DNA of 64,000 bases from Rikenellaceae bacterium (GTDB lineage: Bacteria; Bacteroidota; Bacteroidia; Bacteroidales; Rikenellaceae), in assembly GCA_015060015.1 (NCBI GenBank), contig SUZG01000006.1, positions 41,406 through 105,405 of the forward strand, read 5' to 3'. This document shows positions 1 to 64,000 of this stretch, in pieces. Numbering within the stretch: position 1 is the first letter of the stretch; each line of letters begins with the position of its first letter. The notes under the pieces were generated by a model. It searched no databases. It had not been told where the DNA came from and worked only from the letters and a program-made list of their open reading frames with translations. The position numbers were made by a program, and so were the translations under genes.

Positions 1-382
1 CGCCATATCGCAAATCTTCCTGCGTATGGCCCACCGCACGATAAGCGTCGTCAGCTCAACCGTATGTTCGGGCATATTTTTCAACCTCACGACAGGCGAC
101 CAGTATATCTCTATCATCCTGACGGGCAACCTCTTCGGCCACCTCTACGACAATCGCGGACTGGAACGCCGCCTGCTCTCGCGTAGCGTCGAGGACTCGG
201 CCACGGTGACATCGGTGCTTATACCCTGGAACTCGTGCGGTATGGCACAATCTACGGTGCTGGGCGTGGCGACACTCACCTACCTGCCCTACTGTATATT
301 CAACCTCGTCAGCCCGATGATATCTATCCTGGTGGCGGCGACAGGTTATAAGATTTTCAAAGCAAAAACTCAAGACCGATGA
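1..382 (+). CDS. nhaC: Na+/H+ antiporter NhaC, C-terminal fragment
   Basis: The reading frame is open from the first bases of the window, so this is the 3' part of a gene that begins upstream; about 126 residues are visible. The stretch with TGDQYISI, the SRSVEDSATVTSVLIPWNSCG region and the YLPYCIFNLVSP end is typical of the last membrane segments of NhaC-type sodium/proton antiporters of the inner membrane, which exchange Na+ for H+. The stop codon overlaps the ATG of the following phosphatase gene by four bases (ATGA), so the two are probably co-transcribed. The family call is fairly sure. Ion preference cannot be judged from a fragment. Confidence 0.85.
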   Translation, partial: AISQIFLRMAHRTISVVSSTVCSGIFFNLTTGDQYISIILTGNLFGHLYDNRGLERRLLSRSVEDSATVTSVLIPWNSCGMAQSTVLGVATLTYLPYCIFNLVSPMISILVAATGYKIFKAKTQDR

Positions 383-1074
383 ATAACAGACTTGTAATAT
401 TTGACCTTGACGGCACGCTGCTCAACACCCTTGGCGACCTTGCTACGGCGTGCAACTATATGCTCTCGCAGAGAGGACTCCCCCTGCACTCCTACGAGGA
501 GTATTGCTCGTTTGTCGGCAACGGCATACGCCGACTGGTGGAGAGGACCCTACCCGAAGAGCTGCTCTCCGAGGAGTATGTGAAGGCTGCCCGCAAGGAT
601 TTTATGGAGTATTACATCGACCATATCGACTGCAAGACCCAGCCCTATGAGGGCATACCCCAGCTGGTGGCCTCGCTGCAAGCGAGTGGCTGCAAGTTAG
701 CCGTTGTGTCGAATAAGTTTCAGGCAGGCACCGAGAAGCTCATTGGCAAGTTCTTCCCGCAGGTGGAGTGGGTTGAGGTGTGCGGCAACCGCGAGGGCGT
801 ACCCCTGAAGCCCGAGACCGACCTTATAGATATAGTGCTGCAAAAGGCTGACGTGGAGTTGGACAGATGCTTTATGGTGGGCGACTCGGCGGTGGATGTG
901 GAGACGGCACACAATACCGGCATACACTCCATAGGCGTAACGTGGGGCTTCCGCTCCCGCAAGGAGCTGGAAGATGCCGGTGCAGAGCATATAGTCACGA
1001 CCATAGATGAGCTGCGTGAAGTTCTCGAAAAAGATGACATCTTTTCTCTTAACAATACATCCTCACATCGTTAA
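379..1074 (+). CDS. HAD-family phosphatase, phosphoglycolate phosphatase-like
   Basis: A 231-residue soluble hydrolase of the haloacid dehalogenase superfamily. All four HAD motifs are present: DLDGT at 9-13 (nucleophile D9, acid D11), SN at 111-112, K144 and GDSAVD at 168-173. A helical cap lies between motifs I and II, as in Gph and related small-metabolite phosphatases. Such enzymes hydrolyse phosphoglycolate or similar sugar phosphates, but the true substrate cannot be read from sequence. The start ATG overlaps the stop of the antiporter gene. The last 26 bases overlap the end of the convergent sigma-54 activator gene on the other strand. Confidence 0.88.
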   Translation: MNNRLVIFDLDGTLLNTLGDLATACNYMLSQRGLPLHSYEEYCSFVGNGIRRLVERTLPEELLSEEYVKAARKDFMEYYIDHIDCKTQPYEGIPQLVASLQASGCKLAVVSNKFQAGTEKLIGKFFPQVEWVEVCGNREGVPLKPETDLIDIVLQKADVELDRCFMVGDSAVDVETAHNTGIHSIGVTWGFRSRKELEDAGAEHIVTTIDELREVLEKDDIFSLNNTSSHR

Positions 1075-2182
1075 GCGTTATATTCTCGCCGCTGAGAATC
1101 ATCAGCCTCTCAACCACATTACGCAACTCGCGTATGTTACCACTCCACGGCATAGCCGAGAGGGCATCGACAGCCTCCTGCTCGACCCTCTTGGGCGACA
1201 TAGAGTGTTCCGAGGCTATCTTCCCTACGAAATACTCCACCAGCTCGGCAATATCGCCTGCCCTCTCACGCAGGGGCGGTACTTTTATGAGTATGACACT
1301 CAGGCGATGATACAAATCCTCGCGGAAGTTACCCTTCGCAATCTCGGTGATTATATCCTTGTTGGTGGCCGCCACAACCCTCACATCAACCGGCACATCC
1401 TTATCGCTGCCCACACGGCTGATTTTATTCTCCTGCAAGGCTCGCAGCACCTTCGCCTGTGCCGACAGCGACATATCGCCTATCTCATCCATAAAGAGTG
1501 TGCCGCCGTTGGCCTGCTCAAACTTACCCTTACGCTGCTTTATGGCCGAGGTGAAAGCACCCCTCTCGTGGCCGAACAGCTCACTCTCAATAAGTTCCGA
1601 AGGTATCGCAGCACAGTTCACCTCCACAAACGGAGCCCCCGCACGACTGCTTTTCAGGTGCAGCCACCTTGCAACCAGCTCCTTGCCCGTACCATTCTCA
1701 CCCGTTATAAGCACGCGGGCATCCGATGGAGCAACCTTCTCAATCAGCTTACGCACGTGGCCAATCTCCTGCGACGAGCCTATAATATGCTCCGTATCGC
1801 CGGCCGGACGACGCTTTGGGCGTGCAAGGGGCATCGGCTGCGGCATAGCCTGTTCCTCCCGCTCCACCACACGCCGCAACGAGGCAAGCAGACGATTCAT
1901 ATCGAGTGGCGTGGTGAGGTAATCCTCCGCACCACTCCGCACCGCCTCGACAGCTCCCTCAATCGAGCCCGCCGAGGTCGTTATTATAAAAGGAACACCC
2001 AGCTTTGCGACACTCTCCACCTCAGCACCCGCCACAACGGCATCATAACCACGCCGCAGACATATCTCCTCGCTTAAATCGCCACGTTCGGCAATTGTTG
2101 TTGTGAAACCTTCAAATTCCAGCCTCTCACGCAGCGTGTTTCGCATACTTTTTGATTGTTGCAAGATTAAAACCTTTGCCAT
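1049..2182 (-). CDS. Sigma-54 activator with degenerate receiver and no HTH domain
   Basis: A 377-residue protein with a receiver-like domain (about 1-115) and an NtrC-type AAA+ domain (Walker A GENGTGKE 161-168, Walker B GGTLFMDE 226-233), ending right after the AAA+ lid at residue 377. The AAA+ fold normally remodels sigma-54 RNA polymerase; the contact loop reads GAFTSA (208-213) instead of GAFTGA. The receiver lacks its usual chemistry: the acidic pair is QQ (8-9), the phospho-acceptor position is G52 and the conserved Lys is T91. No Fis-type helix-turn-helix follows the AAA+ domain. The start at 2182 was preferred over a longer frame to 2296 because a TATCTTTG promoter box lies at 2222-2229. 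Target genes are unknown. Confidence 0.85.
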   Translation of the reverse strand: MAKVLILQQSKSMRNTLRERLEFEGFTTTIAERGDLSEEICLRRGYDAVVAGAEVESVAKLGVPFIITTSAGSIEGAVEAVRSGAEDYLTTPLDMNRLLASLRRVVEREEQAMPQPMPLARPKRRPAGDTEHIIGSSQEIGHVRKLIEKVAPSDARVLITGENGTGKELVARWLHLKSSRAGAPFVEVNCAAIPSELIESELFGHERGAFTSAIKQRKGKFEQANGGTLFMDEIGDMSLSAQAKVLRALQENKISRVGSDKDVPVDVRVVAATNKDIITEIAKGNFREDLYHRLSVILIKVPPLRERAGDIAELVEYFVGKIASEHSMSPKRVEQEAVDALSAMPWSGNIRELRNVVERLMILSGENITLNDVRMYC

Positions 2183-2221
2183 ATTTTGTTTTTTAATATT
2201 TTTACGCTTACTTTGCAGAAT

Positions 2222-2229
2222 CAAAGATA
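2222..2229 (-). promoter_or_regulatory. Bacteroidota -7 element for the sigma-54 activator gene
   Basis: TATCTTTG on the minus strand matches the TAnnTTTG box of Bacteroidota housekeeping promoters and lies 40 bases before the ATG at 2182. The -33 region is poor. It supports the short protein start, because a transcript from here would miss the upstream start at 2296. Confidence 0.5.
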
Positions 2230-2396
2230 GCCTCTTTATTCGGTCTTTCCAATCTTGCCGAGCAGCGGCAAACGACCGTAAGGAGGCCATCTGCAAGCCT
2301 TAAAAAGGTTCATTCTCATCGCCCGAAAAAAGATAAAATACGACTTAACCAAACATCTCCAAACGGGGCAATGAGCAAGAATCGCAAATAGATTTT

Positions 2397-3056
2397 ATGA
2401 AAAAGAATTACAACAACACGCGTCGCCGATTGTATCTTCCGGAGTATGGTCGCCATATTCATCAGATGGTCAATATGCTGATGGAGATTGACAACAGAGA
2501 GGAACGCAACCGTCAGGCACACGCCGTCATCGCCGTTATGGGTAATCTTCAACCAACGCTGCGTGATACGGCCGACTTTGCCCACAAGCTGTGGGACCAC
2601 CTCTTCATTATGTCTGATTTTCAATTAGATGTAGATTCGCCCTACCCGCGTCCTTCGCGTCAGGATTTGACCATAACACCCTCGCGTATGCCCTACTCAC
2701 AGAGCCGCATCGAGTTCAAGCACTACGGCAAATATGTGGCTCGCACGCTGCGTGCGTTGTGTGATGAGCCCAACCGCGAAGCACGCAATGTGGCTATCAA
2801 CTCGCTGGCCCGTTATATGCGAGCCAAGAGCTTCGAGTACAATCAGGAGCACCCCAACAACGAGGTAATCATAAAAGATATAAAGCAGATGTCCGAAAAT
2901 TGCATCGAGCTGGATGAAATTGCCTTGAATAATCTCCGAAGCGACTATAAACAGCACCTTTCGCAGCGTCCGCAAAAGGGCGTGCAACGCCCTGCACAGA
3001 AGGGTGCAGCCAAGAACACCCAGCAGAAGGCGAAGGCAAGAAACCAGAAAAAATAG
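2397..3056 (+). CDS. DUF4290 family protein
   Basis: A 219-residue cytoplasmic protein without signal peptide or membrane segment. It resembles DUF4290, a family known mainly from Bacteroidota and of unknown function. Residues 1-185 are mixed, mostly helical, with the conserved-looking YGRHIHQMV near the N-terminus; the tail from about 185 is rich in Lys, Gln and Ala, basic and probably disordered, which could suit nucleic-acid contact (inference). It stands alone, about 210 bases from the divergently oriented sigma-54 activator gene and about 100 bases before the next gene, which has its own promoter. No enzymatic motif was recognised. Confidence 0.8.
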   Translation: MKKNYNNTRRRLYLPEYGRHIHQMVNMLMEIDNREERNRQAHAVIAVMGNLQPTLRDTADFAHKLWDHLFIMSDFQLDVDSPYPRPSRQDLTITPSRMPYSQSRIEFKHYGKYVARTLRALCDEPNREARNVAINSLARYMRAKSFEYNQEHPNNEVIIKDIKQMSENCIELDEIALNNLRSDYKQHLSQRPQKGVQRPAQKGAAKNTQQKAKARNQKK

Positions 3057-3094
3057 CAGCAAGCCAAGCAGAAAAGACAATTCGTAGATATATT

Positions 3095-3126
3095 TTTGCG
3101 TTATTCAGCAAAAATGACTACATTTG
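3095..3126 (+). promoter_or_regulatory. Bacteroidota promoter for the thioredoxin-fold lipoprotein gene
   Basis: TTTG at 3095-3098, a 20-nt spacer and TACATTTG at 3119-3126 match the Bacteroidota primary sigma consensus. The ATG of the downstream gene follows 28 bases later. Confidence 0.75.
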
Positions 3127-3154
3127 TATTTTAGTTTAGAAACCTCATTTCACG

Positions 3155-4282
3155 ATGAAAAAGATAATTTTTATTGCACTGACACTTGTTATGGGTTTGG
3201 CATCGTGCCAATCATCAAAGGTTAATATCGCAGGCCGTTTTGTAGGCTCACAGGCCAACATGGTCTATCTGGAGCAGACGACAGCCTTGGAGCAGATATT
3301 GCTCGACTCGGTGAAGATAGACGAAGGTGGTCGCTTCAGGCTCCAGATTGGCAATGTTTCAGCAACTCCATCGCTGTATAACATCATCTTTGACAGCGAA
3401 CGTATTCCGCTGTTGCTGATGGGTGGCGACAATATCGAGTTGAATGCCGCCGGCAAGGTTGCACGCAACTATACGGTCAGCGGCTCGTTGGAGTCGGAGC
3501 TGTTGCAGCAGTTCAACCAATCATTTATTGAGGGTGCTGTCAAGCTCAATAGCATTATCACGCAGTTCTCTGACGAGTTGAATGACGAGCAACGCAAGGC
3601 CATCACGAAGGAGTATTCAAAGCTATACCTCGACATCAAGAAGCAGCAGTTGCACTTCATCGTTGAGAACAAGAATCGCATAGCAGCCGTATATGCACTG
3701 CATCAGCGTCTGCTCAATGAGACCTATCTCTTCAATGGCGACAGCGATGTAATCTACTATCGCACCGTGGCTGACGCTATTGCCGAGACCTACCCCGAGA
3801 GCCACTATCTGCCTATACTCCGCAGTCAGATTGCCCGTATGGATGCACAAATCAGCCTGCTCTCACAGGTCAAGGAGACCACCATTCCCGAAATAAATCT
3901 TCCCGATATGTTTGGCAACAAGCGTTCATTGTCGTCAAATATCGGCAAGGTGGTATTGCTTCAATTCTGGTCAGCAGCGTTGGGTAACAGCAACACTCTC
4001 AATGCCGACCTGAAAGAGCTATACACCAAGTACCGCGAGCAGGGCTTTGAAATCTTCCAGGTATCAATCGACACATCAAAGGCTGTGTGGATTAACGCCA
4101 TTCAGGAGCAGAAGATACCCTGGATTACGGTAAGCGACCTGCAAGGCGAGGCCTCTCCCCTGCTGGGCGTATATAATGTGCAGAAGCTGCCCTCGAACTA
4201 CCTTATCAACCGCGAGGGACATATTGCGGGCAAGGATTTGACGGGCGATACGCTGGAAGCGGAGATTAAGAAGTTACTCTAA
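3155..4282 (+). CDS. DUF4369/TlpA-like thioredoxin-fold lipoprotein lacking CXXC
   Basis: A 375-residue predicted lipoprotein: signal peptide with lipobox LASC (lipidated C18), a beta-rich DUF4369-like N-terminal domain (about 22-115), a helical middle part, and an AhpC/TlpA-type thioredoxin domain (about 243-375). Related Bacteroidota envelope proteins are thiol-disulfide oxidoreductases, but here the redox site is gone: the positions of WCxxC read W272...L276-G-N-S279, and there is no cysteine apart from the lipidated one. A LPSNYLI segment near 345 fits the cis-proline loop, so the fold is kept. It is therefore probably a binding or structural protein and not an oxidoreductase (inference). 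It has its own promoter just upstream; lpxH follows after 40 bases. Confidence 0.85.
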   Translation: MKKIIFIALTLVMGLASCQSSKVNIAGRFVGSQANMVYLEQTTALEQILLDSVKIDEGGRFRLQIGNVSATPSLYNIIFDSERIPLLLMGGDNIELNAAGKVARNYTVSGSLESELLQQFNQSFIEGAVKLNSIITQFSDELNDEQRKAITKEYSKLYLDIKKQQLHFIVENKNRIAAVYALHQRLLNETYLFNGDSDVIYYRTVADAIAETYPESHYLPILRSQIARMDAQISLLSQVKETTIPEINLPDMFGNKRSLSSNIGKVVLLQFWSAALGNSNTLNADLKELYTKYREQGFEIFQVSIDTSKAVWINAIQEQKIPWITVSDLQGEASPLLGVYNVQKLPSNYLINREGHIAGKDLTGDTLEAEIKKLL

Positions 4283-4322
4283 TCGGAGGCCCTTTCAGGG
4301 GCGTCAAAAGCAATCCTCTCGG

Positions 4323-5060
4323 ATGTACTATTTTGTATCGGACATACACCTCGGAGGCGGCGATGAGCAGCAGGCTCGTTGCACAGAGCAGCGTTTCCTG
4401 CGTTGGCTCGATATGGCCGGCAGCGATGCCGATACTATATTTCTGGTGGGCGACATATTCGACTTCTGGTTTGAGTATGGCCACGTCGTACCGAAAGGCT
4501 TTGTACGCACACTCGGCAAATTAGCCTCTCTGACTGACAGAGGCGTTAAAATCACCCTTATAACAGGCAATCACGATATGTGGTGTCGCGACTATCTTTT
4601 TCGCGAGTGCGGTGTAGAGGTGCTGTACACGCCACAGGAGAGGGTCATTGCCGGCCGCCACACATTCATCGCACACGGCGACAATATGAACATCGCCGAC
4701 AAACCTATGCTGCGACTGATGAACACCTGCTTCCGTTCAAAGATTCTCCGCACGATATTCTCGTGGGTGGTACATCCCGACCTCGCACTGCGTTTCGGCA
4801 AGTGGTGGAGCAACAAATCACGCCTATCACACCCCAAGCCATCAACTGTGGAGTCACTCGGCTTCCTCATCGACTATGCTCACACATACAAACAGCAGCA
4901 CCCCGACACCGACTATGTCATCTTCGGGCATCTGCATCTGGGGCATATCGTCAAGGAGGAGGGGCTCGAAATACTCTTTATGAGTGACTGGACTGACGAG
5001 GAGATATCCTACGGCACGATTGACACGAAGGGCAAACTAGAACTTAAAACATTCAGATAA
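4323..5060 (+). CDS. lpxH: UDP-2,3-diacylglucosamine diphosphatase LpxH
   Basis: A 245-residue calcineurin-like metallophosphoesterase. Metal-binding motifs are complete: SDIHLGG (D7, H9), GDIFDFW (D44), GNHDMW (N83, H84), HGD (H118) and GHLHLG (H203, H205). LpxH removes UMP from UDP-2,3-diacylglucosamine to form lipid X in lipid A synthesis at the inner membrane. The DFWFEYG stretch after the second motif and the length fit the LpxH subfamily of Bacteroidota well. Its stop codon shares one base with the thyA start, so the two genes are translationally linked. lpxK, a later step of the same pathway, lies near 57-58 kb. Confidence 0.92.
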
Positions 5061-5959
5061 TGAGACAGTATCTCGACCTGTTAAACCGCATAAAGAACGA
5101 GGGAGTCGTCAAGAGTGACCGCACAGGCACAGGCACACGCAGTGTTTTCGGTCATCAGATGCGTTTCAACCTCGCAGAGGGCTTTCCCCTGCTCACCACA
5201 AAGAAGGTCTTTTTGAAGGGCATCATCCACGAATTGCTATGGTTTCTGGCGGGTGATACCAACATCAAATATCTCGTTGATAACGGGGTGCATATATGGG
5301 ACAACGACGCCTACCGCTACTATAACGAGCTATGTATCCGCCACGGCGTTCTGCCCGTTGCGATGGATACCTTCCTCGAAGCAGCACAGCAGCGTATCCC
5401 CTCACCCATTGAGGGCTACACCTTCGGCGACCTGAACCACGTCTACGGCTATCAGTGGCGTAGCTGGCCCAAGCCCGACGGCTCACATATCGACCAGATT
5501 CGTCAGGTCATCGACACCATCAAGCACAACCCCGACTCGCGTCGTATGATTGTATCGGCGTGGAATGTAGCCGAGGTTGAGGATATGGCTCTGCCACCGT
5601 GCCACGTTCTGTTCCAGTTCTATGTGGCCGAAGGCCGTCTGTCGTGCCAGCTCTATCAGCGTAGTGCCGACACCTTCCTCGGCGTGCCGTTCAACATCGC
5701 ATCGTATGCCTTGCTGACGATGATGATAGCCCAGGAGTGCGGTTTGCAGCCGGGTGAGTTCATTCACACATTGGGCGATACACATCTCTACCTGAACCAT
5801 ATGGAGCAGGTTGAGGAGCAGCTCTCTCGCGAGCCTCGGAAGTTGCCCACGATGCGTCTTAACCCCGAGGTAAAGTCGGTCTTTGACTTCCGCTTTGAGG
5901 ATTTCTGTCTGGAAGGTTACGACCCCCACCCCGCAATTAAGGCTCCGATGTCATTCTGA
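5060..5959 (+). CDS. thyA: Thymidylate synthase ThyA
   Basis: A 299-residue thymidylate synthase that methylates dUMP to dTMP using methylene-tetrahydrofolate. Visible hallmarks are the phosphate-binding RTGTGT near residue 22, the catalytic cysteine in LPPCH (C181), and the QLYQRSAD and LNHMEQ regions. The protein is about 35 residues longer than the 264-residue E. coli type because of an insertion around residues 85-122 in the small domain, at the place where the Lactobacillus casei enzyme also has an insertion. It starts on the last base of lpxH and is followed 50 bases later by folA, which regenerates the folate cofactor. Confidence 0.96.
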
Positions 5960-5980
5960 TAGATGTCATCCTAACAAAAG

Positions 5981-6010
5981 TTTCAAGCATTTTCAAGCAA
6001 CATCAAGCAA
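5981..6010 (+). repeat. Three 10-nt tandem repeats before folA
   Basis: Three units of 10 bases with the core TCAAGCA (TTTCAAGCAT, TTTCAAGCAA, CATCAAGCAA) run directly into the folA ATG at 6010. The last base of the array is the A of the start codon. No function is known; the position suggests an influence on translation start. Confidence 0.7.
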
Positions 6011-6495
6011 TGGTAAGCGTGATAGTAGCCGTAGCACAAAACGGCACGATTGGCGATAAAAACACCCTCTTGTGGCACATCTCGGAGGATTTACGCAACT
6101 TCAAGCGTATCACATCGGGACACCCCGTCATTATGGGTCGCAAGACCTTTGAGTCGCTGGGACGACCTCTGCCCAACCGCACAAATGTCGTCATCAGCCG
6201 CACCATCACACATATCGAGGGTTGCACGGTTGTCGATTCGTTGGAGAAGGCCATAGCTCTCTTCCCGCAGGATGAGGAGATTTTCATCATTGGCGGTGCT
6301 CAAATCTATGCACAGGCGATGCCTTTGGCCGATAAATTCTACCTCACAAGGGTTGAGCATCCATACGATGGCGACACATCGTTCCCCGAGTGGGATGCCT
6401 CGCAATGGCGTCTTAAAAGCGAAGAGTCATTCCCCTGTGGCGAGAGATATCCCTACCCCTTCACTTTTCAGGAGTACGAGAGAATTAACCACTAA
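6010..6495 (+). CDS. folA: Dihydrofolate reductase
   Basis: A 161-residue dihydrofolate reductase that uses NADPH to reduce dihydrofolate to tetrahydrofolate. The N-terminal VIVAVAQNGTIG, the active-site Asp (D27 in the HISEDLRNFK segment), the GHPVIMGRKTFES cofactor loop and the FIIGGAQIY region near 95-103 are characteristic. Length matches the family. It follows thyA, the enzyme that makes dihydrofolate, and probably belongs to the lpxH-thyA-folA transcript. The 10-nt tandem repeats that end on its start codon are unusual. Confidence 0.96.
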   Translation: MVSVIVAVAQNGTIGDKNTLLWHISEDLRNFKRITSGHPVIMGRKTFESLGRPLPNRTNVVISRTITHIEGCTVVDSLEKAIALFPQDEEIFIIGGAQIYAQAMPLADKFYLTRVEHPYDGDTSFPEWDASQWRLKSEESFPCGERYPYPFTFQEYERINH

Positions 6496-6566
6496 CAGCG
6501 ATATAACAACCTTTTTACGGTCTAAAAATAGGTATTTTTACTAACCCCGAATGGCTGGTTTTAGAG

Positions 6567-6593
6567 TAACTTTGCTCCCCGAGTAAGGTTACT
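6567..6593 (+). promoter_or_regulatory. Candidate promoter and operator of the Hdr-like operon
   Basis: TAACTTTG at 6567-6574 fits the Bacteroidota -7 box, 26 bases before the first gene. It overlaps the left arm of a dyad: AGTAAC (6565-6570) and its complement GTTACT (6588-6593), 17 bases apart, followed by eight T residues up to the ATG. The dyad could bind a regulator or form a weak hairpin in the leader. No clear -33 box is seen. Confidence 0.4.
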
Positions 6594-6600
6594 TTTTTTT

Positions 6601-7296
6601 ATGGGTAAATATTTCGATTTATTGATGGAGGATGTCCGTCTGAAAGAGGGACTCAAAGCGTGCATGAACTGCGGCGTATGTACTGCGGTATGCCCCGCTG
6701 CGGCCTTCTACAACTACGATCCCCGTCAGATGATATCAATCGTACAGACTCGCGATGATGAGGCCATCGAGGCTCTGCTCAAAAGCGACACTATATGGTA
6801 TTGCGGCGAGTGTATGTCGTGCCGCCCTCGCTGCCCGCGAGGCAACACCCCCGGCTATGTAATTCAGGCTTTGCGTACGCTGTCGCAGAAGCTGGGTTTC
6901 TTTGTAGAGAGTGAGAAGGGCCGCCAGCAACTGGCCATCAAACGCACCATAGGCGACAATATCCTGCGTACGGGATATTGTCTGACACCCAAAGCCATAC
7001 GCCCCGATATGCACCCCGAGCAGGGTGTTGTATGGAAGTGGATTATCGATAACGACAAGGAGATTTTCGGACAGTTCTCCGACTCTTACGGCAAGGAGGG
7101 TGCAGGAGCCTTGCGAAAGGTCAGCGATGCCACATTGGAGGAGATACACAAGATTTTCGACATTACCGGAGGCACCGAGTTCTTCGACGCCATAGAGAGC
7201 CACTCCGACCGCAAGGCTCGCGAGATGGGCTACAACGGTGCCGACGAGGAGTATTTCCGCGATGTCTATACACATAACTCCAACGAACATTATTAG
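6601..7296 (+). CDS. HdrC-like iron-sulfur protein, first gene of the Hdr-like operon
   Basis: A 231-residue electron-transfer protein with two 4Fe-4S motifs of CxxCxxCxxxCP type: C21, C24, C27, C31 and C68, C71, C74, C78. This pairing is typical of heterodisulfide reductase subunit C, which passes electrons between the HdrA flavin and the HdrB catalytic clusters. The C-terminal 140 residues have no further cysteine clusters and are longer than in archaeal HdrC. It starts a tight operon: the HdrB-like gene begins 7 bases after its stop. There is no signal peptide, so it is cytoplasmic. The family is firm; the electron donor and acceptor are not known. Confidence 0.88.
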   Translation: MGKYFDLLMEDVRLKEGLKACMNCGVCTAVCPAAAFYNYDPRQMISIVQTRDDEAIEALLKSDTIWYCGECMSCRPRCPRGNTPGYVIQALRTLSQKLGFFVESEKGRQQLAIKRTIGDNILRTGYCLTPKAIRPDMHPEQGVVWKWIIDNDKEIFGQFSDSYGKEGAGALRKVSDATLEEIHKIFDITGGTEFFDAIESHSDRKAREMGYNGADEEYFRDVYTHNSNEHY

Positions 7297-7303
7297 TATT
7301 AGT

Positions 7304-8389
7304 ATGAAGAGATCGAGTTGGACCGACTACCAGAAAGATATTGCCGACGATAACTACTACTATGCTCGTTCGTGCATACGTCAGAACTTCTTCCCCGGAA
7401 GCGAGAAGGCGTTCCTGAATATATTGTCAAAGGATCTGGGCCGTAACATCTTTGATGACCCGCTGCATACCTCGTGTACGGGTATCGGCTACCACTCCGA
7501 CATAGTACCCTTACAGACGATTATGACCGTCGTGGCTCGTCAGTTTTCGCTTATGGCAGAGGCCGGATACGAAAACTTCACCTCGTCGTGCATCACATCG
7601 TTTGGCATCTACACCGAGTTGTTGAACACATGGGAGGAGTTCCCCGAGTTAGAGGAGCAGACACGCGAGGCGCTCTACAAGGCCACAGGCCGAGAGTTTG
7701 CCAAACCGAAGAATCTGGCTCACACATCGGACGTCATCTTCCACCACCGCGAGGAGATTGCCCGCAAGGCGAAGCACCGACTTGTAAATGCACACACCGG
7801 AGAGCCGTTGCGTGTTGTGGAGCATATAGGCTGCCACTACGCAAAGATATTCCCCAAGTCGGGCATCGGCGGCTCGGAGTTTCCCTATGTTCTGGCCGGC
7901 ATGGTCGAAGAGTGGGGAGGCGAGGTGGTTGATTACCCCGAACGACGCCACTGCTGCGGCTTCGGCTTCCGCAACTACATCGTTCAGGCCAATCGCGGCT
8001 ACTCGATAGCCAACTCTCACAAGAAGTTGGAGAGTATGTCGCCCTACCGCCCCGATTTCATCGTTACGAACTGCCCCGGCTGTTCGATGTTCCTCGACAA
8101 ATGGCAATATACCATCGCCGAGATGGAGGGCACAACCTACGGGCAGAACGGCTGCGGCATACCGGTCCTCACATACGAGGAGATGGCGGGCCTCGTGCTT
8201 GGATATGACCCCTGGGAGCTGGGTATGCAGATGCATCAGGTGGATGTAGAGCCCTTGTTGGGTAAGATGGGCATAGAGTATGACCCCTCGGCAAAATATC
8301 TCGGTCGTAATGGCAAATATATAGGCCGTCCCGAGAGTGCCATAGTAAACAGCAGAGCCAAAGAGACTCTCTACAAGATTAAGCAATAG
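7304..8389 (+). CDS. HdrB-like CCG-domain protein
   Basis: A 361-residue protein related to heterodisulfide reductase subunit B. The C-terminal cysteine-rich CCG module is complete (C177, C217-C218, C257 and C260), as needed for a non-cubane 4Fe-4S cluster. The N-terminal module aligns with HdrB (ARSCIRQNFFPG at 21-32 and later cysteines C58, C96) but the second Cys of the CC pair is T59 and the last Cys is S99, so one of the two clusters is doubtful. About 60 residues after the second module have no HdrB counterpart. The start at 7304 was chosen over an in-frame codon at 7238 because the latter overlaps the previous gene by 59 bases. Confidence 0.85.
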   Translation: MKRSSWTDYQKDIADDNYYYARSCIRQNFFPGSEKAFLNILSKDLGRNIFDDPLHTSCTGIGYHSDIVPLQTIMTVVARQFSLMAEAGYENFTSSCITSFGIYTELLNTWEEFPELEEQTREALYKATGREFAKPKNLAHTSDVIFHHREEIARKAKHRLVNAHTGEPLRVVEHIGCHYAKIFPKSGIGGSEFPYVLAGMVEEWGGEVVDYPERRHCCGFGFRNYIVQANRGYSIANSHKKLESMSPYRPDFIVTNCPGCSMFLDKWQYTIAEMEGTTYGQNGCGIPVLTYEEMAGLVLGYDPWELGMQMHQVDVEPLLGKMGIEYDPSAKYLGRNGKYIGRPESAIVNSRAKETLYKIKQ

Positions 8390-8395
8390 GATAGG

Positions 8396-9406
8396 ATGAA
8401 GCATATCGTAATCATAGGAGGAGGCATTGCCGGAATGCAGTGTGCCGTGGAGTTATCTTCTCTCGGCATATCGGCCACCGTTATCGAGAAGGAACGTGCT
8501 ACGGGTGGAAAACTCGCCTCGTGGCATCGCCTGTTCCCCACTTTTACTCCGGCAGAAGATGTACTCGGCGAGCTGCGTTTGAAGTTTGCCAAGGCGGCAA
8601 ATGTGTCGCTGCGTTGTGGCATCGAGGCCATAGAGATAACCCCCCGAAAGGTTACCCTCTCGACGGGCGAGGAGCTTAAATGCGACGCTGTGGTTCTGGC
8701 TACGGGCTTTACACTCTTTGATGCACGCATCAAGGAGGAGTACGGCTACGGCATCTATGACAATGTCGTTACCTCGGCCGACCTTGAAGAGATGTTCAAC
8801 CGAGGCGAGATAGTGCTGAAAAACGGCAACCGGCCTCGCCGCATAGCACTGCTGCACTGCGTAGGCTCACGCGACGAGAAGGTGTGCCAGCGACACTGCT
8901 CAAAGGTGTGCTGCGTGACGGGTGTCAAGCAGGCTATCGAGTTGAAAGAGATGTTCCCGACGGCCGATGTCTTTAACTTCTATATGGATATCCGTATGTT
9001 CGGCCCCGGCTACGAGGAGATGTATCGCGAGGCACAGGTTAAGCACAACGTACACTTCGTGCGAGGTCGTATATCGGAGGTGAGTCCCACAATTGATGGC
9101 CGCTTGCAACTCAAAGCCGAAGATACGCTTACGGGTCGCCCGTTGAAGATGAGTGTCGATATGCTTGTGCTGCTCGTCGGTATGCGTGCCAACGAGGAGA
9201 ACGCCGAGCTGGCTGCACGCTATGGTCTGCAATGTCAGGAGAGTGGTTTTATGAAGCCGCAGGATAACTTTATGCACAACGTGGAGAGCAATGTGGAGGG
9301 TATATTCTATGCCGGCACAATCACTGCTCCGAAGAGTGTTGGCGAGACGCTGAATGAGGCAACAACTGTTGCTCTGCGTATCAAGGAGTGGCTCCAGAAA
9401 CAATAA
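8396..9406 (+). CDS. Short HdrA-like FAD oxidoreductase
   Basis: A 336-residue flavoprotein with the N-terminal FAD-binding GGGIAG (8-13) and the HdrA signature HCVGSRDE (154-161) followed by C164, C168 and C172-C173. HdrA is the flavin subunit of heterodisulfide reductases and splits or passes electrons between partners. It is about half the size of methanogen HdrA: the inserted 4Fe-4S ferredoxin domains and the N-terminal extension are missing, as in QmoA-like short forms. It starts 6 bases after the HdrB-like gene. Whether it still bifurcates electrons cannot be told from sequence. Confidence 0.88.
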   Translation: MKHIVIIGGGIAGMQCAVELSSLGISATVIEKERATGGKLASWHRLFPTFTPAEDVLGELRLKFAKAANVSLRCGIEAIEITPRKVTLSTGEELKCDAVVLATGFTLFDARIKEEYGYGIYDNVVTSADLEEMFNRGEIVLKNGNRPRRIALLHCVGSRDEKVCQRHCSKVCCVTGVKQAIELKEMFPTADVFNFYMDIRMFGPGYEEMYREAQVKHNVHFVRGRISEVSPTIDGRLQLKAEDTLTGRPLKMSVDMLVLLVGMRANEENAELAARYGLQCQESGFMKPQDNFMHNVESNVEGIFYAGTITAPKSVGETLNEATTVALRIKEWLQKQ

Positions 9407-9418
9407 TTTTTGTCAGAT

Positions 9419-9748
9419 ATGATTAATTTCGGTTTTTCGATAAATAAGCCACGCGTCATCGACATTGACAACAACAACCTTCGGAAGAGCAACGAGATTA
9501 TACTCGAAATGCCGGAGTTGCAGGCCTGCATCGGCTGCGGATCGTGTACCGCATCCTGCACGGCAGGCAACCTCACGGATTTCAATTTCCGCAAGGTGCA
9601 TACGCTGGTGCGTCGTGGCGAATATCAGGGGGCCTATATGGAGCTTAACAAATGTATGCTTTGCGGCAAGTGCCGTCTGGTCTGTCCGCGAGGTATCAAT
9701 ACGCGAGGTATTGTTATGCTCATTAAACGAAAGTTAGGCGACTTTTAA
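9419..9748 (+). CDS. Small HdrC-like ferredoxin-type protein
   Basis: A 109-residue iron-sulfur protein with two 4Fe-4S motifs (C37, C40, C43, C47 and C79, C82, C85, C89) spaced as in HdrC. This is the second HdrC-type protein of the operon and is much shorter than the first. It begins 12 bases after the HdrA-like gene; ATG at 9419 is preferred over an in-frame TTG nine bases upstream. It probably links the soluble Hdr subunits to the membrane protein encoded next (inference from gene order). Confidence 0.85.
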   Translation: MINFGFSINKPRVIDIDNNNLRKSNEIILEMPELQACIGCGSCTASCTAGNLTDFNFRKVHTLVRRGEYQGAYMELNKCMLCGKCRLVCPRGINTRGIVMLIKRKLGDF

Positions 9749-9809
9749 CCTACCGCACCAAAACCGATTACCCACACCTCGCATTAAGAGTTTTTAGATT
9801 GATATAGTA

Positions 9810-11603
9810 ATGACTTTTTTCGCACCTTTCTGCATACCGTTTATTGTCGGAGCAACGCTGCTTTTCTTTTGCGTTGCCCTGAAATATTTTTCGTGGTTGC
9901 GACAGCTCCCGACAAGCGATATGATACTTATCGCCAAGGGAATCTTCACGCCTCGCACCCTCTCGGCGGTATGGGAGGTTGTGTGCGAGTCGCTGCTGCA
10001 CCGCCGCATATTCCGCCGCAATGTCGTGCTGGGATATATGCATATGAGCCTCGCCTTCGGCTGGTTTCTGCTTATCGTGGTGGGATGGATTGAGACCGTA
10101 TCCTATCTCGGAACAGAGTGGGTACCTCTGCAAGGACACGTCTTTTTCAAATATTTCGTACCCCTGAACGGCATTGAGGGCCACAAGCCCCTGTTCGACA
10201 ATGTTATGGATGCCCTGCTGCTCTTCGTGCTGTCGGGCGTTACGCTGGCGTGGCTGAAACGACTACGTTCACGCCTTATGGGTATGCGTCGTACCACGAA
10301 GCATATCTTCTTTGACCGCATAGCCCTCTCTGCTCTGTGGTTTATATTCCCGCTGCGACTTTTTGCCGAGAGCATCACCTGTGCCATCTATGGCGGAGGC
10401 GGTTTCCTCACAGGCAACATTGGCACACTACTCTCGCAGCATATCGGCACCGATATCCTGATGGCTCTCTATGAGCCGATGTGGTGGATGTACTCTTCGG
10501 CTCTGGGCGTATTCTTCGTGGCGATGCCCTTCTCGCGTTATATGCATATCTTTACCGAGATACCTCTCATCTTCCTGCGTCACTACCGCCTGCGTCCTGC
10601 GGCCAAGTCCAAGTCGTACGACAACTTCGAGATTGAGGCATGCTCGCGTTGCGGAATATGTATCGACCCATGTCAGTTGCAGAGCCAGCTGGGCATTGAC
10701 GATGTGCAGTCGGTATATTTTCTGCGTGATAGACGCTACAATATGCTGCAACAGAAGGTGGCCTACAACTGTCTTATGTGCGGCCGTTGCGAGGCTGTAT
10801 GTCCGGTGGGCATCAACCTCAACACCCTGCGACAAAACTCGCGTACAACGATGCGAAACATACCCAACGAGGGACGTTATAACTATCTGCGTGGTATAGA
10901 CCTCTCGCAGGGTGAGGGTCGCGTGGGCTATTTTGCGGGTTGTATGACCCTGCTTACGCCCAACACCATGTCGGCTATGCAACGTATATTTGAAGCCGCC
11001 GGCGAAAAGGTATGGTGGGCCGACAAGGAGGGTAGCGTATGCTGTGGTCGCCCATTGAAGCTATCGGGCGAAAGCGACTCGGCACAGAAGATGATCGACT
11101 ATAACAAATCACTCTTCGAGAAGCACAACATCACCACACTGGTAACCTCCTGCCCTATCTGTTTGAGGGTCTTCCGCGAGGACTACGACCTGCAAGGCAT
11201 CGAGGTACTGCACCACTCGGAGTATATCCTGCGACTGCTGCAACAGGGCCGACTGAAAGTAGGCTACTCGGCAGAGCAACGCTACACCTACCACGACCCC
11301 TGCGAGCTGGGTCGCGGAAGTGGCATCTACGACCAGCCGCGTGCCGTCATCGAGGCTGTGGGCATATTGTTGGAGCCGAAGCATAACCGCCGAGACTCCC
11401 TCTGCTGCGGCTCGTCGGTGGCCAATACCGCCATAAATGACGCCCAGCAACTCACCATCGCACGCAGCGTGGCCGACGAGCTGGAATCCACGGGTGCCGA
11501 GACCATCGTCACCGCCTGCCCACTCTGCAAAAAGGCTATTGCACGAGGCACGAAACAGCAAGTTTCCGACCTCTCGGAGATTATAGCCAACAGTTTGAGG
11601 TAA
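9810..11603 (+). CDS. Membrane HdrE-HdrD fusion iron-sulfur protein
   Basis: A 597-residue fusion. The first 255 residues hold about five membrane helices (near 4-22, 73-93, 130-150, 172-192, 225-248) like the cytochrome b subunits NarI and HdrE; H78 and H246 are possible haem ligands. Then come two 4Fe-4S motifs (C278, C281, C284, C288; C321, C324, C327, C331) and two complete CCG modules (C378, C411-C412, C448, C451; C498, C532-C533, C570, C573), the HdrD/DsrK part. Such proteins couple the quinone pool to a thiol/disulfide or other redox partner on the cytoplasmic face. It is the last gene of the operon, 61 bases after the small HdrC. Confidence 0.88.
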   Translation: MTFFAPFCIPFIVGATLLFFCVALKYFSWLRQLPTSDMILIAKGIFTPRTLSAVWEVVCESLLHRRIFRRNVVLGYMHMSLAFGWFLLIVVGWIETVSYLGTEWVPLQGHVFFKYFVPLNGIEGHKPLFDNVMDALLLFVLSGVTLAWLKRLRSRLMGMRRTTKHIFFDRIALSALWFIFPLRLFAESITCAIYGGGGFLTGNIGTLLSQHIGTDILMALYEPMWWMYSSALGVFFVAMPFSRYMHIFTEIPLIFLRHYRLRPAAKSKSYDNFEIEACSRCGICIDPCQLQSQLGIDDVQSVYFLRDRRYNMLQQKVAYNCLMCGRCEAVCPVGINLNTLRQNSRTTMRNIPNEGRYNYLRGIDLSQGEGRVGYFAGCMTLLTPNTMSAMQRIFEAAGEKVWWADKEGSVCCGRPLKLSGESDSAQKMIDYNKSLFEKHNITTLVTSCPICLRVFREDYDLQGIEVLHHSEYILRLLQQGRLKVGYSAEQRYTYHDPCELGRGSGIYDQPRAVIEAVGILLEPKHNRRDSLCCGSSVANTAINDAQQLTIARSVADELESTGAETIVTACPLCKKAIARGTKQQVSDLSEIIANSLR

Positions 11604-11668
11604 AAGCTATTACAAGGTTTGGCAGGCTATCGGCCGACCATTTGCAACAGAAAAAAGTCGAAAATAAT

Positions 11669-11699
11669 TTTGCGGAAGTGAAATTTTTCACTATCTTTG
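11669..11699 (+). promoter_or_regulatory. Bacteroidota promoter of tRNA-fMet
   Basis: TTTG at 11669-11672, a 19-nt spacer and TATCTTTG at 11692-11699 match the Bacteroidota consensus. The tRNA begins 50 bases downstream. Confidence 0.75.
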
Positions 11700-11748
11700 C
11701 ACCACTTAACCACGAAATATCGGGCATTTCGCCCATATAACGATACAT

Positions 11749-11824
11749 CGCGGGGTAGAGCAGTTGGCAGCTCGTCGGGCTCATAACCCGGAGGTCGGAG
11801 GTTCGAGTCCTCCCCCCGCTACCA
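11749..11824 (+). tRNA. Initiator tRNA-fMet (CAT)
   Basis: A 76-nt cloverleaf with encoded CCA. The anticodon is CAT in the loop CTCATAA, flanked by three G:C pairs (GGG/CCC), a mark of initiator tRNA. The acceptor stem pairs GCGGGG with CCCCGC at positions 2-7 and 66-71, while position 1 (C) faces 72 (T), so the first pair is open as in initiators; the usual bacterial mismatch is C1-A72, here C1-U72. A rho-independent terminator starts one base after the CCA. Confidence 0.95.
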
Positions 11825-11878
11825 TAGAGGAAATCCAAATCGGATTTCCTCTCTTTTTATGGTAGCGGGGGGAGGACT
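11806..11878. repeat. Perfect 20-bp inverted repeat of the tRNA-fMet 3' end
   Basis: The last 19 bases of the tRNA gene plus one (11806-11825) recur as an exact reverse complement at 11859-11878. The terminator hairpin lies between the arms, so the RNA could form one long hairpin of 20 + 11 bp that competes with the tRNA fold. Confidence 0.9.
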
Positions 11879-12340
11879 GATGTCCTCAATCATTTTTACA
11901 TTCCCTCTAAATCCCCCTTTGACAAAGGGGGACTTATAAATTACAACGCAATTTGGTTAGCCCTCCCAACTATATTTACATTCCTCCCCAACCCCTCCTT
12001 TGGCAAAGGAGAGGATTTCCAACCACTACTCTACCATAGAGGAAATCCGAGAGGGTTTCCTCTTTTTTTATGGTAGCGGGGGGGGCTTACGTCCTCAAAC
12101 ATTTTTACATTCCCTCCCCTATGTCCCCTCCCTTTGGCAAGACATAAAGTCTTCTCTTGTCTGCTCCCGCTCGGCAGAGTGCGCAAGCACCCTCTGCCCT
12201 CACTTACCCGCAGCCTTGACAAAGGGAGGGGATTTTCTTGTCTATCCTCGCTTACTCGCAGCCTTGAAAAAGGGCGGGGATTTGACTACACCACGCATCG
12301 CCGAAATATTCTTATGCCCACTTCCTGCTTTGAATAGAAA
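11819..12340. repeat. Repeat-rich non-coding region downstream of tRNA-fMet
   Basis: The stretch holds two imperfect direct copies of a unit of about 90 bases (11819-11910 and 12031-12117): CTACCATAGAGGAAATCC, a hairpin, a T run, then ATGGTAGCGGGGGG and CATTTTTACATTCCCTC. Several degenerate palindromes of the type CCCTTT-GACA-AAGGG occur near 11915, 11990, 12135, 12215 and 12270. They resemble REP/MITE-like intergenic elements. Open frames across this part have low-complexity translations and look spurious. Bases 12341-12550 hold the leader of the GH92 gene. Confidence 0.7.
11826..11858 (+). terminator. Terminator of tRNA-fMet
   Basis: An 11-bp perfect stem (AGAGGAAATCC with GGATTTCCTCT) with a 5-nt loop, followed by CTTTTT. 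It directly follows the tRNA CCA. Confidence 0.85.
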
Positions 12341-12428
12341 CTTTGAACAGCCCCTCGCACTATCAAATCGGTTTGCAAAAAATCATTTCACAAAGTTTTA
12401 TTTTCTATGCCTTTAAGAAAAATTATTT

Positions 12429-12436
12429 TATCTTTG
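12429..12436 (+). promoter_or_regulatory. Candidate -7 element for the GH92 gene
   Basis: TATCTTTG fits the Bacteroidota -7 box and lies 114 bases before the ATG. There is no good -33 box, so this is tentative. Confidence 0.35.
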
Positions 12437-12550
12437 TCAAAAGTATATTTTGGGGTGGTAGGCGGCAAGAAAAAAAGGGGTCAGACCAAATAAAACGGCC
12501 GTCGCATCCGTTCCTAACAATAGAGAGATAAAAGAATAAAACATAACACT

Positions 12551-14875
12551 ATGAACAAAATTTCGAGAATAATTCTGCTTGCAGCGGCCATCTTCACCTT
12601 TGCAGCAGCACAGGCACAGGAGGCCGATTTCCGCCCCGCCGACCTTGTACGCCCGATGATGGGCACAGCCGACCCGGGCAACGTAACACCCATTGCCACA
12701 GCACCTTTCGGTATGGTGGGTCTGGGTCCCGACACCTTCTACTGGGGCTCGGGTTACAAGTACTATCACGGACACATAAAGGGTTTCAGCCACACGCACA
12801 AGTGCGGTCAGGGTGGTACCGACTTTATGGATATTATGTTTATGCCGTTGGCATCGCCCGACTGGCTGGGTGGCGAACGCTGTCCCTCGGAGTTCTCGGC
12901 ACCCTACTCTCACGACAAGGATAAGGAGCACGTCGAGCCGGGATATTACAGCGTGAAGCTGCTCGACAGCGACATCAAGGTAGAGCTTACCGCCACATCG
13001 CGTTGCGGTATGCACCGCTACACCTACCCCAAGGGCAAGAGCCGTCAGATTTTCCTCGATATGAAGCATGGCGGCAAGGGCTCTTGCACCATCATCCCCG
13101 AGGACGATTGGGACACCGTACGCACAGCCCGCATCGAGCTGGTCGATGACCGCACCGTACGCGGATACCGCATATCAAACGGCTGGGTACCCGAGATGCA
13201 CGTCTATTTCTATGCCGAGTTCTCGGAGCCTATCAAGAACATCACACTCTACAACCACTGCCGCCGACAGGAGGGCGTAACCGAGTGGGAATCAACCGAT
13301 GTGCGTGCCGTTGTGGAGTTTGGCGAGGGTGATGCTCCCGTGGTGGCTCGCGTAGGTATCTCGCCGGCAAGCATGGAGGGAGCGAAGAAGAATGTCAAGA
13401 AGGAGATAAAGACATGGGATTTCGACAAGGTGCGTCAGAAGATGAACAACCTCTGGAACGAGACCCTCTCGGCAATCATCATCGACGATGAGAACTCACC
13501 CGAGAAGGAGGCCTTCTACACAAGCCTCTACTTTGCTCACCTCTACCCGCAGCTCTACTCTGATGTAACAGGCGAGTACCGTTCTTCGGACATCAAGGTA
13601 CACAAGGGCAAGTTCAACTACTACGGTGGTTGTTTCAGTCCGTGGGACACCTTCCGCACGCAGATACCTTTGATGACAATTCTCCACCCCGAGGTGATGA
13701 ACGACCTTGTAAAGACCTTGCAGGAGCATTACAACAACTGCGGTATGTTGCCCGTATGGTTGTTGGCAGGTCAGGAGAATATGTGTATGATTGGCTACAA
13801 CTCGGTGCCGACAATCTCGGACATCTACTCAAAGGGCATCCGCAAGTACGATGTTGAGGCCATATACGATGCTATGAAGGTGTCGGCAAACAAGGATACC
13901 TTCGGTTACTTCCTGCGTCAGTTCCGAGGTGCTCGCTACTACAACAAATATGGCTATGTGCCCTGCGATTTGGAGATTAGCTCCGTTTCAAAGACCTTGG
14001 AGTATAGTTATGCCGACTGGTCGCTGGCACAGATGGCGAAGGCTCTGGGTAAGAAAGAGGATTACGACTACTACATCCAGCGTGCCGCACGCTACAAGAA
14101 CCTGTTTGACCCCGAGGTAGGCTTTATGCGTGGCAAGGATAGCAATGGCAACTGGCGTACGCCGTTTGACCCCTTCTACTCGAACCACTATCAGCCCGAT
14201 GACGACTTCTGCGAGGGTACATCGTGGTCGTGGACCTTCTTCGTGCCGCACGATGTTGCCGGTCTGGCTGATTTGATGGGTGGCGAAGAGAAGTTTGTCG
14301 AGAAACTGGACTCTCTCTTCCTCGTAAGTTCGCACGTCACGGGCCCTAACCCCGCATCGGATATTACGGGTCGCGTAGGTCAGTATGCTCACGGCAACGA
14401 GCCTGCTCACCAGATACTCTATATGTACAACTACGTTGGTCAGCCGTGGCGTGCCCACAAGAAGATTAGCGACATCCTCTATACCCTCTATCGCCCCACT
14501 CCCGACGGAATTTGCGGTAATGACGATAGCGGACAGATGTCGGCATGGTATATTATGAGTGCAATGGGTATCTTCCCGCAGATGCACGGAAATGGTGTCT
14601 ATTGCATCGGAACACCTATGTTCAAGAGCCTCAAATTGAAGCACGGCAAGGGTACGCTTACGATTCTTGCACCCGAGGCTTCACGCGAGAACTGCTATGT
14701 GCAGTCACTCACAGTCAATGGCAAGCCATACACCAAGACTTGGTTCCACCATAACGACCTCTTCGGCCGAGATAATGTTTTGGAGTTTGAGATGGGCCCC
14801 GAGCCTAATAAGGCGTGGGGTGCAGCCGTAGAGGACAGACCAAAGTCTATGCGTGACGAGAAGTGGGAAGATTAG
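12551..14875 (+). CDS. GH92 family alpha-mannosidase
   Basis: A 774-residue secreted glycosidase. Residues 1-22 form a signal peptide ending in AQAQ. The body matches glycoside hydrolase family 92 from end to end: VRPMMGTADPGNV (about 34-46), GFSHTHKCG, the central WNETLS region and the late segment with GNDDSGQMSAWYI, a family hallmark. GH92 enzymes are calcium-dependent exo-acting alpha-mannosidases, mostly alpha-1,2, that trim host or yeast glycans in the periplasm or outside. It stands alone without a SusC/SusD pair, so it is not in a classical polysaccharide utilisation locus. manA at 17 kb could feed released mannose to glycolysis after phosphorylation (inference). Confidence 0.93.
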   Translation: MNKISRIILLAAAIFTFAAAQAQEADFRPADLVRPMMGTADPGNVTPIATAPFGMVGLGPDTFYWGSGYKYYHGHIKGFSHTHKCGQGGTDFMDIMFMPLASPDWLGGERCPSEFSAPYSHDKDKEHVEPGYYSVKLLDSDIKVELTATSRCGMHRYTYPKGKSRQIFLDMKHGGKGSCTIIPEDDWDTVRTARIELVDDRTVRGYRISNGWVPEMHVYFYAEFSEPIKNITLYNHCRRQEGVTEWESTDVRAVVEFGEGDAPVVARVGISPASMEGAKKNVKKEIKTWDFDKVRQKMNNLWNETLSAIIIDDENSPEKEAFYTSLYFAHLYPQLYSDVTGEYRSSDIKVHKGKFNYYGGCFSPWDTFRTQIPLMTILHPEVMNDLVKTLQEHYNNCGMLPVWLLAGQENMCMIGYNSVPTISDIYSKGIRKYDVEAIYDAMKVSANKDTFGYFLRQFRGARYYNKYGYVPCDLEISSVSKTLEYSYADWSLAQMAKALGKKEDYDYYIQRAARYKNLFDPEVGFMRGKDSNGNWRTPFDPFYSNHYQPDDDFCEGTSWSWTFFVPHDVAGLADLMGGEEKFVEKLDSLFLVSSHVTGPNPASDITGRVGQYAHGNEPAHQILYMYNYVGQPWRAHKKISDILYTLYRPTPDGICGNDDSGQMSAWYIMSAMGIFPQMHGNGVYCIGTPMFKSLKLKHGKGTLTILAPEASRENCYVQSLTVNGKPYTKTWFHHNDLFGRDNVLEFEMGPEPNKAWGAAVEDRPKSMRDEKWED

Positions 14876-14896
14876 GTTCACCACTCTCTATAAATA

Positions 14897-14930
14897 AAAC
14901 AAGCCGACATTTGAAAATGTCGGCTTGTTT
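14897..14930. terminator. Bidirectional terminator between the GH92 and SGNH genes
   Basis: A 14-bp perfect stem (AAACAAGCCGACAT with its complement) and a 6-nt loop, with T-rich sequence on both strands. It sits between two convergent genes. Confidence 0.9.
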
Positions 14931-14946
14931 GTTATCGGGAAGCAAC

Positions 14947-15651
14947 CTATTTCATCGGCTGATGACGGTGATTTTTCTTCACTTTCAGCACCTTATCTAT
15001 CGCCTCGCAGACCATAGGCTCGTTGATTGTGCGGTAGCACTCCAAATTAAGATGACAGCCATCGAAGGTCCACTTCTCGGGCAGGCCACCCGTCTCGGTC
15101 GTAAGAGCCGAATAGTAGTCAAGATAGAAAATATGGTTCTCCTCGGCGTAGGCACGAATCATCTTGTTCAGCTCACGAATAGGCTCGGCGGGCTTCAACT
15201 CTCTACGCCAGCTGAACACTTCGCACGGCGTCACCGAGCAGAGGATAACCTTGATGCCGTTCATCTTCGCAAGCTCGCACATCGAAGCGATATTTCCCAG
15301 AATATTCTCGTGAGCAATATAACCGTTATTGCGTGCTATATCGTTGATACCCGCCATAATAACCACCACTCGCGGATTCAAGGCGATGACATCCTGACGA
15401 AAACGCACCAGCATCTCGGCTGTGGTCTGTCCGCTGATACCTCGTCCGACAAAGTTATTCTTTGTGAAGAACTCCGGGTCCTGCGACGCCCACTGTTCGG
15501 TAATTGAGTTACCCATAAAGACAGCATCGGGGCGTTCCGTAACACTCTTATTCGCATCGGCATAGCGGCCGAACTTTGCCCAGTCATTGGTTTGTGCCGA
15601 AGCTGAAAAAACAAATATCAGACCGATTGCAAGCAATAAAAATCTTTTCAT
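14947..15651 (-). CDS. Secreted SGNH/GDSL-type hydrolase
   Basis: A 234-residue protein with an N-terminal signal peptide (residues 1-19, ending SASA) and the SGNH-hydrolase blocks: GNSITEQW (Ser of block I), GRGISGQ (block II Gly), GINDIARN (block III Asn) and DGCHLN (block V Asp/His). Such enzymes are esterases or acetylhydrolases; many in gut Bacteroidota remove acetyl groups from glycans, which would suit its place next to the GH92 mannosidase, but the genes are convergent and separately transcribed. The -7-like box TATTTTTG lies on the minus strand at 15693-15700. Confidence 0.88.
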   Translation of the reverse strand: MKRFLLLAIGLIFVFSASAQTNDWAKFGRYADANKSVTERPDAVFMGNSITEQWASQDPEFFTKNNFVGRGISGQTTAEMLVRFRQDVIALNPRVVVIMAGINDIARNNGYIAHENILGNIASMCELAKMNGIKVILCSVTPCEVFSWRRELKPAEPIRELNKMIRAYAEENHIFYLDYYSALTTETGGLPEKWTFDGCHLNLECYRTINEPMVCEAIDKVLKVKKNHRHQPMK

Positions 15652-15742
15652 ACTATATCTTTTTAGTTATTTATCTCAGACCTATTGTATGACAAAAATA
15701 CAAATTTATATATTAACTGCACGCAGTTTCGGCTATTTTTGT

Positions 15743-15750
15743 TATTTTTG
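15743..15750 (+). promoter_or_regulatory. Candidate -7 element for the cysteate synthase gene
   Basis: TATTTTTG fits TAnnTTTG and lies 31 bases before the ATG at 15782. The -33 part is weak. Confidence 0.4.
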
Positions 15751-15781
15751 CACATTAGTATAAAATATTCAATCCAATAAG

Positions 15782-17074
15782 ATGAGTAATTTCAAGCCTA
15801 CAAACTATACGCTGCGATGCGTAGCCACAGGACACGAATTCGCCGACCACGGTTGGGATTTGGCAGATAACGAGTGTGCAGAACCTTCATTGGTACGAGC
15901 AATCTACGAGAAGAAAAAAATCGAGGTAAAGGAGGAGTTGGACTTCTATCGCTTCTGCGACTGGTTGCCCGTAAGGCGTATGCTGAAGGGCTCGGCAGCC
16001 CCTGTGACATTCCGCAGCAAGGGTCTGGCAGCTCACCTCGGTTTGGAAAATCTCTACATCACACTTAATGGTTACAGCCCCGCACACGGTGCCAAGATGA
16101 CGACCTGTTCGTTCAAAGAGACCGAGGCTTACAGCGTATGTGGCCGTATGAGTGACGACGAGAAACGCGTTTTGGTCGTAGCCTCTGCCGGAAATACAGC
16201 CCGTGCCTTCGCAAAGGTATGTTCGGAGAATAACATCCGCCTGCTATTGTCTGTACCTGCCGACAACCTCAATGCTTTATGGTTTGAGAAGCCCTTGAAC
16301 CCCTGCGTGAAGCTTATCGCCTGTGAGCAGGGCGGCGACTACTTCGACGCTATACGTTTGGGTGATATGGCCCTGCAATCGCCTATGTTCTATGCCGAGG
16401 GAGGTGCGAAGAATATCGCACGCCGCGACGGTATGGCAACAACAATGCTCTCGGCCGCAACAACAATCGGCCGCATACCCGACTACTACTTCCAGGCCGT
16501 AGGTAGCGGCACAGGTGCCATTGCAGCATGGGAGGCCAACCTCCGACTGATTGAGGATGGTCGTTTTGGCGATAACACCGCCAAGCTTATGGTGTCGCAG
16601 AATGCCCCCTTCGTGCCTATGTATGACGCTTGGAGAGCCGACTCTCGCGAGATGTTGCCCTACGAGACACATCGTGCCCGTCGCGATGCAAGCATCATCG
16701 ATGCAAAGGTGTTGTCAAACCGCAAGCCCCCTTACAGCATCAAGGGTGGCCTGTATGACGCTTTGAAGGCAACAGATGGCGATGTCTTGGTCGTTACAAA
16801 CGCACAAGAGAGAAAGGCGGCACGCCTGTTTGAAGAGTTGGAGGGTATCGACATCCACCCCGCAGCAGCTGTTGCCGTAGCTTCGCTTATCAAGGCCGTA
16901 GATGGCGGTCAGGTGGACAAGAAGGCTACCATCATGCTCAACATAACGGGTGCCGGTGAGAAGCGTTTCAAAGCCGAGCACGATATAGTCTATCTCCAAC
17001 CGGAGAAGATTTTCCCGCTTAACGTAGAGGCCGACGCTGTTGTTGAAGCCGTAGAGGCAATGTTTTCAGAGTAG
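15782..17074 (+). CDS. Cysteate synthase (threonine synthase paralogue)
   Basis: A 430-residue PLP enzyme of fold type II. The PLP lysine lies in TCSFKETEA (K112), followed by SAGN (135-138), EGGAKN (206-211) and the phosphate-binding GSGTG (241-245). YRFCDWLPV (56-64) and EGGAKNIARRDGM (206-218) match the cysteate synthase subfamily known from Methanosarcina and sulfonolipid-making Bacteroidota, and not ordinary ThrC. The enzyme makes L-cysteate from O-phosphoserine and sulfite; in Alistipes-type bacteria cysteate is the head-group precursor of sulfonolipids (capnine family). The lipid assembly genes are not seen in this window. manA follows 28 bases later but need not be linked in function. 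Confidence 0.88.
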   Translation: MSNFKPTNYTLRCVATGHEFADHGWDLADNECAEPSLVRAIYEKKKIEVKEELDFYRFCDWLPVRRMLKGSAAPVTFRSKGLAAHLGLENLYITLNGYSPAHGAKMTTCSFKETEAYSVCGRMSDDEKRVLVVASAGNTARAFAKVCSENNIRLLLSVPADNLNALWFEKPLNPCVKLIACEQGGDYFDAIRLGDMALQSPMFYAEGGAKNIARRDGMATTMLSAATTIGRIPDYYFQAVGSGTGAIAAWEANLRLIEDGRFGDNTAKLMVSQNAPFVPMYDAWRADSREMLPYETHRARRDASIIDAKVLSNRKPPYSIKGGLYDALKATDGDVLVVTNAQERKAARLFEELEGIDIHPAAAVAVASLIKAVDGGQVDKKATIMLNITGAGEKRFKAEHDIVYLQPEKIFPLNVEADAVVEAVEAMFSE

Positions 17075-17102
17075 TATAGTAGTATAAGAGATTTACCACC
17101 AT

Positions 17103-18089
17103 ATGTTATATCCTATAAAATTTATTCCCCGCCTGAAAGAACGTCTTTGGGGCGGAAAAGAGCTTTTAGCCAAGGCGAAGGCAGGCAAGGCCAAGAAGAT
17201 TGACCCTACGAAGCCTTATGGCGAGAGCTGGGAGCTGTCGGCTGTTGCCGGCGATGTGTCGGTTGTTGCCAATGGAATGCTCAAACGCAACAACCTCGAA
17301 GAGATTATCGAGGTCTATATGGGTAGTCTTATCGGCGATAAGATTTACGACAAGTATGGCCTCACCTTCCCGCTATTGATAAAGAGCCTCGATTGCCACG
17401 ATGTACTCTCTGTGCAGGTGCATCCTGACGACGAGTTGGCAGCCGAACGCCACAACTCATACGGCAAGACCGAGATGTGGTATGTGGTAGCGGCCGAGGA
17501 GGGTGCCTCGTTGTACGTCGGCTTCAAAGACAACAAAATCACACGCGAAGAGTATATCGCAGCCGTAGGCGAGGACCGTCTGCACGAGATTCTGAACGAG
17601 ATTAAGGTCAAGGCGGGCGATACTTTCTTCATTCCGGCGGGTACTGTTCACGCCCTGGGCAAGGGTATTGAGGTGCTGGAAATTCAGCAGACTTCGGATA
17701 TCACCTATCGCATATATGACTGGAACAGGGTGGACGACAATGGCAATTCTCGCGAGCTGCATACCGCTTTGGCAGTAGATGCCATCGACTTCACACGCGA
17801 CAGCGACTCTTGCATAATGCGTTACACCACACGCCGCAACGAGGCCGTTACGCTGGTCGATTGCGACTACTTCACCACCAACATCATCGAGCTGAATGGC
17901 AAGATGGAGAAGGAGCTGGTTGAGCTGGACTCATTCGTACTCTATATGTGTGCCGAGGGCGGTGCCGATATCACAGTAGGTGGCAACACCGAGCATATCG
18001 ACGCTTTGGACTTGGTGATGATTCCTGCCGAGGCCGACAGCGTGGAGATTAAGGGCGAAGGAAAGCTTTTGGAGGTCTATATCAAATAG
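17103..18089 (+). CDS. manA: Mannose-6-phosphate isomerase
   Basis: A 328-residue type I phosphomannose isomerase, a cupin zinc enzyme that interconverts mannose-6-phosphate and fructose-6-phosphate. Zinc ligands can be placed: Q105 and H107 in SVQVHPDDE, E124 in GKTEMWYV and H183 in IPAGTVHAL. Length is in the range of the short bacterial form. It lies 28 bases after the cysteate synthase gene on the same strand and may share its transcript; a strong terminator follows at 18120-18154. The enzyme supplies GDP-mannose synthesis or takes in mannose set free by glycosidases such as GH92. Confidence 0.93.
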   Translation: MLYPIKFIPRLKERLWGGKELLAKAKAGKAKKIDPTKPYGESWELSAVAGDVSVVANGMLKRNNLEEIIEVYMGSLIGDKIYDKYGLTFPLLIKSLDCHDVLSVQVHPDDELAAERHNSYGKTEMWYVVAAEEGASLYVGFKDNKITREEYIAAVGEDRLHEILNEIKVKAGDTFFIPAGTVHALGKGIEVLEIQQTSDITYRIYDWNRVDDNGNSRELHTALAVDAIDFTRDSDSCIMRYTTRRNEAVTLVDCDYFTTNIIELNGKMEKELVELDSFVLYMCAEGGADITVGGNTEHIDALDLVMIPAEADSVEIKGEGKLLEVYIK

Positions 18090-18119
18090 TTTTCGAAATA
18101 AATTCACCTTATAAAAAAG

Positions 18120-18154
18120 CAAGGGTGTCTGATAGTAAAAGTCAGACACCCTTG
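18120..18154. terminator. Bidirectional terminator between manA and queG
   Basis: A 13-bp perfect stem (CAAGGGTGTCTGA and complement) with a 9-nt loop and T-rich flanks on both strands. The queG stop codon lies inside the element. Confidence 0.9.
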
Positions 18155-19059
18155 TTCTTTTCTACATTCTGCTGTATTCGCCGCAGTCCACTGCGTTTAA
18201 GCGGTGTGGAGCCAAATCTCAATGTAAACTCCTCCTCACTCATTGCCAGCCACTCCTCGGCCGATATTTCGGCGGGCAAGAACATAGGGCGATACACTTC
18301 GCCCTCTGCATCTGCCTGATTTTTATTATAGGGGCAGCACAGCTGACACTCATCGCAACCAAAAATCCAGCCTCCCAAATCAAGTTCGTTTTGCGACTCT
18401 GCCTCAATCGTGTGGCACGAGATGCAATGCGACGTATCGACTCCCCTGCACTCCACTACTGCCTTTGTCGGGCAGGCCTCCACGCAACGCCTGCACTCGC
18501 CACAGCCGACACCCTCGTAACGTCGGTCATAGCGACTGACCTCGTCATCCAGAAGCAACACGCCCAGCAACAGAGCCGTTCCATATTGTGGCGTCACAAG
18601 CAACGACTGCCGCCCTATCCAGCCCAGACCCGCCTCGACGGCATATTGCTTTTCGGACAGAGGCTCGGAATCGACAAAGGCACGTCCCTGCAACTGCGGA
18701 TACTCCGTCTGCAACGATTTGAGCATCTGCTGCAACATCTTTTTGATGCTTTTGTGATAGTCCCGACGGCAGGCATAAGAGGCTATTTTCGTACGACTTT
18801 CGGCGTGGTATGACTTGTCGTTGAGCAACTTATAACGCACTGCACACACCACCACGCTGCGAGCCCCCTCAACCAGACGACCAGCATCAAAACGCTTCTC
18901 GCGGTTGCGATACATATACTCCAGCGACGAGGCATATCCGGCATTCAGCCACTCACCAAACGAGGCCTCGCCCGCAACCAGCGGCCGGGCAGCCGTAACA
19001 CCGCAGAGGTCAAAGCCTGCGGCCGATGCAACTCTTTTTATGTCAGAATACTCTATCAT
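18142..19059 (-). CDS. queG: Epoxyqueuosine reductase QueG
   Basis: A 305-residue enzyme for the last step of queuosine synthesis in tRNA, reduction of epoxyqueuosine with a cobalamin cofactor and iron-sulfur clusters. Seen are the catalytic Asp in FVDSEPL (D130), a first 4Fe-4S motif GCGECRRCVEACPT (C186, C189, C192, C196) and the second part with CISCHTIE and CDECQLCCPYN. The length is slightly under the roughly 310-380 residues of other QueG proteins. ATG at 19059 is preferred to an upstream GTG at 19095. It stands alone on the minus strand; its 3' end lies in a shared terminator. Confidence 0.93.
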   Translation of the reverse strand: MIEYSDIKRVASAAGFDLCGVTAARPLVAGEASFGEWLNAGYASSLEYMYRNREKRFDAGRLVEGARSVVVCAVRYKLLNDKSYHAESRTKIASYACRRDYHKSIKKMLQQMLKSLQTEYPQLQGRAFVDSEPLSEKQYAVEAGLGWIGRQSLLVTPQYGTALLLGVLLLDDEVSRYDRRYEGVGCGECRRCVEACPTKAVVECRGVDTSHCISCHTIEAESQNELDLGGWIFGCDECQLCCPYNKNQADAEGEVYRPMFLPAEISAEEWLAMSEEEFTLRFGSTPLKRSGLRRIQQNVEKNKGV

Positions 19060-19105
19060 CTGCGAAATTTGGCTCAAAAATAGTGAAAATTCCACTATTT
19101 TTCAG

Positions 19106-19113
19106 TACATTTG
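19106..19113 (+). promoter_or_regulatory. -7 element for the acyl-CoA synthetase gene
   Basis: TACATTTG, a perfect TAnnTTTG box, 47 bases before the ATG at 19161; the -33 box is weak. Confidence 0.5.
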
Positions 19114-19160
19114 CCACGTCGCGAATATATTTTTATTCAAACAAGATTAAACCTATTCTT

Positions 19161-20837
19161 ATGAAAGTGTTAAACACCTTGTATGAACTTTTCCACAACA
19201 GTATTGAAAAGTTCTCACAGAAAACCGCCTTCTCGATGTTTGGCGGTGAAGATGTCAGCTTCGAAGAGGTAGGTAAACGAGTTAAAGAGGTTCAGGACTT
19301 GCTTGTAAGTGCCGGCTTGAAGGCTGGCGACAAAGTGGTTATTTTGAGCAGCAGTATGCCCAACTGGGGCGTTTGTTATTTTGCTGTCGTAACTGCCGGT
19401 ATGATTGTCGTTCCAATCCTCAACGACTTTACAGGGGATGACTTGGATGTACTTATCAAGCACTCCGAGGCGAAAGCCCTACTCGTTTCCGATAAACTTT
19501 TCACAAAACTATCGAAAGAGACTGCTGCACAGCTAAACATTATCATCCGTACAAAGAACCTTGGCGTCATCTCGCAGACCGTAAAAGAGGAGGGCTCGAC
19601 AGCCATTCCAAAACCTGATGATTTGGCCGCTATCATCTACACGTCGGGTACTACTTCTACCCCAAAGGGTGTGATGCTCACACATCGCAACCTCGCTGCA
19701 CAGATGAATATGCTCTACGGGCTATACCCCATCGGCCCCGAAGACTCTATGCTCTCGGTATTGCCTATGGCACACACCTACGAGTGTTCGCTGGGATTGC
19801 TCTACATCTTCTCTACGGGAGGTACGGTGACATATTTGGAGAAGCCACCCACGCCGAGTGTCTTGATGCCGGCATTGCGTAGAGTTCGCCCCACAGCGTT
19901 CCTTATCGTGCCACTTATCATCGAGAAGATTTACCGCAGCCAGATTTTGTCAAAGTTTACTTCAAACGCCTTCTGGCGTGCTCTCTACAATACAGCTTTC
20001 ACACGTCGCTACCTGCATCGCATTGCAGGCAAGAAGCTTACAAAGGTGTTTGGAGGTCGTGCACGCCTCTTTATCGGAGGTGCCAAACTCGACGAGCAGG
20101 TAGAGCAGTTCTTGCAGGAGGCAAAGATTCCTTACGCCATCGGCTACGGTTTGACCGAAACAGCTCCGTTGGTTGCAGGACAGATTTCTCCCGCAGTAAA
20201 GTTAGGCTCAACAGGCCCTGCCATGAAGGGCGTGGAGGTACGTCTTGACAATATCAACCCCGACACCAAGCAGGGCGAAATCGTAGTAAACAGTCCTTCT
20301 GTGATGCAGGGTTATTACAAAAATCCGGAGGCTACGGCCGATGTATTTACCGAGGATGGCTGGTTCCGCACCGGCGACTTGGGTTACATCGACGAGGATG
20401 GCTACATCTTCATCAAGGGTCGCTTGAAGAATATGATTCTGGGCCCCAGCGGTGAGAACATCTACCCCGAGGAGATTGAGTCGGTACTCAACACACACGT
20501 ATTCGTTTCAGAGTCGGTTGTTACCGAGCAGGATGGTCAGCTGGTCGCCTTGGTACACTTCGACACCGAAGCCATCGAGAAGATGAAGGAGGAGTTGATG
20601 GAGAAGTGGGAGATTACCCGCGACGAGTGGCACAAGAAGGTCGATGAGTGGAACGTCCGTATGGAGGAGCTCAAAAAGGATATTATAAAGTATGTAAACT
20701 CGAAGGTTAATCGCTTCTCACACATCTCGGAGGTCGTCGAGGAGGAGCAGGAGTTTGAGAAGACTCCTTCGAAGAAGATTCGCCGCTTCCTCTACACCAA
20801 TCGTAAGAAGGGAGAGCAGGGAGCAGAGAAGAAATAG
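19161..20837 (+). CDS. AMP-forming long-chain acyl-CoA synthetase
   Basis: A 558-residue member of the ANL superfamily. The AMP-binding loop YTSGTTSTPKGVMLTH (160-175), the YGLTETAP motif and the RTGDLGY hinge region are intact, and the C-terminal GRLKNMI part carries the usual catalytic domain. These enzymes activate fatty acids with ATP and CoA (or another thiol) for membrane lipid synthesis or degradation. An extra, strongly charged helical segment (roughly 465-505, rich in Glu, Lys and Trp) interrupts the C-terminal domain, a feature seen in several Bacteroidota homologues. ATG at 19161 is preferred over the open frame extending to 19026, as the promoter box lies in between. Confidence 0.9.
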   Translation: MKVLNTLYELFHNSIEKFSQKTAFSMFGGEDVSFEEVGKRVKEVQDLLVSAGLKAGDKVVILSSSMPNWGVCYFAVVTAGMIVVPILNDFTGDDLDVLIKHSEAKALLVSDKLFTKLSKETAAQLNIIIRTKNLGVISQTVKEEGSTAIPKPDDLAAIIYTSGTTSTPKGVMLTHRNLAAQMNMLYGLYPIGPEDSMLSVLPMAHTYECSLGLLYIFSTGGTVTYLEKPPTPSVLMPALRRVRPTAFLIVPLIIEKIYRSQILSKFTSNAFWRALYNTAFTRRYLHRIAGKKLTKVFGGRARLFIGGAKLDEQVEQFLQEAKIPYAIGYGLTETAPLVAGQISPAVKLGSTGPAMKGVEVRLDNINPDTKQGEIVVNSPSVMQGYYKNPEATADVFTEDGWFRTGDLGYIDEDGYIFIKGRLKNMILGPSGENIYPEEIESVLNTHVFVSESVVTEQDGQLVALVHFDTEAIEKMKEELMEKWEITRDEWHKKVDEWNVRMEELKKDIIKYVNSKVNRFSHISEVVEEEQEFEKTPSKKIRRFLYTNRKKGEQGAEKK

Positions 20838-20850
20838 CCTTTCTACCAAC

Positions 20851-20887
20851 AAAAAGAAGCGGGACGTCAATCGACGCCCCGCTTTTT
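20851..20887. terminator. Bidirectional terminator after the acyl-CoA synthetase gene
   Basis: A GC-rich stem (AAGCGGG-ACGTC paired with GACG-CCCCGCTT) flanked by A5 and T5, between two convergent genes. Confidence 0.85.
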
Positions 20888-20906
20888 GTATGCCTTGTTG
20901 CCGGCA

Positions 20907-23381
20907 CTATTTCATCGACTCCGACAAGAGCTTGATATAGTAACCACCCACAACCGAACGTGCACGGAATGCAACGTGGTGCTTTGAGTCGGTGTTGTAC
21001 CAGTCACTCATAGGAATACGATCCACTGTCTCATTCATAAAGCGATGTACGGGCTTGACGAGAGCCTCGAAGTCCTCCTGACTCTCGGCCATTGTAGCAG
21101 ACCATACAATCCAGTCGGCCTTGGTATATGCTCGGCGGCAATCCAAAGGAAGTCCGTAGTCGTTCTGCTTTGTAAGGTAATAAGCCACTTCGGTAGGTGC
21201 AATGTCGGCATCAAATACATTGTAATCCAAAATCTTATCCCATACAAGGTTGTACTTCTGGCTCCATGTGTCACCCTCGTTGAATGTCAGACGGTAGTGG
21301 TCGCCCTGTGCCGCCATACTCTTCCACTCGGCAGCCATCTTGCGAGCCACAGCCTCATACTCCTCGGCAACATCCTTCTTACCTGCCATACGAGCCATAT
21401 CGGCGTAGGCTGCGATACCTACGATAGCCTTGATTGAGAGGTTTGCATTGCGAGCCCAGTGACCGGCGAAGTCGTCAGTACAGAGCTGGTTTGCAGGGTC
21501 ACCACCATTCTCCACGAGGTAGTTCGTCCAGGTTGTCAGCACATCCCAATGCTTCAACGCATAGTCTGCCGAGCCCTCAATCTTACAGATAGCACCCGTA
21601 AGGATAAGCATATTGCCACTCTCCTCTACCGGCATATCGCCACCATAGGTCTGGCCATTGGCCCAGGGATATGTACCGATATCGTGTGCCGGATAGGGCT
21701 TTGTCCACTTACCACTCTCGGCGTAGTAGAATATGAAATTGATGAGAGCCTTCGCCAACTCGGGGTTATAGTAGAGGAACATCGGAGCTGACGGATAGGT
21801 TACATCGACCGTACCGATAGAGCCGTTACTGAAATTCTCCTTTGAGAGGAATGCCAGCTCGCCCGAAGGTGTCTCGATGAGCTTATGTGCCGAGATAGCC
21901 TGACGATAAGCCAACGCACACAACTCGGCATACTCCTTGCCACCAGCCTCAAAGGTCTCGTTCATCAGCTTGGCATCAAACTTGGCACAACGCTTCTTCA
22001 AATCGGCATAGCTGTCGGCTGCCAATGCAAACTGCTGCTCGATGGTGCTGTTGCCTGTGCGATTCCAGTAAGGACGCATATCCTGCTCGAAGTAACGGAT
22101 TGAGTAGAGGTCGTCATAACCGAGCATAATATAATCCTCGACCTTGCGACTACCCACCTTACCGATGTGTGAGCTGATAGCCATATAGTCACCCGCCTCA
22201 CTCATCTCAACACTACCACTCTTGGCAAACTCACGACGCATAGCGATATTGTCGCCAACGGCTGCAACGTGAGTCTGATTGCTCGCCGCCATCATAAAGT
22301 AGCCCCAGTCGATACGCACATTGTCGCCCTTGCGGCCAAGTACATTCTGACTCTCGGTACCGCACTGCACATAGTTGAAACGGTCATCCGCCGCAACGGT
22401 GCTTACACAAGGCTGATCCCACGAGTTGCGAGCCCAATCCTGTGCTGCCTCGAAGTAGATATCCACATCATGCTCTGCCTCGTCATTTGACACCACCTCA
22501 TACGAGATATAGTTTACGGGGCGAGAGATAAGTTCCAGATCATCCATCAACAGCGGAGCCATAAAGGTCAGTCGCAAATCGACACCGCCACACTTGAAGT
22601 CGTAGATTGTGCGTGTAGCCTGAACATCAACCGAAGTCTGGCGAGCAGCCTTTGACAGTACATTGTCGCCCTCCTTACGCTTGTAAACACCCATATCGAG
22701 CAACGCACCGCCCTGTGGGTTGTGGCAGTGTGCAGCCAATACAATCTTGCCATCCTTGGCAGCCGTAGCAGCTACCTCGGCAGGTACTTCGGCCCACATA
22801 TCAGCCTTCCATTCCATGGGGGTTGAGATAATCAGACGGCCGTTGAAATAGAGCTGGAAGGTATCATCGTGCGAATACTTGATAAAGAGTGACCCATCCT
22901 TCAACTCCGCAGGGTCAATCTCAATCTCGCGACGCACCCAGATATGCTCGGTCTGCCACTTGGTACGCAAGTGAGGCTGGCCATCTGTTCCGAATGATGC
23001 CTCGCCCATCTTCCACTTGCTATCGTCAAAATCTGACTTCTGCCAACCCTTCGCAGGCTCATCGAAGGTATAACGGCCCGACCAATCCTCCTCATACGAC
23101 ATAGGAGCAAGCGGATACATAGGAACGACCTCCGAACCCATGAAACGATAGATTGTATCATCTACACGCAAAGCACCCACAAGCGGGAAATCAGCACCTG
23201 TCCAGTGACGGACCTTGTCGTCGTAGAGATTATTAACCGTTGACCACGCACTTGTGTAGGGGTCAATCGTAATTAGCGGATAAGCAGGAGCTCGCAGCTC
23301 ATTTTTCATTGCCTCGGGAGCACATCCCACAGCTACAAACAGAGCTACAAGAGCAGCCAGAATGGATAGATTTTTCTTCAT
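20907..23381 (-). CDS. Glutaminase A-like lipoprotein (DUF4964/DUF5127/DUF4965/DUF1793)
   Basis: An 824-residue predicted surface or periplasmic lipoprotein (signal peptide with lipobox VGCA, C20). Its architecture matches the glutaminase domain-containing family: DUF4964 near the N-terminus (ITIDPYTSAWS), an inserted beta-sandwich (about 100-230), DUF5127, DUF4965 and a C-terminal (alpha/alpha)6-like DUF1793 region with WTNYLVENGGDPANQLCTDDF. The fungal relative GtaA is called glutaminase, but the fold is that of glycoside hydrolases and the activity of the gut bacterial proteins is not established. No Sus genes lie nearby. Promoter boxes for this gene and for the divergent peptidase gene lie back to back. 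Confidence 0.88.
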   Translation of the reverse strand: MKKNLSILAALVALFVAVGCAPEAMKNELRAPAYPLITIDPYTSAWSTVNNLYDDKVRHWTGADFPLVGALRVDDTIYRFMGSEVVPMYPLAPMSYEEDWSGRYTFDEPAKGWQKSDFDDSKWKMGEASFGTDGQPHLRTKWQTEHIWVRREIEIDPAELKDGSLFIKYSHDDTFQLYFNGRLIISTPMEWKADMWAEVPAEVAATAAKDGKIVLAAHCHNPQGGALLDMGVYKRKEGDNVLSKAARQTSVDVQATRTIYDFKCGGVDLRLTFMAPLLMDDLELISRPVNYISYEVVSNDEAEHDVDIYFEAAQDWARNSWDQPCVSTVAADDRFNYVQCGTESQNVLGRKGDNVRIDWGYFMMAASNQTHVAAVGDNIAMRREFAKSGSVEMSEAGDYMAISSHIGKVGSRKVEDYIMLGYDDLYSIRYFEQDMRPYWNRTGNSTIEQQFALAADSYADLKKRCAKFDAKLMNETFEAGGKEYAELCALAYRQAISAHKLIETPSGELAFLSKENFSNGSIGTVDVTYPSAPMFLYYNPELAKALINFIFYYAESGKWTKPYPAHDIGTYPWANGQTYGGDMPVEESGNMLILTGAICKIEGSADYALKHWDVLTTWTNYLVENGGDPANQLCTDDFAGHWARNANLSIKAIVGIAAYADMARMAGKKDVAEEYEAVARKMAAEWKSMAAQGDHYRLTFNEGDTWSQKYNLVWDKILDYNVFDADIAPTEVAYYLTKQNDYGLPLDCRRAYTKADWIVWSATMAESQEDFEALVKPVHRFMNETVDRIPMSDWYNTDSKHHVAFRARSVVGGYYIKLLSESMK

Positions 23382-23420
23382 AATATTTTTAATTTAGTTA
23401 TTTTGCATTTTTCGACTTTA

Positions 23421-23428
23421 CAAATATA
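23421..23428 (-). promoter_or_regulatory. -7 element for the glutaminase-like gene
   Basis: TATATTTG on the minus strand, 40 bases before the start codon at 23381. The -33 box is unclear. Confidence 0.45.
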
Positions 23429-23449
23429 GGTATTTTCTCACTTTTTACC

Positions 23450-23457
23450 TACATTTG
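23450..23457 (+). promoter_or_regulatory. -7 element for the DPP11 gene
   Basis: TACATTTG 26 bases before the ATG at 23484; the -33 region is T-rich without a clear TTTG. Confidence 0.5.
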
Positions 23458-23483
23458 CCCTAAATAAACATCAATAAACTACT

Positions 23484-25517
23484 ATGAAGAAGATTTCACT
23501 CGCACTATTGTTGTGCTTTGCGTTCATTACAGCATCTGCCGATGAGGGTATGTGGCTACCCAACCTGATAGGCTCACGCATTAAGGATATGCGTCAGAAG
23601 GGTTTTCGTCTGTCGGCAGAAGATATCTACTCTATCAATCAGGCTTCGATGAAGGATGCCGTTGTATTGTTCGGTAGTGGCTGTACGGGCGAATATATCT
23701 CGGAGGAGGGTCTACTCTTGACCAACCATCACTGCGGATATGGCTCGATACAGAAGCTCTCATCGGTGGAGCACGACTACCTGACTTATGGCTTCTGGGC
23801 TATGGCACGCGGCGAGGAGCTGCCCGTACCGGGGCTTACAGTTCGCCGTCTGGTGCGTATGGAGGATGTCACCTCACGCATCGAGGCCGGTGAGGATGCC
23901 AAGGAGATTATCGCCGAGGCTGCGGAGGGTGGCTATTCGGCTGCCGTACAGCCTATGTACTATGGCAACCAGTATTTCCTGTTCGTATATGAGATTTTCC
24001 GCGATGTACGCCTTGTGGGTACGCCTCCATCCTCTATCGGCAAGTTCGGTGGCGATACCGACAACTGGATCTGGCCACGCCATACGGGCGACTTCTCAAT
24101 CTTCCGTGTCTATGCCGACAAGGACAACAAGCCAGCCGACTACTCGAAGGAGAACAAGCCTTATCGCCCCGCACGCCACTTCGCTATCTCGACGAAGGGC
24201 GTCAAGGAGGGTGATTTTACGATGATTTACGGCTTCCCCGGCAACACGCAGGAGTATGTCATCTCTGATGCTGTGGAGTATGTTGCAGAGGTATCCAACC
24301 CGATGAAGATTGCGTTGCGTACCGAACGCCTCGACATCATCTCGGCAGCACAGGAGCAGAGTCCCGCCATTCGCATCCAGTATGCGGCCAAGCACGCCAG
24401 CATCGCCAATGCGTGGAAGAAGTGGCAGGGCGAGGTGCTGGGTATCAAGCGTCTGGGCACGGTGGAGAAGAAGCGTGCCTACGAGAAGGCCTTCGCAGAG
24501 TGGGCAGCCGACAAGGCGGAGTATGCTCATCTGCTGGATTCGATGAAAGCGGCCTACAACGAGGTACGCGAGTGGTATTATATGGGCGAGCTGTATGCCG
24601 AAACAGGCAAAACCATCGAACTTGGAGGCATTGCCAATGTGATGTATGCAGCGAAGCATCGCCGCCACGAGAACATTGCCGACAATTTCAGAAAATTGTA
24701 TGTGAACTACAACGCCGATATCGACCGAGCATTGGCTAAGGCTGTATTGAAGGGCTTTGAACGCTATTGCCCTGCGGAGAAGTTCCCCGTGGCCCTGCGT
24801 GAGGAGATAAATAAGTATGGCGGCACGATTGATGCCTATGTCGATTATGTTTTCGACAACTCCAACGCCACATCGTTCGAGAAGGCAGAGGCCGCAACCA
24901 AAGAGCAGTTGGAGGCTGACCCCGCACGCCGTCTGTTTGAGATTTTTACCTTTGACAAAAAGATGTATCGCAATTTGAGCAATGCTCCCGAGATTGAACG
25001 CTGGTATCGTCCCTATCTGCACGCCTTGCGTGAGTGGGACAAGCAGCGAGCCTTCTACCCCGATGCAAACCTTACGCTGCGTGTTGCCTATGGCTCTATC
25101 GCCGGTTATCAGTATGCCGATGGCGAGTATCACAACCCCGTATCGACCCTTGACGGCATAATCGAGAAGGATAACCCGGCAATCTACGACTACAACATCC
25201 CACAAGTGTTGCGTGACATCTACGCCCGCAAGGATTATGGTCGCTGGGGCGAGAATATCAACGGCCGCTACACTGTTCCCGTAGCCTTCATCGCGACAAA
25301 TCACACTTCGGGCGGCAACTCCGGTTCTCCGGTCATCAATGGCAAGGGCGAGCTTATCGGCATCAATTTTGACCGTACATGGCTCTCAACGATGAGTGAT
25401 ATTGAGTTTGACCCCACAATCTGCCGCAATATTTCGGTTGATATACGCTATGTGATGTTTGTCATCGACCGCGTTGGTGGTGCGTCATATCTCTTTGACG
25501 AGATGAAACTTAAATAG
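23484..25517 (+). CDS. S46 family dipeptidyl-peptidase, DPP11 type (Asp/Glu-specific)
   Basis: A 677-residue periplasmic serine peptidase with a signal peptide (about 1-19). Peptidase family S46 motifs are clear: TNHHCGYG (catalytic His, H83), the DNWIWPRHTGDF segment with the catalytic Asp and GGNSGSP with the nucleophile S613. Eighteen residues after the Ser lies R631 in INFDR, which corresponds to Arg673 of Porphyromonas DPP11 and marks preference for Asp or Glu at P1; DPP7 has Gly here. The enzyme would release acidic dipeptides from peptide N-termini. The next gene, 20 bases on, encodes an AspT-like transporter, which suggests a shared role. Confidence 0.93.
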   Translation: MKKISLALLLCFAFITASADEGMWLPNLIGSRIKDMRQKGFRLSAEDIYSINQASMKDAVVLFGSGCTGEYISEEGLLLTNHHCGYGSIQKLSSVEHDYLTYGFWAMARGEELPVPGLTVRRLVRMEDVTSRIEAGEDAKEIIAEAAEGGYSAAVQPMYYGNQYFLFVYEIFRDVRLVGTPPSSIGKFGGDTDNWIWPRHTGDFSIFRVYADKDNKPADYSKENKPYRPARHFAISTKGVKEGDFTMIYGFPGNTQEYVISDAVEYVAEVSNPMKIALRTERLDIISAAQEQSPAIRIQYAAKHASIANAWKKWQGEVLGIKRLGTVEKKRAYEKAFAEWAADKAEYAHLLDSMKAAYNEVREWYYMGELYAETGKTIELGGIANVMYAAKHRRHENIADNFRKLYVNYNADIDRALAKAVLKGFERYCPAEKFPVALREEINKYGGTIDAYVDYVFDNSNATSFEKAEAATKEQLEADPARRLFEIFTFDKKMYRNLSNAPEIERWYRPYLHALREWDKQRAFYPDANLTLRVAYGSIAGYQYADGEYHNPVSTLDGIIEKDNPAIYDYNIPQVLRDIYARKDYGRWGENINGRYTVPVAFIATNHTSGGNSGSPVINGKGELIGINFDRTWLSTMSDIEFDPTICRNISVDIRYVMFVIDRVGGASYLFDEMKLK

Positions 25518-25537
25518 CAAAACATTCCGTACCGACT

Positions 25538-27193
25538 ATGCTTGACACACTTTTTCATACCCACTCGGCACTGCAAGCCGTAGTTGTCATCTCGCTGATT
25601 TGTGCCGTAGGTCTTTTCTTCGGCAAGGTCCGCCTGTGGGGTGTGTCGTTGGGCGTCACGGTAATATTCTTCGCCGGCATCATAGCCGGACACTTCGGCA
25701 TCACGATTGATGCCCAGATGTTGCAATTCGCCGAGAGCTTCGGACTTGCCATATTCGTCTATTCGTTGGGTGTGCAGGTCGGTCCGGGCTTTGTCAGTTC
25801 GTTCCGTGCCGACGGCATACGCCTCAATGCGTGTGCGTTGTGCATCATCCTGCTCGGCAGTGCTATGGCAATCGTTTTCAGCAAGACGCTGGCTATACCA
25901 TTGTCGGATATGGTGGGTGTTCTATGCGGTGCCACGACCAACACTCCCGCTCTGGGAGCATCACAGCAGACCCTTCAACAGATGGGCCTGCCCACATCGG
26001 GTGCGGCATTGAGTTGTGCCATAACCTATCCGCTGGGCGTGGTGGGTGTGATTTTGGCGATACTGCTTATCAACAAGCTATGGGTACGCCCCACCGACAT
26101 AGCATCACCCAATGCCAAGCATATAAACAACACCTTCATCGCCACGCTGCAAGTGGAGAATCCCGGTATCTTCGGTCGCGATATGCACACCGTTGCCGAC
26201 TTTGTACACGTTCCGTTCGTCATCTCGCGTCTGTGGCGTAACGGCGAGGTCATACTACCCTCAAACGACACTACGCTGATGGAGGGCGACAGAGTGCTGG
26301 TCGTAACCTCGCGTAAGGATATCGATTCGGTGGAGGCTATGATTGGTCGCCGCGAGAGCATCGACTGGAACAAGGATAATGTCGATTGGAACGCCATTGA
26401 CAGCCAGTTGGTATCTCGCCAGATTATCATTACCAAGCCCGAAATAAATGGCCGACAGCTCGGCTCACTGCGTCTGCGTAACAGCTACGGCATCAACATC
26501 AGCCGCATCTATCGCGGAGGTGTTACGCTGCTGGCTACACCCGACCTTATACTGCAAATGGGTGACTGCGTGGTCGTTGTGGGAGGCGAACGTGCCGTTA
26601 TGAAGGTTGAGAAGGTGCTGGGCAACGCCGAAAAGGAGCTAAACGAGCCTAACCTCACATCTATCTACATCGGTTTGGCCGTAGGTCTTATTCTGGGTGC
26701 TATACCGCTTACCCTGCCCGGCATATCGGCTCCCGTAAAGCTGGGTCTGGCTGGTGGTCCTATCATCATTGGAATATTGATGGGTATCTATGGCCCGCGT
26801 ATGCACCTTATCACCTATACCACACGCAGTGCAAATCTTATGCTTCGGGCCTTTGGCCTCTCGTTGTACCTTGCGTGCTTGGGGCTGAGTGCCGGAGCCG
26901 ACTTCTTTGAGACAGCCGTAAGCGCTACGGGCGTTGTCTGGATTGCTCTCGGCTTCCTGATTACGTTTATACCGATTATGGTTGTAGGTCTTATCGCTAT
27001 GCGTATGTGCAGCGTTGATTTCGGCACGATGTGCGGTATGATGTGCGGTGCTATGGCCAACCCTATGGCCCTGAACTATGCCAACGACACCATTCCGGGC
27101 GACCACGCCTCGGTAGCCTACGCTACGGTATATCCGCTATCGATGTTTGTGAGAGTCATACTTGCACAGTTGATTTTGATGCTCTTTTTATAG
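25538..27193 (+). CDS. AspT/YidE-family transporter with TrkA-C domains
   Basis: A 551-residue inner-membrane protein: an N-terminal block of about five membrane helices (1-180), two soluble TrkA-C (RCK_C) domains (about 195-370) and a second membrane block (about 375-551). The duplicated YidE/YbjL domain, with CGATTNTPALGA in the first half and CGMMCGAMANPMAL in the second, is that of the aspartate:alanine exchanger AspT family. It lies 20 bases after the DPP11 gene, so uptake or exchange of aspartate or acidic peptides is a reasonable guess, but most relatives have no proven substrate. A weak terminator follows. Confidence 0.9.
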   Translation: MLDTLFHTHSALQAVVVISLICAVGLFFGKVRLWGVSLGVTVIFFAGIIAGHFGITIDAQMLQFAESFGLAIFVYSLGVQVGPGFVSSFRADGIRLNACALCIILLGSAMAIVFSKTLAIPLSDMVGVLCGATTNTPALGASQQTLQQMGLPTSGAALSCAITYPLGVVGVILAILLINKLWVRPTDIASPNAKHINNTFIATLQVENPGIFGRDMHTVADFVHVPFVISRLWRNGEVILPSNDTTLMEGDRVLVVTSRKDIDSVEAMIGRRESIDWNKDNVDWNAIDSQLVSRQIIITKPEINGRQLGSLRLRNSYGINISRIYRGGVTLLATPDLILQMGDCVVVVGGERAVMKVEKVLGNAEKELNEPNLTSIYIGLAVGLILGAIPLTLPGISAPVKLGLAGGPIIIGILMGIYGPRMHLITYTTRSANLMLRAFGLSLYLACLGLSAGADFFETAVSATGVVWIALGFLITFIPIMVVGLIAMRMCSVDFGTMCGMMCGAMANPMALNYANDTIPGDHASVAYATVYPLSMFVRVILAQLILMLFL

Positions 27194-27199
27194 AGTTCA

Positions 27200-27219
27200 G
27201 GCTCGCAAAGCGACCTTTT
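27200..27219 (+). terminator. Weak terminator after the AspT-like gene
   Basis: A short stem GG(C)TCGC-AAA-GCGACC with one bulged base, followed by TTTT, just after the stop codon. Confidence 0.45.
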
Positions 27220-27251
27220 ACAATTTTATACACTAATTTCTGGCAAAAAAT

Positions 27252-27282
27252 TTTGTGATTTAGGAAATAGTGCCTATATTTG
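27252..27282 (+). promoter_or_regulatory. Bacteroidota promoter of tRNA-Leu
   Basis: TTTG (27252-27255), a 19-nt spacer and TATATTTG (27275-27282), a full consensus match. The tRNA begins 43 bases downstream. Confidence 0.78.
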
Positions 27283-27324
27283 CACACCTTTTGAGGGATA
27301 TGGACTCCATTCCCACATAAAAAG

Positions 27325-27408
27325 GCCCAGGTGGTGAAATTGGTAGACACGCTACTTTGAGGGGGTAGTGAGCATTAGCTCGTGCAAGTTCGAGTCTTGT
27401 CCTGGGCA
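27325..27408 (+). tRNA. tRNA-Leu (GAG)
   Basis: An 84-nt class II tRNA with acceptor pairs GCCCAGG/CCTGGGC, a long variable arm (about GTGAGCATTAGCTCGT) and the anticodon loop TTGAGGG closed by CTACT/GGTAG, giving anticodon GAG for CUC/CUU codons. The T-arm carries GTTCGAGTC. After the discriminator A the sequence is CCG, so CCA is not encoded, unlike the initiator tRNA in this window. Confidence 0.93.
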
Positions 27409-27413
27409 CCGAC

Positions 27414-27450
27414 GAAAAAAACGCAACTGATTAAATCGGTTGCGTTTTTT
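27414..27450. terminator. Bidirectional terminator between tRNA-Leu and the yhcH-like gene
   Basis: Stem ACGCAAC/GTTGCGT extended by weaker pairs, flanked by A7 on the left and T6 on the right, so it can act on both strands between two convergent units. Confidence 0.85.
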
Positions 27451-27484
27451 GTTTTATTGGGCTTATTGGGTCACCCTGAAAGTT

Positions 27485-27934
27485 CTACAACAGTATCTTG
27501 AAGATACACTTCTTCACAACACCCTCGCCGAGCATAGGTGCGTGGCCATCCTCGGGGAAGAGAATCGAGAATTGTCCCTCACGAACAGTGTAGAAGCACT
27601 GCGGCTTATCGATAAAGAGCTGGATATCCTTCGCCTCGTCAAACTCGGTCTCTGCCGTCAGGCAATCCTTCTTCTCACTCCATCCGAACACCTCCTCCGG
27701 ACCTCGCAAAACGAGCTGGATATCGATATACTTACGATGCAGCTCCAAGCGTGCCTGCTCACGGGGACGCAGCTCGATTTCCTGCACCATAACGAAGATA
27801 TTATCGCCATCAATATCGTGGCGGCCCAGCTCCATAGATGCCAAATCGTGCGTATCGATATAGTCAAACACCGCCTTGAAGCGTGGATGCAAAGAGGCAT
27901 ACTGCTCTTTATTCTTTAATGTATCAAGTATCAT
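27485..27934 (-). CDS. YhcH/YjgK/YiaL family protein
   Basis: A 149-residue cupin-like protein of the YhcH/YjgK/YiaL (DUF386) family. The segment RLELHRKYIDIQLVLRGPE (about 66-84) and the PEDGHAPML motif with probable metal-binding His near the C-terminus are diagnostic. Members are linked to sugar metabolism, for example sialic acid catabolism or as EbgC-like anomerases, but no sugar operon is present here, so the substrate is open. It is the last gene of the minus-strand block and ends near the shared terminator. Confidence 0.9.
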   Translation of the reverse strand: MILDTLKNKEQYASLHPRFKAVFDYIDTHDLASMELGRHDIDGDNIFVMVQEIELRPREQARLELHRKYIDIQLVLRGPEEVFGWSEKKDCLTAETEFDEAKDIQLFIDKPQCFYTVREGQFSILFPEDGHAPMLGEGVVKKCIFKILL

Positions 27935-27970
27935 TATATCAAAAGTTTAAGGTTATCCGTTGATTGAGTT

Positions 27971-29185
27971 CTATCTGTTGATTGAAAAATGCACCAATAC
28001 GGGATAGTGGTCGGAGTAATCAACCGCATAGGGTCCCGCCTCGCCCTCGTCAAGTCGCGGAGTGAGGTTCTCACCATATTTTCTGACTCTGATGGTATCC
28101 TCACGCACCACGCGGTCGGTCCATATCCAGGAGTTGATGACATCATAACCAAGCGGCGTGAACTCCTCCGAGAGCATCACATAGTCGATACGCAGCATAT
28201 CGAAGAAGCCACGATAGGTCGAAGAGTAGCCACGGCCCACCTTACGGAAGGCATCATCGGCACTACGGCTCATACGGCGATAGGTATATGATATGGGGAT
28301 ATCGTTGAAATCGCCGCAGACGATTATAGGATATGGCGACTGTGCCATTATCGAGGCGATGGTATCGGCCTGCACCGAACGCCGTTTATTGTTTTTGCTC
28401 AATCGGCTCACCATACCGCCCAGCTTATCGACATTATCCTCCTCCGCCAAGTATTGATGATTTTCGATATAGTCCTCATCCTCCTGACGTATGGCTGTGG
28501 TATGCAGATGATTGTTGAAGACCCTGATAGTATCTTTATTCACAACAACATCGGCCCACACAAAATTTTTCATCGTATCAATGCGATAGGCCGCAATAAT
28601 AGGATGACGACTATACAGTGCCGGACTCAAATCCTTGCGTGACAGGCTCTTTGGCAGCGGTTTATATCGCATAGGCTGCAACATAGAGTCCACCAATCCC
28701 GAAAAGCCCATCTCCTGAAAACAGATAATATCGGGACGCACCTCATCGATAAGTTCGGCAATGGAGTCCAGACACCTCTCGCCGCTATCGCTGATAAAGC
28801 TACGGGTGTTATAGGTCATAACCTTGATTGTGCCTCGCGGATACTTTATATCGTAATGGCGTTTCAGCTCCGGTCGATAAAACAACGACAGGCTGAACAG
28901 ACTGATAACAGACAAGAGAATCATCGGCACAGCCACCCAGCTCCAACGCAGTATCCAATATAGTGTCAGGACAAACATCGCAACATAGATAAACGGTGCG
29001 ATAAGGCCCAATGTAGATAGCACGCCTGCCGAGTGAGGATTGATAACAGGCACGAACAGCGACACAACGAAGAGCACCGCCACGACAACAGTAATGACGA
29101 ACATCACCGCGTCGAGCAATGCAGCGAAGGGGCTCTTCTGCTCCTTTTTATGCGAGCCGTACAATCCTTTGTAGTAGTCTGACAT
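27971..29185 (-). CDS. Membrane-anchored endonuclease/exonuclease/phosphatase family protein
   Basis: A 404-residue protein. The first part has three hydrophobic helices (about 22-50, 55-75, 83-108), and the rest is an EEP-fold domain: MTYNTRSF (Asn), ICFQEMGF (catalytic Glu), NNHLHTT, CGDFNDIP and the final SDHYPVLV (His). All acid and His residues of the fold are in place, so it is probably an active phosphodiesterase facing one side of the inner membrane; the substrate could be nucleic acid or lipid. ATG at 29185 is chosen over an upstream TTG. It follows the rhomboid gene by 18 bases, a gene order common near mutL in Bacteroidota. Confidence 0.88.
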   Translation of the reverse strand: MSDYYKGLYGSHKKEQKSPFAALLDAVMFVITVVVAVLFVVSLFVPVINPHSAGVLSTLGLIAPFIYVAMFVLTLYWILRWSWVAVPMILLSVISLFSLSLFYRPELKRHYDIKYPRGTIKVMTYNTRSFISDSGERCLDSIAELIDEVRPDIICFQEMGFSGLVDSMLQPMRYKPLPKSLSRKDLSPALYSRHPIIAAYRIDTMKNFVWADVVVNKDTIRVFNNHLHTTAIRQEDEDYIENHQYLAEEDNVDKLGGMVSRLSKNNKRRSVQADTIASIMAQSPYPIIVCGDFNDIPISYTYRRMSRSADDAFRKVGRGYSSTYRGFFDMLRIDYVMLSEEFTPLGYDVINSWIWTDRVVREDTIRVRKYGENLTPRLDEGEAGPYAVDYSDHYPVLVHFSINR

Positions 29186-29203
29186 AGTAACCGACAAAGA
29201 GTG

Positions 29204-29857
29204 TTAGAAAAAGATTTTATTTCGCTTACGCCACCACCAAAGCAGAGCCAGACCCCACAACATACCGCCCAGATGGGCAAAGTGAGCCACACCCTGCTGA
29301 TAGCCGGAGATACCGAAGAACAACTCCACCACACCATACAACAGAACAAACCATTTGGCTTTGAGTGCTATGGGCGGGAAGATAAGCATTATCACCTGAT
29401 TGGGATACAACACACCGAAGGCCAGAAGCAAGCCAAAGACGGCTCCCGAAGCACCCACAGTGGGTGTAAGCAGCATCTTCATTGCCCCCATCTCTCCCAC
29501 AGCCGCCAAAGCGTGCTGATACTCGGCATAGCTGACTCCCAACTGCAACAGGGCTGCACCTATACCACACACCATATAGTAGGTAAAGAAACGCTGCGAG
29601 CCCAGACGATACTCCAACGTGCGACCAAACATCCACAAGGCGAACATATTAAAGAGCAGGTGGCTTACTCCGCCGTGCAGGAACATATATGTCACGACCT
29701 GATAGGTGCGAAAGAAGGGGCTCTCGGCGTTGAAGAGTGCGAAGTACTCTATGATAGAGTCGCCCCACGGCAACAGTTCAACGGCAAGCAACGCCACACA
29801 ATTGGCAATTATAAGATTTTTGACCACCGGAGGGGTCGTCGTTCTCAACTCATTCAT
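29204..29857 (-). CDS. Rhomboid family intramembrane serine protease
   Basis: A 217-residue membrane protein with about six helices. It carries HGGVSHLLFNM after the second helix, the catalytic Ser in GASGAVFG and the catalytic His in HFAHLGG in the last helix, so the Ser-His dyad is complete. Rhomboids cut membrane-spanning substrates inside the bilayer. It sits between mutL (25 bases upstream) and the EEP gene (18 bases downstream) and is probably co-transcribed with them. The substrate is unknown. Confidence 0.92.
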   Translation of the reverse strand: MNELRTTTPPVVKNLIIANCVALLAVELLPWGDSIIEYFALFNAESPFFRTYQVVTYMFLHGGVSHLLFNMFALWMFGRTLEYRLGSQRFFTYYMVCGIGAALLQLGVSYAEYQHALAAVGEMGAMKMLLTPTVGASGAVFGLLLAFGVLYPNQVIMLIFPPIALKAKWFVLLYGVVELFFGISGYQQGVAHFAHLGGMLWGLALLWWWRKRNKIFF

Positions 29858-29882
29858 CTTTATTTGTTGTCTTCGAATATAA

Positions 29883-31895
29883 CTAACTCAACTTCGTTCT
29901 CAACTCCTCGGCTGTCAGCTCTGCCATAATAGCCTTGCCCGAGGGCGTAAAACTGTAATTCTCGCACTCACACAACTGCTGCAACAGTTGCGTAGCCGCC
30001 TCGCCGGTGATGTTGTGGCCGATGTTACGGCTACCGCTGACAGCCATCACGCGAGCCATATCCTCACGCATCTTCTCAGCCATATTGCCTCGCTGCTCGG
30101 CCTCACGCAACAACTCATACAACAGACAATCGGCACTCTGACCGACAATGCTCGAAGGCACGCCACACACCTGCACGCGACCCTCTCCCTGCAACTGCAA
30201 GTCAAAACCGAGAGCTGCGAACTCCTCGGCAAACTCCTCCAGCAGCGAATAGTCACTCAACGAGAGAGTCAGCTCCTCCGGGAAGAGCAGCTGCTGTGAC
30301 GATGCCGCACCGCAACTCAACGCTGCGATATATCCGTCGTAGAGTATTCTCTCCTTGGCACGACGCAAATCAACGACCATCATTCGGCCGCCACTCGTCG
30401 CAAAGGCGTATCCGTTGCCGGGCGAATAGACATCGCCAAACTCCAATGCTGACGGCTCCTCAAAACTCTGTTGCAGGCCGATTGACGAGGGAACAAACTC
30501 CAGCGAGCTCTCATCATCTTCGCCCGTTATGAGGCTTGACGAAAACTCCTCGTATTGCTCCTCATCCTCCAATTCCACAGGCTCGGCTCCGAGTGCAAAC
30601 TCATTATTGAAAGGCATCTGCGTCCACGACACATCCTTCAAACCACGAACAGCAGTGGCCTTTGATGATGGTACAGATGTTATCTGCTCACCCACCTTGC
30701 CGCCATCGTCGAAATATGGCACATCGTACATCGACATATCGACCGTCATATTGGGGTCGGCAGCACCATCGGCATAGCCCGCCTCAAAGGGGTTGTATGC
30801 TCTGCCCGACGATGTTTTGGGCTCCTGATATACAGTTGCACCGCCACCCAAAACGGGAATATCTATCGCCACCTTATTGTCAAAGTCCATCATTCCTATA
30901 CTGCCACTCTTTGCAAGCGTACTACGGATGGCCGAAGTTATAATCTGATAGAGGTCGTCGGCATCGGCAAACCTGACCTCGGTCTTATGCGGCGACACAT
31001 TGACATCAACGCGGTCGGTCTCGACATCTAGATAGAGGAAGTATGACGGAGAGCTATTTTCGGGGATAAGCTTCTCGTAGGCCTTCATTATGGCTCGATA
31101 TATCTGTGACGAACGGAAATATCGGCCATTGACAAAGAGATACTGCTCATTATTCTTCTGCTTGGCTGCCGCAGGACGACCCACATAGCCCGAAATCTTC
31201 ACCAGTGAGGTATCAACGGCCACCTCCAGCAGATTGGTCTTGATATGACGACCAACAACATCCACAATACGTTCCGACAATGAGCCCGAAGGCAGCGTCA
31301 TAATGGGCATATCGTTTGACATCAGTTCGCATCGTATCTCCGGATTGCAGAGAGCCACCTGACGGAAGACCTTCTTTATCTCGGTGACCATCTTCGCCTT
31401 ATCGGAAGCGAACTTACGGCGTGCAGGAGCTGTATAGAAGAGGTTTCGCACCATAAACTGCGAGCCTACGGGACACATCGTAGGTGTCTGCGAGATAAAC
31501 TCGCCACCATTGACAATCGTAACCGTGCCCACCTCGTCTTCGGCCTTGCGGGTACGCAACTCCACTTGTGCCACAGCCGCAATCGAAGCCAGAGCCTCGC
31601 CTCTGAAACCGAAGGTCTGCAAGCGATAGACATCGTCAAAGTCGCGAATCTTGCTCGTGGCGTGCCTATCAAATGCCATACGGGCGTCGATGGGCGACAT
31701 ACCACAGCCATTATCCACAACCTGAATAAGTTCCAAGCCCGCATTTCGGAAGTTTACGGTAACAGAGGTCGCACCGGCATCGATAGCATTCTCCATCATC
31801 TCCTTGATGGCGGATGACGGATTATCTACAACCTCACCGGCGGCTATCTGATTGGCCACAATTTCCGGCAACAGATGTATTCTATTCTCTTCCAT
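29883..31895 (-). CDS. mutL: DNA mismatch repair protein MutL
   Basis: A 670-residue MutL. The GHKL ATPase part (1-330) is complete: IAAGEVV (17-23), the MENAIDAGA Asn/Asp motif (34-42), DNGCGM (61-66), TFGFRGEAL (94-102) and VNGRYF (255-260). A long acidic linker (about 345-480) leads to the C-terminal dimerisation domain. The usual endonuclease motif DQHAxxER reads DLRRAKER (509-516) and the C-terminal CPHGRPT motif is replaced by FTPSGK, so nicking activity looks lost or strongly altered. It couples MutS mismatch recognition to repair. A small membrane protein gene lies 48 bases upstream. Confidence 0.95.
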   Translation of the reverse strand: MEENRIHLLPEIVANQIAAGEVVDNPSSAIKEMMENAIDAGATSVTVNFRNAGLELIQVVDNGCGMSPIDARMAFDRHATSKIRDFDDVYRLQTFGFRGEALASIAAVAQVELRTRKAEDEVGTVTIVNGGEFISQTPTMCPVGSQFMVRNLFYTAPARRKFASDKAKMVTEIKKVFRQVALCNPEIRCELMSNDMPIMTLPSGSLSERIVDVVGRHIKTNLLEVAVDTSLVKISGYVGRPAAAKQKNNEQYLFVNGRYFRSSQIYRAIMKAYEKLIPENSSPSYFLYLDVETDRVDVNVSPHKTEVRFADADDLYQIITSAIRSTLAKSGSIGMMDFDNKVAIDIPVLGGGATVYQEPKTSSGRAYNPFEAGYADGAADPNMTVDMSMYDVPYFDDGGKVGEQITSVPSSKATAVRGLKDVSWTQMPFNNEFALGAEPVELEDEEQYEEFSSSLITGEDDESSLEFVPSSIGLQQSFEEPSALEFGDVYSPGNGYAFATSGGRMMVVDLRRAKERILYDGYIAALSCGAASSQQLLFPEELTLSLSDYSLLEEFAEEFAALGFDLQLQGEGRVQVCGVPSSIVGQSADCLLYELLREAEQRGNMAEKMREDMARVMAVSGSRNIGHNITGEAATQLLQQLCECENYSFTPSGKAIMAELTAEELRTKLS

Positions 31896-31943
31896 GGTCG
31901 GGTTAGATTGGTTTGGGTCGTGGTTAATGTTCGCTATATCAAA

Positions 31944-32372
31944 TTACTCTATATCAACAAGTTCCTCGCCCTCAACATAATCATTGGGTACGATAATCAG
32001 CGGAGCATAGGGATCGAAATCGTCTGTTGCCTTCTCCACAGGTGCAGGAGCCGTTGTTGCCATCTCGAAGATAGCACCCACACGAGGCACCAACACATAG
32101 ACAAAGAGAAAGACCAGCAACATCACCACGACAAGCGAGATGATTCGTGTGCTTCCACCCAATACGTTACTCTTACGCTTGGCACGGCTCTGCTGGCGGG
32201 CCTCACTCTGCGTGCGGATATACTTTCCGGGGGTGTATTCGCCTGTGTCGTCTGATCGTTCTCCACGCAACTCTGCACGACGCTGCTCACGAGCCTCCTT
32301 TTCGGGGTCGTAGTAGCGTGGTGTGTACGAAAACTGATTTGCGTGTCGCTTGTAAGGTGAAAAAAATCCCAT
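31944..32372 (-). CDS. Small single-pass membrane protein of unknown function
   Basis: A 142-residue protein with a basic, Arg/Glu-rich N-terminal region (1-70), one membrane helix (about 77-95) and an acidic tail (about 108-142). The charge distribution predicts the N-terminus in the cytoplasm and the tail in the periplasm. It lies between dnaJ and mutL on the same strand, 20 and 48 bases from its neighbours. Similar short proteins occur next to mutL in other Bacteroidota as far as I recall, but no domain or function was recognised. Confidence 0.7.
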   Translation of the reverse strand: MGFFSPYKRHANQFSYTPRYYDPEKEAREQRRAELRGERSDDTGEYTPGKYIRTQSEARQQSRAKRKSNVLGGSTRIISLVVVMLLVFLFVYVLVPRVGAIFEMATTAPAPVEKATDDFDPYAPLIIVPNDYVEGEELVDIE

Positions 32373-32392
32373 ATACTCTACTGTTTTATGAT

Positions 32393-33547
32393 TTAACGAA
32401 AGAAGTTTCTCATTCTTTCAAATATGTTCTGCTTCTCTACACTCTCGGCCTTCTTGAAGTGGGTCATCTCCGAGAGTTTCTCCAACAGCTTGCGTTCCTC
32501 GCTGTTGAGTGAATCGGGAATTGTGATATCAACCACAATGAGGATATCGCCTCGGCCATAGCCATTGACCTCGGGAAGACCCTTGCCACGCAGACGCAAC
32601 ACCTTGCCGGCGTGTGTTCCGGGAGCAATCTTAATCTTCACGCGACCATCGATGGTGGGCACTTCAACCTCACCGCCGAGGATAGCCATCGTAACGGTAA
32701 GATTAAGGTTGTGGATAAGGTCGTTGCCATCACGCACCAAATCGGGGTTACGTTCCTCCTCAATAACCACAAGCAGGTCGCCATTCACGCCACCGCGTTG
32801 TGCGGCATTACCCTTGCCCGACACGGTTACGGCCATACCCTCGCCCACTCCGGCAGGTATCTTAACCTCGATAATCTCCTCGCCACGCAGTGTGCCATTG
32901 CCATCGCACTTGTCGCACTTGGCTGTGATAATCTTTCCCTCGCCACCACATGTAGGACACACGCCCTGCGTCTGCATACGGCCGAAGAAGGTATTCTCAA
33001 CACGGGTCACATATCCCGAACCGTTACAGGTCGAGCAGGTAGCGTATGACGATGAGTCCTTCGCACCCGTACCGCCACACTTATCACAAGCGACCGTCTT
33101 GTTCACTTTTAGTTTCTTGGTCGTACCGTTTGCTATCTCGGCAAGCGTGAGCTTAACCTTGACACGGATATCCGAGCCTCGGTTTACTCTGCGACCACCG
33201 CGTGAGCCACCACCAAAGCCGCCAAAGTGACCTCCGAAGATATCTCCAAACTGCGAGAAGATATCCTCCATAGAGAAGCCACCGCCAAAACCGCCACCAA
33301 AGCCGCCACCCGCAGCTCCACTCATACCGGCATGACCGAACTGGTCATAGCGGGCACGCTTGTCGGGGTTTGACAGCACATCGTAGGCCTCGGCAGCCTC
33401 CTTGAACTTCTCCTCGGCCTCCTTATCTCCCGGATTCTTGTCGGGGTGATACTTTATGGCTGCCTTTCGGTAAGCCTTCTTTATCTCATCGGCATTGGCA
33501 TTACGCTGAACGCCCAGCACCTCATAATAATCTCGTTTCTCTGACAT
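32393..33547 (-). CDS. dnaJ: Chaperone protein DnaJ
   Basis: A 384-residue type I J-protein: J domain with HPD at 34-36, a Gly/Phe-rich linker (about 75-120), four CxxCxGxG zinc repeats ([32 protein letters not shown]) and the two C-terminal substrate-binding domains. It stimulates DnaK ATPase activity and delivers unfolded proteins. grpE lies 22 bases upstream, so grpE-dnaJ form an operon; dnaK itself is not in the window. Confidence 0.97.
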
Positions 33548-33569
33548 TGTCCTCTAATTTAGTCTGGAA

Positions 33570-34178
33570 TTACTCTCCAACAACAACTTTTGCATATCGC
33601 AGCACCTTATCGCCCAGCATATAGCCACGCTGCACAACATCAATGATAAGGCCCTTCTTCTCCTCGCCCGCAGCAAAGCGTGCCACAGCCTCGTGGAAGT
33701 CGGGGTTGAACTCCTTATCGAGAGCCTCAATCTCCGTTACGTTCTTCTGACGAAGAGCCTCCTCAAACTTCTGCAAGACGAGCTTCTCGCCCTCTCGCAA
33801 CGATGCGATATCGTCACTCTTATCCGACGCTGCCACAGCACGATGCATATCGTCAAGAACGGTCAGCATGCTCTTTATAACATCGGCACCGCCACTTGCC
33901 ACCAAGTCCATCTTCTCACGCAGCGTACGCTTGCGATAGTTATCGAACTCGGCCTGCAAACGCGTATATTTATCTCGCCAGATAGCTATCACCTCCTCGG
34001 CCGAAGGCTCTGCCTCGACCTCCTGTGGTGCGTCATCCTCTGACACAATGTCATCACCATCCGGATTCTCGTCTGCCATATTGGCACACGACTCGCCTTC
34101 GCAAGAGGGATTCACATCTCCCTCGCGGTAGCCTACATTCTCATCAACCTCCTGATTATTAACCTTTTCTTTTGTCAT
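33570..34178 (-). CDS. grpE: Nucleotide exchange factor GrpE
   Basis: A 202-residue GrpE. The first 60 residues are acidic and probably disordered, followed by a long helix containing YTRLQAEFDNYRKRT (about 92-106) and a C-terminal beta domain ending in VQRGYMLGDKVLRYAKV, the family hallmark. GrpE exchanges ADP for ATP on DnaK in the heat-shock chaperone cycle. It is the first gene of the grpE-dnaJ unit. No CIRCE element or perfect TAnnTTTG box was found in the 56 bases separating it from the methylase gene. Confidence 0.96.
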   Translation of the reverse strand: MTKEKVNNQEVDENVGYREGDVNPSCEGESCANMADENPDGDDIVSEDDAPQEVEAEPSAEEVIAIWRDKYTRLQAEFDNYRKRTLREKMDLVASGGADVIKSMLTVLDDMHRAVAASDKSDDIASLREGEKLVLQKFEEALRQKNVTEIEALDKEFNPDFHEAVARFAAGEEKKGLIIDVVQRGYMLGDKVLRYAKVVVGE

Positions 34179-34234
34179 ATCTAATTATTTTTCGTTCCTT
34201 TATACTATATGTAGCACAAATTATATGCCCAAGC

Positions 34235-34948
34235 CTATCCTATTATAAATATGGTAGGACGCTTGGCTATGTCGGGCAGAGCCATCCTACGCCACTGCTC
34301 GATGGTGCGTGTCAGGATAATCTCTTCGGGCGAGGTTATATCACACGCAATGGTCAGACGTGTTGCGGGCGAGCACACCGACAAAAGTTGCTCCACGAGC
34401 TTCACATTGCGATAGGGTGCCTCAATAAAAATCTGCGACTGATGCTCCGCTTGTGCCCGGCGTTCAAGGGCCTTTATAGCCTTGCCTCTTTCGGGTGGCT
34501 TGACCGGCAGATAACCATTGAAGACAAACGACTGCCCATTAAGTCCCGAGGCCATTATCGACATAAGGATAGACGAAGGGCCGACCAACGGCACCACGCG
34601 GATACCTCTGCGGTGACACGCAGCGGCAACCAGAGCTCCGGGGTCTGCTACACCCGGCACACCCGCCTCCGAGATGACACCTGCCGAACGCCCCTGCTCG
34701 ATAGGTCGCACCATAGCCTCAACGGCTACACCCTCGCGTGTATGCTCGTTAAGCTCCACGAACTCCAAATCGTCAATCTTGCGGCTGATACCCGCCTTTG
34801 ACAGGAAGCGGCGAGCCGACCTCACATTCTCTACAATAAAATAGTCCAGTGAGTCGATGATGGCACGATTGCTCGCAGGTGTAACATCATACACATCGGT
34901 AGCGTCCGAAATAGGACACGGAATCATATAGAGAACACCCTTTGCCAT
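34235..34948 (-). CDS. RsmI-like SAM-dependent methyltransferase
   Basis: A 237-residue member of the tetrapyrrole methylase superfamily. SEAGVPGVADPG (93-104) and the early LYMIPCPISD match the RsmI (16S rRNA 2'-O-C1402) group, although proteins of this short Bacteroidota type lack the C-terminal extension of E. coli RsmI and may have another target. It overlaps the murF-alr gene by one base (TAATG), suggesting translational coupling. Confidence 0.87.
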   Translation of the reverse strand: MAKGVLYMIPCPISDATDVYDVTPASNRAIIDSLDYFIVENVRSARRFLSKAGISRKIDDLEFVELNEHTREGVAVEAMVRPIEQGRSAGVISEAGVPGVADPGALVAAACHRRGIRVVPLVGPSSILMSIMASGLNGQSFVFNGYLPVKPPERGKAIKALERRAQAEHQSQIFIEAPYRNVKLVEQLLSVCSPATRLTIACDITSPEEIILTRTIEQWRRMALPDIAKRPTIFIIG

Positions 34949-37326
34949 TACTCCCTCACATAAATTCGTTTAACACGGGCAGCAACCGAGGTGATAATCT
35001 CGTAGGGAATCGTTCCCAGCACCGCTGCCATATCTTCGGGAGTGTTGCCCGCCACAGGCGAAAAGACACTCACCTCATCGCCCTCGGCAACGCCCTCTAT
35101 ATCTGTAACATCTATCATACAGCTATCCATACATATACGCCCCACAGTCACTGCCTTGCGACCACCCACAAGCATAGCCCAGCGACCATTGCTCAAATGA
35201 CGGTCCAGACCGTCGGCATAGCCGACAGGAATGGTTGCGATAAGGCTGTCACGCTGCAACACCTCGCTGCCACCATAGCCGATAGCCTCGCCCGCCTTAC
35301 GACTGCGTAGCTGCACGATGCGTGTTTTCAGCGTCGCTACGGGTTGCAACTCGTCGTTATGGCAATAGCCGTAACCATAGAGTCCCAGGCCCAGACGGCA
35401 CATATCGAAATGAGCCTCCGGGAAGCGTTCAATAGCGGCCGAGTTGGCTGTATGACGGATTATCGTGTAAGGTAATGCCGCCTGCAACTCGCCACTCAAC
35501 CTATCAAACAGAGCTATCTGACGGCGTGTGAAATCATCCTCCGACGGCATATCGGCACACGACAGATGGGCAAAGACAGATGCCACCCTGACACTTTCGT
35601 CAGCCGACAGCCACTCGATAAGTTGCGGCAGCTCCTCCTCCACAAAGCCCAGACGATGCATACCCGTATCCAGCTTGATATGAATCGGATACTCCTTCCT
35701 GCCATAACTCTCCACACTGCGACTGAAATCCGTCAGCGAGTGGAAGCTGTAAATCTCGGGTTCGAGGTTGTATGCCACCATCTTGTCAAAACTCTCGGCA
35801 TCGGCATTAAGCACCAGAATAGGCATCGTGATACCCTTCTCTCGCAGCACCACGCCCTCATCGGCAAATGCCACCGCAAGATATGCCACACCCTGACGCT
35901 GCAACAGCTGTGCAACCTCCACATCGCCTGCTCCGTAGGAGTGAGCCTTGACCATAGCCACCACGCGATGATTCATCGGCAGGAAGCGGCGGAAATAGCT
36001 CAAATTGTGCGTCATCGCATCGAGATTAACCTCCAAAACCGTTGTATGGCTCTTACTCTCCAAACGATGACACAGACGACGCAACGTATCGCGGCGATTA
36101 CCCTTCAACAATATCGTGCGGGCGGCCACATCCGCCGAGTTGAGCTCTCGCATCAGGGCCTCCTCGTTATCATAAAAGCGGCTGCGACAACCAAACAACG
36201 AGCCATAACGCGAAATATTCTCTCCCACGCCGATAACCTCGTCGATATTGGCACCCGCAACGAGTGCTGCAACCCTCTCATAGAGCTCCGCATCACTCAT
36301 TCCATTGCCACCGCCACCATTATTACCGCTGCCACCGACATCGGCAATGACAGCCGTTGTCTTGCCGCCAAGAGCTATATTTCGCAACGTATCGATAGCC
36401 AACGCCAGCGAATTGATGTCGGAGTTATACGAATCATAGACGATTGTCGAGTGGCCTATACCCTCCTTGACCTCCATACGCATTGCGACATCTGCTGCCG
36501 CCACAGCCGAATCATAACCCAGCTCGCGGCACAGGCTCTTGACCAAAGCCATATTCACCGCCGTAGCATCATAAGCCGAAATCGACTTATCATCCTCCGC
36601 AGCATCGCGTCTGTCGCAACGCAAAGCGATTTTTCGTGCAACCTGCTCCACTATGGGATAGTTGCTATGATATAATAAGGTCTTGGCATTGCGTGCCAGA
36701 ATAAGTTTCTCGGCAACCTTATCCTCTATGCTCTCAAAATTGTGCTGATGAGCCTCGCCAACCGAGGTGAATACCACCACATCGGGGCGAATCATCGCTT
36801 CAAGGCGTTGCATCTCGCCCATCTCCGATATACCCGCCTCGATGAGAGCCAGCTCCTCGTCGCCATCCATCATCAATAGCGACAAAGCAACACCCAGCTG
36901 CGAGTTATAGCTCATCGGCGAGGCGAAGAACTTAACATCCGCAGGCAGGGCACTTGCGACCCACTCCTTGACGATGGTCTTGCCATAGGAGCCCGTAATA
37001 CCGACAACCTTACCGCCAAACGATGCACGATGTGCCGCCGCAAGTCTTTGCAATGCCTCCAACGAGTTCTCAACCTTGACTACGCCCACCGCCTCGTATG
37101 ACGAGAAATCGACATCTCTCTCCACCATAAAGGCCTTGACTCCTCTGTGTAGCATATCGCCGATAAAGTCGTGAGCATCATAGGTTGTTCCACTCTTCGC
37201 CACAAACATAGCACCGCTGCCAAAGGCGTGAGAACGCGAATCAACCACAACCTCACACACCTCGGCATCCGTGCCGTAAAACTCTCCTCCGCACAAGCGG
37301 GCTATATCCGATAATCGGTATCTCAT
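34948..37326 (-). CDS. Bifunctional MurF ligase / alanine racemase
   Basis: A 792-residue fusion typical of Bacteroidota. Residues 1-425 are a Mur ligase with ATP-binding GITGSYGKT (109-117), which adds D-Ala-D-Ala to the UDP-MurNAc-tripeptide; residues about 430-792 are alanine racemase with the PLP lysine K460 in MVKAHSYGAG, which makes D-Ala. The fusion joins D-Ala supply and its use in peptidoglycan synthesis. A glycine-rich insert, GGSGNNGGGGNG (331-342), sits in the MurF C-terminal domain where relatives usually have a short loop. mutS2 lies 8 bases upstream in the same direction. Confidence 0.95.
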   Translation of the reverse strand: MRYRLSDIARLCGGEFYGTDAEVCEVVVDSRSHAFGSGAMFVAKSGTTYDAHDFIGDMLHRGVKAFMVERDVDFSSYEAVGVVKVENSLEALQRLAAAHRASFGGKVVGITGSYGKTIVKEWVASALPADVKFFASPMSYNSQLGVALSLLMMDGDEELALIEAGISEMGEMQRLEAMIRPDVVVFTSVGEAHQHNFESIEDKVAEKLILARNAKTLLYHSNYPIVEQVARKIALRCDRRDAAEDDKSISAYDATAVNMALVKSLCRELGYDSAVAAADVAMRMEVKEGIGHSTIVYDSYNSDINSLALAIDTLRNIALGGKTTAVIADVGGSGNNGGGGNGMSDAELYERVAALVAGANIDEVIGVGENISRYGSLFGCRSRFYDNEEALMRELNSADVAARTILLKGNRRDTLRRLCHRLESKSHTTVLEVNLDAMTHNLSYFRRFLPMNHRVVAMVKAHSYGAGDVEVAQLLQRQGVAYLAVAFADEGVVLREKGITMPILVLNADAESFDKMVAYNLEPEIYSFHSLTDFSRSVESYGRKEYPIHIKLDTGMHRLGFVEEELPQLIEWLSADESVRVASVFAHLSCADMPSEDDFTRRQIALFDRLSGELQAALPYTIIRHTANSAAIERFPEAHFDMCRLGLGLYGYGYCHNDELQPVATLKTRIVQLRSRKAGEAIGYGGSEVLQRDSLIATIPVGYADGLDRHLSNGRWAMLVGGRKAVTVGRICMDSCMIDVTDIEGVAEGDEVSVFSPVAGNTPEDMAAVLGTIPYEIITSVAARVKRIYVRE

Positions 37327-37334
37327 CTTACCTG

Positions 37335-39833
37335 TTAAATATCACTTTTAAAACGCACAACCGTAATACCTGCTCCGCCTCTGTCGGCGTGCTCATCCTT
37401 GGCCGACTCCACAGCCGGCAACGAACGCAGATAGCGGCGTATCTCCTCCTTCAAGGCACCCGTTCCCTTGCCGTGCAGAATAGTAACGCCTCCGACACCC
37501 ACCATCAAGGCATCATCGACCAGATCCTGCACCACCTCCAACGCCTCAACAGCTCGCATACCTCTCACATCAACGCTATCCTTGAAGTTTAACTTGCGGG
37601 TGGATATATCCACCGACAACACCGTGCGTGGTGTTGTAGGTTGCACACTCTTCTTATACTCGGCATTCGACACCACGACAAGTTTATCCTTATCGACCAT
37701 CGTGAGTATCTGACCAAAGGCCACCTGTGCCTTCCTGCCCTTGATGCTCTGCACCACGCCCGGCACCTGCTGACCCTCAATACGCACCTTTGAGCCAACC
37801 TCAATGGGCTTTACCACCTTTACGGGTTGTTGCGGAGCCTCTGCAACAGCCTCTCCGCGACGCTTCTTACCCTCCTCACGGCGAGCCTTGCGACGCATCA
37901 GCTTCTCCATCTCGCGTTCCACCTTCTCGCCGTCAAAGGCCGAATCGATGCTATCCACCGCCGCCTTGAAGTCTTCCAGTTCCTTACGGGCCAGACGGGT
38001 GAGTTCCTTCTCGGCCTGTGCCTCCTTGATGGTGCGGATAGTATTCTCTATCTGACGGTTAGCCTCCGCTACCAGACGTTGGGCCTCCTCCTTCGCCTTG
38101 CCGAGTATCTCGCGGCGTTCCTCCCTGATGCGGGCGAGCTGCTCGGCATAGTTACTCTCCAACTCCTCGACCTTGCGGTCAGTAAGGCGTATGCGGTCAC
38201 GCTTCTGCGACCAATAGTGCTTATCGCGTGCAATCTCACGCAGCTGCTTCTCCAGATTGATATGGTCGCTACCCGCCTTGTCGCTGGCCTTACGGATAAT
38301 ATCCTCGGGCAGACCCGTCTTGCGGGCAATCTCTATTGCAAACGAACTACCCGGCTTACCCTGCTCCAATTTGAACAGCGGGCGAATGTTCTGCACATCA
38401 AACATCATCGCACCATTGGCAACACCCTCGGCCGATGTAGCATAATATTTTATATTGGAGTAGTGGGTTGTGATGACGCCATAACAGCCCCTCTCCAACA
38501 ATCTCTCCAATATAGACTCGGCGATAGCACCGCCTATGACAGGCTCCGTACCCGAGCCGAACTCATCTATCAGCACAAATGTACGAGGCGATGCCGCCTG
38601 TAACATATATTTCATATTGAGCAGGTGCGACGAATAGGTCGAGAGGTCGTTATCCATCGACTGCTCATCGCCTATATCAATGCAAAGGCTCTCAAACACA
38701 GGCAACTCACTCGTCTCGGCTGCCGTTACGGGGAATCCGCACTGGAACATATACTGCACGATACCCGCCGTCTTCAGGCATACCGATTTACCACCCGCAT
38801 TAGGGCCCGAGATGACAAGGATATGCTTCTCCTTATCGAGTTGCATATTGAGTGGCACCAGCTCCTTCTTCTCGCGTTTCAGGGTCTGGGCAAGCAACGG
38901 ATGAAAGGCATTTCGCAACACCAGCCGGTCATCGGTTGAGACGATAGGCTTACCCGCACCGTTCTCAATAGCCCAACGGGCCTTGGCACGCACGGCATCC
39001 ATCTCGGCGAGATACTCTCCCGCTGCGGCGATAGCCTCCGCATCGGGCATAAGCGACTCGGTAAACTCGGTCAGGATACGCACCACCTCGCGGCGTTCTG
39101 CATACTCCAGCTCTTTGAGCTGATTGTTCAGCTCCACGACCTCGACAGGCTCTATATAGAAGGTTTTACCCGTAGCCGACTCATCGTGGATAAAGCCGTT
39201 CAGCTTACGCTTATTCGCAGCCGAAACGGGAATCACCGCCCTGCCGTCACGAATGGAAATCATCGCCTCGGCATCGACCACTCCCGCCTTCTTGGCACTC
39301 GACAACACCTGTTGCAGACGCTTTGACACCTGTCCTTCGTGTTCGCGAATGGAACGGCGTATCATGAGCAGTTCGGGCGACGCACCATCACGCATCACGC
39401 CCTCATCATCCACAATCTGGTTTATACGGCGTATGATATCGGGGAAGACGCAAACCCTCTCACTCCTACCTCGCAGGCGAGGATACTGCTCCGGCCGACG
39501 ACCCATAACGAAGCCCACCATATTACCCACGGCGGTCAATGCCTGACGCAACACCACCACCTCGCCGCAATCGAGAAACGTACCCTCAACGCCAATCTTC
39601 TGGAGTACGCCCTCCATATCGGGATATTCGTCACGCGGAGCATCGCTGTCGAGCATCAGCATCACACGCATCTCGTCGGCAATGTCCTGACGAGACTCTA
39701 TTGTAGCCCGCGAGGTGGAAAAACTCTCCACCTCGATAAGCTGCTTTGCAGCCTGCATACTGCACAAGGCAGCAATCTGACTTCGAAGACGGTCAAAACC
39801 TATCTTCTGTTCAAAATTTGCAGGGTATATCAT
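37335..39833 (-). CDS. mutS2: Endonuclease MutS2
   Basis: An 832-residue MutS2: MutS core without the mismatch-recognition domains, ABC ATPase with GPNAGGKS Walker A and LIDEFGSGTEP Walker B, a long charged coiled coil (about 520-660), a basic linker and a C-terminal Smr domain (VDVRGMRAVEAL, ILHGKGTGAL). MutS2 suppresses recombination or rescues collided ribosomes depending on species. It lies upstream of murF-alr on the same transcript, 36 bases after the MCE gene. Confidence 0.95.
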   Translation of the reverse strand: MIYPANFEQKIGFDRLRSQIAALCSMQAAKQLIEVESFSTSRATIESRQDIADEMRVMLMLDSDAPRDEYPDMEGVLQKIGVEGTFLDCGEVVVLRQALTAVGNMVGFVMGRRPEQYPRLRGRSERVCVFPDIIRRINQIVDDEGVMRDGASPELLMIRRSIREHEGQVSKRLQQVLSSAKKAGVVDAEAMISIRDGRAVIPVSAANKRKLNGFIHDESATGKTFYIEPVEVVELNNQLKELEYAERREVVRILTEFTESLMPDAEAIAAAGEYLAEMDAVRAKARWAIENGAGKPIVSTDDRLVLRNAFHPLLAQTLKREKKELVPLNMQLDKEKHILVISGPNAGGKSVCLKTAGIVQYMFQCGFPVTAAETSELPVFESLCIDIGDEQSMDNDLSTYSSHLLNMKYMLQAASPRTFVLIDEFGSGTEPVIGGAIAESILERLLERGCYGVITTHYSNIKYYATSAEGVANGAMMFDVQNIRPLFKLEQGKPGSSFAIEIARKTGLPEDIIRKASDKAGSDHINLEKQLREIARDKHYWSQKRDRIRLTDRKVEELESNYAEQLARIREERREILGKAKEEAQRLVAEANRQIENTIRTIKEAQAEKELTRLARKELEDFKAAVDSIDSAFDGEKVEREMEKLMRRKARREEGKKRRGEAVAEAPQQPVKVVKPIEVGSKVRIEGQQVPGVVQSIKGRKAQVAFGQILTMVDKDKLVVVSNAEYKKSVQPTTPRTVLSVDISTRKLNFKDSVDVRGMRAVEALEVVQDLVDDALMVGVGGVTILHGKGTGALKEEIRRYLRSLPAVESAKDEHADRGGAGITVVRFKSDI

Positions 39834-39869
39834 CTTTTTCTCTAAATCTTATCTATTTTCGGCCTTTAT

Positions 39870-40895
39870 CTATTTTTCGGCCTTTGCTGCCGCCTCGGCA
39901 GCCCTCTCCTGTGCCTCCATCTCCCGCTTGATAGCCTTCTTTTCGGCCTTCGCCTTGACCTTCTCTACCTTCTTGTAGGGGTTGCTGCCAAAGACCGACA
40001 CATTAATATAGCGGCCGGGGTTATTTTTCAGGTCATCCAGTAGGGTTGAGAGGTTGTTGCTCGCCGCCGTAAGGTTATCGTACAACTGCGAGTCCTTCAA
40101 CAACTTACCGACACTGCCATCGGCATCATTTGCCTTGGCAAGGACACCCTTCAACTGCTCCATAACACCCTCAATCTCGGCAACGAGGTCAGCCTCCGAC
40201 AACTGCGTTGAGAATGTCGAGAGATTGTTGATGATGGTATCCACCTCGCCGGCATTTTCGCCCAAGCCCTTCGCAAAGAGACTGAGTGATGCCAACGCCT
40301 CCTCCAGATGAGCCTTCTCCTTGGCCAGCATAGTGTTTATATTGTTGGTTACGCCATCGACATTCGAGATGATGCTCGTCAGGTTGTCGGTATTCTCGGC
40401 CAGCAGATTATTCACGCCCGTAAGCGTTGCATTGAGGTTGTTGATAACCTCCGTAAGTTGTTCCTTCAATGCTCCGAGCTCCGAGCCGGCCATCTCAAAG
40501 AGGTCGGCACTCACCTCTGTCGGTATGGTGCCTTCCTGTGGGATAACCTCCGACGATGAGCCGTAGATAATCTCCACAGCCTTGCCGCCCATCAATCCGT
40601 CGGTAAAGATTTTCGCCTTTGAATCAACGGGGAGAGCATAACGCTTCTCAATTGAGAGTTGGACTTCAACACCCTTTGTAGGGTCTTCGTTCAGCGTGAC
40701 CTTGCTCACCGAGCCAACCTTTACGCCATTGATTATCACGCGTGATGCAGGCTGAATACCACCCACCTGCTCGTAATAGGCGTAGTATTTGTTGGTATTG
40801 CTGAACACCTCTGTTCCTTTGAGGAATTTCACAACAAACCAACCTGCTAAAAGTACCAGTATGGTAAATATACCAATCTTAACTTCTCTTTTCAT
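39870..40895 (-). CDS. MlaD/MCE family lipid-transport protein
   Basis: A 341-residue protein anchored by one N-terminal helix (about 8-25), with an MCE domain (about 38-115, including VSKVTLNEDP), a long helical region (about 125-290) and a tail rich in Lys, Ala and Glu. MlaD-type proteins bind phospholipids between the inner and outer membranes with an MlaE/MlaF ABC transporter. Those partner genes are not in the window. It lies 17 bases after the amidase gene and is probably co-transcribed with it. Confidence 0.92.
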   Translation of the reverse strand: MKREVKIGIFTILVLLAGWFVVKFLKGTEVFSNTNKYYAYYEQVGGIQPASRVIINGVKVGSVSKVTLNEDPTKGVEVQLSIEKRYALPVDSKAKIFTDGLMGGKAVEIIYGSSSEVIPQEGTIPTEVSADLFEMAGSELGALKEQLTEVINNLNATLTGVNNLLAENTDNLTSIISNVDGVTNNINTMLAKEKAHLEEALASLSLFAKGLGENAGEVDTIINNLSTFSTQLSEADLVAEIEGVMEQLKGVLAKANDADGSVGKLLKDSQLYDNLTAASNNLSTLLDDLKNNPGRYINVSVFGSNPYKKVEKVKAKAEKKAIKREMEAQERAAEAAAKAEK

Positions 40896-40912
40896 ATCTT
40901 CTGTTTTCTTTT

Positions 40913-42178
40913 TTATTTCTTAACCAAACTATTGCCCTTATAGGCTACGACAAATGCACCCGGGAAACTCTTTCTCAACTCCGCCAGATGACGCTGTGCC
41001 TCGGCTTGGGTAGCGAACTCTCCATAGCAATATTTATACTTCAACGCACCCGCTCCTTCCAGTATTCTCACCTTGCCGCGATAGCTCTTGAACTGCGGGT
41101 CACGCAAATCAATCTTTCGGCTCGATGCAGCCACCTGTATTGCATAGCCTGATGCGACATTGGCACCCGCCGAAGCCTCTTTTGCAGGTGTCTGCGGCTG
41201 CTTTGCCGGTGTCTGTTTCGCAGGCTGTTGCTTTGCCGGTGTCTGCTTTTCGGGCTGTTGCTTTGCCGGTTGTTGAGGCGTTGCAGGCTTCTTATCCGCA
41301 GGCTTCTGCGTTGTTGCAGGCTTCTGTGGAGTTGCCGCCTCCTTTGCAGGCGTTTGTGACCCTTCGGAAGGCTTGTTTACCTCCACCTTGCCCGACATCT
41401 TCTCAATATGTCCGACATACTCCTTAACGGCATTGCACAACATTCTCGCCAACTCGTTCTGACCCTTCTGCGACTTCAGATAAGCCAACTCCTGTGCGTT
41501 GGTCATAAAGCCCAGCTCGGTAAGTACACTCGGCATATCGGTAGCATACAACACTTTCAACAGCTGGCGACGCATCTTTCGTGAATTACGGCCACCCTTT
41601 GCATAGTGCGACTGCATTATTCGGGCCATCATCTCGCTATACTCGCCATAGGTAAACTGCAAGTTCTGGATATATGCTCGCACCATTGCTGCGGTATTCT
41701 CGTCCGACATATCAATCAGCTCCTCCTTATTGTTGTTGTAGAGAACACTCTCATTATAGCGTGTCTCCTTGCTGCTCTCACCCATTATCAGCGTCTCGGT
41801 GCCATAGACCGTATTTTTCGTTGCGGCGTTGGCGTGTATCGAGATAAACAGGTCGCCGCCCGCCTTATTTGCTATGTTGGCACGGGCTGTAAGGTCGTCG
41901 TTCAGCGTCTTTCCGAGGGCTGTATCGGTCTTACGCGTATAGACCACTTTCACCTGCGGCAACTCCTTCTCAATCAACGCACCCAGCTTCAATGCAACAG
42001 CGAGATTGATATCCTTCTCCATAACGCCGCCATAGGTAGCACCCGGAAATGCAGCACCGCCGTGTCCCGCATCAATCACAAGCACGAAGGCGTCATCCGC
42101 AACACTCTGTGCAGATAGCTTATCCGCACACACGCTGGCCAAAAGCAAAAAGAGAAAAAGACAAACTACTCGCTTCAT
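40913..42178 (-). CDS. N-acetylmuramoyl-L-alanine amidase with SPOR-like domain
   Basis: A 421-residue secreted cell-wall amidase: signal peptide (about 1-24), Amidase_3 domain (about 30-255) with zinc ligands in DAGHGG (H39) and E54 and a late catalytic Glu in LTELGFMTN, a low-complexity linker of Pro, Lys, Gln, Ala and Thr (about 275-345) and a C-terminal SPOR-like domain (about 348-421). It cuts the amide bond between MurNAc and the peptide stem; the SPOR-like end would direct it to septal glycan. It starts the amidase-MCE-mutS2-murF block. Confidence 0.93.
   Translation of the reverse strand: MKRVVCLFLFLLLASVCADKLSAQSVADDAFVLVIDAGHGGAAFPGATYGGVMEKDINLAVALKLGALIEKELPQVKVVYTRKTDTALGKTLNDDLTARANIANKAGGDLFISIHANAATKNTVYGTETLIMGESSKETRYNESVLYNNNKEELIDMSDENTAAMVRAYIQNLQFTYGEYSEMMARIMQSHYAKGGRNSRKMRRQLLKVLYATDMPSVLTELGFMTNAQELAYLKSQKGQNELARMLCNAVKEYVGHIEKMSGKVEVNKPSEGSQTPAKEAATPQKPATTQKPADKKPATPQQPAKQQPEKQTPAKQQPAKQTPAKQPQTPAKEASAGANVASGYAIQVAASSRKIDLRDPQFKSYRGKVRILEGAGALKYKYCYGEFATQAEAQRHLAELRKSFPGAFVVAYKGNSLVKK
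41160..41395 (-). repeat. Low-complexity repeat coding the amidase linker
   Basis: The DNA repeats GCTTTGCCGGTGTCTG and similar units coding for K-Q-Q-P-A-K and Q-T-P-A-K steps. It is a degenerate tandem array inside the gene, likely to vary in length between strains. Confidence 0.7.
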
Positions 42179-42221
42179 ATAAAAAACTGCCGATTTATTA
42201 GTGTTATTAAGTAAAAAACGC

Positions 42222-42229
42222 TATATTTG
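42222..42229 (+). promoter_or_regulatory. -7 element for the lptD-like gene
   Basis: TATATTTG, a perfect -7 box, 41 bases before the GTG at 42271. No good -33 box is seen. Confidence 0.5.
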
Positions 42230-42270
42230 TCGGTTAAAATACGCGTGCGTAGGCATATACAACCCACCCC

Positions 42271-45135
42271 GTGTATCGTTTTGCCGACTCGTCGGCAAAG
42301 TTACGAAAAATTTTGGAAATTTTGAGCAAATTAAGAGTTAAATATCTCCTTTCGGTAGCCATTGTGCTACTGTTTATGCAATTCGTCTTCGGATTTGCAC
42401 CCATAATGCGTGCAATATCCTCAACGAATATGCTTATCGACACCATATCCGTTCCCCAATCGCAAGAGCAGGACACAACATCCCAGACCGACAGTCGTGC
42501 CGACAGACGCAAGGCTCGCGAGAGTCGTCGTCGCAAGGCACAGGGCAGCGACACCACTCGCCGGAGCATTGTCATCGACTCGATGATGGTGGATAGTCTG
42601 TCGGGCGAGTTGCGTGAGTTTGTCATTGCAGAGTCCGACTCGGCTCGCAAGAAGGGAACATCGGCCATCGACCAGCCCATCACGGGTAAGGCGGTGGACT
42701 CGTTGTACTATGATTTGAGGACAAAGAAGGTCTATCTCTACAATCAGGGCGATGTAACATACGGCAACTTCAACCTCAAAGCCGACTATATGGATATCGA
42801 CCTTCAATCGAAGGATATCTTCGCTTATGGTAGTGCCGACACTGTCAATGGCGAGGTGCAGATCAATCGACCCACCTTTACCGAGGGCTCAAACACCCTC
42901 AATATGGATACCATCACATACAACATCACATCGCAGAAGGCGAAGATTGACGGTATCGCCACACAGCAGGGCGACGGCTGGCTCATCGGTGAGAGAGTGA
43001 AGAAGATGCCCGACAACACAATTCATATTGCCGGCGGTATGTACACCACCTGCGACCATACCGACCACCCGCACTTCTACTACGACGCCAGCAAGATTAA
43101 GGTTATCCCCGGCAAGAAGGCCATCATGGGCCCCGGCCACCTCGTAATCGAGGATGTGCATATCCCATTCCTCGGTCTTCCCGAGGCCTTCTTCCCTATC
43201 AATATGGGTCCCAAGTCGGGTATCCTGATGCCTTCGTATGGTGAGGAGGCACGACGCGGTTTCTACATTCGCGGCCTGGGTTACTACTTCACGCTGGGCA
43301 GCCATATGGACCTTACGCTGACGGGAGGTTTCTATACACTCGGCTCGTGGGAGGTCAGTGCCATATCGCGTTATGTGAAGCGTTACAAATACACGGGTAA
43401 TTTCAACTTCAACTACTCGAACGTGAAGTCGGGCAGCAAGGGCGATGTGGATTATGTATCGGCAAATACATTCCAGTTGCAGTGGACACACTCGCAAGAC
43501 CCCAAGGCCAACCCGGGCTCTACATTCTCGGCTTCGGTAAACCTGTCATCAAGCGGTTACAGCAAGTATTCGGCTACGAATCTGAATGATATGTTGGCTA
43601 CGCAGACCAACTCATCAATATCGTACTCAAAGAACTGGGCCGGCACGCCATTCTCGTTCTCGATGAATATGGCCATATCACAGAACTCGCAGACGCAGGC
43701 CATATCGGCAACACTGCCCAACATCTCGTTTAACGTATCGAAGTTCTTCCCCCTGAAGCGACGCGTGAAGATGGGTAAGGATCGCTGGTATGAGAAGATT
43801 TCGATGAGTTACTCGGCAAAGATGACCAACTCAATCTCGGCAAAGGAGAATACCATCTTCGAGAAGGAGACCTTCAACAGTATGCGAAACGGTATTCAGC
43901 ACAACATACCCGTTCAGGCATCGTTCAACGTGCTGAATTACATCAACGTAACACCTTCAATGAACTACACCGAACGCTGGTACTTCAAGAAGGTTGAGCA
44001 GGAGTGGAACTCCGAGACCAACAAATTGGAGAAGCTGGACCCCCAGTATGGTTTCTATCGTCTTTACAACTACAATGCGGCGGTATCGATGTCAACGACA
44101 GTCTATGGTACCTGGCAGGTGAAGGAGAAGTACAAGAAAATGAAGTTGCAGGGCTTGCGTCACACCATAGCACCCTCAATCAGCTTCTCTTACGCCCCCG
44201 ATTTCAGTAATCAGAAACACGGCTTCTACAAGACCGTGCAGTCGGACTCTACGGGTCGCACGACAGTATATTCGCCATTCTCCGACAACGCCTATGGCGT
44301 GCCGCCTACAGGTCGCAATATGTCGCTTAACTTCTCTCTGTCGCAGAGTCTGGAAGCCAAAGTTTTGAGCAAACGCGACACATCGGGAGTCAAGAAGTTG
44401 AAGCTTATCGACCAGCTGAGCATCAGTGGCTCGTATAACTTCCTCGCCGACTCAATGCGTCTGTCGCCATTGAGTCTGTCGTTGCGTACCACCATTTCGG
44501 GTAACTTCGGTATCAATCTGCGAGCGACACTCGATCCCTATGAGGTTACTCCCGAGGGTAAGCGATATAACAAACTCACCTGGCGTAGAGGAAATCTGGG
44601 TCGTATCACCAATACGGGCTGGAGTTTTGGTTATACATTCAAGTCCCGCAACTCGTCACAGCCGGCCATAAACGACATAAACAGCATACCACCCGAGTAT
44701 ATCAACCCGTTCTATGACCCCTACGGACAGATGGACCCCGTAATGCGACGCCAATATATGGCACAGGCATATTACGACTTCTCGCTGCCGTGGAACTTCG
44801 GATTTAACTACAATATCAACTACTCGGTAAGTTATGTCAATAACGGCACGACGGGTGTCCAGCGAAACATCACGCAGACGCTGGGCTTCAACGGTAGTAT
44901 CACCTTCTCGCCCAAGATGTCGGCCACGATATCGGGCGGTTTCGATATTATGAAACGAAAGCTGACAACATCGTCCATCACTATCACGCGAGACCTGCAC
45001 TGCTGGCAGATGTCGTTCTCGTGGATACCCTTCGGACACTACAAGAGCTGGAACTTCCATATCGGCGTCAAAGCGGCATCACTGCAAGACCTCAAATATG
45101 AGAAGAGCCAGTCTATGTACGATAAGTTCTATTAA
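42271..45135 (+). CDS. LptD-like LPS assembly outer-membrane protein
   Basis: A protein of up to 954 residues. An N-terminal hydrophobic export segment (about 26-48) is followed by a charged linker, an OstA/LptA-like beta-jellyroll (about 130-260, with ADYMDIDLQSKDIFAYG) and a large beta-barrel rich in aromatic and Ser/Thr strands ending in a Phe-Tyr C-terminus, as typical for outer-membrane proteins. It resembles the Bacteroidota LptD family that inserts lipopolysaccharide into the outer leaflet. The start is uncertain: GTG at 42271 gives a long N-terminus, while TTG at 42319 gives a standard signal peptide. A DUF4886 gene follows after 28 bases. Confidence 0.88.
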   Translation: MYRFADSSAKLRKILEILSKLRVKYLLSVAIVLLFMQFVFGFAPIMRAISSTNMLIDTISVPQSQEQDTTSQTDSRADRRKARESRRRKAQGSDTTRRSIVIDSMMVDSLSGELREFVIAESDSARKKGTSAIDQPITGKAVDSLYYDLRTKKVYLYNQGDVTYGNFNLKADYMDIDLQSKDIFAYGSADTVNGEVQINRPTFTEGSNTLNMDTITYNITSQKAKIDGIATQQGDGWLIGERVKKMPDNTIHIAGGMYTTCDHTDHPHFYYDASKIKVIPGKKAIMGPGHLVIEDVHIPFLGLPEAFFPINMGPKSGILMPSYGEEARRGFYIRGLGYYFTLGSHMDLTLTGGFYTLGSWEVSAISRYVKRYKYTGNFNFNYSNVKSGSKGDVDYVSANTFQLQWTHSQDPKANPGSTFSASVNLSSSGYSKYSATNLNDMLATQTNSSISYSKNWAGTPFSFSMNMAISQNSQTQAISATLPNISFNVSKFFPLKRRVKMGKDRWYEKISMSYSAKMTNSISAKENTIFEKETFNSMRNGIQHNIPVQASFNVLNYINVTPSMNYTERWYFKKVEQEWNSETNKLEKLDPQYGFYRLYNYNAAVSMSTTVYGTWQVKEKYKKMKLQGLRHTIAPSISFSYAPDFSNQKHGFYKTVQSDSTGRTTVYSPFSDNAYGVPPTGRNMSLNFSLSQSLEAKVLSKRDTSGVKKLKLIDQLSISGSYNFLADSMRLSPLSLSLRTTISGNFGINLRATLDPYEVTPEGKRYNKLTWRRGNLGRITNTGWSFGYTFKSRNSSQPAINDINSIPPEYINPFYDPYGQMDPVMRRQYMAQAYYDFSLPWNFGFNYNINYSVSYVNNGTTGVQRNITQTLGFNGSITFSPKMSATISGGFDIMKRKLTTSSITITRDLHCWQMSFSWIPFGHYKSWNFHIGVKAASLQDLKYEKSQSMYDKFY
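42280..42299. promoter_or_regulatory. Palindrome at the start of the lptD-like gene
   Basis: A perfect 9-bp inverted repeat (TTTGCCGAC and complement, 2-nt spacer). If translation starts at the TTG at 42319 it lies in the leader and could be an operator or hairpin; if it starts at 42271 it is coding. Confidence 0.4.
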
Positions 45136-45163
45136 CCCGACACTCACAAACCTGATATAAGCT

Positions 45164-46063
45164 ATGAGAAGATTCTGGTCATTAACATTGTGCGTTGCAA
45201 TCACCATATTGCTCGCCACTCCCGCCACAGCACAACGCCGCAACGATGATACGTTGCGTATTCTGGCCATCGGCAACAGTTTTTCGGATGACGGCATGGA
45301 GCACCTGCCGGCATTGCTGGAAAATCTCGGCGTGAAGAATGTCGAGCTGGCACGCCTCTATGTGGGTGGCTGCTCGCTGGAGAGGCACAACCACTTCTAC
45401 AACAACAAGACCGCAGCCTATATGTTCTATCATTCAAAGGCGGGCGAGAATCGCTGGACGATGCACAATTCAGTGACGATGCAGCACGCCCTCGCGATGG
45501 GCAAGTGGGATATCATCTCCTTGCAGCAGGTGTCGGGCGATTCGGGTATCTATGACAGCTATATACCCCACCTCGAAGAGTTGATAAAGATTGTCGTGAA
45601 GATGCAGCCACAGGCCGAAATCGTATGGCATATGACGTGGGCATACTCATCGAACAGCCCTCACGGCGACTTTCCGCGATATGACCGCAACCAGCAGAAG
45701 ATGTTTGAGGCGATACACCGATGCGTCAAAAACTTGAAAAAAGATTACAAAATCAAGACAATCATACCCTCGGGCACAGCCATACAGTCGTTGCGTATGT
45801 CGGCGGTGAATAATCCTCCTATGGACTTCACTCGTGACGGCTACCATCTGGACTACGGTACGGGCCGCTATGCCGCAGCCTGCACCTGGTATGAGGCCCT
45901 TATCGAGCCATATACGCGTATCTCGATGATGGGCAACACCCTGCGTCCCGACGTAGGCACGAAGGTTTCGGAGGAGATGGCTCCGTATATCCACAAGGCG
46001 GCAAAGCGTGCCGTAAAGCGACCTTTCAAGGCTCGCGAGATTAAGGGCAAGGGCAAGAGATAG
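45164..46063 (+). CDS. DUF4886 SGNH-type secreted protein
   Basis: A 299-residue exported protein (signal peptide about 1-23, ending ATAQ). GNSFSDD (block I Ser), the GGCSLERH block and the late DGYHLDYGTG (Asp/His) match DUF4886, a branch of SGNH hydrolases common in Bacteroidota, likely esterases on glycans. The C-terminus is strongly basic (about 275-299). It follows the lptD-like gene by 28 bases and precedes the ABC-F gene by 37 bases. No substrate is known. Confidence 0.85.
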   Translation: MRRFWSLTLCVAITILLATPATAQRRNDDTLRILAIGNSFSDDGMEHLPALLENLGVKNVELARLYVGGCSLERHNHFYNNKTAAYMFYHSKAGENRWTMHNSVTMQHALAMGKWDIISLQQVSGDSGIYDSYIPHLEELIKIVVKMQPQAEIVWHMTWAYSSNSPHGDFPRYDRNQQKMFEAIHRCVKNLKKDYKIKTIIPSGTAIQSLRMSAVNNPPMDFTRDGYHLDYGTGRYAAACTWYEALIEPYTRISMMGNTLRPDVGTKVSEEMAPYIHKAAKRAVKRPFKAREIKGKGKR

Positions 46064-46100
46064 AGAAATCAGCACAACAAGAGGATAAAGAGAGATTTCA

Positions 46101-47975
46101 ATGGCAAGTTTTCTGCAAGTAGAGAATATCAGCAAGTCCTATGGCGACAAGGTGTTATTCGAGAATATCTCGTTTAACATCAACGAGGGCGACAAAATTG
46201 CCCTCATTGCCCCAAATGGTACGGGAAAGAGCTCTCTGTTGAAGATTCTTGCCGGCATCGACTCCTCGGACAGAGGCGGCGAGGTGAAGTTTATGAAGGA
46301 TATCAAGGTCGCCTTCCTTGACCAGATGACAGCCTTCAATCCCCAGAACAGGCTCTTTGACGAGGTCTATTCGCGTCTGGGCGACACCTACGATGTCATA
46401 CGCAACTACGAGAAAGCCGTAGAGCAAGGCGATGAACGTACCATATCGCAGGCAATGGCCGCAATGGATGCCGCCGATGGCTGGTCTGCCGAGCAACGCA
46501 TCAAACAGGTGCTGTCGTCACTGAAGCTAACCAATCTGAATCAGCGGATGGGCGAGCTGTCGGGAGGCGAGGCGAAGCGTGCCGCCATAGCTCTTATGAT
46601 GTTGCAGGATGCCGACTTTCTGGTTATGGACGAGCCGACAAACCACCTCGACATCGATATTATCGAGTTTTTGGAGGGCTACTTGCAGAAGTCGCGTTGC
46701 ACGCTGCTGATGGTGACTCACGACCGCTATTTTCTGGATCGTATATGCAACACCATATTTGAGCTGGACCGAGGCGAGCTGTTCGCCTATCGCGGCAACT
46801 ACTCCGAGTTTCTGGCGAAACGCGAAGAACGCTATACCAATATGCAGGCCAACATCGACAAGGCCCGCAACCTGTTGCGTCGCGAATTGGAGTGGATGCG
46901 TTCCACGCCACAGGCCCGCACGGGCAAGGCCCGCTACCGCATAAATGCCTTCTACGATTTGAAGGATAAGGCCGCTGTATCGCTGGCACGACGCGACGTT
47001 GCGATTGATGTTGCCACATCACGCCTCGGAGGAAAGATTATCGACTGCGAGGATGTTACGCTACGCTTCGGCGAGAGGGTTATGCTTGACGACTTCTCGT
47101 ATAAGTTCTCGCGTTACGAACGCGTGGGCATCGTGGGCCGTAACGGAGCCGGCAAGAGCACATTCCTGAATCTGCTCACCGGCGTTTTGCAACCCGACAA
47201 GGGCCGTATCGAGATAGGCGAGACACTACGTATAGGCTACTATCGCCAGCAAGGCATCAGCTTCAAACCGGGGCAGCGAGTGATTGATGTGGTGAGGGAG
47301 ATTGCCGAGACGGTCAAGGTCGCCGACGGTCACAGCATATCGGTTACGACTATGCTCAACCAGTTCCTCTTCCCGCCGGAGAGCCACTCGAAGCACGTCG
47401 AGATATTGAGTGGTGGAGAGCAACGCCGCCTCTATCTGCTCACTATATTGATGCGTAACCCCAACTTCCTGATTCTGGACGAGCCGACAAACGACCTCGA
47501 CATCATTACACTCAACATTCTGGAGGAGTATCTGATGCAGTTCAAGGGGTGTCTGCTCATAGTGTCGCACGACCGCTGCTTTCTGGACAAGACCGTTGAT
47601 CACCTTTTTATATTCAACGAAGGCGGTACGGTCAAGGACTTTGTCGGACAATACAGCGAGTACCGCGAATATATCCGCGAGGAGGAGGTCGCACAAGCGA
47701 GGGCCGCTGCCGAGAAGAGTGCCAAGACCACGAAACCTACAAACTCGCACAACACGACACAGCGTCGCAAATTATCATATAAGGAGCAACGCGAGTTGGA
47801 GCAGTTGGAGCAGGAGATACCTCAATTGGAGCAGGAGAAGGCCGAAGTGGAAGCAAAGCTCTCATCGGGAGAGTTATCACACGACGCTTTAATGGAGTGT
47901 TCGGCACGCATTGCCGCCATTATCGAGGAGCTGGAGGTAAAGGAGATGCGTTGGCTGGAATTAAGCGAGATATAA
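46101..47975 (+). CDS. ABC-F family ATPase
   Basis: A 624-residue cytoplasmic protein with two ABC ATPase domains: Walker A APNGTGKSS with signature LSGGEAKR in the first, and GRNGAGKST with LSGGEQRR in the second, joined by the linker helices of ABC-F proteins, plus a C-terminal coiled coil (about 555-624). No membrane domain is present. The build resembles the Uup subgroup, which acts on ribosomes or branched DNA structures. Antibiotic-resistance subtypes have a longer linker, so a housekeeping role is more likely (inference). Confidence 0.94.
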   Translation: MASFLQVENISKSYGDKVLFENISFNINEGDKIALIAPNGTGKSSLLKILAGIDSSDRGGEVKFMKDIKVAFLDQMTAFNPQNRLFDEVYSRLGDTYDVIRNYEKAVEQGDERTISQAMAAMDAADGWSAEQRIKQVLSSLKLTNLNQRMGELSGGEAKRAAIALMMLQDADFLVMDEPTNHLDIDIIEFLEGYLQKSRCTLLMVTHDRYFLDRICNTIFELDRGELFAYRGNYSEFLAKREERYTNMQANIDKARNLLRRELEWMRSTPQARTGKARYRINAFYDLKDKAAVSLARRDVAIDVATSRLGGKIIDCEDVTLRFGERVMLDDFSYKFSRYERVGIVGRNGAGKSTFLNLLTGVLQPDKGRIEIGETLRIGYYRQQGISFKPGQRVIDVVREIAETVKVADGHSISVTTMLNQFLFPPESHSKHVEILSGGEQRRLYLLTILMRNPNFLILDEPTNDLDIITLNILEEYLMQFKGCLLIVSHDRCFLDKTVDHLFIFNEGGTVKDFVGQYSEYREYIREEEVAQARAAAEKSAKTTKPTNSHNTTQRRKLSYKEQRELEQLEQEIPQLEQEKAEVEAKLSSGELSHDALMECSARIAAIIEELEVKEMRWLELSEI

Positions 47976-47994
47976 CGGGAGATAATCGGCAGCG

Positions 47995-48072
47995 GGAGAG
48001 ATTCAGAGGATATTCAGGAAAAGTTTAGAGGATAGTTAGAGGAAGTTTATAGATAGATTTACAGACAAGAGA
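47995..48072 (+). repeat. AG-rich imperfect repeats before the GSCFA gene
   Basis: The leader holds several related steps (TTCAGAGGATA, TTCAGGAAAAG, TTTAGAGGATA, TTAGAGGAAG, TTTATAGATAGA, TTTACAGACA) spaced about 10-15 bases. No protein is encoded here. Confidence 0.5.
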
Positions 48073-48075
48073 GTA

Positions 48076-49047
48076 ATGGATTTCAGAACAACCATACCCA
48101 TAAAGCCACTCGCCAGAAGGATTGATCACTCGCAGACGATCTTTCTTATCGGCTCGTGCTTTACCGAGAATATCGCACAGCGACTCTCGGCGGCGAAGTT
48201 CCGCGTCACGGCCTCGCCTACGGGTATATTGTTCAACCCCGAATCCATTGCCGACGCTATCGGAAGATGCGTATTGCGTAACTACCCCACCAGAGAGGAG
48301 CTTCAATACGGCAACGAGAGGTGGTTCTCATACGATTTTCACTCCTCGTTCTCCAATGCCGACGCCGATGCCGCACTCGCCGCTATGCGTGAAGGCATAG
48401 ACGAGGGCTTTGCAGCATTGAACTCTGCCGATACATTTATTATTACATTCGGCACAGCCATCGCCTATCGCCACACGGAGAGTGGACACGTTGTAGCCAA
48501 CTGCCACAAGCAACCGCAGGCAATGTTTCTGCGAGAGATGCTCTCGGTAGAGGATATTGTCGTGCGTTACTCGGCACTGCTCGACAGCGTGTTACGCAAT
48601 AAGCAGGTGATATTTACCGTCAGCCCGATTCGCCACCTCGGGGAGGGTATGGAGCAGAACTCGCTGAGCAAGGCTACGCTGCGTGTAGCTATCGGGGAGA
48701 TTGTGCGTCGCCACGACAATGCATCCTACTTCCCGTCGTTTGAGATTATGAACGACGACTTGCGTGATTACCGCTTCTATGCCGAGGATATGGTTCATCC
48801 ATCCGCACTCGCCATAGATTATATATGGAAGTGTTTCTCGGAGGCTGCCTTCTCGCCTGCAACGCAGAGCCTGATTGAGAGAATTGAAGCCATTTCAAAG
48901 GCTATGGCCCACCGACCATTCAACCCGCAGAGTGAGGCTTACCGCCGCTTCTGCCAGCAGCAGTTGGAGGAGATTGAGAAGATTAGGTTGATGTTTCCGA
49001 AGGCCAACTTCCAGAGGGAGGATGAGTTCTTCGCCAAGTATTTATAA
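48076..49047 (+). CDS. GSCFA domain protein
   Basis: A 323-residue protein named after its N-terminal motif, here IGSCFTEN (25-32). It has the conserved TFGTAIAYRH (about 124-133), TVSPIRHLGEG (about 182-192) and YFPSFEIMNDDLRDYRFYAEDMVHPS (about 220-245) blocks. The fold is related to SGNH hydrolases, with a probable Ser or Cys nucleophile and a final Asp/His pair. It lacks a signal peptide. The function is not established; relatives are found mainly in Bacteroidota and Proteobacteria. Confidence 0.9.
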   Translation: MDFRTTIPIKPLARRIDHSQTIFLIGSCFTENIAQRLSAAKFRVTASPTGILFNPESIADAIGRCVLRNYPTREELQYGNERWFSYDFHSSFSNADADAALAAMREGIDEGFAALNSADTFIITFGTAIAYRHTESGHVVANCHKQPQAMFLREMLSVEDIVVRYSALLDSVLRNKQVIFTVSPIRHLGEGMEQNSLSKATLRVAIGEIVRRHDNASYFPSFEIMNDDLRDYRFYAEDMVHPSALAIDYIWKCFSEAAFSPATQSLIERIEAISKAMAHRPFNPQSEAYRRFCQQQLEEIEKIRLMFPKANFQREDEFFAKYL

Positions 49048-49051
49048 ATGA

Positions 49052-49089
49052 TTTTTACAGATACTGACATTACAGATATTTACAGATTA
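49052..49089 (+). repeat. Short TTACAGAT repeats before the PafA-like gene
   Basis: Three copies of TTACAGAT lie in the 65-bp gap, one followed after about 15 bases and again after 10 bases by the next. They resemble the TTTACAGA step found before the preceding gene. Confidence 0.5.
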
Positions 49090-49112
49090 AAGATTATAGT
49101 TTTAAGGTTGTT

Positions 49113-50741
49113 ATGAAAATTTTACGATACATCACATCGTTTGTCATCATATTGTTGTTTCAGACTACGGCAGCGATTTATGCCCAGCCTCGTCTGGTAG
49201 TGAATATCGTCGTCAGCTCAATGCGTGCCGACGACCTCACACGCTACGAGAACAACTTCTCGGAGGGAGGTTTCCGTCGCCTGATATATGGCGGTGCGAC
49301 CTTCTACAACGCATCGTACGACTATATGCAGACCACAACACCCGTATCACTTGCAACACTGACAACGGGAGCACAGCCCTCAACGCACGGAGTGATTGCC
49401 GAGGAGTGGTTTGACTACATAACAAACAACCGCATATCGCTTATCAACGACGACAAGGAGAGAAGCGTGGATTTCAGCAGCGGCACAGGCAACTACTCGC
49501 CACGCCAGCTGACGGCCCAGACCCTCAGCGATGCTCTGGCGGAGCAGCACCCCGACAGCCGCATTGCCACCATAGCCGTAGAGCCTCTGTCGGCAATCGT
49601 TACGGCAGGACATAGCGGCGAAGTCTATTGGATGGAGAAGAACAAAGGCCACTGGACAACATCGTCATACTACACCGAGAGTCTGCCCGACTGGGTCAAG
49701 AGCTACAATCAGGCCAACATCAACCAGATATATGCGATGGGTCGCTGGACGACGATGCTGCCCTATGACAGCTACACAAATTCGCAGGTGCTTCATATTG
49801 AGGGTCTGCACAGCAAAACCAACAAACGCATAGAGTTCATCAACCCGACAAACGGCAAACCCTCGAAGAAGGGCTCCGCAGCCGACATCTACAAGCATAT
49901 AGCAATGACCCCGACGGGCAACAGCGTGATGTTCTCGTTCGCCAAGCAGGTGATAGCCAAGTGCGAGATGGGTAAGGACAAGACGCCCGACATACTGAAC
50001 ATAGTGCTTGACACGCCTCGCAACATCAGCGAACATTTCGGCCCCGAATCGGTGGAGTATGAGGATATGCTCTATCGTTTGGACCGCGAGCTGGCGGACT
50101 TTATCACATACGCCATAGCACAGGTCGCCTCGCCCGAGCAGATACTCATTACGCTGTCGTCGGATCACGGCAGCAGCCCCTCGTATAACTCACCGAACAA
50201 GGAGAAGGAACGTTTCAATACGATGCAGGCCGAGGTGATTACCAATGCCTACATAGGCTCTTTGCACGGCAACGGGCAGTGGGTTTTGGGCTATATCGAC
50301 CGAGCCATCTACCTCAACCACAACCTCATTCGCGAAAAGGAGCTATCGCTTACCGACTTACAGCACGAGGTGGCGACATTCGTGATGCAGCTGCGAGGAG
50401 TCTCACACGCCGTATCGGCACACGCTATGCGTAGCAGTTATTTCGGTAGCGGATATGGCAAGATGATTCAGAACGGCTACTACCCTCGTCGTTCGGGCGA
50501 TGTTATCATAAATCTTATGCCCGAATGGATTGAGGAGTGCGGCAGCAAGCGTTCGCTGTCGGGCTCTATGTATCTCTACGACCGACAGGTACCGCTGATT
50601 ATATTCGGTGGCGGAGTGAAGCCCGCACAGAGTCACGACAATATTGATTTGACAGCGGTAGCACCTACCGTAGCCTATATTCTGGGCATTACACCACCCT
50701 CGGCTGCCGAAGGCGAAAAGTTGAATATTACAAAACGATAA
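49113..50741 (+). CDS. PafA-like alkaline phosphatase superfamily protein, metal site degraded
   Basis: A 542-residue exported protein (signal peptide about 1-24) of the type I phosphodiesterase/PafA branch of the alkaline phosphatase superfamily. The fold signatures remain (VVxxMRAD at 33-40, TTTP at 74-77, SSDHGSSP at 349-356, YDxxVPLIIFGGG near 489-501), but several zinc ligands of PafA are replaced: the first Asp is S35, the Asp and His of the xTDYxGHxFG block have no counterpart in the RNISEHFGP region, and the last His is Q492. Only the Thr nucleophile region, D351 and H352 remain. It may bind and not hydrolyse its ligand (inference). It overlaps nothing; sufE follows after 7 bases. Confidence 0.85.
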   Translation: MKILRYITSFVIILLFQTTAAIYAQPRLVVNIVVSSMRADDLTRYENNFSEGGFRRLIYGGATFYNASYDYMQTTTPVSLATLTTGAQPSTHGVIAEEWFDYITNNRISLINDDKERSVDFSSGTGNYSPRQLTAQTLSDALAEQHPDSRIATIAVEPLSAIVTAGHSGEVYWMEKNKGHWTTSSYYTESLPDWVKSYNQANINQIYAMGRWTTMLPYDSYTNSQVLHIEGLHSKTNKRIEFINPTNGKPSKKGSAADIYKHIAMTPTGNSVMFSFAKQVIAKCEMGKDKTPDILNIVLDTPRNISEHFGPESVEYEDMLYRLDRELADFITYAIAQVASPEQILITLSSDHGSSPSYNSPNKEKERFNTMQAEVITNAYIGSLHGNGQWVLGYIDRAIYLNHNLIREKELSLTDLQHEVATFVMQLRGVSHAVSAHAMRSSYFGSGYGKMIQNGYYPRRSGDVIINLMPEWIEECGSKRSLSGSMYLYDRQVPLIIFGGGVKPAQSHDNIDLTAVAPTVAYILGITPPSAAEGEKLNITKR

Positions 50742-50748
50742 ACACGAT

Positions 50749-51180
50749 ATGAAAGATTCAGTTCAGGAGGCCATTATCGAGGAGTTCTCGATTTTTGACG
50801 ATTGGTTGGATAAATATGATTACCTTATAGAGTTAAGCGACACGCTGCCCGCAATCGCCGCCGAGCATCGCACCGACGACTACATCATCAAGGGTTGTCA
50901 GTCGCGTGTATGGGTTGATGCACGCGTGGAGGATGGCAAGGTATATTTCGCTGCCGACAGCGACGCCATAATTACAAAGGGTATCATCGCACTGCTTATA
51001 CGTGTGATGAATGGTCGTACGCCGCAGGAGCTGCTCGATATGGATCTCTATTTCATCAAGGCTATCGGTCTTGAAGAGAACCTCTCGCCCACTCGCAGCA
51101 ACGGCCTTTTGGCAATGATTAAGCAGATGAAGATGTATGCTTTGGCATTTAACGCACCCAAAGCGACTGATACCATATAA
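50749..51180 (+). CDS. sufE: SufE family sulfur transfer protein
   Basis: A 143-residue SufE. The acceptor Cys lies in IIKGCQSRVWV (C50), and the C-terminal SPTRSNGLLAMIKQMKMYA helix is typical. SufE takes persulfide sulfur from the cysteine desulfurase SufS and passes it to the SufBC2D scaffold for Fe-S cluster assembly. The rest of the suf genes are not here, but a SufT/MIP18-like gene follows 37 bases later, which supports a role in cluster maturation. Confidence 0.94.
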   Translation: MKDSVQEAIIEEFSIFDDWLDKYDYLIELSDTLPAIAAEHRTDDYIIKGCQSRVWVDARVEDGKVYFAADSDAIITKGIIALLIRVMNGRTPQELLDMDLYFIKAIGLEENLSPTRSNGLLAMIKQMKMYALAFNAPKATDTI

Positions 51181-51217
51181 GACTGACACAGTATTAGTCT
51201 ATAAAACGACACGATAA

Positions 51218-51538
51218 ATGACACCGGAAGAGATACTTAAAGTCGAACACGATATTGTTCTTACGTTAAAGAATATCTATGACCCCGAGATTCCTGTAAA
51301 CATCTACGATCTGGGGTTGATTTACGAGATTGACTTCGACCCCGAGGGGGTAGCCAATATCCGAATGACACTCACAGCACCCAACTGCCCGATGGCCGAT
51401 ATTTTGATTGACGATATCAACACACAGGTCAAGAAGGTTGATGGTGTGAAGGGTGTGAATATCATTCTCACATTCGAGCCACCCTGGGACCGCAGCATGA
51501 TGTCGGAGGAGGCCCTATTGGAGCTCAACCTATTATAG
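51218..51538 (+). CDS. SufT-like MIP18/DUF59 Fe-S assembly protein
   Basis: A 106-residue MIP18 family (DUF59) protein: IYDPEIPVNIYDLGLIY (about 20-36), the conserved Asp, TLTAPNCPMAD with the reactive Cys (C59) and the final FEPPWDRSMMSEEAL. Proteins of this kind help to load Fe-S clusters into client proteins. It lies after sufE on the same strand. The number of Fe-S proteins coded by this window (five Hdr proteins, QueG) shows that such helpers are needed. Confidence 0.93.
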   Translation: MTPEEILKVEHDIVLTLKNIYDPEIPVNIYDLGLIYEIDFDPEGVANIRMTLTAPNCPMADILIDDINTQVKKVDGVKGVNIILTFEPPWDRSMMSEEALLELNLL

Positions 51539-51561
51539 CACAACGCATTGCAACTACGCCA

Positions 51562-52524
51562 ATGACTAAACGCGAAGCCATAAACAGACTCAAAACGGGC
51601 GCATCGTACTACGCCTGCGGAGCCTATTTGGCCAAGATTGACGAGTTGCACCGCCTTGACCTCTACAACCAGCTCGGTTTTGAACGACTGGAACGCAAGA
51701 ATGGCGATATCAAGGAGTTTTTGAAGGATTGCAACAGCAACTGGGCACAAACATTCTATCTTATGTTGCTGCGTACGATGGGCGGCATCGACAACAAGGA
51801 GCCGTTCACAATCCTGGCACAGCGAGTACCCTATGCCGTTGTTCTTCGCGAGAGGCTCTCGCCACATAATATCGAGGCGTTACTGCTCGGTGCGTCGGGA
51901 CTGTTGGAGGGGTATCCGCACGACGAGTATATCCTCAACTTGAAGCGTGATTTCGTCTATCTGTCAAAGAAATACAACATCGAGCCGATGTCGGCCTCGC
52001 AGTGGCGACTGACAAAGATTTATCCCAACAATCACCCCATATTGCGACTCTCGCAGATAACTACTCTTCTGGCCGAAACGCCACACATTATGGATCGCAT
52101 ATTGGAGTGCCGCACGAGTGACGATACGAATGCTCTGTTCAGCACACCCACGCAACCCTATTGGGTAACACACTACACCCCTGCCAAGGAGTCAAAGAGT
52201 GTAGCCAAGCGTATGGGTCGCACAAAGACCGACCTGCTGGCCATAAATCTTGTCGTGCAGATGCAGTTCGCATACAGCGACTACACCCAAAGCGAGATGT
52301 TGCGTCAGCGAGCACTCACTCTTTTGGAGGAGATTCCCGCCGAGAGCAACTCCATCATCAAGCAGTGGAACAGCTACGGCAAGATAGCCCGCACGGCTTA
52401 CGACTCGCAGGCTCTGTTGCAACTCGCCTTCGAGTATTGCCGTCATCATCGTTGCGAGGAGTGCCCCGTCGGTCGCCGCATCATCAGACAGTGGGAGCAG
52501 AAGCAACTCCCTGCCGAGGAGTAA
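51562..52524 (+). CDS. DUF2851 protein lacking the N-terminal third
   Basis: A 320-residue protein that matches the C-terminal two thirds of DUF2851 proteins of Bacteroidota: FERLERKN, the NSNWAQTFYLMLLR segment, LLLGASGLLEG, YWVTHYTP, INLVVQMQFAY and the end with DSQALLQLAFEYCRHHRCEECPVG. Full-length members have some 420 residues with an N-terminal domain of about 130 residues that is absent here; only 23 bases separate the start from the previous gene, so it is not encoded upstream. Function unknown. The conserved Cys/His near the C-terminus could bind metal. Confidence 0.82.
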   Translation: MTKREAINRLKTGASYYACGAYLAKIDELHRLDLYNQLGFERLERKNGDIKEFLKDCNSNWAQTFYLMLLRTMGGIDNKEPFTILAQRVPYAVVLRERLSPHNIEALLLGASGLLEGYPHDEYILNLKRDFVYLSKKYNIEPMSASQWRLTKIYPNNHPILRLSQITTLLAETPHIMDRILECRTSDDTNALFSTPTQPYWVTHYTPAKESKSVAKRMGRTKTDLLAINLVVQMQFAYSDYTQSEMLRQRALTLLEEIPAESNSIIKQWNSYGKIARTAYDSQALLQLAFEYCRHHRCEECPVGRRIIRQWEQKQLPAEE

Positions 52525-52586
52525 TCACTCCGAAAACGGAACTATATCGTTCCAAAAAGGTCATAAAACTCATATATTTTGGCTCT

Positions 52587-52603
52587 CGTGCGTAATACGC
52601 ACG
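52587..52603. promoter_or_regulatory. Palindrome upstream of the secA promoter
   Basis: A perfect 7-bp inverted repeat (CGTGCGT, 3-nt spacer, ACGCACG) just before the -33 box at 52610. It could be an operator or the end of the upstream transcript; no T run follows immediately. Confidence 0.4.
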
Positions 52604-52609
52604 CGAAGT

Positions 52610-52641
52610 TTTGTGTATTTGCCAATAAATCACTATATTTG
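52610..52641 (+). promoter_or_regulatory. Bacteroidota promoter of secA
   Basis: TTTG (52610-52613), a 20-nt spacer and TATATTTG (52634-52641). The secA ATG follows 40 bases after the -7 box. Confidence 0.75.
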
Positions 52642-52681
52642 TAGGATATTTATCGTTAAGTAAGTTATAACACAAAACACT

Positions 52682-55600
52682 ATGGATATTTTAAGCAGTA
52701 TTATCAAATTATTCTTCGGCTCAAAGGCCGATAAAGACCGTAAGCAGATTGAGCCTTACGTCAAGAAGATTAAGGAGATATACCCCACAATCGAGAAGCT
52801 CTCGAACGATGAGTTGCGTGAGCATAGTGCAGCCCTGATGAAGAAGATTGCCGACTTTATCGCCTCGGACGAGGCCCATATCGTTGAGCAGAAGACCAAG
52901 TTGGAGGCTGCGGAGATTTCGCTGTCGGAGAAGGAGAGCATATCAAAGGATATTGACAACACCACAAAGCGTATTGACGAGAAGATTGAGCAGGTGCTGG
53001 ACGAGATTCTGCCCGAGGCCTTCGCCATTATGAAGGATACGGCTCGCCGCTTCACGCAGGAGGAGACCGTCGTGGTTACAGCCAACGACTTTGACCGCAA
53101 CCTTGCCGCCGAGAAGGACTTCGTCACCATAGAGGGCGACAAGGCTATCTATGCCACACACTGGGTTGCCGGCGGTAACGACCTGAAATGGGAGATGATA
53201 CACTACGACGTGCAGCTCTTTGGTGGTGTCGTTCTTCACAAGGGTAAGATTTCGGAGATGGCTACGGGTGAGGGTAAGACCCTCGTGGCTACGCTTCCCG
53301 TATTCCTCAACGCCCTGGCCCGCAAGGGTGTTCACGTCGTTACGGTGAACGACTACCTCGCACGACGCGACTCGGAGTGGATGGGCCCGATGTATGAGTT
53401 CCACGGGTTGTCGGTAGATTGCATCGACAAGCACCAGCCCAACTCTGACGCACGCCGCAAGGCATATCTGGCAGATATCACATTCGGTACAAACAACGAG
53501 TACGGCTTCGACTATCTGCGTGATAACATGGCCTCTTCGCCCAAAGACCTGGTACAACGCAAGCACCACTACGCCATTGTCGATGAGGTCGATTCAGTAT
53601 TGATTGACGATGCCCGTACGCCGCTTATCATCTCTGGTCCCGTACCCAAGGGCGACGACCAATTATTCGAGCAGTATCGTCCTTCGATTGAGCATCTGCA
53701 CTCATTGCAGAAGAGCCTTGTGACGCAGCTGGTGGCCGAGTCACGCAAGCTCTTTGAGGCTGGCAAGCCGGACGAGGGTGGTTTCCTGCTCTATCGTGCC
53801 CATAAGGGTTTGCCAAAGTACAAGCCGCTGATCAAGTTCCTCTCGGAGCCGGGTATCAAGGTTCAGTTCCAGAAGACCGAGAATATCTATATGCAGGACA
53901 ACAACCGCCGTATGCACGAGGTGACCGACGAACTGTTCTACATCATTGACGAGAAGATGAACTCTGTCGAGCTGACCGACAAGGGTCACGAGGCACTGTC
54001 AAGATTCTTCAATGAGGATGGTTTCTTCGTTCTGCCCGATATCGGCGAGGAGGTTGCCGAGCTGGAAAAGCAGGACCTCTCGATTGAGGAGAAGGCTCAA
54101 CGCAAGGATGCCCTTATCAACGACTACTCAATCAAGTCGGAGAGAGTACATACCGTCAATCAGCTCCTGAAGGCATACTCAATGTTCGAGAAGGATGTGG
54201 AGTATGTCGTTATGGACAACAAAGTAAAGATTGTCGATGAGCAGACAGGCCGTATTCTGGACGGTCGCCGCTACTCTGACGGTCTGCATCAGGCTATCGA
54301 GGCCAAGGAACGAGTGAAGGTGGAGGCGGCAACGCAGACCTTCGCCACAATCACCTTGCAGAACTACTTCCGTATGTATCACAAGCTGGCAGGTATGACC
54401 GGTACGGCCGAGACAGAGGCTTCGGAGTTTTGGAACATCTACAAGCTGGATGTTGTGACAATCCCCACAAACCGTCCCGTTATCCGTGACGACCGCGAGG
54501 ATTTGATATACAAGACCGTACGCGAGAAGTACAACGCCGTTATTGACGAGGTTGTACGCCTTGTAAATGAGGGTCGCCCCGTGTTGGTGGGTACTACTTC
54601 GGTGGAGATTTCGGAGCTTTTGAGCCGTATGCTTAAACTGCGTGGTATCAAGCACAATGTATTGAATGCCAAGCAGCACCAGTTAGAGGCACAGGTTGTT
54701 GCCGAGGCGGGTCGCAAAGGACAGGTTACCATCGCAACCAATATGGCAGGTCGTGGTACCGATATCAAGCTCTCGCCCGAGGCAAAGGAGGCGGGAGGTC
54801 TGGCTATCATCGGTACGGAACGCCACGACAGCCGCCGTGTGGATCGTCAGTTGCGTGGTCGTGCCGGTCGTCAGGGAGACCCCGGTTCTTCACAGTTCTT
54901 CGTATCGCTGGAGGACGACCTGATGCGTAAGTTCGGCTCTGCGAAGATTGCTTCGCTTATGGACCGTATGGGTATTCAGGAGGGTGAGGTTATACAGGCC
55001 CCGATGATGACCAAGGCCATCGAGAGAGCACAGAAGAAGGTTGAGGAGAACAACTTCGGTATGCGTAAGCGACTGTTGGAGTATGATGATGTGATGAACT
55101 CACAGCGTGAGGTTATCTACACACGTCGTCGTCACGCCCTCTACGGAGAACGTATCGAGATTGACCTCAATAATATTATGTGCGACTTCGCCGAGAGCTT
55201 TATGGCAGCACACGAGGGTATGGACTACGAGTCATTCTCATTTGAGCTGATTCGCGAAGTTGCCGTTCAGCCATCGTTTGACGAGGCTACATACAACGCA
55301 GCCAAGCCTCGTGAGATTATCAATATGATTGTTGATGATTTGCGAGCTCTCTATGCACGTCGTGCCAAGAGTGTTGCCGACACTGTTCGTGCCACTATGG
55401 AGAGAATCTATGAGGATAACAAGCATCAGATGGACCGCAGCATATACTTCCCCATCACCGATGGTCACCTTGGCTTCAATGTGCCGGTGGAGTTGCAGCG
55501 TTGCAAGGATTCGGACGGTGCAGAGATTTACAAGGTCTTCTCGAAGATAGTTCTCTTTACGACTATCGACGACGCTTGGCGTGAGCATCTGCGTGAGATG

Positions 55601-55975
55601 GACGAGTTGCGTCACAGCGTGCAGAATGCCACATACGAGCAGAAAGACCCGTTGCTTATCTACAAGTTGGAGTCTTACGAACTCTTCGCCAAGATGCTGG
55701 AGAAGGTAAACCGCGATTCGCTGGCTATCCTTAACAAGGCGTATATCCCCACACGCGAGAACAACCCCGAGTCTGTTCAGCAGCAGCGTCAGCAGAAGGC
55801 AAAGGTGGATGTAAACAAGTTGCAGGCATCACGTATGGCCGCAGCAGCCGCAGCAGGTCAGGGCGAGAAGTCGAAGCCGGCACCTATCAAGGTTGAGAAG
55901 AAGGTCGGCCGTAATGAGCCATGTCCTTGCGGTAGCGGTAAGAAGTACAAGCACTGTCACGGTAAATTGGAGTAA
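52682..55975 (+). CDS. secA: Preprotein translocase ATPase SecA
   Basis: A 1097-residue SecA, the motor that drives unfolded preproteins through SecYEG. The DEAD motor (ATGEGKT Walker [21 protein letters not shown]), the preprotein cross-linking domain, the second motor domain ([31 protein letters not shown]), the helical scaffold and the C-terminal zinc motif [14 protein letters not shown] are all visible. It is about 200 residues longer than E. coli SecA because of N-terminal helical and internal insertions (about 55-130 and 230-340) usual in Bacteroidota. It has its own promoter; a dCMP deaminase gene follows 8 bases later. Confidence 0.97.
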
Positions 55976-55983
55976 CGTCTGCT

Positions 55984-56418
55984 ATGGGATATCAGGAGGA
56001 GAAACAGCGTCAGTTAGATGAGCGCTACTTGCGTATGGCACGCGTCTGGGCAGAGAACTCATACTGCGTGCGTCGTAAGGTGGGAGCCCTTATCGTCAAG
56101 GATAAGATGATTATCTCGGACGGCTATAATGGCACACCTTCGGGCTTTGAGAATATCTGCGAGGATGATATGGGCAAGACCAAGCCCTATGTTCTGCACG
56201 CCGAGGCAAACGCCATAACGAAGGTAGCCAAGAGTGCAAACAACTGCGACGGCTCAACTCTCTACATCACGGCCGCACCCTGCATCGAGTGTTCAAAGCT
56301 CATTATTCAGGCAGGTATCAAGCGTGTGGTGTATAGCGACGACTATCGTTCGGAGGAGGGTCTTGAACTCCTGCGTCGCGTAGGTATCGAGTGTGTGAAG
56401 TGCGAGATTGGCGAATAG
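55984..56418 (+). CDS. dCMP/cytidine deaminase-like protein
   Basis: A 144-residue zinc deaminase. HAE at 72-74 (His ligand and catalytic Glu) and PCIEC at 99-103 (two Cys ligands) form the metal site, and SDGYNGTPSGFENICED matches the dCMP deaminase/ComEB group, which supplies dUMP for thymidylate synthase. No allosteric insertion beyond the usual dCMP deaminase core is apparent. It lies 8 bases after secA and is followed by a strong terminator. Confidence 0.92.
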   Translation: MGYQEEKQRQLDERYLRMARVWAENSYCVRRKVGALIVKDKMIISDGYNGTPSGFENICEDDMGKTKPYVLHAEANAITKVAKSANNCDGSTLYITAAPCIECSKLIIQAGIKRVVYSDDYRSEEGLELLRRVGIECVKCEIGE

Positions 56419-56458
56419 TTTTTTTGCCGCATATTCTCATAAACCGCTTATACAAACA

Positions 56459-56492
56459 AATAACCCGACCAGCATACGTTGGTCGGGTTATT
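56459..56492. terminator. Bidirectional terminator between the deaminase gene and ssb
   Basis: A 12-bp perfect stem (ATAACCCGACCA and complement) with an 8-nt loop and a T-rich tail; it separates two convergent genes. Confidence 0.88.
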
Positions 56493-56509
56493 TCATTCTC
56501 CGTCAGTCA

Positions 56510-56962
56510 TTAGAACGGCAAGTCGTCGGGATCCTCCTGTGGCACTGCGGGAGCCGACACAGGTGCAGCCTCCGGCTGTTGCACGGGTGCAGATGCGGCC
56601 ACTGATGCTGCGGGAGCTACGCCCTGACCATCGGCACGACGACCCAGCAACTTCATCTCGTCAGCCAAAATCTCGGTTGCATAACGTTTGATATTATCCT
56701 TATCAACCCATTCGCGAGTACGCAGACGACCCTCAATATAGAGCTGACTGCCCTTCTTCACATAAGAGTCCACCACATTTGCCAAGCCACGCCACAATGT
56801 AATCGTATGCCACTCGGTCATCTCCTTCACTTCGTTTGTCTGACGGTCGGTGTAACGTTCAGTCGTAGCCAAACGGATACGAGCCGTCTTTACACCTGAT
56901 TCAAGGGTGCGTACCTCGGGGTCCATACCCACATTACCCACCAAAATCACTTTGTTAATCAT
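56510..56962 (-). CDS. ssb: Single-stranded DNA-binding protein
   Basis: A 150-residue SSB: an OB fold (about 1-105, with INKVILVGNVGMDPEVR at the start and the GSQLYIEGRLRTREW strand), an Ala/Pro/Gln-rich linker and the acidic tip DPDDLPF that docks repair and replication proteins. ATG at 56962 is chosen instead of a frame to 57022, which would run into the lpxK 3' end (lpxK stops at 56985). It protects single-stranded DNA during replication. It may be transcribed with lpxK. Confidence 0.95.
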   Translation of the reverse strand: MINKVILVGNVGMDPEVRTLESGVKTARIRLATTERYTDRQTNEVKEMTEWHTITLWRGLANVVDSYVKKGSQLYIEGRLRTREWVDKDNIKRYATEILADEMKLLGRRADGQGVAPAASVAASAPVQQPEAAPVSAPAVPQEDPDDLPF

Positions 56963-56984
56963 ATCTTCGTTTTTATTAGTTACA

Positions 56985-58064
56985 CTATTTGCGTTGGGTG
57001 CGATCCATTCGCAACTTACCATCCAGATCCATCTTCAGCGTACCGAGGAAGTCAGGATCCGAGCCCTCTATAAATTCCATCTTCATAGGCAGATAGAACA
57101 ACCGCTGACGCACAATCTCCGGAACACGACGACTGCGTCGCATCTTGACTGCATCCTTCTCGGTGGTGAGCAGCACAGCATCGGGATACTTCTCCAACTC
57201 CTTTGCCACACTCTGCATATCCTCCACCGTATAGATGTGGTGGTCGGGGAAGGTCAGACTGCTGACGATATCATAGCGACGACGCAGAGCCCTGATGAAT
57301 GCTCTCGGATTACCTATACCCGACATCACAACCACCTTGTCGCCCTGCTTCAGTTTTCTATCGTTTTCGTATAGCGGCAGAGCCTCTGTTGAGGCGTTGC
57401 GGGTGAAATATACCTTCTGATACGCTATCAGCTGCAAGTCCTTACGCCACAGACGCTGATCGAGTTGCGACATCGCAGGCGAACACTTCGTCACGATGAA
57501 ATAATCGCCACGATATATCGAGTCGAGTGTATCCCGCAAGGTACCGGCCGGCAGATAGTTATCCTTGGCAAACGGGCGTGTAGAGTCCACAACCACGACA
57601 CTTATCAGCGGCTTGACGTAACGATGCTGGAAGCCGTCGTCCATAATGATAAGGTTGATTTCGGGATGCTCCTCCTCGATACGGCGTATGGCATCAACCC
57701 TCTTCTCGCACACCACAACAAGCGTCTTGGGGTATTTGAGTTTTATCTGCAACGGCTCATCGCCCACATCGCGATATGACGAGCTTGTCTCCACCTCCAT
57801 ATAGCCCTTCGTGCGACGGCCGTAGCCTCGCGAGAGAAGGGCAACCTTGTAGTAGTTCTGCATATAGTCGATAATCATCTCGGCCGTAGGAGTCTTGCCC
57901 GTACCGCCAACAGTGATATTACCGACACATATTATCGGAGTCCTGAAGGTCTGCTTTTTGAGTATGTTACAATCGAACAGCCAATGGCGAAACTTTATCG
58001 CCAAATAATAAAAGCCCGAAAGTATTTTCAACAAAAATTTCATAATTTTCGCAACTCTACTCAT
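56985..58064 (-). CDS. lpxK: Tetraacyldisaccharide 4'-kinase LpxK
   Basis: A 359-residue inner-membrane-associated kinase that phosphorylates lipid A disaccharide at the 4' position. The P-loop GNITVGGTGKTP (about 48-59), the N-terminal hydrophobic helix, ALLSRGYGRRTKGY, DDGFQHR and the C-terminal FPDHHIYT are all family features. A second ATG at 58043 is possible. The promoter box TATCTTTG lies upstream on the minus strand. lpxH in the first part of this window acts earlier in the same pathway. Confidence 0.94.
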   Translation of the reverse strand: MSRVAKIMKFLLKILSGFYYLAIKFRHWLFDCNILKKQTFRTPIICVGNITVGGTGKTPTAEMIIDYMQNYYKVALLSRGYGRRTKGYMEVETSSSYRDVGDEPLQIKLKYPKTLVVVCEKRVDAIRRIEEEHPEINLIIMDDGFQHRYVKPLISVVVVDSTRPFAKDNYLPAGTLRDTLDSIYRGDYFIVTKCSPAMSQLDQRLWRKDLQLIAYQKVYFTRNASTEALPLYENDRKLKQGDKVVVMSGIGNPRAFIRALRRRYDIVSSLTFPDHHIYTVEDMQSVAKELEKYPDAVLLTTEKDAVKMRRSRRVPEIVRQRLFYLPMKMEFIEGSDPDFLGTLKMDLDGKLRMDRTQRK

Positions 58065-58108
58065 TCCGTTGCAGGCAATCGCTTGATTACGATACCATAC
58101 AATCTTGT

Positions 58109-58116
58109 CAAAGATA
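58109..58116 (-). promoter_or_regulatory. -7 element for lpxK
   Basis: TATCTTTG on the minus strand, 45 bases before the start at 58064; only a weak -33 region (TTGG) at about 19-nt spacing. Confidence 0.45.
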
Positions 58117-58222
58117 TAAAATTATTTGCAAATATCCAACATAAATCTTGTTTTTTACTTTTTTGCTCACTATTTCACTCTATTTTTTCGTTAATATTGC
58201 CGAGCAGTAACTTATTTTTTTG

Positions 58223-58230
58223 TAACTTTG
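58223..58230 (+). promoter_or_regulatory. -7 element almost touching the M23 gene
   Basis: TAACTTTG only 7 bases before the ATG at 58238, so a transcript from it would be nearly leaderless. A possible ATTG -33 box lies 23 bases upstream, longer than usual. Confidence 0.4.
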
Positions 58231-58237
58231 TCTTGTT

Positions 58238-59581
58238 ATGAGAAGATTGATATTTTACACCATTTTACTCGCTGCAACCATTGTTTGCAGCTGCAACAAA
58301 ACATCAGAAAAAGAGGCGGTGGCGGAGGAGCAGCACACCATCCTCTATGGCATCATCGCCGATGACTACCGCACCGAAACCAACACGATTAAACAGGGCG
58401 AGACGTTGGGCACAATACTCAACCGCTACGGCGTGTCGGCCTATACGATAGACCGTCTGGATAAGGCTTCACGCGAGATTTTTCCGCTGCGACAGATTCG
58501 TGCCGACCGCCCCTATACGGCATTTCTGACTACCGACTCACTCACTGCCGACTCGATTCCCGTCGGCCGGTTGGACTATCTTGTCTATGAGAAGGATCTG
58601 GTGGAGTATGTTGTCTTTGGGTTTAAGGGCGACTCGGTGAGCATCACCACAGGCGAGAAGGAGGTTACACTGCGTCGCCAGCGTCGTTCTTCAACCATCG
58701 ACACCTCGTTGTGGGGTGCTATTATGCGAGATAGCCTGCCCTACGCGTTGGCAGCAGAGATGGAAGATATATATCAGTGGACTGTCGATTTCTTCGGCAT
58801 CCAGCAGGGCGACAGCTTCACTGTAATCTATGACGAGAAGCTTATCGACACCACGCACGTCGGCATTGGCCGCATCTGGGGTGCAAAGTTCACCCACGCC
58901 GGAAAAGATGTCTATGCAATCCCGTTCAAGCAGGACGACAAGGTTAAATATTGGGAGTATGACGGTGCATCGCTGCGTAAGCAGTTGCTGAAAGCACCAT
59001 TGAAGTTCACCCGCATCAGCTCGCGTTTCTCCTATGCACGTCTGCACCCCGTACACCGAGTATATCGCCCACATCTGGGCGTAGATTATGCCGCACCAAA
59101 GGGTACTCCCGTACACGCTGTGGCTGACGGCGTTGTCATATTCAAAGGCTGGGGTGGAGGCGGCGGTAACACGCTTAAAATCAAGCACGCCGGCAACCTC
59201 GTAACGGGTTATCTGCATTTGAGTCGCTTCGCAAAGGGCATCTCGCAGGGCACACGCGTATCGCAGGGCCAGCTCATCGGTTATGTGGGCAGCACCGGCA
59301 CATCAACGGGCCCGCATCTGGACTACCGCATCTGGAAGAATGGAAAGGCTATCAATCCTCTGACCGTACCACAGGAGCCGGCAGAGCCTATCAAGAAGGA
59401 GAATCGTGCAAAGTTTGAGCATATCCGCGACCGCATAATCGCCGAGCTGAACGGCACAGCGACCGAGGATATGATTGTAACGGAGCTTGACAGCATCGTT
59501 CTGCCCAAGGTGGATACTACCGTTGTGGAGGCAACCGCAACGGCGACAGAGACGACGGCAACGGCGAGAGCAAAAGATTAA
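58238..59581 (+). CDS. M23 family peptidase, probable lipoprotein
   Basis: A 447-residue envelope endopeptidase. The N-terminal signal has a likely lipobox VCSC (lipidated C19). A LysM/OapA-like region with IKQGETLGTILNRYG (about 50-64) and a second domain precede the M23 zinc domain (about 270-385): HLGVDYA (first His and Asp), YLHLS and GPHLDYRIW (HxH-type ligands). It would cut peptidoglycan cross-links. The last 60 residues are charged, then Thr/Ala-rich. Lysostaphin-like enzymes of this group help cell separation or wall growth. The PNPOx-like gene follows 5 bases later. Confidence 0.92.
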   Translation: MRRLIFYTILLAATIVCSCNKTSEKEAVAEEQHTILYGIIADDYRTETNTIKQGETLGTILNRYGVSAYTIDRLDKASREIFPLRQIRADRPYTAFLTTDSLTADSIPVGRLDYLVYEKDLVEYVVFGFKGDSVSITTGEKEVTLRRQRRSSTIDTSLWGAIMRDSLPYALAAEMEDIYQWTVDFFGIQQGDSFTVIYDEKLIDTTHVGIGRIWGAKFTHAGKDVYAIPFKQDDKVKYWEYDGASLRKQLLKAPLKFTRISSRFSYARLHPVHRVYRPHLGVDYAAPKGTPVHAVADGVVIFKGWGGGGGNTLKIKHAGNLVTGYLHLSRFAKGISQGTRVSQGQLIGYVGSTGTSTGPHLDYRIWKNGKAINPLTVPQEPAEPIKKENRAKFEHIRDRIIAELNGTATEDMIVTELDSIVLPKVDTTVVEATATATETTATARAKD

Positions 59582-59586
59582 GCATT

Positions 59587-60012
59587 ATGACAGAGATAGA
59601 CCCACGAATAGGGAAATTCATCGCCAAGCATCACGTTCTGACTCTGGCGACAGCGACCGCAGATGGTGAACCATACTGCTGTAACCTGTTCTATGCCTAC
59701 GACCCGCTTTCAGGGGCTTTTATCTTCACCTCCGACAACGCAACACACCACACTGCGATGATGTTGCAGAATAGTCGCGTGGCAGCCTCTGTCGTGTTGG
59801 AGACACGCATCGTGGGTCGCGTGCAGGGCTTACAGATAACGGGACAGGTAAAGCGAGCTGCAGACAGCGACAAGACCCTATACCTCAAACGCTTTCCCTA
59901 TGCTGTGGTGGCCGACCTTACCCTGTGGCGATTGGAGGCCGATATGATGAAACTTACGGATAACACTCTCGGATTTGGCAAAAAACTGATATGGCACAGA
60001 CAGGAGTTATAA
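59587..60012 (+). CDS. Pyridoxamine 5'-phosphate oxidase-like flavin protein
   Basis: A 141-residue split-barrel protein of the PNPOx-like/YhbP family, with HHVLTLATATADGEPYCCNLFY (strands 1-2) and SRVAASVVLET characteristic of the FMN-binding barrel. Such proteins bind FMN or F420 or act in haem use; the function of this one is unknown. It lies 5 bases after the M23 gene and overlaps ispD by 22 bases, so the three genes form one unit. Confidence 0.82.
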   Translation: MTEIDPRIGKFIAKHHVLTLATATADGEPYCCNLFYAYDPLSGAFIFTSDNATHHTAMMLQNSRVAASVVLETRIVGRVQGLQITGQVKRAADSDKTLYLKRFPYAVVADLTLWRLEADMMKLTDNTLGFGKKLIWHRQEL

Positions 60013-60680
60013 TCGTTGCCGGCGGCGTTGGTCGCCGTATGGGAGCAACGCTTCCCAAGCAATTTATGATGTTGGGAAACAGCCCTATTCTTGTACATAC
60101 GATAAACCGTATGCATGAGGCGTTGCCCGTAGCCGAGATTGTGGTCGTGCTGCCTGAGGAGTATATCCCTCTCTGGAACAATCTCTCGGCACGATTTGAT
60201 GTTGCACAGCATCGTGTCGTGGCCGGAGGCAAGGAGAGATTTCATTCGGTCGCAGCAGGCCTTGCGGCGTTGAGTGACGAGGTGAAATATATAGCCGTAC
60301 ACGACGGAGTACGCCCGCTGGTATCGAAACGACTAATCATCAAACTGATACTCGCCGCCGAGAATCACGAAACTGTAATACCCGCCATTGCACCGGCCGA
60401 CTCGTGCCGCGTGGTAGAGGGCGAAGAGTCGAAAATCATCGACCGCAACTCTCTGCGATTAGTGCAGACCCCGCAGGTGTTTCAGGCCGCCGTATTACGA
60501 AAGGCTTATACGCAGCCATTCTCGCCCTCCTTTACCGACGATGCCTCGGTAGTTGAGCAGGCGGGAGGAAAAGTACATCTCTGCGAGGGAGAACGCACCA
60601 ACATAAAGATAACTACGCCCGAAGATATCTCGTTTGCCGAGGCGATTATAAATTGTGACGATGCAGATATTCAACTATAA
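59991..60680 (+). CDS. ispD: 2-C-methyl-D-erythritol 4-phosphate cytidylyltransferase IspD
   Basis: A 229-residue IspD of the MEP isoprenoid pathway, which joins CTP and methylerythritol phosphate. The Gly-rich VAGGVGRRMG (8-17), LPKQF, HDGVRPLVS and TPQVFQAAVL motifs and the final NIKITTPEDISFAE are diagnostic. The start lies inside the 3' end of the PNPOx-like gene (22-base overlap), suggesting coupled translation. The next gene overlaps its 3' end by 20 bases. Confidence 0.95.
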   Translation: MAQTGVIIVAGGVGRRMGATLPKQFMMLGNSPILVHTINRMHEALPVAEIVVVLPEEYIPLWNNLSARFDVAQHRVVAGGKERFHSVAAGLAALSDEVKYIAVHDGVRPLVSKRLIIKLILAAENHETVIPAIAPADSCRVVEGEESKIIDRNSLRLVQTPQVFQAAVLRKAYTQPFSPSFTDDASVVEQAGGKVHLCEGERTNIKITTPEDISFAEAIINCDDADIQL

Positions 60681-61203
60681 GACCGACCGCCGGACAATCA
60701 TATACTCCATACTCACGATAACCATATTTATCGCGAGTGCAGCGGCTATATTCCTCTTTTACAAGGGCGGTTTCTTCTCGGCGTGGTTTATCTCGCTGAT
60801 GGCGGCCATCACAGCACTGATGATTTTGTCGATACCTCGCCGCATAGAGATAACGGATGACGAGTTGTGCATATTCTGCATCAGCGATGTTACAATCATC
60901 GATATTAAGGAGATTGTCACCGTACGCAAGCTCCCACGACGAGAGCTGCGACCCCTGTTTCCCATATTCGGAGCCGTCGGCTTCTTCGGCAACTATGGAA
61001 AGTTCATCGACTTCAAGGAGTTCGAGGTGGTGACGCTATACACCTCGGAGTGGGATAACCTCGTGGAGATAACCGACATATATGACGACCGCATCATCAT
61101 ATCGTGCCGCGAGAGGGATGCTTTCATTGAGGCTGTAAACAGTGCCATAGAGAAGATAGAAGAGCAAAGCCTCCAAACGGAGGCTTCGTCAGAGGATATG
61201 TAG
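60661..61203 (+). CDS. PH-like domain membrane protein of unknown function
   Basis: A 180-residue protein with two membrane helices (about 12-32 and 37-56) followed by a beta-rich domain (about 60-165) with RRIEITDDELCIF and the usual basic and aromatic residues of bacterial PH-like (bPH) domains. ATG at 60661 is chosen over GTG at 60655. The gene overlaps ispD by 20 bases. A hairpin (8 bp) lies inside its 3' end. Function unknown; there are no catalytic motifs. Confidence 0.75.
   Translation: MQIFNYKTDRRTIIYSILTITIFIASAAAIFLFYKGGFFSAWFISLMAAITALMILSIPRRIEITDDELCIFCISDVTIIDIKEIVTVRKLPRRELRPLFPIFGAVGFFGNYGKFIDFKEFEVVTLYTSEWDNLVEITDIYDDRIIISCRERDAFIEAVNSAIEKIEEQSLQTEASSEDM
61167..61186. terminator. 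Possible hairpin terminator between converging genes
   Basis: A perfect 8-bp stem (AAGCCTCC and GGAGGCTT) with loop AAAC inside the 3' end of the PH-like gene. On the minus strand it is followed by a T-rich stretch and could stop transcription of the ZIP gene; on the plus strand no T run follows. Confidence 0.35.
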
Positions 61204-61222
61204 CGACATTAGTCGGCGTGAC

Positions 61223-62005
61223 CTATCCCAGAGCCACATCCAGCAACATCATAAGTGCAAAGCCTATCGCAACGCCGACGGTTGCGATATTTGAGTGATG
61301 CCCCTCCTGCGACTCGGGTATCAACTCCTCCACAACTACATATATCATAGCACCCGCAGCAAAGGCGAGCAGGAATGGCAATATCGGTTCAATCCACTCG
61401 ATGAGGAGTATAGTCAAAAGACCCGCAAGGGGCTCCACCACGCCCGAAGCGACACCATAGCCAAACGATTTCCAGCGGCTGCCAATGCTCTCCTTCAACG
61501 GCATAGAGACGATTGCTCCCTCGGGAAAATTCTGTATCGCTATACCCAGCGACAAGGCCAATGCACCTGCTACGGTTATACCGGCACTGCCATTCAGAGC
61601 ACCTGCCAGAACCACACCTACGGCCATACCCTCGGGTATGTTGTGCAGCGTAACCGACAGGAAGAGCATCGTGGAACGACCCAGACCACTCTTCACGCCT
61701 TCGGGCTCCTGCGAATCGATATGAAGGTGCGGAACAAGGCTGTCGAACAGCAGCAGCGAGAACATTCCCGCCAGGAAACCCGCCACAGCAGGCAACCACA
61801 CCACACCGCCACTCTCGGCCGCCATATCCATAGCCGGCAGGAGCAACGACCATACCGAAGCCGCCATCATCACTCCCGAAGCAAAGCCAAGCAGCAGTTT
61901 CTGCAACCACGGAGCTATCTGGTCCTTCAACAGAAAGACCATCGCAGCACCAAGCGACGTACCGACAAAGGGCAACAACAGCCCGACAGCAACCTCCTTA
62001 AACAT
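61223..62005 (-). CDS. ZIP/GufA-type divalent metal transporter
   Basis: A 260-residue inner-membrane protein with about eight helices, of the ZIP family (zinc and related metals). HNIPEGMAVG in helix 4 and NFPEGAIVS in helix 5 form the binuclear metal site; the second site lacks the His of the usual HNxPEG. The build is that of ZupT/GufA proteins, which bring Zn2+, Fe2+ or Mn2+ into the cytoplasm. ATG at 62005 is chosen over a GTG at 62011 that overlaps the stop of the upstream nucleosidase gene. The pair probably shares a transcript. Confidence 0.9.
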   Translation of the reverse strand: MFKEVAVGLLLPFVGTSLGAAMVFLLKDQIAPWLQKLLLGFASGVMMAASVWSLLLPAMDMAAESGGVVWLPAVAGFLAGMFSLLLFDSLVPHLHIDSQEPEGVKSGLGRSTMLFLSVTLHNIPEGMAVGVVLAGALNGSAGITVAGALALSLGIAIQNFPEGAIVSMPLKESIGSRWKSFGYGVASGVVEPLAGLLTILLIEWIEPILPFLLAFAAGAMIYVVVEELIPESQEGHHSNIATVGVAIGFALMMLLDVALG

Positions 62006-62010
62006 ATTCA

Positions 62011-62604
62011 CTATTTCAAATTTTCAAGATAATCCACAAAGCAACCGAAGTCGGTGTGAGCATTCACGAAATCGTCATACGAGCACTCCGAATCGCCAGA
62101 CTCGGGGACATCCGACACCATCTTAACCACAACAACGGGAATATCGCCGAAGACCTCCGCAGCCTGACACACTGCCGTAGCCTCCATATCGAACAGGCCC
62201 GATGAGACTCCAAAGCGAGTCTTTATCTCGGTTATCATCTCTCCATTGACAAAGGCGTCACCCGTCCATACCACAGCGTCATCGTGACCAAGCAGAGGGT
62301 ATGGCTCGGTCAATTCGGGCACAAAATCGCCCGGCACACGGCTATCGTGGTAGCGAGCCACGCGAGGTGCAACAATCTCGCCCCTCTTGCGACCTATTGT
62401 CGAGGCGGCATAGCCGACAACGGCGATGCGGTCAAACTCACCATTTCCTCTCTCCAAAGCACGTGCCGTAGAGGCTGCCGACAGAGCCTTGCCGACACCC
62501 GTACGAATTACGGTGTAGCTATTACGCAGTTCACCGCATGCCGCCAGTGAAGAGGTCATATTGCGGTACTCTCTCTCGGTTGGGGTAACTATCAAGTATC
62601 TCAT
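62011..62604 (-). CDS. Nucleoside phosphorylase-like nucleosidase (MTAN/MqnB type)
   Basis: A 197-residue protein of the purine nucleosidase superfamily (PNP/MTAN). The N-terminal VTPTEREYRN, TGVGKALSA (catalytic region) and the late FDMEATAV, which holds the Glu that binds the ribose, are typical. Both 5'-methylthioadenosine/S-adenosylhomocysteine nucleosidase and futalosine hydrolase (MqnB) fit; the short length and lack of nearby pathway genes leave the choice open. It ends on the base where the alternative ZIP start begins. Confidence 0.8.
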   Translation of the reverse strand: MRYLIVTPTEREYRNMTSSLAACGELRNSYTVIRTGVGKALSAASTARALERGNGEFDRIAVVGYAASTIGRKRGEIVAPRVARYHDSRVPGDFVPELTEPYPLLGHDDAVVWTGDAFVNGEMITEIKTRFGVSSGLFDMEATAVCQAAEVFGDIPVVVVKMVSDVPESGDSECSYDDFVNAHTDFGCFVDYLENLK

Positions 62605-62794
62605 TTTCAGATAAATTTATTTCAGCAAATACAAATCAATACGCTATTTCGGTTGTAAAAATACAATTTTTTAGGAAAACTTGAAAATATCCGCAGCTTA
62701 TATCGCGACCGAGGGCGGCCTCACAAGGCATTGGCTCACTTTTTGTGCCTCAATAATCAGCACAAATATTTGTACGCAACAAAACACAACCGAT

Positions 62795-63781
62795 ATGAAC
62801 AAAATAACGATTTATCAATTTACCGACCCCACTTGCATCTGGTGTTGGGGCAACGAGCCTGTGCTGCGGGCTCTGGATTTTCTGTATGGCGATAAGATAG
62901 CCATTGAGTTTATTATGGGTGGTCTGGTTGAGGACATTACCACGCTGTTCGACATCGAGGGCCCCACAGACTGGGTTATTCATCAGGCCAACAACCGCAT
63001 ATCAAAGATGTGGGCCGCGGCAGCAAAGAGGCACGGTATGCCCGTCAGCGACCAACCCCTACACCTCTACACCGAGCAATACCGATCAAGTTTCCCACAA
63101 AACATAGCCTACGAGGCGGCAAAGCGTATAGATGCAAATAAGGCGAAACTGTTCCTGCGTCGCATACGCGAGGCCACCTTCACCGAGTGCAGACGCACAT
63201 CGCAGATGGATGTACTCATAGAGCTGGCCGCCGAGGCAGGGCTCGGAGCTGCTCAATTTATCGACCACTACACCTACGGCACGGCACAGGCCGATTTTAT
63301 GCAGGACAGGATGAAATGCCGCCGCAACGGTATAACGGGATTTCCGTCATATCTTGTGAAAGATGGATACACGAACATCATTCTGGGCGGTTATCAGAAT
63401 CTGGCAACCTTCCACACCGTTATCTCTCGTCTATCATCGGGCAAGATAAAGCCTCGCCGCGTAGGGCCCTCGATAGCCAATGTTTTGGCATTTATCAAGC
63501 GTTACAAACGAGTCTATCCGGCCGAGATTGAAGTTGCCTTCTCGCTTGACAAGGCTCAAACCGACCTTATGATAGCCGAGTTGATAAGTACCCGCCGTAT
63601 AGCTGTCCAGAGTGTGGGCAATGGTCAATATCTGTACCCCGACACAGAGGCAAAAGTGACAAAAACGACCTCCTCGCCACAAAAAGAGCCTTCATCGCAC
63701 AAACAATCGGCAACGGAGAAAAACTGCGTAAAGCGAAGAGCAGCAACCACACAACCACCACAAAAGCAGAGTGTTAAATAG
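62795..63781 (+). CDS. DsbA/FrnE-like thioredoxin-fold protein
   Basis: A 328-residue protein with an active-site CIWC (C14-C17) after a short strand, a helical insertion, and a cis-Pro-like GFPSYLV (about 215-221), matching the FrnE/DsbA group of thiol-disulfide oxidoreductases. The C-terminal region (about 250-295) looks like a small winged-helix unit, and the tail is basic and rich in Lys/Ser/Gln. There is no signal peptide at this start, so it would be cytoplasmic; a longer frame to 62681 adds an odd N-terminus and is less likely. Confidence 0.85.
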   Translation: MNKITIYQFTDPTCIWCWGNEPVLRALDFLYGDKIAIEFIMGGLVEDITTLFDIEGPTDWVIHQANNRISKMWAAAAKRHGMPVSDQPLHLYTEQYRSSFPQNIAYEAAKRIDANKAKLFLRRIREATFTECRRTSQMDVLIELAAEAGLGAAQFIDHYTYGTAQADFMQDRMKCRRNGITGFPSYLVKDGYTNIILGGYQNLATFHTVISRLSSGKIKPRRVGPSIANVLAFIKRYKRVYPAEIEVAFSLDKAQTDLMIAELISTRRIAVQSVGNGQYLYPDTEAKVTKTTSSPQKEPSSHKQSATEKNCVKRRAATTQPPQKQSVK

Positions 63782-63833
63782 AGCCTTGACGGCAAATATT
63801 TTCTCCGGCAAACAACCATACCGACCAAAAAAA

Positions 63834-63864
63834 TTTGCAAAAAGACAAAAAAGTGCTACATTTG
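63834..63864 (+). promoter_or_regulatory. Consensus Bacteroidota promoter pointing into the IS30 end
   Basis: TTTG (63834-63837), a 19-nt spacer and TACATTTG (63857-63864), a full match. Transcription would run to the right and enter the IS30 element, whose stop codon is at 63909-63911 on the other strand. Confidence 0.75.
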
Positions 63865-64000
63865 GGAGTACTTAACAGGCGAATTCAACTTGCAAATGCA
63901 ATCGAATTCTAATTTGTTAATATTGAATTAAATTTCTCATTTGGTGTGAGATAACCAAGCCTCTTTCTGGGTCTGTTGTTCAACTTGTTCTCAACCCAGG
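63865..64000. mobile_element. End of an IS30-family insertion sequence, cut by the window
   Basis: The transposase 3' end at 63909 marks this as the right end of an IS30-like element. The terminal inverted repeat must lie between the promoter at 63864 and the stop codon; a GAATTC-flanked stretch (63881-63909) is the likely part, but the exact IS boundary and the target duplication cannot be fixed from one end. Confidence 0.7.
63909..64000 (-). CDS. IS30-family transposase, C-terminal fragment
   Basis: The minus-strand frame, open to the window end, codes for WVENKLNNRPRKRLGYLTPNEKFNSILTN and then stops at TAG (63909-63911). The NRPRKRLGYLTPNE motif is the well-known end of IS30-family DDE transposases. 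About 29 residues are visible; the rest lies beyond position 64000. Base composition (AT-rich) differs from the neighbouring GC-richer genes, in line with a mobile gene. Confidence 0.9.
   Translation of the reverse strand, partial: WVENKLNNRPRKRLGYLTPNEKFNSILTN

What the first reader, a model, noticed from the sequence alone, without database searches (positions are those of the whole stretch)
6567..11603. Five-gene Hdr-like redox operon without a partner dehydrogenase
Seen: HdrC, HdrB, HdrA, a small second HdrC and a membrane HdrE-HdrD fusion in a row, with gaps of 7, 6, 12 and 61 bases. Known: methanogen HdrABC works with MvhADG hydrogenase or formate dehydrogenase, other bacterial HdrABC with the FlxABCD proteins, and QmoABC with a quinone. 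Here none of these partner genes is next to the operon, and HdrA is a short form without its ferredoxin domains. Inference: the soluble HdrABC-like part and the membrane HdrED-like part form one quinone-linked complex that exchanges electrons with an unknown thiol, sulfur or ferredoxin partner. A link to sulfite or cysteate use in this sulfonolipid-type organism is a speculative idea.
Basis: partly seen in the sequence, partly recalled or inferred. Interest (0 to 1): 0.72.

Follow-up and report, generated by a model that had tools for sequence, protein, structure and literature searches.

The report
Oxygen-free sulfite maker for gut sulfonolipids
Five adjacent genes in a gut Alistipes bacterium encode iron-sulfur and flavin proteins that likely turn reduced sulfur into sulfite without oxygen; the sulfite would feed a cysteate synthase encoded 4 kb away, which is predicted to start the making of sulfonolipids, lipids found in such gut bacteria.

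Summary
In detail: C1-B1-A-C2-ED in a row (6601-11603), gaps 7, 6, 12, 61; only the start is off (6567 is a promoter-like box). The order is complete in 74 of 80 named Rikenellaceae loci; six are cut by contig ends. It mirrors the Hdr-like sulfur-oxidation operon (C1-B1-A-H-C2-B2), with B2 replaced by an EtfD-like membrane fusion and no LbpA. The window encodes a cysteate synthase 4.2 kb downstream. In 7 of 71 order-wide neighbourhoods, from at least two B1 lineages, the operon adjoins one or more sulfonolipid-pathway genes on the same strand. CFAT occurs in 63 of 66 B1 genomes, 78 of 132 others. Among 80 genomes with CFAT and a cysteate-synthase type, B1 is in 16 of 19 lacking sulfate assimilation (PF01507), 14 of 61 having it. 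I propose a menaquinone-linked complex making sulfite for sulfonolipids. Against: six genus members lack both routes, B1 is not associated with cysteate synthase itself, one synthase type is inferred, and the chemistry is untested.

The parts
6567..6575 (+). promoter-like box TAACTTTGC 25 bases before the C1 start codon
   Evidence: pattern match, sequence; the motif as Bacteroidota -7 box is recalled; overall match number in the window is near chance
6601..7296 (+). C1: HdrC-type two-cluster ferredoxin subunit, 231 aa
   Evidence: HdrC model 90.5 bits, below cut-off
7304..8389 (+). B1: HdrB-type subunit, 361 aa; complete C-terminal CCG motif (C177, C217, C218, C257, C260), degenerate N-terminal one (C24, C58, C96)
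   Evidence: residues invariant in 70 of 70
8396..9406 (+). A: short HdrA-type flavoprotein, 336 aa, no ferredoxin domains; four invariant cysteines
   Evidence: full-length match to PDB 6tjr
9419..9748 (+). C2: second small HdrC-type ferredoxin, 109 aa
9810..11603 (+). ED: predicted membrane part with 3 invariant histidines, then two Fer4 clusters and two complete CCG sites, 597 aa
15782..17074 (+). cysteate synthase, 430 aa, proposed consumer of the sulfite; 4178 bases after ED, with tRNA-Met, GH92 and one minus-strand ORF between
   Evidence: NCBIfam TIGR03844 476.6 bits, cut-off 324.9; promoter-like TATTTTTGC at 15743-15751, so probably a separate transcript

Best explanation
The five genes encode a predicted membrane-anchored, Hdr-like complex that likely oxidises sulfane sulfur (persulfide-level sulfur) to sulfite and passes the electrons to menaquinone, and the sulfite would be used by cysteate synthase (window 15782-17074) to start sulfonolipid synthesis. 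Shown: the gene set and its conservation; invariant cluster ligands; the cysteate synthase in the window; operons elsewhere that join this complex to cysteate-synthase-type, CFAT/SulA, SDR and glyoxalase-like genes; co-occurrence with CFAT; the tendency of the complex to stand in where PF01507 (CysD/CysH type sulfate assimilation) is missing. Inferred: B1 with C1 and A works on a sulfur-carrying thiol as in the sHdr system; C2 and the two CCG sites of ED carry electrons or a second half-reaction; the membrane part with H64, H78 and H246 binds haem b and reduces menaquinone, to be re-oxidised by fumarate reduction. Sulfide-level sulfur to sulfite near -116 mV, menaquinone near -74 mV and fumarate near +30 mV (recalled standard values) make this feasible without oxygen.
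For: Anatomy: A matches the sHdrA structure 6tjr over 1-327 (197.3 bits; that 6tjr is Hyphomicrobium sHdrA is recalled); order C1-B1-A-C2 is that of sHdr operons (PMC6067878, introduction and one results section read; PMC11582611, passages), whose product is described there as sulfite. A Picosynechococcus plasmid has C1-B1-A-C2-B2 in the same order, 46.6% (C1) and 42.8% (B1) identical, followed by an SQR-like flavoprotein (83 bits, far below cut-off). ED: best fold match EtfD. Neighbourhood: 7 of 71 (L017, L018, L166, L180, L183, L186, L201) adjoin one or more sulfonolipid-type genes, same strand; two lineages at least are forced on the quick B1 tree. In L017 and L018 the gene beside ED is a cysteate synthase over cut-off (460.9 and 442.6 bits); the L017 aminotransferase matches A. 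finegoldii SulA 7u7h (544 bits; that 7u7h is SulA is recalled) and a PDB entry named cysteate-C-fatty acyltransferase (526.9). Co-occurrence: CFAT in 63 of 66 B1 genomes against 78 of 132 (p 1.3e-8); one genome per family, 35 of 36 against 53 of 83 (p 6e-5). Complementarity: 16 of 19 against 14 of 61 (p 2.6e-6); one per family 11 of 14 against 7 of 37 (p 1.4e-4); with the two weak PF01507 matches counted as present 14 of 17 against 16 of 63 (p 3e-5). The own genome has no PF01507 match at 1e-10.
Against: Within the genus there is no complementarity: 6 of 7 genomes without ED also lack PF01507 (G005, G008, G017, G018, G020, G024), five of them with cysteate synthase and all six with CFAT (p 1.0), so they need another sulfite source. 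B1 is not associated with cysteate synthase as such (33 of 66 against 58 of 132, p 0.45), and among 61 CFAT genomes without a recognised synthase type there is no complementarity (p 1.0). G027, G079, G082 have synthase and CFAT but neither route. The second synthase type is inferred from position; it reaches no NCBIfam cut-off. With TIGR03844 alone the signal is weaker (p 0.004; 0.024 with weak matches as present). In 79 of 80 named loci no cysteate synthase lies in the held DNA, so the 4.2 kb distance in the window is lineage-specific. No lipoate-binding LbpA is found. Direction, substrate and haem are untested. PF01507 does not tell CysD from CysH.
Confidence: 0.5

Rival explanations
1. The complex runs the other way, like methanogen HdrDE: menaquinol reduces a cytoplasmic disulfide or polysulfide, and the sulfonolipid link is indirect (for instance recycling a thiol used in lipid or sulfur handling).
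For: ED has two complete CCG sites and a b-type-like membrane part, the make-up of HdrDE (recalled); sequence does not fix direction.
Against: No step of cysteate to capnine synthesis as described (PMC10191378, passages) needs a disulfide reductase; the stand-in for sulfate assimilation is not predicted.
Confidence: 0.2
2. Dissimilatory reading: the complex is a respiratory sulfur oxidase that gains energy by feeding menaquinone; sulfonolipid synthesis merely removes sulfite.
For: sHdr systems are dissimilatory (PMC6067878); 31 of 61 complex-bearing CFAT genomes have no recognised cysteate-synthase type.
Against: Nearly all carriers have CFAT (63 of 66) and seven neighbourhoods place it among lipid genes; no SQR, Sox or LbpA gene was seen beside it in the flanks I annotated.
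Confidence: 0.13
3. The complex is a general thiol or ferredoxin to menaquinone branch unrelated to sulfite; gene neighbourhood with lipid genes reflects chance or shared regulation.
For: 64 of 71 neighbourhoods show no sulfonolipid gene in the fetched DNA; six genus members lack both routes.
Against: Same-strand clusters in at least two B1 lineages with two types of synthase; short A lacks the ferredoxin domains.
Confidence: 0.17

Closest known systems
sHdr-LbpA sulfur-oxidising system, types I and II
   Same: C1-B1-A-C2 order; short HdrA-type flavoprotein; B1 proposed catalytic subunit; in type II C2 and B2 are fused, and EtfAB is the electron partner (PMC11582611, passages)
   Different: no LbpA, no sHdrH; last subunit is a membrane fusion; hosts are Bacteroidales with sulfonolipid genes
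Picosynechococcus PCC 7003 plasmid cluster (NZ_CP016476.1, 185219-190959)
   Same: C1-B1-A-C2-B2 in order; C1 46.6%, B1 42.8% identical; degenerate N-terminal CCG in B1
   Different: soluble two-CCG B2 instead of ED; followed by an SQR-like flavoprotein
EtfD (Mycobacterium, 9ojn)
   Same: membrane part, Fer4, CCG; sequence 1.7e-19 and fold
   Different: serves EtfAB (recalled); 1042 residues; no Hdr operon
HdrDE and HdrABC of methanogens; QmoABC
   Same: shared subunit families
   Different: short A without ferredoxin domains; B1 keeps one full CCG site; a single A-type protein, whereas Qmo has two (recalled)
Sulfonolipid pathway: cysteate synthase, CFAT/SulA, 3-ketocapnine reductase
   Same: genes in the window, the genome and the linked clusters
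   Different: published work that I saw (passages) does not name the sulfite source

Membership tests
sHdr-LbpA system | short HdrA like 6tjr over its length | tested here: met
   1-327 of 336 to 1-334 of 349, 197.3 bits; the HdrA core of methanogens scores alike (202.8)
sHdr-LbpA system | syntenic core C1-B1-A-H-C2-B2 (type I) or C1-B1-A-H-B3 with etfAB (type II) | tested here: not met
   C1-B1-A-C2 present; no H; B2/B3 replaced by membrane ED
sHdr-LbpA system | lipoate-binding LbpA genes associated with the cluster | tested here: not met
   no GcvH-like ORF in 71 neighbourhoods at 1e-3, one in 80 named loci (L082, opposite strand); one GCV_H in the own genome, none in G028, which carries the operon
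sHdr-LbpA system | oxidises sulfane sulfur to sulfite | not testable with these tools
   needs an enzyme assay
HdrABC (electron-bifurcating) | full-length HdrA with ferredoxin domains and a partner Mvh, Fdh or Flx | tested here: not met
   A covers only the core; no partner among annotated neighbours in the window
HdrDE | two CCG sites plus Fer4 with a haem b membrane subunit | tested here: inconclusive
   two CCG, Fer4 and three invariant His in one chain; haem and activity not testable
QmoABC | two HdrA-like flavoproteins and QmoC | tested here: not met
   one A in the own genome; C1 scores 47.5 against a QmoC cut-off of 300
EtfD | partner EtfAB | not tested
   no ETF model was run
cysteate synthase (window 15782-17074) | NCBIfam TIGR03844 over cut-off | tested here: met
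   476.6 against 324.9

The most novel reading that the evidence does not exclude
A third, membrane-anchored and LbpA-free type of Hdr-like sulfur oxidase whose job is anabolic: strict anaerobes of the gut and elsewhere use it with menaquinone to make sulfite from sulfide-level sulfur for sulfonolipids, in place of sulfate assimilation; the whole pathway with the oxidase travels as one cassette (L017: Glx-CFAT-SDR-C1-B1-A-C2-ED-CysS).
Probability: 0.4. Interest if true: 0.85.

Novelty: new variant of a known kind. Interest (0 to 1): 0.77.

Why it matters
Sulfonolipids of Alistipes and Odoribacter are studied for their effects in the gut, yet the passages I saw of three papers on their synthesis do not say where the sulfite for cysteate comes from in anaerobes that lack sulfate assimilation. 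This gives a testable answer, gives a function to an Hdr operon found in 66 of 198 order genomes, and would show the sHdr chemistry used for building rather than for energy.

Tried and rejected
Tried without gain: placing A by protein searches (searches list only the top 120 of 3032 and 6938 hits, all near the query); named genome scan returned only near Rikenellaceae of 545 relatives found. Considered and rejected: electron bifurcation (no ferredoxin domains in A); QmoABC (single A); sHdr-LbpA membership (no LbpA, no H); the idea that the operon simply follows TIGR03844 (22 of 52 synthase genomes against 44 of 146 others, p 0.12). The phylum sample (395 genomes) gave 31 matches besides the own genome, all at 28-32% identity, so the near family looks confined to the order in that sample. 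A split membrane-Fer4 plus HdrB pair in G029, G031, G034, G036, G038, G040 was not followed. The B1 tree is a quick tree; the careful search did not finish.

Errors mended: one GcvH query (L204) and L206 were read on the wrong strand; one search repeats it correctly. In one search a file with many proteins was read as one, so its 'sHdrA_P0001' rows stand for P0001-P0240; I use only the C1 and B1 rows. An earlier count said that all ED-less genus members have cysteate synthase; G024 does not. Entry 3 lists L179 and L191 as paralogues; the tree puts them elsewhere.
Full report
Observation. The five genes are there as described with gaps of 7, 6, 12 and 61 bases. The only correction is the start: C1 begins at 6601, and 6567 is the first base of a promoter-like TAACTTTGC. 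The window lies at C2:41406-105405 of a 1.88 Mb assembly, 94.22% complete; a named near relative is an Alistipes MAG from dairy cattle caecum (L025, B1 99% identical).

Conservation. ED is present in 18 of 25 genus genomes (counted). The order C1-B1-A-C2-ED is complete in 74 of 80 named Rikenellaceae loci, the other six being cut by contig ends. In the order-wide sample B1 is found in 66 of 198 genomes. Of 71 neighbourhoods (65 fetched after plus six), 53 hold the five genes in order, two hold C1-C2-ED-B1-A, and the rest are partial, cut, or copies in other contexts. Seven copies (L151, L168, L173, L175, L184, L192, L193) form one B1 subclade with C1-B1 beside other genes; these look like a paralogue with another job.

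Anatomy. B1 keeps one complete CCG site and a degenerate one; eight cysteines are invariant in 70 of 70 sequences. ED has eight Fer4 and ten CCG cysteines and H64, H78, H246 invariant in 59 of 59. A keeps C155, C168, C172, C173 in 65 of 65. The ED model (pLDDT 74.0, pTM 0.50) has five long N-terminal helices; its best PDB match is EtfD. Three invariant histidines fit at least one haem b (inference).

What it resembles. A aligns over its length with 6tjr, recalled as sHdrA of Hyphomicrobium denitrificans, but scores the HdrA core of methanogens equally. The operon order is that of sHdr operons, which oxidise sulfane sulfur to sulfite. A plasmid of Picosynechococcus PCC 7003 carries the soluble version C1-B1-A-C2-B2. 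What is missing is LbpA: no GcvH-like ORF in 71 neighbourhoods, one in 80 named loci, one GCV_H in the own genome and none in G028. It is therefore not filed as an sHdr-LbpA system, though it may work like one.

The sulfonolipid link. ORF 15782-17074 in the window is a cysteate synthase (476.6 bits, cut-off 324.9), 4178 bases after ED. This closeness is lineage-specific: of 80 named loci only L025 shows it in the held DNA. Elsewhere the link is tighter. L017 (G022) reads glyoxalase-like, CFAT, SDR, C1, B1, A, C2, ED, cysteate synthase; L018 (G032) has cysteate synthase next to ED; L166, L180, L183 and L186 have CFAT and/or a second PLP enzyme type, with SDR and glyoxalase-like genes in three of them; L201 has CFAT after ED. 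The G209 CFAT lies just outside L183. On the quick B1 tree L017 and L018 are apart from the other five, and starred branches force at least two origins or losses. G022 is of the own genus but its ED is 42% identical to the window, against 66-81% for the 16 other genus copies, and its B1 sits with G032 of another family: lateral transfer of the whole cassette, or a misbinned contig.

Co-occurrence. Of 198 order genomes, CFAT is found in 141, TIGR03844 in 52, the second PLP type in 39 and PF01507 in 154, of which 147 strong. CFAT is in 63 of 66 B1 genomes and 78 of 132 others; with one genome per family and the two paralogue-only genomes (G078, G114) not counted as carriers, 35 of 36 and 53 of 83. 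Among 80 genomes with CFAT and either synthase type, B1 is in 16 of 19 without strong PF01507 and 14 of 61 with it (p 2.6e-6). In genomes without CFAT there is no such pattern (3 carriers, all with PF01507, among 57), which is the control that the effect belongs to sulfonolipid makers. Fisher tests ignore kinship; the one-per-family set eases but does not remove this.

Results against. Within the genus 6 of 7 genomes without ED also lack PF01507; five of these have cysteate synthase and all six CFAT. Completeness is 85-95%. B1 is not associated with the synthase types as such (p 0.45). Sixty-one CFAT genomes have no recognised synthase type, 31 of them carriers, and show no complementarity; PMC10191378 (passages) describes a third enzyme, CapA, that I could not search.

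Mechanism. Most likely B1-C1-A take sulfane sulfur from a protein thiol and oxidise it stepwise to sulfite, while C2 and ED carry the electrons to menaquinone. Cysteate synthase then joins sulfite to O-phosphoserine (reaction with sulfite recalled for the archaeal enzyme; PMC10191378 speaks of sulfonation of phosphoserine). The sulfur carrier is unknown.

Print. Searches of the open library were made. In one search, 28 papers held two or more of heterodisulfide reductase, sulfonolipid, cysteate and capnine; of the 10 listed only PMC12713407 (methanogen coenzyme M) held the first term. Subscription papers are not covered.

Noticed in passing
L017 1308-2384; L166 12127-13191; L180; L183: A glyoxalase-superfamily protein of about 355 aa with an unassigned N-terminal half lies in four of the sulfonolipid-Hdr clusters, always on the operon's strand; function unknown.
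   Followed up: partly
L166 5076-6308, L180, L183, L186 12239-13468: A PLP enzyme 23-28% identical to cysteate synthase, best model threonine synthase but below cut-off, sits with CFAT: candidate third kind of cysteate synthase; found in 39 of 198 order genomes.
   Followed up: partly
L151, L168, L173, L175, L184, L192, L193: A B1 subclade with C1-B1 but no ED in gene-rich clusters with P-loop ATPases of the Mrp/NBP35 look (by eye); another use of the same subunit pair.
   Followed up: no
L016, L154, L159, L169, L189, L196, L198, L200: A sensor kinase and LuxR-type regulator pair (by eye; kinase domains by Pfam in L016) lies just upstream of the operon in eight loci.
   Followed up: no
L207 (NZ_CP016476.1): Cyanobacterial plasmid with a C1-B1-A-C2-B2 Hdr-like cluster followed by an SQR-like flavoprotein.
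   Followed up: partly
G029, G031, G034, G036, G038, G040: Separate membrane-Fer4 protein (about 440 aa) beside an HdrB-like protein (about 270 aa), resembling ED in two pieces.
   Followed up: no
window 18142-19095 (-): QueG epoxyqueuosine reductase over its NCBIfam cut-off.
   Followed up: no
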